IMG/VR virus record: IMGVR_UViG_3300011116_000433
Coordinates: 1-26,572 of that record
Source: a virus
Reading direction: 5' to 3' (one strand)
Length of the DNA stretch: 26,572 nt
Within the stretch, counting starts at the first letter, position 1. Each line of letters starts with the position of its first letter. The notes beneath the pieces were generated by a model. The model saw nothing but the letters and a program-made list of their open reading frames with translations, did not search any database and had not been told where the DNA came from. The position numbers and the translations under genes were made by a program. Below are positions 1 through 26,572 of this stretch, piece by piece.

Positions 1-26
1 GCAATTGCGCCTGGAACACTTGACAT
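1..26 (-). CDS. Start of a downstream tail gene, cut by window edge
   Basis: Only eight codons are visible (reading M-S-S-V-P-G-A-I). The ATG overlaps the TAA stop of the tape-measure-like gene in a TAATG arrangement, the same junction used between many other genes here, which is the reason for calling it. In contractile-tailed phages the gene after the tape measure usually encodes a hub, LysM or baseplate protein, but nothing in these few residues shows that. Confidence 0.5.
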
Positions 27-1606
27 TATGACCTCGCTGTCATGGCTTGGCCAATAGCTAAGCCGTAGGAGTATGGATCTTGACCTGGAGGAGCCGCAAC
101 GTTTACAGTAATAGCGCCTGTATAAACCTGGCCTGGGTTACTTGCTTTAGCATAAGGCACATCTGCTCCATAAAAATTGGCATTTGCCCCTCTTCCAGAT
201 AAAGGGTCTGGCGCAATATTGCTTGCATTAAACCCTGCAATTGCCCCTGCTCCTAGCCCTAAAGCTCCAGCAACAAATCTTCCACCATTACCTGTATTAG
301 CTAGATCCAAACCCCCATTAATTACAGCTTGCATTAGAGATTGGCCTGCATTTCCTCTAGCGCCTGAGTAGACGTCTAGTTTAGTGCTAATATTTTGAGC
401 AAATTGAGCGGCATTTTTTATAGCAGCCCCAGGGTTTGCTAATCCCCCGTACAATTTAGTAAGGCCTCTATTAGCAGTGTTCATAGCGGTTACAGTTCCC
501 TCAGTATACGACTGTATTAAACCAAGTTCAGCTGTTGCACGACCAGATATAGACCTAACTCCAAGTGATGAACCGCCTGTTAAATCTAAAGATTCTTTAG
601 TTCCAGAAGTTCTTAAAGATGTTTCGCTTTTAACTCTTTGAACAAGGCCAGCAATAACAACATTTTTTAGGTTAGCGTCTCCTCCAAAATACTGATTTAA
701 AAAGCTGTCTAATGCGTTTCCAGGCATTAAAGATGTAGCAATGTCTTCCATTGTTATACGGCCACCACGAGCTAAGAGATTATATATTTGCTCAATAATT
801 TCTGGAAGATCATTCATTCCAGTGCCTTTAGCGTTGCGAACTTGTACGCCAAGCATTCTAAGCATGTTGACACTTTGGCCTTGGTTAAGAGAGCCCATGG
901 CCTGCATACCGCCCTGAAGACCAATGCCTGGAACAAGGTTAGATGCTAAGGCTGCTCCACCTAAAACACCAGAGAATCCCGTTTTAGATCCAGGAGCTCC
1001 TATTCCATAGTTTTTGAGGCTTGGTAAAAACCCCATTTGCATACCATTATTAATGGCTGCCATTGCGTCAGATGGAGTGAGTGCCGTTCCTAAATTTGAA
1101 AGTTGTCGCGTTAACCCAAATGCAGCTTCTCGTCCAGTAGAGTTATTTAGATCACTGTATTGCCTAGAAGAATATAAAGCATCGTTACCGTAAAATCGCA
1201 TACGGTTTTTCATTAATTGAGCTGTCGTAGCCTCATCAACTGTAGGTAAAAACCCTACAAGAGCCGCAGCCGATTTAGCGACAGTCGACCCGATAGCTTT
1301 AAAGTTGTCATAGCTTTTGAATTTAGGAGGTTCACCAGCTTGTCCTCCTGAGTATGGGCCACCTTGATCTGCTCGGTATGGATTGGGGCCGTTGTTGTAG
1401 CCGTTAGTATTTCCATTAGCAGTTATGCCTGTAGAACTGGTTTGGTTAGCTACCTGAGTACTGCCGCCACCTCGACCAATTAAACCATTGAGTTTTTCTC
1501 TGAGAGATACTTCTTGCTTAAGTAAGGCAACAATAGCACGTTCTTTAGCCTCTGTTTTTTCGAGGCCTTTATTACCTTCTTCAATGCCATCTACATAATC
1601 GCCCAT
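26..1606 (-). CDS. Probable tail tape measure-like protein
   Basis: A 526-residue protein. It has a charged, coiled-coil-like N-terminus (about residues 5-45), a Gly/Asn/Ser-rich linker (about 46-95), helical central parts and two Gly/Ala hydrophobic stretches (about 215-240 and 445-465). The C-terminus has an ITVNVAAPP strand followed by a short helix, an ending I associate with tape measure proteins. Its place directly after sheath, tube and tail chaperone genes is the classical tape-measure position. At 526 residues it is short for a myovirus tape measure, so it may be only part of that function or another hub-associated protein. The ATG shares its A with the TAA of the preceding 39-aa frame, and AAGGA lies upstream. 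The call rests on position and architecture, not on a recognised catalytic motif. Confidence 0.55.
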   Translation of the reverse strand: MGDYVDGIEEGNKGLEKTEAKERAIVALLKQEVSLREKLNGLIGRGGGSTQVANQTSSTGITANGNTNGYNNGPNPYRADQGGPYSGGQAGEPPKFKSYDNFKAIGSTVAKSAAALVGFLPTVDEATTAQLMKNRMRFYGNDALYSSRQYSDLNNSTGREAAFGLTRQLSNLGTALTPSDAMAAINNGMQMGFLPSLKNYGIGAPGSKTGFSGVLGGAALASNLVPGIGLQGGMQAMGSLNQGQSVNMLRMLGVQVRNAKGTGMNDLPEIIEQIYNLLARGGRITMEDIATSLMPGNALDSFLNQYFGGDANLKNVVIAGLVQRVKSETSLRTSGTKESLDLTGGSSLGVRSISGRATAELGLIQSYTEGTVTAMNTANRGLTKLYGGLANPGAAIKNAAQFAQNISTKLDVYSGARGNAGQSLMQAVINGGLDLANTGNGGRFVAGALGLGAGAIAGFNASNIAPDPLSGRGANANFYGADVPYAKASNPGQVYTGAITVNVAAPPGQDPYSYGLAIGQAMTARS

Positions 1607-1725
1607 TACAATTCCTTAAATCGTGCGGATCGTTTAACCCAATTCTCCCGCTCTGTACGCGAAAGCTTTTGAATATCTGACAAGGGCCATAAAAACTCCC
1701 TAGAAATTACTTCATAGGAGTCCAT
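1606..1725 (-). CDS. Downstream tail-chaperone frame, 39 aa if independently started
   Basis: A short frame of 39 codons from its only internal ATG, ending in TAATG at the tape-measure-like start. It contains the pattern W-P-L-S-D-I-Q-K-L-S followed by Arg/Glu-rich helix, resembling the short second products of tail assembly chaperone pairs. No Shine-Dalgarno sequence precedes the ATG. The same frame is open upstream to 1773 and so overlaps the end of the 264-aa chaperone gene. It may therefore be made mainly as a C-terminal extension by +1 frameshifting rather than as a free peptide. The frame and the overlap are seen directly; the role is inferred from gene order. Confidence 0.55.
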   Translation of the reverse strand: MDSYEVISREFLWPLSDIQKLSRTERENWVKRSARFKEL

Positions 1726-1747
1726 CAAATATTCATATTGGGAAGGC

Positions 1748-1773
1748 TCATAAACGAAATAAATCGGCAAGAC
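1748..1773 (-). other. Candidate +1 programmed frameshift window
   Basis: The last codons of the 264-aa gene read GAT TTA TTT CGT TTA TGA, and the +1 frame is open across them. The best slip point is TTT at 1759-1757 followed by C. A tRNA-Phe on UUU can move forward one base to UUC with full pairing. A shift there would join 262 residues to 49 more, giving a 311-residue product that ends at the tape-measure-like start. A -1 shift would hit TGA after a few codons. This is inference from frame geometry and the known use of frameshifting in phage tail chaperones. Confidence 0.45.
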
Positions 1774-2542
1774 TTAGTGATAGTAATACTTCGCTATCAC
1801 ATGCCTCGCAAGCCTTCTTCACCTCCCCAAGGCGTGGGCCTGGGGAGAGCTCGTAGATCTTTGAAACAATAGCTTCACGATCCGCCATACCAAGGCTTAG
1901 GGCAGTTGAGCGTCCAAGTGACGCTTCGCCGTTTACAGAGACTAAACATCCTGCAAGGAGCTCTGTGATTACTTCTGCCGTAGTCTTATTGTCTGAATCA
2001 AATAATTTCTTCTGCGTAAGGCCATTTGGGAAAGTTGCAACAACTTCTCCTGCCTTCGTGTTTACTCCAAATGACCTATCGTTTAAAGGATCTTCGAGGG
2101 ATATTACATCGATATCGTTTTCCAGGTCAACCTCAAAAGGTTGCTGTTTGCCACAAGATGAACAAATGGATGTGTATGTTGCACTAGGTCCAAATGTTGC
2201 TACTGCGATACCGAGAAGAATTGCTTCTCGGTCTCCAGTAAGTAAGAGGTCTAGCTCCGATTCGCTAGGCTTTTTATCGCCAATGCTTACCAGACCTCTT
2301 GATAACGCCGTATATAAAGCCCGTGAAGGAGAGCCTGCCTTCGCTAATGCCTCTTCGTCCAGACCATTTAGCTCTCTAATCTGTGCAGTTTTAGAGAGGG
2401 ATCCGTCTTTAGATATAAAACCAGCTGGTAGATATACCTCATTGTCGGTAGGTACATCTGTAGTGATTTCAACCGACCCTTGCTTCTCAAAAGCTTCAGC
2501 TAGCTTTGCAATGCGTTCTGGGTCATGAATTAGCTCGGTCAT
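1748..2542 (-). CDS. Tail assembly chaperone / T4 gp26-like baseplate protein
   Basis: A 264-residue protein located between the tail tube and tape-measure-like genes, where tail assembly chaperones sit. It carries two CxxC pairs, C127-x2-C130 and C245-x2-C248, which could form one zinc ribbon bracketing a beta-rich middle. An acidic central segment follows the first pair. This layout resembles the T4 gp26-type baseplate protein family, which acts in baseplate hub or tape-measure assembly. AGGAG lies five bases before the ATG. The last codons overlap a +1 frame that continues for 49 codons, so a longer form is likely. The family assignment is from memory of the pattern and is moderately sure; the cysteine pairs and position are seen directly. 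Confidence 0.65.
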   Translation of the reverse strand: MTELIHDPERIAKLAEAFEKQGSVEITTDVPTDNEVYLPAGFISKDGSLSKTAQIRELNGLDEEALAKAGSPSRALYTALSRGLVSIGDKKPSESELDLLLTGDREAILLGIAVATFGPSATYTSICSSCGKQQPFEVDLENDIDVISLEDPLNDRSFGVNTKAGEVVATFPNGLTQKKLFDSDNKTTAEVITELLAGCLVSVNGEASLGRSTALSLGMADREAIVSKIYELSPGPRLGEVKKACEACDSEVLLSLSLADLFRL

Positions 2543-2571
2543 TAGTTCTCCTAATATTAAGACAATATTTA

Positions 2572-2600
2572 ATTATATATTAAAAACCAGCAGGTTTTAC
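2572..2600 (-). promoter_or_regulatory. Weak promoter candidate before tail chaperone gene
   Basis: The AT-rich gap after the tube gene holds a consensus -10 hexamer TATAAT (2577-2572). A start about seven bases later would leave a leader of roughly 20 bases with an AGGAG ribosome site. The matching -35 region (GTAAAA) is poor. A small AATATT-x5-AATATT inverted repeat follows at the putative leader. The site could instead simply be an AT-rich spacer. Confidence 0.22.
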
Positions 2601-3203
2601 CGAACCTGGCGCCGCATTTCCTGCACTATTCACAAAGCCTACTGAAAGACCTTCATGAACTAACTGAATGGTCTCAAGCAATAGCTCATTAGCACCAGCG
2701 TTTAAGTCGGTGTAATTAAGGCTTGAGATCCACGCGTTGTGTAGGTAGAACGCCATCTTTGGCGTGTTAGTTGCTGAGCCTTCGTTTGGATGGTCCATAA
2801 CCTGAATGGTTACGTTACAACGGAAACCACTTGCCTTGCTGTCATTGACATTAAAGCCTTCTGCAGCAGACGCAGCAAATAGTCCTCGCATCCAAGTGAT
2901 TGCACTATCGTTGCCAAACAATACACCTCGGGTTAACGTAACTGGGTTAAACGCAGTCAAGCCAGGAACCTGATGGACAGTAGAGTTGTAGCCACCCTCA
3001 CGATAAGGGATTGAGTTTACAGCAAAACTAAGCCCAGAGACGCCTTGGAATCCACCACTAAAGTTAGTAACTGCTGTGTTGAATGGAGTAGACACTCCTT
3101 CGCCAACTTTAAAGGTAACTCGAAACTTAAACGCCCGTAAGGGATCGGACGCAATAGTACTGCGAGTATCAATAAAGTTTAAGGCTTTCTTTGATTCTGA
3201 CAT
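2580..3203 (-). CDS. Tail tube protein (T4 gp19-like)
   Basis: At 207 residues this matches the usual size of a contractile-tail inner tube subunit. After a short N-terminal arm it has DPLRAFKFRVTF, then a V-S-G-L-S segment with S-I-P-Y-R-E-G-G-Y, then V-T-L-T-R-G-V. This order of strands is typical of the T4 gp19 / phage tube family. It forms the hexameric rings through which DNA passes. The gene lies just after the sheath gene, as in other myoviruses, with AAGGAG before the ATG. The Gly/Pro-rich end (last about 15 residues) is probably flexible. The family call is confident. Confidence 0.9.
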   Translation of the reverse strand: MSESKKALNFIDTRSTIASDPLRAFKFRVTFKVGEGVSTPFNTAVTNFSGGFQGVSGLSFAVNSIPYREGGYNSTVHQVPGLTAFNPVTLTRGVLFGNDSAITWMRGLFAASAAEGFNVNDSKASGFRCNVTIQVMDHPNEGSATNTPKMAFYLHNAWISSLNYTDLNAGANELLLETIQLVHEGLSVGFVNSAGNAAPGSVKPAGF

Positions 3204-3216
3204 TATTTACTTCTCC

Positions 3217-5358
3217 TTAGCTAGAAGTGGTTATAGTAGATCCGCCATTTATCTGGCCGAGCTTGATGATAATAAATTCGGCAGGACGCTGTAACGCGAC
3301 ACCAACTTCTACACGCAGTTCGCCAGCGGCAATTGCAGCTGTAGTGTTAGTAGTTGCATCACACTTAACGTAGTAAGCCTGATCAGAAGTAGCTCCAAGC
3401 AGACCTCCAGCTCGCCAGAACGAGTCCAAGAATCCTGTAACAATACCGTTTACAGAGTTCCATAGAATCTGGTCATTAGGCTCAAATACCGCAAACTGTG
3501 TTAGAGAACGCAGGTTTGCCCCAATGTAGTTAAGCGAACGGCGAGTAGGAACATACTTATCTGCGTATACAGAGCTCAAGGTACGAGCACCCATAATGCA
3601 AACACCAGAACCAGGAATTGGTCGGATGATGTTCAAGGCGTACTTAGCGCCATTTACAGTGTCAAAATCTGACGCATTCATCGCATACGCCACATCTTTA
3701 GCATTACCAATTTGTGTGTAGATACCAGCAGGGGCCTTGAAGACTCCACGAGAAGTATCGGTAGACACGTACTCTGCGGCTACTGCTCCGCCAGGCGGAA
3801 TCGATATAGTTGTAGTTGGTATTGGAGAGGCTGGATCCGTAATTTTAATGTTAGGGAAGTAAGCCGCTCCATAATTAATGTTTGATGTGTACAACGGAAG
3901 CGTATTTTGAATGACGTTAGACGGAGTAATATCAGCAGATATTGGATCAATAATTACAAATGAATCTGCTCGATTTGCCGCGTAATTAAGGATCTTAGTA
4001 ATAGCTGTACCGTTATTAGCGCTGGTTAAGTTCACAGCATCTGGGTAGTTAATCAACAAAGGCTGAATAACGTTGTCTAATCTAGGCAGAATGTCTGTAG
4101 CTGTGAAGGAACCAACAGTGCCAAGATCAGCAGCTGTACTACCTTCGGATCCCGCAGTTCCAGCAAGTGTGCTCTTGGTGGTTGCAGTAGAGCCTACACG
4201 TACCTTGTTTACATACGTAGAGCCCGCGGAAGTAACGCCTGAAGAAGTTGCTGTAAATGTACCTACCGCAACGCTTGTCGTTGCAGCCGAAGCATCCCAG
4301 TTGAATGAGCCGTCCGATGTAGTTACGTTTGCTCCCTGAGTTCCTACTGCCCATAGAGTAGTGAACAGAGGTAGATCATCATAGCCAGTTGCAGATGAAC
4401 CCTTATCAGTTAGGGTAACCCAAGCAGAGTTTCCATTAACATACTTAGGTGCGTAACGAGGATCAGCGCTATTCATAGATAGGCCAGTGAAAGTCTCAAC
4501 TCGGTCATTATCTGTAACTAAGCTGGCAGAGCTCTTGCTCTGGTCTACTGTGTAGTAAACACTTAAGTCAAAAGTATTTTCAATAGATCCTGGAGTTACA
4601 GATACCCAAAGGTTGTTACCCCAAATACCGTGGTCTTTAGCAACAATGTCAAGAGTAGCTACAGAAGCAGTTCCGCCGTTAATCTTAACTGAAGTGCCAG
4701 TCTGAGTAGCTGACGGAACAGCCGATCCGCGATAAAGGATACAGAAAGATTTACCGTCTGCGGCAACATCTGTAACAATCCACTTCTTACTATTCAAGAA
4801 AGTGTAGCTTGCTGCTCCAGCAATTCCTGAGAATGATACTAGTCGTCCTGCTTCTAGGCTAGAAAATTCCGCTGCTGATGAGTAGATGACAAGCTTTTTA
4901 GCAGCAGTATTACTCGTGCCATCAAACGTCCAGGTATTAGCCTGCGTAATATTTTGCTGGTTATCTTTGAAAGAAGCTACTGCTTGAATTGCATCTTTCT
5001 TTACGTCGCGAACAATGATAGCCTGTCCGCCACCGTTATCAAAGTATGACTTGACAGCGTACTTTAGAGGAAGCGATGAGGTTCCAACAGTATTGTTGTA
5101 GGCTTGAGAACTTGCGCTAGCGACAGTAGCTGCTGTATCAAATGGGGATACTACTGAATAGCCAAACTGGGTTTGGAACTCGCTCCAGTTATTTACAGCA
5201 GTCGCAACACTGATAACGTTACTTGCTGAACCTGTTGTAGGTCCACGATCAGCAACGCCAATAAATACGGCTACTGATTCTCCAGCGCCCTGAACTGATG
5301 GTGCTGTAGGGGTAAGTGTCTCAGTGATGTAGACACCTGGCTTATTAATTGTAGGCAC
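3217..5358 (-). CDS. Contractile tail sheath protein (gp18-like)
   Basis: A 713-residue protein beginning PTINKPGVYITE, the hallmark N-terminus of phage tail sheaths that swaps strands with neighbouring subunits. The C-terminal core (about 560-713) contains YIGANLRSLTQFAVFEPND and a segment ending in RPAEFIIIKLGQ, both typical of sheath C-termini. The middle (about 210-450) is a long Ser/Thr/Gly/Ala-rich beta region that likely forms surface domains outside the conserved core. The start is GTG with AAGGAG five bases upstream. Sheath followed by tube is the canonical order and makes the phage a myovirus. Confidence 0.93.
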   Translation of the reverse strand: MPTINKPGVYITETLTPTAPSVQGAGESVAVFIGVADRGPTTGSASNVISVATAVNNWSEFQTQFGYSVVSPFDTAATVASASSQAYNNTVGTSSLPLKYAVKSYFDNGGGQAIIVRDVKKDAIQAVASFKDNQQNITQANTWTFDGTSNTAAKKLVIYSSAAEFSSLEAGRLVSFSGIAGAASYTFLNSKKWIVTDVAADGKSFCILYRGSAVPSATQTGTSVKINGGTASVATLDIVAKDHGIWGNNLWVSVTPGSIENTFDLSVYYTVDQSKSSASLVTDNDRVETFTGLSMNSADPRYAPKYVNGNSAWVTLTDKGSSATGYDDLPLFTTLWAVGTQGANVTTSDGSFNWDASAATTSVAVGTFTATSSGVTSAGSTYVNKVRVGSTATTKSTLAGTAGSEGSTAADLGTVGSFTATDILPRLDNVIQPLLINYPDAVNLTSANNGTAITKILNYAANRADSFVIIDPISADITPSNVIQNTLPLYTSNINYGAAYFPNIKITDPASPIPTTTISIPPGGAVAAEYVSTDTSRGVFKAPAGIYTQIGNAKDVAYAMNASDFDTVNGAKYALNIIRPIPGSGVCIMGARTLSSVYADKYVPTRRSLNYIGANLRSLTQFAVFEPNDQILWNSVNGIVTGFLDSFWRAGGLLGATSDQAYYVKCDATTNTTAAIAAGELRVEVGVALQRPAEFIIIKLGQINGGSTITTSS

Positions 5359-5388
5359 TATTTCTCCTTAGTATAGAGGGTTAATTAT

Positions 5389-6084
5389 TTAGACCGTGTA
5401 CATTCCGTCTGGGATGCCTGTAGCCACCCATGAACCGCTTGTATTCTTATTGATTGCAACTGCTGAAGGTTGACCTTCAAGAGCGGCTGCATTTGTTGGA
5501 GTCATTTCACTGACTACCCTGACTGTGTAGATATTCCGTAACAGTCGTTTATTTCCATTTTCGCCTTCTGCGCGATCTGATTTCTGAAATGAATCCAGAA
5601 ACATATGCCGCCTAGAAGTACTTGTACCAAGTTCATTAGGCACGTCTAAACGGCCATATAAAGCTGGAAATTTATTGTGTAGTTGGAACATCATAGCTCG
5701 GTCATGTCGAGGATGACGAGAGTAAGATGTAACCTGGTATGTCAAGTCATAAGCAACTGGTATATCATAAGTATACCATTTGTCCGTTACGATAGCCTGT
5801 GTACCGCTCATATTGCCGTCAGTTAATTGACCTGAGTGCTGACGTTGAGCAGACTGAGAGACACCAATAAGGTCAATAGTAATAAAAGGATAGTCTTGAG
5901 CGCGGATTTCTACATCTGGGAAACCAAACCACACTTTAACAGGGCGAGCGTTAGACTTTTCATCCTGCACCGTAATAGCAGGAATGGTGTAGGTTACTGA
6001 TTGACCTACATCATTGATATAGGTTCGGGTATAGCCCTGAAGTAATTTCTTTAGAGCTGCGTCTTCAGCTAGGATAAACGTCAT
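5389..6084 (-). CDS. Tail terminator/completion-type neck protein
   Basis: A 231-residue protein just upstream of the sheath gene. It has several beta strands and a central Y-D-L-T-Y-Q-V-T-S-Y-S-R-H-P-R-H-D segment followed by a helix and a KFPALYGRLD turn. This strand-helix pattern is what I expect of proteins that cap the tail tube and sheath and join them to the neck (tail terminators). Its position between neck and sheath genes fits. The start overlaps the previous stop as TAATG, so translation is probably coupled. There is no diagnostic motif, and a gp15-like or another neck protein is possible. Confidence 0.5.
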   Translation of the reverse strand: MTFILAEDAALKKLLQGYTRTYINDVGQSVTYTIPAITVQDEKSNARPVKVWFGFPDVEIRAQDYPFITIDLIGVSQSAQRQHSGQLTDGNMSGTQAIVTDKWYTYDIPVAYDLTYQVTSYSRHPRHDRAMMFQLHNKFPALYGRLDVPNELGTSTSRRHMFLDSFQKSDRAEGENGNKRLLRNIYTVRVVSEMTPTNAAALEGQPSAVAINKNTSGSWVATGIPDGMYTV

Positions 6085-6401
6085 TAGAATAGCCCCGTAT
6101 CGCTTAGATCCTGGCTTAAAGACTTGTAAATTGCCTTTTTTACTTCTGCAGAACCAAGCTGGCTAGTTTGACGCATAGCGGCTTTTGGGTTTTGTCCAAC
6201 AGTGCCGTACTCAGTATCAAATACTTTATTAGCAATCTCTTGAGGGTACTCGAACTTAACGCCGTTATCTGAGGCTTGCACCGATACCTGTGAATGGATA
6301 TCTTGAGGCCACCCAGCAGCTTTAGCTGTAGCTCCCCAAACATGGTTAATAGAAGACGCTGCGGAAGTTAAATTAGCTTTTAAATGATCTTTAAATGACA
6401 T
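6084..6401 (-). CDS. Small neck/tail-module protein, function unknown
   Basis: A 105-residue protein that I do not recognise. It starts with an amphipathic helix, has a short central strand region (VKFEYPQEIANKVFDTEYG) and ends in a Ser/Lys-rich helix. Both ends are TAATG overlaps, one with the 42-aa gene before it and one with the tail-completion candidate after it. It is thus locked into the tail operon and is probably a minor structural or assembly protein. The F-D-x-E-Y-G-T segment followed by P-K-A-A-M-R resembles short proteins near neck genes in other phages, which is only suggestive. Confidence 0.6.
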   Translation of the reverse strand: MSFKDHLKANLTSAASSINHVWGATAKAAGWPQDIHSQVSVQASDNGVKFEYPQEIANKVFDTEYGTVGQNPKAAMRQTSQLGSAEVKKAIYKSLSQDLSDTGLF

Positions 6402-6529
6402 TATCGGCGCCCCGACGTTAACAACCCAAAGATTACACCGTCCAAGAAACCACTACTCTGATTATGCATAGCGCCATAATAGAATTCAGGAAATGATACG
6501 TCAGATACTTGATTGTTGTATCGCATCAT
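6401..6529 (-). CDS. 42-aa first gene of the tail unit
   Basis: This small gene has a near-ideal ribosome site, AAGGAG, a few bases before tandem ATG codons (6529 and 6526). It ends in TAATG at the start of the 105-aa gene. Those two signals are strong evidence for a real gene. The product has a Tyr/Phe-rich middle (FPEFYYGAM) and a hydrophobic segment GVIFGLL near the C-terminus. That segment is too short for a sure membrane span. It is the first gene after a terminator, so its leader probably carries the signals for the whole tail unit. Function unknown. Confidence 0.7.
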   Translation of the reverse strand: MMRYNNQVSDVSFPEFYYGAMHNQSSGFLDGVIFGLLTSGRR

Positions 6530-6573
6530 AGTCTCCTTGGAGGAGTCGCAGGGTTATTCGCACGGGGTCTTTA

Positions 6574-6595
6574 GTAGCTCCCGCAGTGGAGCTAC
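6574..6595. other. Stem-loop in the leader of the tail unit
   Basis: An eight-base perfect inverted repeat, GTAGCTCC and GGAGCTAC, with a six-base loop. It lies between the upstream terminator and the 42-aa gene. There is no U-run after it on either strand, so it is unlikely to terminate. It may be a leader structure or protein-binding element. Confidence 0.4.
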
Positions 6596-6610
6596 ATTAC
6601 AAGGATAAAT

Positions 6611-6633
6611 GAAAAAGCGGGCTTTCGCCCGCT
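6611..6633 (-). terminator. Rho-independent terminator after 110-aa gene
   Basis: In the minus-strand RNA, AGCGGGC-GAAA-GCCCGCU is followed at once by UUUUUC. The seven-base GC-rich stem with a GNRA-type loop and U-tract is a textbook terminator. It separates the microprotein block from the tail unit. Confidence 0.85.
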
Positions 6634-6649
6634 AAATCATTATGAGTTT

Positions 6650-6982
6650 TTAACTTGCAGAGCCAGTCTGAACGTACGAGATTAAAACAACGCACGTACT
6701 AGCCATAGCTGCAGAGGCGTATCCATAAATACTATCTCCACTATTTGCCCAAAATTGGATCTGTCCAACCGCACTAGTGGCTGCAGATCCAGCAGCTGCT
6801 GGAACTTTAAGCCCGCCATTAGCAGTTCCAATAGCGTCTACGGTATCGTCACCAATAGCTAAAGAAGCTACAGTATCTCGGTTTTGAATAGTTACGTAAG
6901 CCTGGCTAGCGCCTTTAGGGACTGTGTATAAAAGGGTTTTAGTAGTTGCAGGAAGCGTTAGTACAAGATGGTCAAGGGCCAT
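6650..6982 (-). CDS. Small beta-rich virion-type protein, unknown function
   Basis: A 110-residue protein with alternating hydrophobic strands (LVLTLPATTKTLLYTV, AYVTIQNRD, IQFWANSGDSIYGYA, STCVVLISYVQ). This is the pattern of a small beta-sandwich. Similar short proteins in phages serve as capsid decorations or fibre caps, so a virion role is plausible but not shown. Its ATG overlaps the stop of the upstream lysine-rich gene as TAATG. It is the last gene of its unit and a strong terminator follows. No catalytic residues are evident. Confidence 0.6.
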   Translation of the reverse strand: MALDHLVLTLPATTKTLLYTVPKGASQAYVTIQNRDTVASLAIGDDTVDAIGTANGGLKVPAAAGSAATSAVGQIQFWANSGDSIYGYASAAMASTCVVLISYVQTGSAS

Positions 6983-7158
6983 TACTTCTTACCTTTAACC
7001 TTCTTAGCTAAGGCAGCATCTTTCTTAGCGTCTTCCTTGCGAGACATAGGCTTCTTGTCCATCTTCTTGTCTTCCTTCTGGAACTTAGCCTTCTGTGCTG
7101 GGGTCATGCCCTTCATCACTTTAGCGTCTTGCTTCTTATCATCTTTCTTAGCGGCCAT
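6982..7158 (-). CDS. Lysine-rich 58-aa microprotein
   Basis: The start is placed at the ATG reading M-A-A-K-K-D-D, preceded by AAAGG. A longer frame upstream is possible but its extra residues have a different composition and overlap the preceding gene. About 21 of 58 residues are Lys, alternating with Asp, Glu and Ala, so the chain is likely an unfolded or single-helix polyampholyte with net positive charge. The start overlaps the preceding 48-aa gene by 11 bases, and its stop overlaps the next start as TAATG. It resembles nucleic-acid-binding tails, which suggests DNA condensation inside the capsid, but this is inference. Confidence 0.65.
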   Translation of the reverse strand: MAAKKDDKKQDAKVMKGMTPAQKAKFQKEDKKMDKKPMSRKEDAKKDAALAKKVKGKK

Positions 7159-7294
7159 TGTTGTCGCCTTTCTTTTTGTTAGGGGTAGTAGCACTAGGCT
7201 TACCAGCTCGTTGTTCTTTCTCACGATCCATTTTAGTAGGTTTAGCTTGAGTTTTGTTCTTAGGAGCGCGAACAATAAAATCTTCTTTAGCCAT
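7148..7294 (-). CDS. Basic 48-aa microprotein
   Basis: A short gene joined by TAATG to the cysteine-rich gene before it and overlapping the 58-aa gene after it by 11 bases. The product begins MAKEDFIVRAPKNK and then becomes Lys/Thr/Pro/Gln-rich, ending KKKGDNNGR. It shares its basic character with the six neighbours but has no cysteine. It is probably disordered. The stop/start overlaps at both ends and the shared composition support it as real. Function unknown. Confidence 0.6.
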   Translation of the reverse strand: MAKEDFIVRAPKNKTQAKPTKMDREKEQRAGKPSATTPNKKKGDNNGR

Positions 7295-7413
7295 TACTTT
7301 TTGCCTTTCTTAACTGCAATCTTCTTATCTTTGCAGACACATTTGTCCTTCTTACAGTTGGTGCACTTACTATTATTGCATACGCACTTAGGCTTTTTAC
7401 ACTTCTTACACAT
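7294..7413 (-). CDS. Metallothionein-like Cys/Lys microprotein (39 aa)
   Basis: Eight of the first 27 residues are Cys. They fall into two copies of C-x2-C-x4-C-x-C: C2, C5, C10, C12 and C17, C20, C25, C27. The repeat period is 15 residues, and each copy ends K-C-V-C. The tail is Lys-rich. Such spacing could bind two metal ions (Zn, Cu or Cd) through four thiolates each, as metallothioneins do. Both ends are TAATG overlaps with neighbours. No named family comes to mind with confidence. Metal storage, metal-dependent folding of a virion part, or a redox role are all open. Confidence 0.7.
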   Translation of the reverse strand: MCKKCKKPKCVCNNSKCTNCKKDKCVCKDKKIAVKKGKK

Positions 7414-7526
7414 TACTTTTTCACCTTCTTCACAGGCTTTTTCTTAGCAAACTTCTTATTAGCCGCGGCAATAGTCTTCTCGCCGTGCTTGTTTTTAGGC
7501 TTCATACAGCCGCATGTTGCACACAT
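7413..7526 (-). CDS. Cys-rich N-terminus, Lys-rich tail microprotein (37 aa)
   Basis: The product begins M-C-A-T-C-G-C-M with K-H-G soon after, and ends in a Lys-rich tail. C2, C5 and C7 with the nearby His (H14) form a plausible metal site. I recall short actinobacterial and phage proteins with the same MCATCGC opening and a following KHG, so this is likely a conserved small family of unknown role. Its stop is a TAATG overlap with the metallothionein-like gene, and its ATG lies two bases after the preceding stop. Confidence 0.7.
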   Translation of the reverse strand: MCATCGCMKPKNKHGEKTIAAANKKFAKKKPVKKVKK

Positions 7527-7528
7527 AT

Positions 7529-7747
7529 TTACCCGTTCTTCCTATGCCAGTTCTTAGTGGCTTTAACGCCCTGCTTAACAGTCTTGGCACCAGCTTTTTT
7601 AGTTAAGTTAATCTTATCATACTTGCCGTTCTGTTTCTTAGAACCAGCATGGTTGACGACTACATCGCCATCTTTTTCTTTATATACTCTATGAACTTTG
7701 CCAGAAACTTTAAACGTGGCAGGGTTTTCTTTTTTATTCTCAGCCAT
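7529..7747 (-). CDS. Basic 72-aa protein with small beta domain
   Basis: The N-terminal half has strands (ATFKVSGKVHRVYKEKDGDVVVNHAG) that could form a small beta barrel or hairpin. The C-terminal half is Lys/Asn/Gly-rich and ends in NWHRKNG. The shape, a compact beta unit with a basic tail, would suit nucleic-acid binding, but no known fold is certain. The ATG overlaps the upstream stop as TAATG, and the next gene begins two bases after its stop. Function unknown. Confidence 0.65.
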   Translation of the reverse strand: MAENKKENPATFKVSGKVHRVYKEKDGDVVVNHAGSKKQNGKYDKINLTKKAGAKTVKQGVKATKNWHRKNG

Positions 7748-7908
7748 TACTTGCCCTTCTTTTTCTTAGCAGCGTTCATGTTATCCACAAGATTAGGGTA
7801 AGGACGACCTGCAGCTTTAGCTTTTGCCTTAGCAGATGACTTCTGCTTAGGACTAAGTTTTTTATCTTTTTTGGTTGGGTCTGGGGTATCCCATACTTTT
7901 TTAGTCAT
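7747..7908 (-). CDS. Conserved-looking basic 53-aa phage protein
   Basis: The start is set at the ATG reading M-T-K-K-V-W, because that ATG overlaps the upstream stop as TAATG. A further in-frame ATG 24 bases upstream lies inside the preceding gene and is less likely. The sequence is Lys-rich, then has AKAKAAGRPYPNLVDNM and a KKKKGK end. From memory, the AAGRPYPNLVDN segment recurs in small proteins of actinobacterial and marine phages, which suggests a real conserved family. Its role is unknown. Confidence 0.72.
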   Translation of the reverse strand: MTKKVWDTPDPTKKDKKLSPKQKSSAKAKAKAAGRPYPNLVDNMNAAKKKKGK

Positions 7909-8177
7909 TACCACTTCACCTTGTTTGCCCAATAAGCCGCAGACATTTTGCCTTTAGCAATATTCTTAGCATGACGTGCTTTAAATGATTCATTGCGCTT
8001 GGATCCATCAGGTGAACCCTTGACTCCCTGCTGGCCAAAACGGATAGTTTTAACTTTGTCGCCTTCTTTAGCTACAACAATATGAGATTTAGTTGGGTGG
8101 TCTGGAGTAGCTTTAGGCTTATTAAAACCTGATACTCCAGCACGTTCTAGGCGCGGATCTTTTTTCTTGTCTGCCAT
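7908..8177 (-). CDS. Basic 89-aa phage protein of a widespread small family
   Basis: The product has H-P-T-K-S-H-I-V-V-A-K-E-G-D-K-V-K-T-I-R-F-G in the middle, followed by S-F-K-A-R-H and a YWANKVKW end. I recognise this order from small basic proteins in cyanophages and other marine phages, often near virion genes. The conserved Arg/His and aromatic residues suggest binding to nucleic acid or a virion partner, but no function is established to my knowledge. It is the first of the seven basic genes and lies shortly after the neck-like gene. It ends in TAATG. Confidence 0.75.
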   Translation of the reverse strand: MADKKKDPRLERAGVSGFNKPKATPDHPTKSHIVVAKEGDKVKTIRFGQQGVKGSPDGSKRNESFKARHAKNIAKGKMSAAYWANKVKW

Positions 8178-8186
8178 ACATACTCC

Positions 8187-8924
8187 TTAGTTGGCGTAAG
8201 CTTGGAACTGGGGGTCATTGACCATTTCTTCAGGCATAATCTGCCTACAATCCAATGATACTAAAGTAAATTCTTCCGCTACAATACCTTTAAATTGAGA
8301 CAAAAGTGGTCGATAAACTTGTCCTTGCCATACAAGTCTATCACGGTTTATTGGATCAGGATTATTAAGAAAGTTGGGTACTTGCTTATTTAGGGCTTCT
8401 TTATCAATAGTAAAGTGCACGGAGTCCGCGTTGTAGAAGCCTTCATGGCTATGCTCTACCGTACCGTGCTTAATCAAAGCTTTAATAACAGGAACAATAA
8501 CAGGGCTTTTCCAGCGGCGTCCATCACTAGTAAACGTTACAGGGGTTCCCGCAGTTATATTACCGACGTTATTAAGCGTTAAAGTAATAGTGGTTCCAGC
8601 TATGCTTCTGACCAAAGCCCCATTTGCAACTCCAGATCCTACTATAGACATGCCAACAGCAATACTTGTGTTAGAGGCAACAACGACTGTATTAGTTCCA
8701 ACAGTTCCAGTCATAGTAGTAGTAACTTGAGTACCTGTGGTACTAGTTAAGTAGTTAGATCCTACGTCATAAATTGGATCTACATCCGTAGCCGCACTAT
8801 TCCAAACGAACCATTGGATTGAAGTTCCTACAGGGCTTGTAAGATCTTTAGCAATTGCGTCGTGGATCTCACTAGTTTCAAAGTCAGTATCAAACCGACC
8901 ACCAGGCGTATACGGTCTACTCAT
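8187..8924 (-). CDS. Neck / head-tail joining-type protein with inserted beta module
   Basis: A 245-residue protein. Residues 1-60 and 133-245 look like one domain typical of head-tail joining proteins in phages: W-F-V-W-N early, D-P-I-Y-D, then R-R-W-K-S-P-V and a strand-rich end with EEFTLVSLDCRQIMPEEM. It appears split by a Thr/Val/Gly-rich module (about 62-132) containing VGMSIVGSGVANGALVRSIAGTTITL, a repeat-type beta unit often found on virion surfaces. The start shares a TAATG with the upstream Cys-rich mini-gene. The neck assignment is inferred from place and pattern. Confidence 0.55.
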   Translation of the reverse strand: MSRPYTPGGRFDTDFETSEIHDAIAKDLTSPVGTSIQWFVWNSAATDVDPIYDVGSNYLTSTTGTQVTTTMTGTVGTNTVVVASNTSIAVGMSIVGSGVANGALVRSIAGTTITLTLNNVGNITAGTPVTFTSDGRRWKSPVIVPVIKALIKHGTVEHSHEGFYNADSVHFTIDKEALNKQVPNFLNNPDPINRDRLVWQGQVYRPLLSQFKGIVAEEFTLVSLDCRQIMPEEMVNDPQFQAYAN

Positions 8925-9022
8925 TAGCGAACCTGCAAACTGGTTCTATCTATCATAATCCCACGACAGCAAGCCGCGTAGTCTTCACAGTCCTGTGTTG
9001 GACAACCTGTTCTACAAGCCAT
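8924..9022 (-). CDS. Cys-rich 32-aa mini-protein (CxxxCPTQD type)
   Basis: This gene is only 33 codons including the stop, but both ends are TAATG overlaps, with the fibre gene before and the neck-like gene after. The product begins M-A-C-R-T-G-C-P-T-Q-D-C and then has C-C-R-G. Five Cys in 32 residues (positions 3, 7, 12, 18, 19) suggest metal binding or disulfides. I recall very short phage proteins opening with a similar C-R-T-G-C-P-T motif in actinobacteriophages, so the frame is probably a genuine conserved mini-gene. Role unknown. Confidence 0.68.
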   Translation of the reverse strand: MACRTGCPTQDCEDYAACCRGIMIDRTSLQVR

Positions 9023-10044
9023 TACGACCACGAACCTAGACTTGTAGGAGTACCTGCTACACCAATTAAACGCAATGAGCCAAAAGATTCACGAAGCACT
9101 GTTATTGTTGTACTTGAGGCAAGGCTGACGCCAATCTTTACTTGGAAATTATTGTCCGTTGCTGAAGCCCCTGTACGCAAAATTCCAGACATTCTTATTC
9201 CAAAACTTCCACCAGTAAGCGTACCAACTGCACCTATTGAAGTAGTTGTATCTTTAAGATTTATGTATCCGTTATTGCTATTTGCCCAAGTACTTGTGCC
9301 CGTAGCCGCTGAAGTGCCATAGCCATAACTTGTATGGAAGTTAAAGTTTGCAACGGAATCTCCAGTGACACCTAAGTTTATTTTTTGAGATGCCGACCCA
9401 CTAGTTACGTTTCCAAGAATGTAGTATTCAACTAAATAAAGGCTATTAGGTGTAAGTCCTGTCACACCTTTTGTTAGGTTAAAACAATCATACGTATTAG
9501 TAAGGCTGGACCCAGCAGTTGAGGCAGCAGCATTAGTGGTTAAAGTCATGCTCGTTGAAGGTGCAAACCACACAGTAGGCGCGGTAGCGTAATCTGCCAG
9601 CATTGCCGCTGTTACCGTTTTAGAATCCGCGCTTCCAACTAGCGTTCCGCTCGTAGGAAGGGTTACAGCGGTGTTACCCGTAGTTGTAAGACCCACAGTA
9701 TGGGTACTTGAGCCAATAGTCGTATTACCAGAAACTGTAATAGTCTTCCCAGTATTTGCTACGCCAGTACCACCATATTGACCAGAAACAGTTCCTGACC
9801 CAATTTGACTACCGCTTAGGGATAAGCCAGACGCAGACGTAATACTTGCTGGCAAAGTTGTGCCTGTAATATCAGATGCATCAGTAGCGTATAGAAGGGA
9901 CACCCAAGCAGTAGAGCCCGTGCCAATTTTGAACTTACCTGTATCAGTTTCAAAGCCGATCTCACCCGCAGCAAGTGTAGGGTTGGTTGAGGTCCAAGTA
10001 GCCGCAGTATCTCTACGAACTTGAATCTGTGTAATTTGTGGCAT
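9022..10044 (-). CDS. Virion appendage protein with Mtd-N-like head
   Basis: A 340-residue protein. Residues about 5-52 (QIQVRRDTAATWTSTNPTLA, then GEIGFETDTGKFKIGTGSTA) match the N-terminal domain of major-tropism-determinant and many tail-fibre proteins, which anchors a trimeric fibre. A Ser/Thr/Gly-rich shaft follows, including SGQYGGTG, and a C-terminal beta domain (about 155-340) likely forms the tip. The same anchor module occurs in the 194-aa gene nearby. AAGGAG lies inside the end of the preceding gene. It probably binds host surfaces. No reverse transcriptase or template repeat is present, so targeted diversification is not indicated. Confidence 0.75.
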   Translation of the reverse strand: MPQITQIQVRRDTAATWTSTNPTLAAGEIGFETDTGKFKIGTGSTAWVSLLYATDASDITGTTLPASITSASGLSLSGSQIGSGTVSGQYGGTGVANTGKTITVSGNTTIGSSTHTVGLTTTGNTAVTLPTSGTLVGSADSKTVTAAMLADYATAPTVWFAPSTSMTLTTNAAASTAGSSLTNTYDCFNLTKGVTGLTPNSLYLVEYYILGNVTSGSASQKINLGVTGDSVANFNFHTSYGYGTSAATGTSTWANSNNGYINLKDTTTSIGAVGTLTGGSFGIRMSGILRTGASATDNNFQVKIGVSLASSTTITVLRESFGSLRLIGVAGTPTSLGSWS

Positions 10045-10046
10045 TA

Positions 10047-11684
10047 TTAGCTCCTTACATAACTTTTAATAATGTCGTATGTTCTATCAAACATGCGAGT
10101 AGCGTAGTAGCGGTTACCCGCAACATTTGGGTGGTCATCAGTAAAGATAAATACTTGACCATTTCCTGGGGTACCTGTACTAGAACCAGTAGTCATACTT
10201 CCAGTAATCCAGCCTTCGTCGTAAATGTTTACTACGCCTCCAGGAATAACAGAAGGATGAGCGGTAGCGGCGGCATAAATAGTTGAAGCGTTAAGCGCTA
10301 GGGTAGAACCAGTATTAGTATTAGACTGGCGAGTAAACACAATAATTTTAGCGTTAGGCGCTCTGCTTGTAATTCCGTCATATACATAAGTAGCATGAGC
10401 ACCTAATTGGTAACTCCCACCTGTAAATGTGTCATCATTAGTTGTTCCCAATAGAACAACCAAATCTGGTTGAATGGCTGTTATAAGGTCTAGTCGAGCA
10501 GCACTGCACCAGTTATCGCCACTTCCAGGACTAGTAATAGTTTGAAGAATAGGGTCAACATTGCCGCCTTTAACATACCCTGTACTTTGTATAGAAAGAT
10601 TATAGTAATCAACGTTAAGCATTTCGCCATATTGAACGGCTAGTTGATTTGCAAGGTTGGTTGCAGTAGTTGGGTCATTTGTTGACCCGTTAGTCCCAGC
10701 AAACCAAGACCCGTCAATCAAAGCTACCTTTAACAACTGTTGATTGACTGGGAAAATGGTTTCAGTAACACTCTTTACGCCAATTCCACCAAAGTCAAGA
10801 CCACCGAATAAAATACGAATACGGCGTTGCTTAACGTTACCACTACCAAAGTTTACATTTAAGACCCTATCAGTATTATAAGAAGAACTAACATATCCGC
10901 CTGTTGGTACCAAAGCAGTTGTTGTAGTAGGAACTCCGTCTACCCAAATCCAAATCTGTCCAAATCCTGCGTAGGAGGCTTGATTATTGTTATACCTAAT
11001 ATCAAAGTTTTCACCGTAGTAATCAAACTCAACCCAAAATTGATTAAAAATTAAAGCGGGAGTTGGGTCACTAGGATTTATATTAGCGTTGTTTCTGTAG
11101 TACTTTGTACCAGGGGTGTTTGATATTGTGGACCTATTTAATCCACGAAATGTAACTTTGCTTAACAATGTTGCTTCTTTTTGCGCAGCAACCTCGGCTG
11201 AATCAGAAGTGGTCCCTAAGTCATAAACAGTTGCACCAGAAATTGCTGTAGTAGAAAGCGTGTAACCACCAGAAGGAGTAACTGCAGTTGGAAATGCTTT
11301 TACTGGACCGTTAACATTTGCAAGAAAAGTGTTTAACTTTTCTTTAACAGGCACAGTACTAGAACCAGCAGTTACACGACCTTTAGAGTCAGTAGTTACT
11401 TGAGTATAAGTACCAGCGGTTCCTGTAGCAACTAGTGTTGGGTTAGGGTAAGTACCTGTTAGATCACCGCCTGCAGGACCTTGAGGTGTCGCAGATAGAG
11501 TAGTCCAGGTAGTGTCATAGCTTGTATTAGAGTTTTTAACTAATGCTTGACCAGTAGTACCACCAGAGGCTACGCCTACACCAGCAGTTCCCGCAGCACC
11601 AGTATCACCCTTGTCGCCTTTAACGCCTTGGGCTAAATACTTCCAAGTACCAGTAGTGGTGTCATAGTATTTTAATGCGCTCAT
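10047..11684 (-). CDS. Appendage/tail fibre with SGNH-hydrolase domain
   Basis: A 545-residue protein with a short N-terminal module (SALKYYDTTTGTWKYLAQ), a collagen-like stretch at about 20-36 (GVKGDKGDTGAAG), a Thr-rich linker, a beta domain (about 175-305) and a C-terminal SGNH/GDSL hydrolase (about 315-545). Landmarks are the candidate nucleophile Ser326 in IDGSWFAGTN, Gly413 and Asn416 in LLGTTND, and His518 in TDDHPN. SGNH fibres remove acetyl or other esters from surface glycans, easing receptor access. Block I reads D-G-S instead of the usual G-D-S. The gene is flanked by other fibre genes, and its ATG overlaps the preceding stop. Confidence 0.82.
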   Translation of the reverse strand: MSALKYYDTTTGTWKYLAQGVKGDKGDTGAAGTAGVGVASGGTTGQALVKNSNTSYDTTWTTLSATPQGPAGGDLTGTYPNPTLVATGTAGTYTQVTTDSKGRVTAGSSTVPVKEKLNTFLANVNGPVKAFPTAVTPSGGYTLSTTAISGATVYDLGTTSDSAEVAAQKEATLLSKVTFRGLNRSTISNTPGTKYYRNNANINPSDPTPALIFNQFWVEFDYYGENFDIRYNNNQASYAGFGQIWIWVDGVPTTTTALVPTGGYVSSSYNTDRVLNVNFGSGNVKQRRIRILFGGLDFGGIGVKSVTETIFPVNQQLLKVALIDGSWFAGTNGSTNDPTTATNLANQLAVQYGEMLNVDYYNLSIQSTGYVKGGNVDPILQTITSPGSGDNWCSAARLDLITAIQPDLVVLLGTTNDDTFTGGSYQLGAHATYVYDGITSRAPNAKIIVFTRQSNTNTGSTLALNASTIYAAATAHPSVIPGGVVNIYDEGWITGSMTTGSSTGTPGNGQVFIFTDDHPNVAGNRYYATRMFDRTYDIIKSYVRS

Positions 11685-11851
11685 GCAGAACCACCATCAA
11701 TAGCAACCGTGTATGAAACATCATTGGGGTCAGCCCAAAGTTGTGAAGTATCTGTCGGGGCTGACGTAGAAATCTTTACGTTATTTTGCTGGGTCAACGT
11801 CATAGAAACCCACTGGTTAGTGTTAGTGTCCCAGATTTTTAAAGCGGTCAT
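11681..11851 (-). CDS. 56-aa fibre-module mini-protein
   Basis: A short gene whose ATG overlaps the TGA of the 194-aa fibre gene (ATGA), and whose own TGA overlaps the ATG of the SGNH fibre gene. Its start (MTALKIWDTNTNQWVSM) mirrors the N-terminus of the SGNH fibre (MSALKYYDTTTGTWKYL). Its second half has S-A-P-x-x-x-x-x-L-W-A-D, as does the 194-aa protein. It thus consists of two shuffled modules and nothing else. It could be a small adaptor between fibre subunits or a remnant of module exchange. Confidence 0.7.
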   Translation of the reverse strand: MTALKIWDTNTNQWVSMTLTQQNNVKISTSAPTDTSQLWADPNDVSYTVAIDGGSA

Positions 11852-12432
11852 GCTGAGCCTCCGTTAATAGTTCCCCCAGTAACAGAGCCAGAAATAGTTG
11901 GAGAGTTAAGGGTTGGAGAGTTAAGTGTAGGTGAGGTGCCAAAAGTTGTAAGAGATGAGTTAACAACATTAGATGCTAAGGTAGTTCCTGTTACAGTTGA
12001 CGCAGGAGTTACGCCACTTGCATAGGATAAGCTGTTCCATGCTGTAGATCCATTGCCAATTTTAAACTTTGTGGTATCTGACTCGTAACCAAATTCACCA
12101 GCATCCAAAACAGGGTTTGCTGAAGTCCATGTGGCAGCAAGTCCGCGCCTAGTCTTAATAGAGGTTAGCTGCGAGGACGGAGTACCGCCATCAAATACAG
12201 CAACATTTGCAGAAACTGTAGAAGTATCCGCCCATAACACGTTAAGGTTAGCTGGGGCAGTACTCGCAATAGTAATGCCAGTAGCTCCAGTAGGGCCAGT
12301 GGCTCCAGTAGAGCCAGTGGCGCCTGTGGCTCCAGTAGGGCCAGTTGGTCCTTGTGGGCCCGTGGTTGTTCCACTGATAACTACATTACTAGGAGTACCA
12401 GGAGCATTAACTACGACTACGCTATCACTCAT
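11848..12432 (-). CDS. Collagen-like / Mtd-N-like appendage protein
   Basis: A 194-residue protein. An N-terminal strand region is followed by about nine Gly-X-Y triplets (residues 25-52), which would fold as a collagen-type triple helix. Next is an ApxNLNVLWAD module and then an anchor-type module (about 92-140, RRGLAATWTSANPVLDAGEF) that is close to the N-terminus of the 340-aa fibre. The C-terminus has short S-P-T-L-N repeats. It is likely a trimeric shaft or adaptor of the collar or tail-fibre set. The ATG overlaps the stop of the adaptor/whisker gene as TAATG. Confidence 0.72.
   Translation of the reverse strand: MSDSVVVVNAPGTPSNVVISGTTTGPQGPTGPTGATGATGSTGATGPTGATGITIASTAPANLNVLWADTSTVSANVAVFDGGTPSSQLTSIKTRRGLAATWTSANPVLDAGEFGYESDTTKFKIGNGSTAWNSLSYASGVTPASTVTGTTLASNVVNSSLTTFGTSPTLNSPTLNSPTISGSVTGGTINGGSA
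12277..12360 (-). repeat. Gly-X-Y coding repeat
   Basis: About nine to ten 9-base units encode Gly-Pro/Ala-Thr triplets in the 194-aa fibre gene. Codons vary (GGC, GGA, GGG-type glycines and mixed third positions), so the repeat is held at protein level more than at DNA level. Such repeats are prone to slippage and length change. Confidence 0.75.
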
Positions 12433-13817
12433 TAGGACACCTTTATCGAGAAGTTAGGGGTAGTAGTGGACATGTAGTATGTAGTGCCGCTTACTACGTA
12501 TGAACTTGTACAGATAACAGAGTAGACAAAAGTTCCAGCAACTGTAGGTGTTCCACTTAGGACACCAGTTGTTTTATTAAGTGTTAAACCGTTTGGAAGT
12601 GATCCACTACTTACTACATATGTAGGACTTGTGCCAGTTGCTGCAAATGTGTAGGAGTAGGCTACACCAACAGTAGCTGTCTTTGTAGGATTGGCTGTTG
12701 TAAATGTAGGGCCTAAGTAAGGTTGGTAAACCGTAGGGGTTGGGTTATCTACAGATACTTGCTTGTTAGCAAACACCAAACCACGTACGTAAGTCTGGTT
12801 AAATGTACCGTCTACGCTAGAGATCTGTAGATCCCAGAAAGACTTTAGTGGGAACGCGTCTGTTTGATCTGAAGTTAAAGACAGTTGAATCTTTCCATTA
12901 ACTATGTCAACCACAGTAATGGTAGGAGTAGCTACTATTAAAGGAGATCCAGGGTATGTACGGATCTGAGCTAAAAGATTGTACCCAGTTAGATTAAACG
13001 CAGTACCAGCCGTGTTGTAAATATCAAACTCAACGCTCCAGGTGTCTCCCTGAGTGATCACAATGTCATAAACGCCAACTGGATCTGGGAGCGGAGTACG
13101 GCCTTTAAGGTTGTTCTCCATGTAAACACGTTCAGGAGCGGTGCTATCGTCAATCTCTTGAGCCATGTAAACAGGCACAAGGCGGTTAGTTGTGCGAGAT
13201 ATTCTGCGTAGAATACCCATTTCAATACGCCAAGGGCCAATATTAAGCGCAGCACATAGCTCACGGTACTGTTCTTTACGAGCTTGAATGATGGTAGACA
13301 GTTGGCTGAAACGCTGGCTACGAGGGATCATAACGCCGTCTGGGGCGGAGATGTTAATATCAAACGCTGCATCCGTAGCAAGCGCCCACAGAGCCTCTAT
13401 AGAGGCTAGAAGAGCCACTGGGTACTCTTCGATTGTTGGCAGAATAGCCATAGTAAGTTCTCTGCCGTAAGAGTCGGTTTTATTATCTGTGTGCTGTAAA
13501 ACAGCTGTGTCTACGAATTTAGTTAATTCGCTAGTTGTAAAGTACCGATAATGGGTACCAGTAATAACGATAGTAGAGTTTAAAGCGGGAACAGTCTTAA
13601 AGTTAATTACGCCAATATTCTCTTCTACAGTAAAGTCTGTAGGATTGGTCTTAGTAGTGCCATTGATCTTAACTACCAGATAGGTAGCGTCTACAGGCTT
13701 GTAGTTCATATAGAAAGAGCTAGTTACGCCATCTCCAGTTAAGGTAGTTGTGAAGGTAGCAGCATTATCACCTATTTCCAGACGGACTCTGGATAAAAGA
13801 TCATCAAGTAAAGCCAC
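12432..13817 (-). CDS. Adaptor/whisker-like protein with BppU-N-like and Ig-like (He_PIG) domains
   Basis: A 461-residue, three-part protein. Residues 1-215 begin MALLDDLLSRVRLEIGD and include a helical part like head-tail adaptor proteins. Residues about 250-355 (IVITQGDTWSVEFDIYNTAG, then FNLTGYNLLAQIR and FWDLQIS) resemble the N-terminal domain of baseplate upper proteins. Residues about 368-461 (GVAYSYTFAATG, LPNGLTLNKTTGVLSGTPTVAG) match a putative Ig domain of the He_PIG type. A connector fused to appendage domains would suit a collar or neck whisker. The start is GTG with AAGGAG five bases upstream. The individual domain calls are from memory of the patterns. Confidence 0.65.
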   Translation of the reverse strand: MALLDDLLSRVRLEIGDNAATFTTTLTGDGVTSSFYMNYKPVDATYLVVKINGTTKTNPTDFTVEENIGVINFKTVPALNSTIVITGTHYRYFTTSELTKFVDTAVLQHTDNKTDSYGRELTMAILPTIEEYPVALLASIEALWALATDAAFDINISAPDGVMIPRSQRFSQLSTIIQARKEQYRELCAALNIGPWRIEMGILRRISRTTNRLVPVYMAQEIDDSTAPERVYMENNLKGRTPLPDPVGVYDIVITQGDTWSVEFDIYNTAGTAFNLTGYNLLAQIRTYPGSPLIVATPTITVVDIVNGKIQLSLTSDQTDAFPLKSFWDLQISSVDGTFNQTYVRGLVFANKQVSVDNPTPTVYQPYLGPTFTTANPTKTATVGVAYSYTFAATGTSPTYVVSSGSLPNGLTLNKTTGVLSGTPTVAGTFVYSVICTSSYVVSGTTYYMSTTTPNFSIKVS

Positions 13818-13880
13818 AGGTACTCCTTAAGGGCGCTCTATAAATAATGCCTTATTTGTTGTAAAAAATCAGCCTAAAAC

Positions 13881-13906
13881 AGAAACAGCGGGCTATATGC
13901 CCGCTG
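13881..13906 (-). terminator. Terminator after small head gene
   Basis: In minus-strand RNA an eight-base stem CAGCGGGC / GCCCGCUG with a five-base AUAUA-type loop is followed by UUUCUGUUUU. The GC-rich stem with an interrupted U-run is consistent with a moderately strong terminator. It separates the head genes from the adaptor/fibre unit. Confidence 0.75.
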
Positions 13907-13920
13907 CCACTGACTCTTCT

Positions 13921-14289
13921 TTAGAAGGTACCTGCTAGGTATCCTTTTTCCTGAAGGTGAGATGCTAGATCCTGCGTTACTTGATACTTCTGACCAGCTT
14001 TAAATGAGAAGTAGTTTCCTGCACCGAAAGTCATGCTTTCAATGTCTTCAACTACGCGGATGGTTACAACCTTGCCTTCATCTGAAACGATTGTAGGCTC
14101 GTCCACAATTACTGTAGCTCGATTAGGTGTAGTAGCATCGATAACTTCTGTTTCCAGAGCGATCTGTTTTTCAGCAGTTGCCATTGCCATGTTCTGGGCG
14201 GCTTCTGCCTGCTGTTCAGCAAATTCCTGCTGAAGTGCTTCGCGCTGACGACCTGTAGTGTCAGTGGGCTTTGCTTTTGATGTTGCCAT
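13921..14289 (-). CDS. Small head-associated protein, function unknown
   Basis: A 122-residue protein directly after the major capsid gene. The N-terminal half is a Gln/Glu/Ala-rich helix (REALQQEFAEQQAEAAQNMA), likely a coiled coil. The C-terminal half has strands and ends with FSFKAGQKYQVTQDLASHLQEKGYL, a segment I associate with small proteins after capsid genes in actinobacteriophages. A capsid-decoration or head-completion role would fit but is not shown. GGAG precedes the ATG. Terminators on both sides make it a one-gene segment between two read-through points. Confidence 0.65.
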   Translation of the reverse strand: MATSKAKPTDTTGRQREALQQEFAEQQAEAAQNMAMATAEKQIALETEVIDATTPNRATVIVDEPTIVSDEGKVVTIRVVEDIESMTFGAGNYFSFKAGQKYQVTQDLASHLQEKGYLAGTF

Positions 14290-14315
14290 GAGTATTCTCC
14301 AATGTTAGTGTCTGT

Positions 14316-14349
14316 TTAAAAGGGTGAGAGGGGCCCGAAGGCCCCTCTC
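14316..14349 (-). terminator. Very stable UUCG-loop terminator after capsid gene
   Basis: In minus-strand RNA a ten-base perfect stem, GAGAGGGGCC and GGCCCCUCUC, encloses a UUCG tetraloop and is followed by ACCCUUUU. UUCG loops are unusually stable. The hairpin sits ten bases after the capsid stop, so it may also protect the 3' end of capsid mRNA from exonucleases as well as end transcription. Confidence 0.82.
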
Positions 14350-14359
14350 GGGGTCTTAA

Positions 14360-15430
14360 TTAGTTGGTTTCTGCAACCACGATTGCCTGGTCGGTGATTA
14401 GACCAAGACCGAAGATTGAGTACCATGCAAGTGCATGCTCACGTCCGAAGTCTAGGATACCACCATCGCGCAATTCCACAGGAAGTGAGATAGCGTGACC
14501 AAAGGCGTTGTCGCCGATGAAGATCGCTGAGTAACGGTCAGCATTACCAGTACCAGTGAAGGTAGTTGGTGTTGTGTAACCGCCACCAGAAGCAACTACT
14601 GGAGTTGCTACTGCTGAATCAGAAGTGTAACCTGTACCAGCACCGCCTGGAACCTTTAGGATCTGGGTGGTCTCAATGAACACAGTGTCATACAAACGAC
14701 CGATTTCACCAAGCATGAAGTTACCAGGAGCGGCGTACTTCGAAACTTCGATGAACTCTGGGTTGTCGCGTAGAGCACGTGACTGATGAGGGTGTACGAA
14801 TGCAACGTAAGTTTCACCCAACCGTGGGATGTTCTTGGTTGCGAGGGTTTCCACAGCGTCCTTAACGGTTGCGGTGGTTAGGGTGTAAGCACCTGTCATA
14901 CCGACACGTGATGCACCCTTTGTGCCCTTGTCGTACCAGTTGTTAACTGCTGATAGACCTGTACGATCGTAACCGTAGATTACAGAGGTAGCACCGTAAA
15001 GGGTGTCGCGTGAAATCTGGTCTAGGTAGATAGCCATGTTGCGACCCAATAGACGTGAGGCAGAAGCCATAACGTCATCAAAGGAAGCATTAAGCAATAG
15101 TTCCGAAACAGCAAGCGCGTAGCCGTGCTCCGAAACGGTAATGCTGAACTGCTGTGCAGTCAAAGCATTTGTGCTCATACGTACACCTTCAACCAATGGC
15201 TGTGCAAAGCCAAGGTTGTTGTAACGCATGAAGTTAATCTGCAAACCTGGTGCAACACCAAGTTCGGTCTTCTTTACAGCAAACTGCTCAAAGCGAAGAA
15301 TCGGCATAGCCTGGAACAAGATTTCCTTGGACCAGATCTGCTGAATCGCCTGAGTTAGCTGGCTATTGGTGCCTGAATAGGCGGTAGGTGAGGCAGCGAG
15401 ATTGCCAGTACCTGTAATTGAGCTAGCCAC
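14360..15430 (-). CDS. Major capsid protein (N4-gp56 family type)
   Basis: At 356 residues it matches the length and order of the N4-gp56 major capsid family (HK97 fold). Features include AIQQIWSKEILFQAMPILRFEQF near the N-terminus, then KTELGVAPGLQINFMRYNN, the VSEHGYALAVSELL helix, YVAFVHPHQSRALRDNPEF in the middle, and a C-terminal GDNAFGHAISLPVELRD region. It builds the icosahedral shell on the scaffold encoded just before it. The start is GTG with AAGGAG upstream. Strong terminators follow, as expected of a highly expressed gene. The N4-type capsid in a sheathed phage is a notable mix. Confidence 0.9.
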   Translation of the reverse strand: MASSITGTGNLAASPTAYSGTNSQLTQAIQQIWSKEILFQAMPILRFEQFAVKKTELGVAPGLQINFMRYNNLGFAQPLVEGVRMSTNALTAQQFSITVSEHGYALAVSELLLNASFDDVMASASRLLGRNMAIYLDQISRDTLYGATSVIYGYDRTGLSAVNNWYDKGTKGASRVGMTGAYTLTTATVKDAVETLATKNIPRLGETYVAFVHPHQSRALRDNPEFIEVSKYAAPGNFMLGEIGRLYDTVFIETTQILKVPGGAGTGYTSDSAVATPVVASGGGYTTPTTFTGTGNADRYSAIFIGDNAFGHAISLPVELRDGGILDFGREHALAWYSIFGLGLITDQAIVVAETN

Positions 15431-15467
15431 GTGGACTCCTTCTTAGAGTGTAATTTAACTTATAGGG

Positions 15468-16268
15468 TTAATTGAACAGGCCCTTTGAACCACCTTGAGC
15501 CCGAGGACTCAAGAGTTGAGATCGATACTTAGCGTATTCATTCAACGACATTGACGAAATATCTTCCGCCGTGAACTGACGATTGCCCGTGTCGATATCC
15601 AAAGGTCCAGCATTTGGAGGAGTTGTGACTCTCGTTCCTGCCATATCCCTTCGTGCAGCTTGCGTAGCTTGCTGCACATTATCAAGGATACGGGATGAAC
15701 GGTCCTTTAGTCCTGCAATACTTTGTTCAATTTCTTCGGGTGAGTTACCTGAGATAAGATCTAAAAGCTCAGGAATGATAGCTTCCTGCTCTTCTTGAAC
15801 TCGTCGGTTACGGTAACCCTCTGTTTCTGCAAACGCTTTTTCGCGTTCCAACAAAGCAAAGGCACGTTCACGCTCTTGGCGCTCACGCTCCAACTGCTCC
15901 TGCCATTCAGATTCTTTAACCTTTAAAAGGTCTCGAACTTCTAGCTCTTCCTCTAGCTTACGCTTAGCATCTTCTGCTAATTGAGCTTCAACAGCTGCGG
16001 TTTCAGCCTCACGGCGAGCCCGCTCTTCTTCACGCTCTTTTTTAAGAGAATCAAGTTCTTCTTTAAGGCTGTTGATTTGAGGGTATAGCTTATCTTTTTC
16101 TTGGGACCTAACTTTAACTAAGTCATCCTCAGTATAAAATTTATTTCCGTTGAGCGATTGATTGATTGAAGTAGTAGTCGGTGCGTCAACGCCCGTCGTT
16201 ACTACCGTTGGTACAGCTCCTGCTTCAGCGGCAAAGGCTTCAGCATCGGCGTTTACATTTTCAGACAT
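15468..16268 (-). CDS. Capsid scaffolding protein
   Basis: A 266-residue protein dominated by a long charged coiled coil (about 50-165) rich in Glu, Arg, Lys and Gln. A second helical part and a short C-terminal tail (SMSLNEYAKYRSQLLSP) may bind the shell. The N-terminus is acidic, Ala-rich and likely disordered. Composition and its place between portal and major capsid genes are diagnostic of scaffolds, which guide shell assembly and are then removed. No protease gene is seen in the window. AAGGA lies upstream of the ATG. An intergenic region with palindromes precedes the gene and may control scaffold and capsid expression. Confidence 0.85.
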   Translation of the reverse strand: MSENVNADAEAFAAEAGAVPTVVTTGVDAPTTTSINQSLNGNKFYTEDDLVKVRSQEKDKLYPQINSLKEELDSLKKEREEERARREAETAAVEAQLAEDAKRKLEEELEVRDLLKVKESEWQEQLERERQERERAFALLEREKAFAETEGYRNRRVQEEQEAIIPELLDLISGNSPEEIEQSIAGLKDRSSRILDNVQQATQAARRDMAGTRVTTPPNAGPLDIDTGNRQFTAEDISSMSLNEYAKYRSQLLSPRAQGGSKGLFN

Positions 16269-16322
16269 AATTTATCCTTGGTTTTCTAGGGGTCGTTTTC
16301 CGAAGTGAGAGCACAAATGACC

Positions 16323-16390
16323 AAACAATTGTTTCTATATTTATTTTTGTACAAATAAACAATCTTGTCAGTATAAAACTTGATTGTTTA
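16323..16390 (-). promoter_or_regulatory. Promoter-operator candidate for scaffold/capsid genes
   Basis: A -35-like TTGTTT (16362-16357) and -10-like TATAGA (16339-16334) are 17 bases apart on the minus strand. A perfect palindrome TTTGTACAAA (16346-16355) lies between them, and a second, AAACAATTGTTT (16323-16334), covers the expected start. Upstream, TAAACAATC and GATTGTTTA (16356-16364 and 16382-16390) form a nine-base inverted repeat 17 bases apart. The motif AAACAAT thus occurs four times counting both strands. A second possible -10, TATACT, lies inside that repeat. This is consistent with a regulated promoter; no regulator is identified. Confidence 0.45.
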
Positions 16391-18118
16391 CTAGTCCTTA
16401 TCTTGTGACGGTACCCTTCTGTTAGGAAGAGTAGTGCCATAAGCTCGTGTTACCAGATCAAGACGAAGCTGTTGTTCTGCCTGTTCGGTGGCTAGAAGCG
16501 CCTGATCGATGATAGGAGGAGGACCCATAGGTAGAGGTTCTCCATTAGGTCCTGTAGCTGGGCCTCCAGGCTGACCTGGGGCCATAGGAACTGGCTGGCC
16601 ACCAAGGCCGCCAGAAAGCATGCCAGTAAGTTGCGCGATGGTATTCTCAATCTGAGTCTGTACCAGTTTGACTGCACCGTCAGCCTTAGCATCAGCAAGC
16701 AGTTCCATGCGGATCTCATTAAGTTTTTCTACAGGGAACTCTTCGCCTAATGCACGAAGCGCACCTGCTTTTGATTCCAAGCCAAGTGAAAGTTTTGACT
16801 GGATTTCATTAAGGACAATAAGCTTGTCTAGAGGTAGCGGTGGAAGGAAAGTAACGTAGTTCTGGTAAGTAAGTGGATCATTTGGATCTAGGAACTGAGC
16901 CTCACCCTGAGTCAATTCACCGTCAAGGGTTGGATTCCAAACCAGACTTTCTGGCTCTTTAATAGCCAGGTTTAGTAAAATAAGCTCGTTGATGCGTTGG
17001 ATTCCGCGCCCATATTGACCAGTTTTCTGATGCCATTTATTCATTAATGGCTGGAACTGAATAGAAAGGGCGACACCTGAAGTATTAGAGATAGGCTGCG
17101 CTTGACCAAGAGCAGTCTCAGGAACACCAGTCATTTCGTGCATAGTCTTCTTTAGCATTGCTAAGAAGTCCATAGCGCCTCGCAGACCCTGTGCACCGCC
17201 CTCTAGGTTTTGTACTCGAGCGTCTTTAGGAAGACCGCCCCAGACCTTGTTAGCGCCTTTTTCTAGCTGGCTAGCTTTTGCGCCAGTAATAACAGTAACT
17301 GGGGCTGCGTGGTAGTTGACAATATCCGCAACGTCAGTGGACGTCTCATTATAGATACGGTTGATTGAAATAATATCGTGACAGTCAGAAAGGCCCCAAG
17401 GAGAACCAGAAATACGTACGTTAGGGATGTGAACCACAGGAATAACGCCAAGCGGATTAGGGCGTGAATCAATAAGTTCATCGTTGATATATTCTTCGAT
17501 AACGTCATCAGTTAGGATCTCCGTATAAGTAAATACCTGACGAGTTCCTTCCAAAGACGTACCCCAAAAACGGTACTTTAGTTTGAAACGGATCAGGCGT
17601 TCGCGGTCATGTGGATGAAACTCAGGAAAACAGAAGGACGCATTTAGTGGGAGAACACGTACTTTACCTGGGTGGAAACGGCCAATGCTATCTGTGTAAG
17701 CTTCTTCATACGCAACTTTTACAAAGCAGTCTCCAGATACTCCGCCCTGTTGACCCATTTCCCACAGAACAGTGTACTTGTCATTATCTACTTCCCAGAC
17801 TCGTTCTAGTAGATCTGGTACGATACCTTCAGTTTGCTTAGGGCTACGGAAGTGAACGCCACGGCTAAAAGAGAAGTTAATGATGTAATCGGTAATTGCA
17901 CGGTAGTAGTTCATAACTACAGACGGTTCACCAGCCTGACGGCGGTAAGATGTATGGTGACCTAGGTACATAGCCCAGTTAAGGGAGTAACGGTTTAGAC
18001 GAGGACCGTGGACCTCAAACTCTTCATCTGCAAGTTCTACAAGACCTAGAGGAGAAATCGAGATAGTTAAGTCTGATGACGCCGCCCTATAGCTGGGCGG
18101 TGAGAAATCAATACTCAC
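16391..18118 (-). CDS. Portal protein (SPP1-type)
   Basis: At 575 residues this fits phage portals. Landmarks include NWAMYLGHHTSYRR and MNYYRAITDYIINFSFSRG in the N-terminal wing, GVIPVVHIPN, then SDCHDIISINRIYNETSTDV in the clip/stem region and PETALGQAQPISNTSGVALS in the crown helix region. The last about 70 residues are Pro/Gly/Met-rich and probably flexible. The dodecameric portal forms the vertex through which the terminase pumps DNA. It lies between terminase and scaffold genes, as usual. The start is GTG with GAGG upstream. Confidence 0.9.
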   Translation of the reverse strand: MSIDFSPPSYRAASSDLTISISPLGLVELADEEFEVHGPRLNRYSLNWAMYLGHHTSYRRQAGEPSVVMNYYRAITDYIINFSFSRGVHFRSPKQTEGIVPDLLERVWEVDNDKYTVLWEMGQQGGVSGDCFVKVAYEEAYTDSIGRFHPGKVRVLPLNASFCFPEFHPHDRERLIRFKLKYRFWGTSLEGTRQVFTYTEILTDDVIEEYINDELIDSRPNPLGVIPVVHIPNVRISGSPWGLSDCHDIISINRIYNETSTDVADIVNYHAAPVTVITGAKASQLEKGANKVWGGLPKDARVQNLEGGAQGLRGAMDFLAMLKKTMHEMTGVPETALGQAQPISNTSGVALSIQFQPLMNKWHQKTGQYGRGIQRINELILLNLAIKEPESLVWNPTLDGELTQGEAQFLDPNDPLTYQNYVTFLPPLPLDKLIVLNEIQSKLSLGLESKAGALRALGEEFPVEKLNEIRMELLADAKADGAVKLVQTQIENTIAQLTGMLSGGLGGQPVPMAPGQPGGPATGPNGEPLPMGPPPIIDQALLATEQAEQQLRLDLVTRAYGTTLPNRRVPSQDKD

Positions 18119-18166
18119 TTAGACCTCGTTTCTAGTAAACATATCAATGATACCATAAAAGTATTT

Positions 18167-18478
18167 TTATCCTCGGAACCGCTCACCACGAATGAGGCTG
18201 ATACCGACTGGTTTAGTAACTTTGGCTTTTTGCTCTGCAATTTTTTTATCTATGGACTCTTGAACGTAATCGCGAAAGCGTGGGTCAATTTCACTCTCAT
18301 GATTAACAAACTTGCCGCCAACTTGTGCGTAGTGTCCGTGAACCCAGTGAGCAGCGGCTGGAGAAGGGTAGACGCGAAAGCGTGCCTTAGCCTGAGCTAC
18401 GTACATATTCCATAGCTTTGGGTTAGCAGCATACTGCTTGGGTCCCTCTTGGACCGCTTTACCTTGAATAAGAGCCAT
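18167..18478 (-). CDS. Small basic protein near portal, function unknown
   Basis: A 103-residue protein. Residues about 20-57 (PKLWNMYVAQAKARFRVYPS, then HWVHGHYAQVGGKFV) follow a helix-turn-helix-like pattern that I recall from many small phage proteins with VYPS and GGK motifs. A Lys/Glu-rich helix and a basic tail ending RGERFRG follow. The domain is probably a small DNA- or protein-binding unit, but its function is unknown. It sits between the terminase-side genes and the portal. AAGGA precedes the ATG, just after a strong hairpin at 18492. Confidence 0.65.
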   Translation of the reverse strand: MALIQGKAVQEGPKQYAANPKLWNMYVAQAKARFRVYPSPAAAHWVHGHYAQVGGKFVNHESEIDPRFRDYVQESIDKKIAEQKAKVTKPVGISLIRGERFRG

Positions 18479-18491
18479 AAGAAATCCTTAG

Positions 18492-18518
18492 ACCCCCTAG
18501 CCAATAAAGCTAGGGGGT
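18492..18518 (-). other. Strong intergenic hairpin before the 103-aa gene
   Basis: A ten-base perfect stem, ACCCCCTAGC and GCTAGGGGGT, has a seven-base loop. In minus-strand RNA no U-run follows. Instead the AAGGA ribosome site of the next gene lies a few bases downstream. It could stabilise or process the mRNA, or act as a factor-dependent or weak terminator. Confidence 0.5.
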
Positions 18519-18532
18519 ATTAGGTAGCGAAC

Positions 18533-18937
18533 CTAGTCTTGTACGACCGCTGGGTTCAAACGGTATTGATGACCACCATCACGGAATACTTCTTCGAAGT
18601 GATTGTCGCCATGATCGGCAAAGGCTTCTGAAGCAAAATCAACAAGAACAGTTGGTGCTTCTACCCATGCTGCAGAGCCTACGTGAGCACGCTCACGCAT
18701 TGTCTCTTCTGGGAACTTTTCAAATACGTTCTGGTTATGGTTAATACGACCAGGTGCTGGCAAGTAACCCTGCATAGCGCCCTTAGTAAATTCCATAGGA
18801 ACGTCGGTATCGGTTGCGATACCTTCTTCGAAACGAAGTGGTCCACGCTGACCTGGCAAAGCAGGGCTGAACGTGCGGTCATAAATTGTGCCTGTTTTCT
18901 CAGGGAACTGAGGGGCAGGTGCAATGATCTCTGACAT
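18533..18937 (-). CDS. Conserved-looking protein after terminase, function unknown
   Basis: A 134-residue, mildly acidic protein with few hydrophobic runs. It contains an Arg/Pro-rich N-terminal half (IYDRTFSPALPGQRGPLRFE), a Pro-Gly-Arg-Ile-Asn-His-Asn segment and a His/Asp/Phe-rich C-terminal part. I do not recognise a family. Its place between terminase and portal genes suggests a packaging- or head-linked role. The AAGGAG site is good. A promoter candidate lies immediately upstream. Confidence 0.65.
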   Translation of the reverse strand: MSEIIAPAPQFPEKTGTIYDRTFSPALPGQRGPLRFEEGIATDTDVPMEFTKGAMQGYLPAPGRINHNQNVFEKFPEETMRERAHVGSAAWVEAPTVLVDFASEAFADHGDNHFEEVFRDGGHQYRLNPAVVQD

Positions 18938-18979
18938 TGGAGATTCTCCTTAAGTAAGGGTTGAGGTTCCTCACTTTAA

Positions 18980-19008
18980 ATTGTGCCCTGTATTGGGGCA
19001 AATGTCAG
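18980..19008 (-). promoter_or_regulatory. Promoter candidate between terminase and 134-aa gene
   Basis: On the minus strand CTGACA (19008-19003) and CACAAT (18985-18980) are 17 bases apart, five and four matches to the -35 and -10 consensus. A small TGCCC/GGGCA inverted repeat lies in the spacer. The gap of 83 bases is otherwise unexplained. The score is modest. Confidence 0.3.
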
Positions 19009-19020
19009 ACTAAACTCAAT

Positions 19021-20829
19021 TTACCTTAGGTAGAACGGGCTACTAGAGACTTCAGCCTCAGGCATGGTCATATCTACAGTAAGAACGCAAGCAATAGCCA
19101 ATGAGTCGGCGTAATCGTCATGTGCATGAGCTTCGTCAGGAGCAGCGGCAAGGAAGTTAGGGCCTTTAAACTTAGTCTCTAGATCAGTCATTTGCTGATA
19201 GAACCGCTTCCAGGTACGAAGTCTACGAGTTTTAGCATGCGATGGGAACCCTAACATACGCCGATCAATAAGAGCCTTTAAGTGCTTCCAGCGCTTAGAC
19301 TGTTCCGTTTGGCTACTAGTCAAGGCAACAACTTCAGCTCTTGGTAGTAATAGCTTAAGTCGCTGTGCAACAGCGTCTCCGACACCGTTGGCATCTATGC
19401 CAACCATAAAGACGTTGTAGTTATCAAGGAAGTTAACAATCTGGAAGTACTGATCCTCCCAGTCATCTCCTTGAATCTCAAGCCAATTAAGAACACGGTG
19501 GTCATAAAAGCCAAATTCGTCTGGTCGATCCCAATCTACCCAAACCACAGTAACGACCGTAGAGTCCATCTTACGAGCAGGGTCAATACCTACAACTACA
19601 GGGCTACGGTGGTAGGAACGCACAACCTCCATGCTTTTATCGCCAAGTTCGTCCATAACATTAGAGGTAATGAACATACCTTTTTCAAGCATCCACTTGC
19701 AGTTATAAGACATTTGGAACTCGTCAGAATCCTCACCAATGCGGAGTTTTTCCTTTTCGATGAACTTTGCGTATTTAGGGTTAATCTTTGAAACATCTCG
19801 CCAATCCCACTGGAAATGGTTTTGACGCTTACCTCTAGATGTTTGAGTACGTTTATTTAACTGAATAGACTTATAAAAGTTATTTTTGGTATTGGACGGA
19901 GTTCCAGTTTTAACCATAGTACCCGCGTAGTACGCCAACATAGGAGAAATTGATTTAGCAACCATGAAGTCGTCTGCACCCTGACACTCATCAATAACAA
20001 TAAGGTGGAACGACTTAGACTCAATCTTGGCTCGCGGGTTTGCGGTCATCATCATCATGGTTGAGCCAGAGTTCTTAAGGCGGATCTGACGAGTAACGCC
20101 AGGAACTTTGCCTAAAGTGTCATCAATCTCTGGATCACCCAAAATTTCAAGAGCACGTTCAGAGCTTAAGCGATCAACGGTTCTACCAAATAGGGTTTCT
20201 ACCTGACCTTCAACAGGAGCAAATAAACCAATCCAAATGCCGTCTTTGTACTGCCCTAACAGGTCTGGGTACATCTTAGCAAGGCGTGGAAGAAGCACCA
20301 TAAGAGTAGCTACAGTGTTAGCAATGGTCTCTGATTTACCTGACTGACGGGCCGCTAGAGCAGTAACCTCCGCGCTATCGTTGATAATTACCGACTCCAT
20401 AATCCTACGAGCCAAAGGGATCTGATATGGGTGTAATTCGTGCCCTACAAGGGCAATCCAAATGCCGTCTTTGTACTGCCCTAACAGGTCTGGGTACATC
20501 TTAGCGAGGCGTGGAAGAAGCACCATAAGAGTAGCTACAGTGTTAGCAATGGTCTCTGATTTACCTGACTGACGGGCCGCTAGAGCAGTAACTTCCGCGC
20601 TATCGTTGATAATTACCGACTCCATAATCCTACGAGCCAAAGGGATCTGATATGGGTGTAATTCGTGCCCTACAAGGGCGTTCATAAATTGGAGCATCTT
20701 ATCTACCAGCATGTTTACAAACTCTCTAGAGAGCTCGTCTAGACCATCTTCGTCATCCTCAACAGGCTGTTCAAGAAAGTCTTCTGGAAACTCTTCATCA
20801 GAGTCTATGTAAAATTGGTGCTCACTCAT
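19021..20829 (-). CDS. terL: Terminase large subunit with internal 75-residue duplication
   Basis: A 602-residue protein. The ATPase part has a Walker A-type motif ARQSGKSE (Lys90, repeated at Lys165), Walker B LIVIDE (Asp280, Glu281) and a KTGTP coupling motif near 307. The nuclease part has likely acidic metal ligands Asp416 (GIDPARK), Asp479 (GIDANG) and Asp572 or Asp575 (HDDYADSLA). It cuts concatemeric DNA and pumps it into the prohead through the portal. Residues 51-125 are repeated almost exactly as 126-200. Without the extra copy the protein would be 527 residues, close to normal. The gene follows a strong terminator; GGAAA precedes the ATG. No small terminase subunit is recognised nearby. 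Confidence 0.92.
   Translation of the reverse strand: MSEHQFYIDSDEEFPEDFLEQPVEDDEDGLDELSREFVNMLVDKMLQFMNALVGHELHPYQIPLARRIMESVIINDSAEVTALAARQSGKSETIANTVATLMVLLPRLAKMYPDLLGQYKDGIWIALVGHELHPYQIPLARRIMESVIINDSAEVTALAARQSGKSETIANTVATLMVLLPRLAKMYPDLLGQYKDGIWIGLFAPVEGQVETLFGRTVDRLSSERALEILGDPEIDDTLGKVPGVTRQIRLKNSGSTMMMMTANPRAKIESKSFHLIVIDECQGADDFMVAKSISPMLAYYAGTMVKTGTPSNTKNNFYKSIQLNKRTQTSRGKRQNHFQWDWRDVSKINPKYAKFIEKEKLRIGEDSDEFQMSYNCKWMLEKGMFITSNVMDELGDKSMEVVRSYHRSPVVVGIDPARKMDSTVVTVVWVDWDRPDEFGFYDHRVLNWLEIQGDDWEDQYFQIVNFLDNYNVFMVGIDANGVGDAVAQRLKLLLPRAEVVALTSSQTEQSKRWKHLKALIDRRMLGFPSHAKTRRLRTWKRFYQQMTDLETKFKGPNFLAAAPDEAHAHDDYADSLAIACVLTVDMTMPEAEVSSSPFYLR
20230..20679 (-). repeat. Perfectly in-frame 225-bp tandem duplication inside terL
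   Basis: Two adjacent units, 20455-20679 and 20230-20454, differ at only two positions (20506 against 20281, and 20593 against 20368). Both changes are synonymous. The period is 75 codons, so the frame is kept. The flanks share a single base at the junction. It could be a true recent duplication, or an assembly join of two closely related strains. Confidence 0.95.
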
Positions 20830-20844
20830 GTGTTTTCCAAACTT

Positions 20845-20874
20845 ATTAAATCGGCTATATTTATTTTACCGCAA
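20845..20874 (-). promoter_or_regulatory. Promoter candidate for terL
   Basis: TTGCGG (20874-20869) and TTTAAT (20850-20845) are 18 bases apart on the minus strand, just after the upstream terminator and before the terL ATG. The -10 matches five of six consensus bases; the -35 matches three. An independent promoter is expected after such a strong terminator, which is the main support. Confidence 0.35.
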
Positions 20875-20923
20875 GAAAAAGAGGCCCTAGTGCGAAAGGA
20901 GGGAAATTCACTAGGACCTCTTT
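20871..20923 (-). terminator. Long-stem terminator upstream of terL
   Basis: In minus-strand RNA a 15-base stem, AAAGAGGUCCUAGUG with CACUAGGGCCUCUUU (one U-G pair), is followed by UUUUUC. The loop is 16 bases. It ends the accessory unit that begins at 22926 and isolates terL. Confidence 0.85.
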
Positions 20924-20960
20924 GCCACCATAGGAGAGGGAAGAGGTAAGGCAATTACTA

Positions 20961-21209
20961 CTATACCACAGATCTCTTGTGTAACTCGGAGACTAAGGCA
21001 TAAAGTGCCTCGGCTCCCACAAGAGCGTCTTCTACGTGTATGGGGTCTCTAGAGCCTTCATAACTACTCATACAGCGATTAATTTCAGACAACGCTTGAT
21101 CTACCCAAGCTGTAAGGTCTGGGGTAGCTATCATAGAAATACGCTTTAGTACTTTTTCTGAAAACTCGTGGCTAGGAGACTTAGGCTTCTTCCAAAATAT
21201 TAATCCCAT
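20961..21209 (-). CDS. 82-aa hypothetical protein
   Basis: A mostly helical, soluble protein starting MGLIFWKKPK. It has helices around TAWVDQALSEINRCMSSYEG and a C-terminal ALVGAEALYALVSELHKRS. I recall similar short proteins with an all-helical C-terminus in actinobacteriophages, but no function. Its start overlaps the 87-aa gene by ten bases. It is the last gene before a strong terminator. Confidence 0.6.
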   Translation of the reverse strand: MGLIFWKKPKSPSHEFSEKVLKRISMIATPDLTAWVDQALSEINRCMSSYEGSRDPIHVEDALVGAEALYALVSELHKRSVV

Positions 21210-21463
21210 TTAAGAAGGTCCTCCACATCTACCTCCAGCTCTCTAGCCCAGATTGCTCCAGTCAAAGCATCTACTTCGTCTTGGTAAAGTTTCCACTTAC
21301 CGCAGACAAAGCCTATGTTCGTAAAAGGTGCCCGAAATACCAAACAAGATCCTTTGCGGTAAGGCTCTTCGATTTCGTGCGTCCAACCCTTTTCTACGAT
21401 AGGCAAAAACTTACGATGAGGATATTTGATTCGTGTTACATAAATTGGCCCAATGTTTGCCAT
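21200..21463 (-). CDS. 87-aa hypothetical protein
   Basis: A compact protein with strands near the N-terminus (GPIYVTRIKYP), an aromatic and basic middle (LVFRAPFTNIGFVCGKWKLY) and an acidic helical end (ELEVDVEDLLKWD). The single Cys is not in a motif. It starts five bases after the KTSC gene's stop, whose final codons supply AGGAG, and overlaps the following gene by ten bases. Function is not recognised. Confidence 0.6.
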   Translation of the reverse strand: MANIGPIYVTRIKYPHRKFLPIVEKGWTHEIEEPYRKGSCLVFRAPFTNIGFVCGKWKLYQDEVDALTGAIWARELEVDVEDLLKWD

Positions 21464-21467
21464 GGTA

Positions 21468-21953
21468 TTACTCCTGTTCAGAACGGTTTACTATAGGTAA
21501 TTTTAACTCAGTAACGGGCACTTTTTGTACGCCTCTGGTTTCTCCTTGCCGCTGTAGGCCCAGAGTCATCTGCTGCATACGTGCGGCGTCCTGGGCAACG
21601 GTATTTAAGGTTGCTCTTTGTCGGCTAGACATTTTACCCATATCCACAGGACCCATGTCATAAGTACCCGAGTCAAACCCATTTGACCTTAAAAAACGGC
21701 CCTTTGAGTATGCTGCCTTAAAGTCTAACCATACCTCTTCTGGAACATCATAGTAGTTCCACCAGACATTCTTAGGAAATACTACCGTCATTGTTTTAGA
21801 TTCTCGGTCATATCCCGCCGCAATAGTTCTAGGATTTTGTGGGTTAAGTGTGGACGTACCTTTTAACTCTAACTTAGCAAATTGAGTAGCATCATGGGTA
21901 TCAAAATCCCCATCATTCTCAAGCATAGAAAGTTCGTCTGGATCAATTGCCAT
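21468..21953 (-). CDS. KTSC-domain protein
   Basis: A 161-residue protein. Residues about 40-92 (IAAGYDRESKTMTVVFPK, then WWNYYDVPEEVW and FKAAYSKGRFL) fit the KTSC domain, named for a short Lys-Thr-Ser-Cys motif in some members. The domain is small, beta-rich and found in many phage and bacterial proteins, sometimes fused to RNA or DNA enzymes; its role is unknown. Here the Ser/Lys position reads Y-S-K-G. A Gln/Met/Arg-rich helical tail follows. The start overlaps the preceding stop as TAATG. Confidence 0.75.
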   Translation of the reverse strand: MAIDPDELSMLENDGDFDTHDATQFAKLELKGTSTLNPQNPRTIAAGYDRESKTMTVVFPKNVWWNYYDVPEEVWLDFKAAYSKGRFLRSNGFDSGTYDMGPVDMGKMSSRQRATLNTVAQDAARMQQMTLGLQRQGETRGVQKVPVTELKLPIVNRSEQE

Positions 21954-22660
21954 TAGATGACCCTATTTATCTTTGTTGAAGGGTGGTGCACAGCGAATAC
22001 TTCCCCCTCAGCTGTCATACCAGATCCTAAAACATGCTCTAGCGGAGCGTCCCACTCGTAAAGCCCTACGTCTCCACCCTCTTCGCGGGAGCGTCTTCCC
22101 TTACCGTAACCGCTTTTTTCTAACCCTGCCGCATCGGTGTTATGTGCGCCCCAATTAGGCACGTATGACGCATTAGTAACGCCCACTGTTGGTTTACCAA
22201 TTCTTCTTAGTCTAACTGTTGGCATATTAGGATTAGTACGATCGACTAATCCGTGTTTTTCTAAGTGATTATGTAGTTCTAATCTAGCTTGTAGACCTGA
22301 ATCTCTTGGCATAACCTGACCTATATACTCTCTAGGCCATTTATAATTTTCGTTATTAGGGAAGCTTTCTTCGTCTTCCCCATCCTGCAACGCATCGCCA
22401 ATGACCCAACCCTCTAAGCTAGTTTCAGCGGCCGTAGGTTGTGGCAGTTTACTCAGATGCTTATTTAGATTAAAACTTTCAGGATTTAAAGGAGGGTACT
22501 CCTTTTTAGCGTCTTCCTTTTTAAGCGCACCTGTTTGAAGCATCTCGCGCTCAAGTGCGTCTAATTCATCATCTGTTGGAATATCTAGGTCTTCAAACGT
22601 GTCGTCAAACGCGCCGTCATCGTCGAAGTCATCTTCTGAAAATTGTTGTCCGCGTTCCAT
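21953..22660 (-). CDS. 235-aa protein with acidic N-terminus, unknown function
   Basis: The first about 40 residues are very acidic (DDFDDDGAFDDTFEDLDIP), followed by a Lys/Pro-rich linker, then a mixed domain with an Arg-rich strand TVRLRRIGKPTVG and a G-Y-G-K-G-R-R-S-R segment. The closing part (EWDAPLEHVLGSGMTAEGEV) could be a beta domain. I do not recognise it. An acidic tail ahead of a basic domain suggests a regulatory or DNA-mimic part, but this is speculation. TAATG overlaps are present at both ends. Confidence 0.6.
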   Translation of the reverse strand: MERGQQFSEDDFDDDGAFDDTFEDLDIPTDDELDALEREMLQTGALKKEDAKKEYPPLNPESFNLNKHLSKLPQPTAAETSLEGWVIGDALQDGEDEESFPNNENYKWPREYIGQVMPRDSGLQARLELHNHLEKHGLVDRTNPNMPTVRLRRIGKPTVGVTNASYVPNWGAHNTDAAGLEKSGYGKGRRSREEGGDVGLYEWDAPLEHVLGSGMTAEGEVFAVHHPSTKINRVI

Positions 22661-22926
22661 TATTCCTCACAATCATGTAATTCAGTCTCATCCTCACGAA
22701 CGCGAGCATGGCAGTCATAGCACCTTAGCCACAACGGAGGGTTAAAATCATTCTGAGCAGTAGCTCCAAGTCTGAAGTCGGAACCGTCTTCAGGGAAAGC
22801 TTGATCATAATCGTAGTTAACAGGCTCCTGACGGAATAGTTCTGCAGGAAAAGGACCTTGAGGGCGAGTTACCCTAGTAGGAATTGGATGACCTTGAAAA
22901 GCCTCTACTTTACGAATAACATGCAT
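22660..22926 (-). CDS. 88-aa putative zinc-binding protein
   Basis: The C-terminal end has C-Y-D-C-H, then after about ten residues H-D-C, so two Cys and a His plus a final Cys could hold one zinc ion. The N-terminal two-thirds are Pro-rich with no clear fold. The start ATG has no Shine-Dalgarno sequence and is placed right after -10-like hexamers, consistent with a leaderless mRNA. It is the first gene of the accessory unit. Function unknown. Confidence 0.6.
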   Translation of the reverse strand: MHVIRKVEAFQGHPIPTRVTRPQGPFPAELFRQEPVNYDYDQAFPEDGSDFRLGATAQNDFNPPLWLRCYDCHARVREDETELHDCEE

Positions 22927-22938
22927 AGTATAAGAATA
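22927..22938 (-). promoter_or_regulatory. Leaderless-type promoter before 88-aa gene
   Basis: Two adjoining -10-like hexamers, TATTCT (22938-22933) and TATACT (22932-22927), run directly into the ATG. TATTCT has the six-base gap to the A of ATG expected when transcription begins at the start codon. No ribosome site is present. Leaderless genes are common in Actinobacteria. Confidence 0.4.
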
Positions 22939-22940
22939 GC

Positions 22941-22968
22941 AAAAGAGCGGGCATAATGCCCGCTCTTT
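22941..22968 (-). terminator. Terminator after holin-like genes
   Basis: In minus-strand RNA AAAGAGCGGGC and GCCCGCUCUUU pair over 11 bases with a five-base loop, followed by a short U-run. It ends the two-gene membrane-protein unit. Confidence 0.85.
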
Positions 22969-22977
22969 GCGTAGAAC

Positions 22978-23178
22978 TTACTTAGTAGCCTTGTACCCGT
23001 AAGTTTTGTTCTTTGGGTCAAGAGCGCCCAGAATAGGGCCTAGAATGCCCACTACAGCTGCTGTCGCGATTGCTTTAGGGCTAGTCTCTCCAGCTAGGTA
23101 TGCCGCTAAGCCCGCGCTAAACGCTGCGTACGCATAATGGCGCAAAATAGCAAGTACTTTGTTTTTGTCAATTTTCAT
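22978..23178 (-). CDS. Holin-type small membrane protein (66 aa)
   Basis: The start is set at the ATG reading M-K-I-D-K-N-K, one base after the preceding stop and with GGGAG five bases upstream. An upstream in-frame start would overlap the neighbour by about 80 bases. It has two hydrophobic segments, roughly residues 16-31 and 40-55, separated by a short polar turn (GETSPK), and a charged tail. Small size, two membrane spans and a charged end are typical of class II holins. I recall actinophage holins ending in a similar D/N-P turn before the C-terminus. No endolysin is in the window. Confidence 0.6.
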   Translation of the reverse strand: MKIDKNKVLAILRHYAYAAFSAGLAAYLAGETSPKAIATAAVVGILGPILGALDPKNKTYGYKATK

Positions 23179-23179
23179 G

Positions 23180-23446
23180 TTAACTCCCGTTCTTGTCAAT
23201 ATGGTTATCAAAGCGTTCTTGTAGCTTGTCCATGTTCTTTTCAATGCGGTTAACTGCATCTCTCATACTGGATCCGCCGTTAGGAACGTATTGGCTTTCC
23301 ACTTTTTTAAGTCTATCGTCGATCTGGTTAAGCTTCTCTAGTTTATGAGTAATTCTATTAATGTATTTAAAGCCAGCCCAAATAAGGGCTGCAATTTCAA
23401 TGGAGGACAGAAGCAATTGTGTCCAGGAATTGGCGTTACTCAACAT
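23180..23446 (-). CDS. Single-span membrane protein with coiled coil
   Basis: An 88-residue protein with one hydrophobic span (LLLSSIEIAALIWAGFKYI, about 11-29) followed by a heptad-rich region. The middle has VPNGGSSMRDAVNRIEKNMD, a pattern I recall from phage proteins beside holins. It is probably a membrane-anchored protein with its coiled coil in the cytoplasm. A spanin-like, antiholin or holin-partner role is possible. GAAGG lies about nine bases before the ATG. It shares a short intergenic region with the divergent whiB-like gene. Confidence 0.6.
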   Translation of the reverse strand: MLSNANSWTQLLLSSIEIAALIWAGFKYINRITHKLEKLNQIDDRLKKVESQYVPNGGSSMRDAVNRIEKNMDKLQERFDNHIDKNGS

Positions 23447-23549
23447 CTATAAATGCCTTCAGTTTTGGATTCTACAAAATGCGTGATACGGTGTTTTCCA
23501 AAATAAGTGCCACTTAACTATTAAACCTTAAAATGATCATAATGTCTTT

Positions 23550-23583
23550 CCTAATTTGTATTTTATTAGGTATTGTGTATAGA
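23550..23583 (+). promoter_or_regulatory. Promoter/operator of the whiB-like gene
   Basis: A -10-like TATAGA (23578-23583) ends eight bases before the ATG, so transcription would start at or next to the start codon. The -35 region TTTGTA (23555-23560) is 17 bases upstream and weak. An inverted repeat CCTAAT-x9-ATTAGG (23550-23570) spans the -35 region, as an operator would. The remaining shared intergenic sequence also holds ATGATCAT, another short palindrome. Confidence 0.5.
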
Positions 23584-23591
23584 CTTGCGGT

Positions 23592-23957
23592 ATGACAATT
23601 ATGAATGAGGCGCCAAGCTTTGATGGCACACAAGTATGTAAAACAGTAGATCCTGATTTGTTTTTTCCAGAGTATCCTGAACGACTACCAAAGGATGCAA
23701 CTAAAGAACAAAGAGCGCAACTCGGAAAGGATATGCGAAAGTATAATGAGAATACCGCAAAAGCAAAATCTATTTGTGGTTCTTGTGAGTTTGCAGAACC
23801 GTGTTTAGTATACGCATTAAAAAACGATGTGTATGGGATATGGGGAGGCACTACGGACACTGAGCGTAAAAACTTCCGTAGACGAAATAAGTTACCTGCA
23901 CCTAAATCTATGATCTCAAACATAGATTTTTGGGCAAAAGAAAAGGGCGCCTTTTAA
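23592..23957 (+). CDS. whiB: WhiB-like iron-sulfur transcription factor
   Basis: A 121-residue protein with the WhiB signature: C16, C62-x2-C65 and C71 (C-Xn-C-X2-C-X5-C), which ligate a [4Fe-4S] cluster, then the turn Y-G-I-W-G-G (81-86) and a basic tail E-R-K-N-F-R-R-R-N-K for DNA contact. WhiB proteins bind the primary sigma factor region 4. Phage copies such as TM4 WhiB can repress host whiB2 and cause superinfection exclusion. It is the only plus-strand gene, with its own promoter and no ribosome site, so it is likely separately regulated and may act early. The opposite frame is antisense. The family call is very sure; the effect in this phage is not known. Confidence 0.96.
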   Translation: MTIMNEAPSFDGTQVCKTVDPDLFFPEYPERLPKDATKEQRAQLGKDMRKYNENTAKAKSICGSCEFAEPCLVYALKNDVYGIWGGTTDTERKNFRRRNKLPAPKSMISNIDFWAKEKGAF

Positions 23958-23967
23958 AGGCGCCCTT
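23943..23967. terminator. Bidirectional terminator between whiB and 743-aa gene
   Basis: AAGGGCGCCTTT and AAAGGCGCCCTT form a near-perfect palindrome around one base. It includes the whiB stop codon. On the minus strand it is followed by TTTTCTTTT, a good U-run; on the plus strand the tail (AACTTTAT) is weaker. It separates two converging transcripts. Confidence 0.85.
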
Positions 23968-23978
23968 AACTTTATAGA

Positions 23979-26210
23979 TTAAGCGTAGCTGCTTTGTGTG
24001 GTTCCGCCACCTGTACCGTTAGGTGCAGGAGTAGCGTTCACAATGATGCCAACACTTGGAGTTGTGTTTGTAGAACCAGCAGTAACAGCTGAGCCGTTAG
24101 ATGCTAGTACCTGCGATACAGCAATACCGTTGTAAGCAATTACCAAGCCAGTGCTTGCAGACAAGCCTGGGGTGGTGCTACTTAATGTTGCAGGTGCAGC
24201 GTAGGTGAATACGTATGGGCTTGTAACAGACGCTACCGCAGTACCTATAGTTGCACTACCCTCAGGAGAACCTGGAATATAACCGAAGGTGTAACCTGTT
24301 GCAGAGAACGTACCAGCAATACCGATCTTATCGCCAACCTTTAGTCCGTGTGGAGTAGCGGTTGTGATGGTGACGGTGCTGCCAGCAGCTGTACCACCAG
24401 CGGCTACTGTTGAGATGCTAACGCCCTTAGGAGCAACCCACTGACCAACAAGACCAGTAATAGTAGCAGCAGCTGATGCGCTAGCAACCGTAAAGGTGTT
24501 TGCTGCAGTAGTGGTGATAACAGCGTTGTAAACAACACCTGCTCCAGTAGCAGTACCGCTTGCAGTTGTCAAGTTAACACTTGGAACAGTAACGGTCTGA
24601 CCAGCAACTAGGCCGTGAGCGGTAGCGGTGTAAACAGCGGTTGAGCCGTTGTATACAACCTGGCTGATCGATGCACCAGCAGTGTTGGTTGTGTACTCAA
24701 CAGCGCTTACATTTGTAAAGCCAGCAGCCTTGAACGCACGTACAGCCTGTGGGTTTTCAGCAGTCTGGATTGCACCAACAACGTTAGGGTAAGTGTAAGC
24801 AGGAACATAGCCAGGGAATCCGCTTGGAGCAGGACTTGTCAATGCTAGTTCGTTGTTATCCTGACCAGTGATCAAAGTACCAGATGGAATCAACCATGCC
24901 TGACCCCACTGAGCATCAGCCTGACCTACACGAGCAGTTCCACTGAATGAACCATTTACGCCCTTGAATGCCTGTGCGTAGTTAGCGCCAGTGCCAAGAG
25001 TGATCGTATCACCTGAGGTAATTGTGACGCCAGCAGCACCTGTAGCAATTGTGAACGACGTAGGAGCTACCGAAAGGATGGTTGCTTCAGAAGACGTTGT
25101 TGCAACGTGGGTATTGTTAGCCGTAATGTTTTTGATCCATACCTTGTCACCAGAACCGAAGTTGTGACCAGCTGGAACTGCAAAAACTGCATTAGATCCA
25201 GAAAAGGTTACGGCAGAAACTGGGCTAAGTGGTGTTTGAACGGTTAGTGTAGAGGCACCATTGGTTGTAATAACCGAGCTCTTTACGTTGTAGTTCTCAT
25301 TTGCAGCACCAGAAACACTAATAACCTGACCAACAACGTATCCGTGTGGAGTAGCGGTGGTGTAAGCAATTGTGCCAGCGGTGGTTGAGAATGTAGCAGC
25401 AGTAGCAGTCACTGTACCGTTGATAGGAGTAAGAACAACTGCAGCAGCATTAGTAGCATACAAAGAACCAGTAACAACACTGTTAACAAAAATGTGATCG
25501 GTGCTAACTGCAGAAATTACATAACGGGTGTTAACTCGATCAAGAGAAGCACCAGCCTGGTTTGTGATGCCAGTTACTTCAATGTACTGTCCCTGTGAAA
25601 GGCCGTGAGAGGTTGAAGTAAAGTCAATCTGAGTACCGTTTGCAGAAGCAGCGGTGATTGCCTTGGTTGTACCTGAACGGTTAGTGTCAGATCCGCCTAC
25701 GCCATCAGCAAAGTTAGGCTGAATGCGGGCCATCTGAGCGCCCCACTCAAGCGCAATCTGCGCGTTAGCGTTAGCTGCTGTTGGAAGCCAATAAGCACCA
25801 TTGTCAAGTGGTCGATTAGTTACTGCTGAATCCTGAGTAAGTACAGCAGTTGCGCCAGATACGGTTGTGCTTGTAATAGTTACAGGGCTAACAACGGTGA
25901 AGGTGCTTGCTGACGGAACAGATGCAACAACTGCGCGAGTCTTTGCGGTACTTGACAACGAGCCAACGGTATTAATTCCGCTGTTGTTTCCGTCATCAAA
26001 GTTTAGATCTGCGTTAGCAAAACCTGTGATTACTACTGTAGAGCCTGGTGCAATGATCTTGCGAAGATCAGCTGTACCAACAGTCGCGGTGTATGTAATG
26101 ATACCTGAAGAAGCTGTACCAACAGCATCTGTCAAAGTAAAGGTTCGTGATGGGTCAGCGTACAAAGCCGCTGCTAGAGTAGGTGTTAAGGCACCTGTAT
26201 CTCTTGCCAT
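23979..26210 (-). CDS. Large Thr/Ala-rich beta-repeat virion-type protein
   Basis: A 743-residue protein rich in Thr, Ala, Ser, Val and Gly and poor in Lys and Cys. Five units of the form [ST]xxHGLxxGQxIxVxG recur near residues 202, 289, 349 (degenerate), 532 and 621. This pattern resembles the E1-FCCH-like beta module common in phage virion proteins. A tryptophan-containing segment (EWGAQMARIQPN, about 155-166) and another about 435-440 interrupt the repeats. The N-terminus lacks a signal peptide. It is probably a fibre, head-spike or decoration protein. AAGGA precedes the ATG. It lies far from the main fibre genes, so its location in the virion is unclear. Confidence 0.65.
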   Translation of the reverse strand: MARDTGALTPTLAAALYADPSRTFTLTDAVGTASSGIITYTATVGTADLRKIIAPGSTVVITGFANADLNFDDGNNSGINTVGSLSSTAKTRAVVASVPSASTFTVVSPVTITSTTVSGATAVLTQDSAVTNRPLDNGAYWLPTAANANAQIALEWGAQMARIQPNFADGVGGSDTNRSGTTKAITAASANGTQIDFTSTSHGLSQGQYIEVTGITNQAGASLDRVNTRYVISAVSTDHIFVNSVVTGSLYATNAAAVVLTPINGTVTATAATFSTTAGTIAYTTATPHGYVVGQVISVSGAANENYNVKSSVITTNGASTLTVQTPLSPVSAVTFSGSNAVFAVPAGHNFGSGDKVWIKNITANNTHVATTSSEATILSVAPTSFTIATGAAGVTITSGDTITLGTGANYAQAFKGVNGSFSGTARVGQADAQWGQAWLIPSGTLITGQDNNELALTSPAPSGFPGYVPAYTYPNVVGAIQTAENPQAVRAFKAAGFTNVSAVEYTTNTAGASISQVVYNGSTAVYTATAHGLVAGQTVTVPSVNLTTASGTATGAGVVYNAVITTTAANTFTVASASAAATITGLVGQWVAPKGVSISTVAAGGTAAGSTVTITTATPHGLKVGDKIGIAGTFSATGYTFGYIPGSPEGSATIGTAVASVTSPYVFTYAAPATLSSTTPGLSASTGLVIAYNGIAVSQVLASNGSAVTAGSTNTTPSVGIIVNATPAPNGTGGGTTQSSYA

Positions 26211-26236
26211 AAGTTTTATCCTTCCTTAGGCATGGG

Positions 26237-26359
26237 TTAATAACTAGTTATTTTGCTGTTATTGAGGAGTTCGATGCCTCGAACATCTTCCAGCTTTATC
26301 AGTTTATCTAAAATTGTTAAAAGCAACTGCCTAAACAATTTAATTTTGGTGTTCTCCAT
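26237..26359 (-). CDS. 40-aa small helical protein, unknown function
   Basis: An ATG frame with GAGG six bases upstream, overlapping the 53-aa frame before it by 20 bases. The product is helical and hydrophobic-charged (FRQLLLTILDKLIKLEDVRG), resembling a single amphipathic helix or short coiled coil. The frame's stop lies at the AATAACTAGTTATT palindrome. It might be a real mini-gene in the operon or a by-product of the overlapped frame. Confidence 0.45.
   Translation of the reverse strand: MENTKIKLFRQLLLTILDKLIKLEDVRGIELLNNSKITSY
26239..26252. other. 14-bp perfect palindrome before the 743-aa gene
   Basis: AATAACTAGTTATT reads the same on both strands. It lies 29 bases upstream of the 743-aa gene's start and covers the last codons of the 40-aa frame. 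It could be an operator for that gene; AT-rich palindromes also occur by chance. Confidence 0.35.
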
Positions 26360-26501
26360 TTGGTCCTCTTCCCCTATTACTGTAAGAGAATACGGACGGT
26401 GCCTCATTAGTGTTTAAAAATCGAGATCGTAAACCAAATCTACTGTCTTTAACCATTATAGGTTTGGCTACTGCTCCAGAAAAAGATTTCTTACGGCTCA
26501 C
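26340..26501 (-). CDS. 53-aa basic protein, unknown function
   Basis: The GTG start overlaps the TGA of the truncated upstream gene in a GTGA junction, and its end overlaps the 40-aa frame by 20 bases. The product is Ser/Arg/Asn-rich (MSRKKSFSGAVAKP, later FGLRSRFLNTNEAPS), likely a basic, weakly structured protein. No motif is recognised. The overlap geometry is the main support. Confidence 0.5.
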   Translation of the reverse strand: MSRKKSFSGAVAKPIMVKDSRFGLRSRFLNTNEAPSVFSYSNRGRGPNGEHQN

Positions 26502-26572
26502 GGTGACCATCTACCCCATTGAGTAGTATTAGTAGGAACACCGCGAACACCGCCAGTAACCTTTGTTAGAGC
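26498..26572 (-). CDS. C-terminal end of a truncated gene
   Basis: The last 24 codons of a gene that begins outside the window. Visible residues are Gly/Val/Thr-rich, then T-N-T-T-Q-W-G-R-W-S-P. The stop is TGA. Nothing more can be said about its role, though the composition is compatible with a virion or tail-related protein. Confidence 0.5.
   Translation of the reverse strand, partial: ALTKVTGGVRGVPTNTTQWGRWSP

Follow-up and report, generated by a model that had tools for sequence, protein, structure and literature searches.

One P-loop segment per subunit is usual in the large terminase proteins (TerL), as a common arrangement rather than a curated defining feature, and in TerLs of the T4 gp17 type the segment formed by a helix, Walker A, the next helix and strand 2 occurs once. 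The gp17 protein of phage T4, whose ATPase and nuclease domains have been reviewed (PMC9958956), exemplifies the type (Terminase_6N/6C, PHROG 2) in which a P-loop ATPase is combined with an RNase H-like nuclease. TerLs can be lengthened by inteins, unrelated inserts that splice out, which mycobacteriophage TerLs carry in the ATPase domain (PMC5050341). Moreover, unmerged sequence variants are a documented source of false duplications in genome assemblies, in that case of animals, where in the "heterotype" form both variants of a locus are assembled as paralogues (PMC9516828). The TerL described here has the same ATPase, nuclease and motifs as the gp17 type, but the segment that holds the Walker A motif is present twice.

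The window, that is, the whole stretch of DNA that was analyzed, is an entire IMG/VR record of 26,572 bases and probably represents a genome fragment. It carries a contractile-tailed phage gene set, with tail tube, sheath, major capsid, portal, and terminase genes alongside one for a WhiB-like regulator, and the nearest named phages, Streptomyces phages BRock, GiJojo, and LuckySocke, show a similar neighborhood consisting of terminase, portal, major capsid, and tail sheath genes. The TerL gene (19021..20829, minus strand; 602 codons including the doubled segment) was assigned on the basis of profile matches (Pfam Terminase_6C, 2.7e-10, and Terminase_6N, 1.9e-5; phrog_2, 3.2e-35), the single-copy open reading frames of its relatives, and the predicted fold, for which the top match in a fold search was T4 gp17 (3cpe, E 2.6e-18). 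The presence of an N-terminal P-loop ATPase domain is indicated by the Terminase_6N match, the gp17 fold match, and the conservation of ARQSGKS and VIDE in alignment A1, and that of a C-terminal RNase H-like nuclease domain by Terminase_6C together with matches of the predicted fold to G20c nuclease domain structures. A profile built from the same alignment had no match among PDB sequences.

The doubling consists of a 225-bp segment repeated once in direct tandem orientation and in frame. Tandem Repeats Finder reports it at 20229-20679, with a period of 225, 2.0 copies, 99% matches, no indels, and a score of 888; across all 26,572 bases no second repeat of this kind was found, the runner-up array scoring 94. 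The copy that comes first in the protein (copy 1; 20454..20678, minus strand; residues 51-125) adjoins the native N-terminus, and the one that follows (copy 2; 20229..20453, minus strand; residues 126-200) runs on into the remainder of the ATPase domain. Each contains the Walker A motif ARQSGKS, preceded by a helix with the conserved HPYQ and by strand 1, and followed by the next helix and the first half of strand 2 (GIWI). The 75-residue unit (ALVGHELHPYQ...YKDGIWI) thus appears as two identical protein copies within a single open frame of 602 codons that is free of stops, and removal of one copy leaves 527 codons, the size of the relatives. The likeness between the copies, 99% over 225 bp compared with 85% between the unit and the nearest accessible relative, is far above chance. 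The original prediction of an in-frame tandem duplication, with units of 225 bases, two synonymous differences, and Walker A in both, is therefore borne out by Tandem Repeats Finder and by codon comparison; the borders of the copies slide by one base, which makes the predicted span of 20230-20679 equivalent to 20229-20678.

The remaining functional motifs, whose names are assigned by likeness to T4 gp17, are each single in alignment A1 and the translation: the putative Walker B with its catalytic Glu (VIDE, 19987..19998, minus strand; residues 278-281), motif C (TGTP, residues 308-311, minus strand), and the nuclease motif DPAR (residues 416-419, minus strand). Copy 1 breaks off within strand 2 (...GIWI|) and has no separate Walker B, which implies that at most one complete ATPase center can form per protein.

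Comparison with homologs yields a uniform picture of copy number. The 80 nearest TerLs in IMG/VR each possess one unit and one P-loop, in frames of 511-571 codons from stop to stop. When wider scans of IMG/VR, with the major capsid protein, the BRock TerL, and a mixed alignment as queries, were pooled with these, the unit was present at 193 loci representing 142 distinct TerLs; these scans may omit records very near the window, and within them no two-copy TerL was found (0 of 193 loci, 0 of 142 distinct proteins), no contig of a second strain was seen, and the nearest accessible relatives had 82-85% DNA identity to the window. The TerL of Streptomyces phage BRock (54% amino acid identity) is likewise single-copy. 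As assembled, the window protein accordingly departs from the one-P-loop arrangement, with two copies where all 142 relatives have one. A 29-base pattern from the unit had no match in IMG/VR, so no near-identical contig is visible there, and a degenerate pattern for the junction between the copies gave no match in IMG/VR as searchable, where records very near the window may be missing. A TerL profile search of GTDB genomes recovered no relative, and a literature search for a terminase with a tandem duplication and Walker A found no paper.

The longer TerLs of this group are extended by inteins and none by duplication. At two loci (L356:949-3627 and L357, with the same TerL), an intein of approximately 365 residues lies within the Walker A motif itself (SRQ|C...N|SGKS) and contains a LAGLIDADG domain (Pfam Intein_splicing, 1.1e-9; LAGLIDADG_3, 6.8e-14); the unit is split by this intein, which accounts for the two partial unit matches obtained there. 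Another TerL (L124:3059-5407) carries an intein of approximately 255 residues at a second site further along (MSYN|C...HN|CKWLLE), with weak matches to Intein_splicing and LAGLIDADG_3. An intein as the source of the extra length in the window protein can be rejected because the additional residues are themselves TerL sequence.

The copies differ at exactly two bases, both silent third-position transitions, at sites separated by 87 bp. One is A at 20281 and G at 20506, in a leucine codon (CTT at codon 183 in copy 2, CTC at codon 108 in copy 1); the other is C at 20368 and T at 20593, in a glutamate codon (GAG at codon 154 in copy 2, GAA at codon 79 in copy 1). Variation among such phages in this segment is mostly silent: within the unit the window differs from the relative L003 at 34 positions, 30 of them silent and four in codons whose amino acid is replaced; among relatives, the three most similar pairs show four silent differences and no replacements. 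In an unconstrained copy, the expected silent share would be 24% among changes of any kind and 34% among transitions, giving p ~0.06-0.11 for two silent changes out of two, and as a sign of constraint this pattern is suggestive only. The sites at which the copies differ are sites of ordinary strain variation. Both forms of the glutamate codon occur in the 80 relatives (GAA in 68, GAG in 12); the leucine codon also varies among these relatives, although CTC occurs in none of the 80. The simplest reading would be that selection filtered the differences while each version was the sole copy in its own strain. Selection after duplication, which the original prediction had offered as one explanation, is not required, given that single-copy strain variation explains the silent differences, and these are as compatible with the joining of two strains during assembly as with a real duplication arising from recombination between two strains.

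The junction between the copies (20444..20463, minus strand) reads, in gene orientation, ...GGCATTTGGATT|GCCCTTGTAGGG..., with microhomology of a single nucleotide (G); the native borders read ATGAAC|GCCCTT and TGGATT|GGTTTA. All junction words of at least 11 nt are absent from single-copy versions of the window, and simple k-mer confusion from homologous ends can therefore be rejected; for the same reason, an ordinary de Bruijn assembler would need at least one read bearing the junction. The origins that remain are contig ends joined without collapse of their overlap, a chimeric read, and a real molecule. The longest exact stretch common to both copies is 86 nt, and an assembler with a larger k could thus carry a real duplication through intact. 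The window contig contains no N letters.

We consider it probable, at roughly 60%, that the doubled segment is a spurious tandem duplication in the metagenomic contig rather than a feature fixed in the phage. Two co-occurring strains whose segments differ by approximately 1%, both having a normal TerL with one copy, would have supplied one version each, and a contig or path ending just past one version would have been joined to one starting just before the other, either by the uniting of contig ends without collapse of the overlap or through a chimeric read; both the strains and the joining step are what we infer from the following observations. The single unit in all 193 loci (142 distinct TerLs) and in BRock argues for this reading, as do the silent transitions, which are expected of standing strain variation, and the failure of the degenerate junction pattern to match in IMG/VR, with the reservation that records very near the window may be missing. 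A joining of two strain variants by the assembler, as originally suggested, is accordingly the best-supported single reading, but not by way of simple k-mer overlap, considering that junction and native borders have a single base in common. Several observations point the other way: the unit length is divisible by three, an outcome to be expected of an artefact in one case out of three; the homology at the junction is limited to one nucleotide, and its words of 11 nt or more do not occur in single-copy versions; a larger-k assembler could have passed a real duplication across the 86-nt shared stretch; the contig is free of N and of other such repeats; CTC is absent from the 80 relatives; and no contig of a second strain was seen in scans that may lack records very near the window.

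Contigs of this kind do contain duplications that make no evident biological sense. A scan for clean two-copy tandem repeats in 4.3 Mb of retrieved IMG/VR loci, partly overlapping and together too small a sample for a rate, detected one interior case besides the window and two more at contig ends. The interior case (L077:5566-5665) is an exact 50-bp tandem duplication that throws a small holin-like gene out of frame; L078 and L118 have this gene intact, at 97% protein identity. The parallel with heterotype duplication (PMC9516828) extends to near-identical copies, differences at sites of ordinary variation, and single-copy relatives; the heterotype cases, however, come from diploid animals and often have gaps between the copies, whereas the join in this virus contig is seamless.

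A recent in-frame tandem duplication that is real, in the phage or in part of its population, and in which one copy is inert, is the main rival, which we entertain tentatively. It would have arisen by illegitimate or unequal recombination at the 1-nt microhomology, perhaps between two co-infecting strains, a route that explains the silent differences as well as an artefact does. The maintained frame without a stop and the inability of shared k-mers to produce the junction are in line with such an event; its absence from every relative seen (142 distinct TerLs) and its position in a region of TerL that ranks among the most conserved, as judged from alignment A1, are not. A 225-bp direct repeat with 99% identity in an essential gene should be readily lost by recombination, which also counts against it, and a real duplication would be unstable and probably transient. 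Under this explanation, copy 2, being continuous with the downstream motifs, would form the sole working ATPase center, and copy 1 would lie inert, as 75 inserted residues separating the N-terminal helix from the core. Structure prediction is compatible with this arrangement. With 41 close relatives the model was unusable (mean pLDDT 47); with a more diverse alignment (mean pLDDT 74.9), the TerL fold, which matches T4 gp17 overall, is built from copy 2, with residues 130-200 forming the core at pLDDT 82-93, and residues 54-129 of copy 1 are left unstructured at pLDDT below 50. The alignment, however, placed all relatives on copy 2, and the model, which cannot alone tell which copy is used, indicates that copy 2 can complete the fold and not that it does so. 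The inert copy envisaged in the original prediction is thus a possible state of copy 1 if the duplication is real, with the proviso that the alignment behind the model is biased to copy 2.

Finally, it is very improbable that a real duplication has been kept by selection because its two complete Walker A segments provide each motor subunit with a second nucleotide-binding P-loop or a regulatory (pseudo-)site: the two protein copies are indeed intact and identical and their differences silent, but strain variation accounts for the latter, Walker B with its catalytic Glu, motif C, and the nuclease are each single, copy 1 stops inside strand 2 and so cannot complete a separate ATPase fold, and the single-copy state of all 142 distinct TerLs, an outcome that the original prediction had itself set against two P-loops per subunit, leaves that proposal without support. 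Were the duplication real, it would offer a natural experiment on whether the ATPase of a viral packaging motor can tolerate, or make use of, an additional P-loop. For now the doubling serves mainly as a caution: a seamless in-frame duplication with silent-only differences in the contig of an uncultivated virus can mimic biology, and annotation of a TerL of this kind as a two-site motor should wait for support from reads.

Elsewhere in the window, the WhiB-like regulator (23592-23957, plus strand; Pfam Whib, 6.1e-15) lies on the other strand from the structural genes and, together with the kinship to Streptomyces phages, fits an actinobacterial host. A tail-fibre-like protein (9022-10044, minus strand) contains an Mtd_N domain, the N-terminal domain of the major tropism determinant (4.8e-15), and a tail gene includes a short collagen-like repeat (GPTGATG...) in 9-base units (12277-12345, minus strand).
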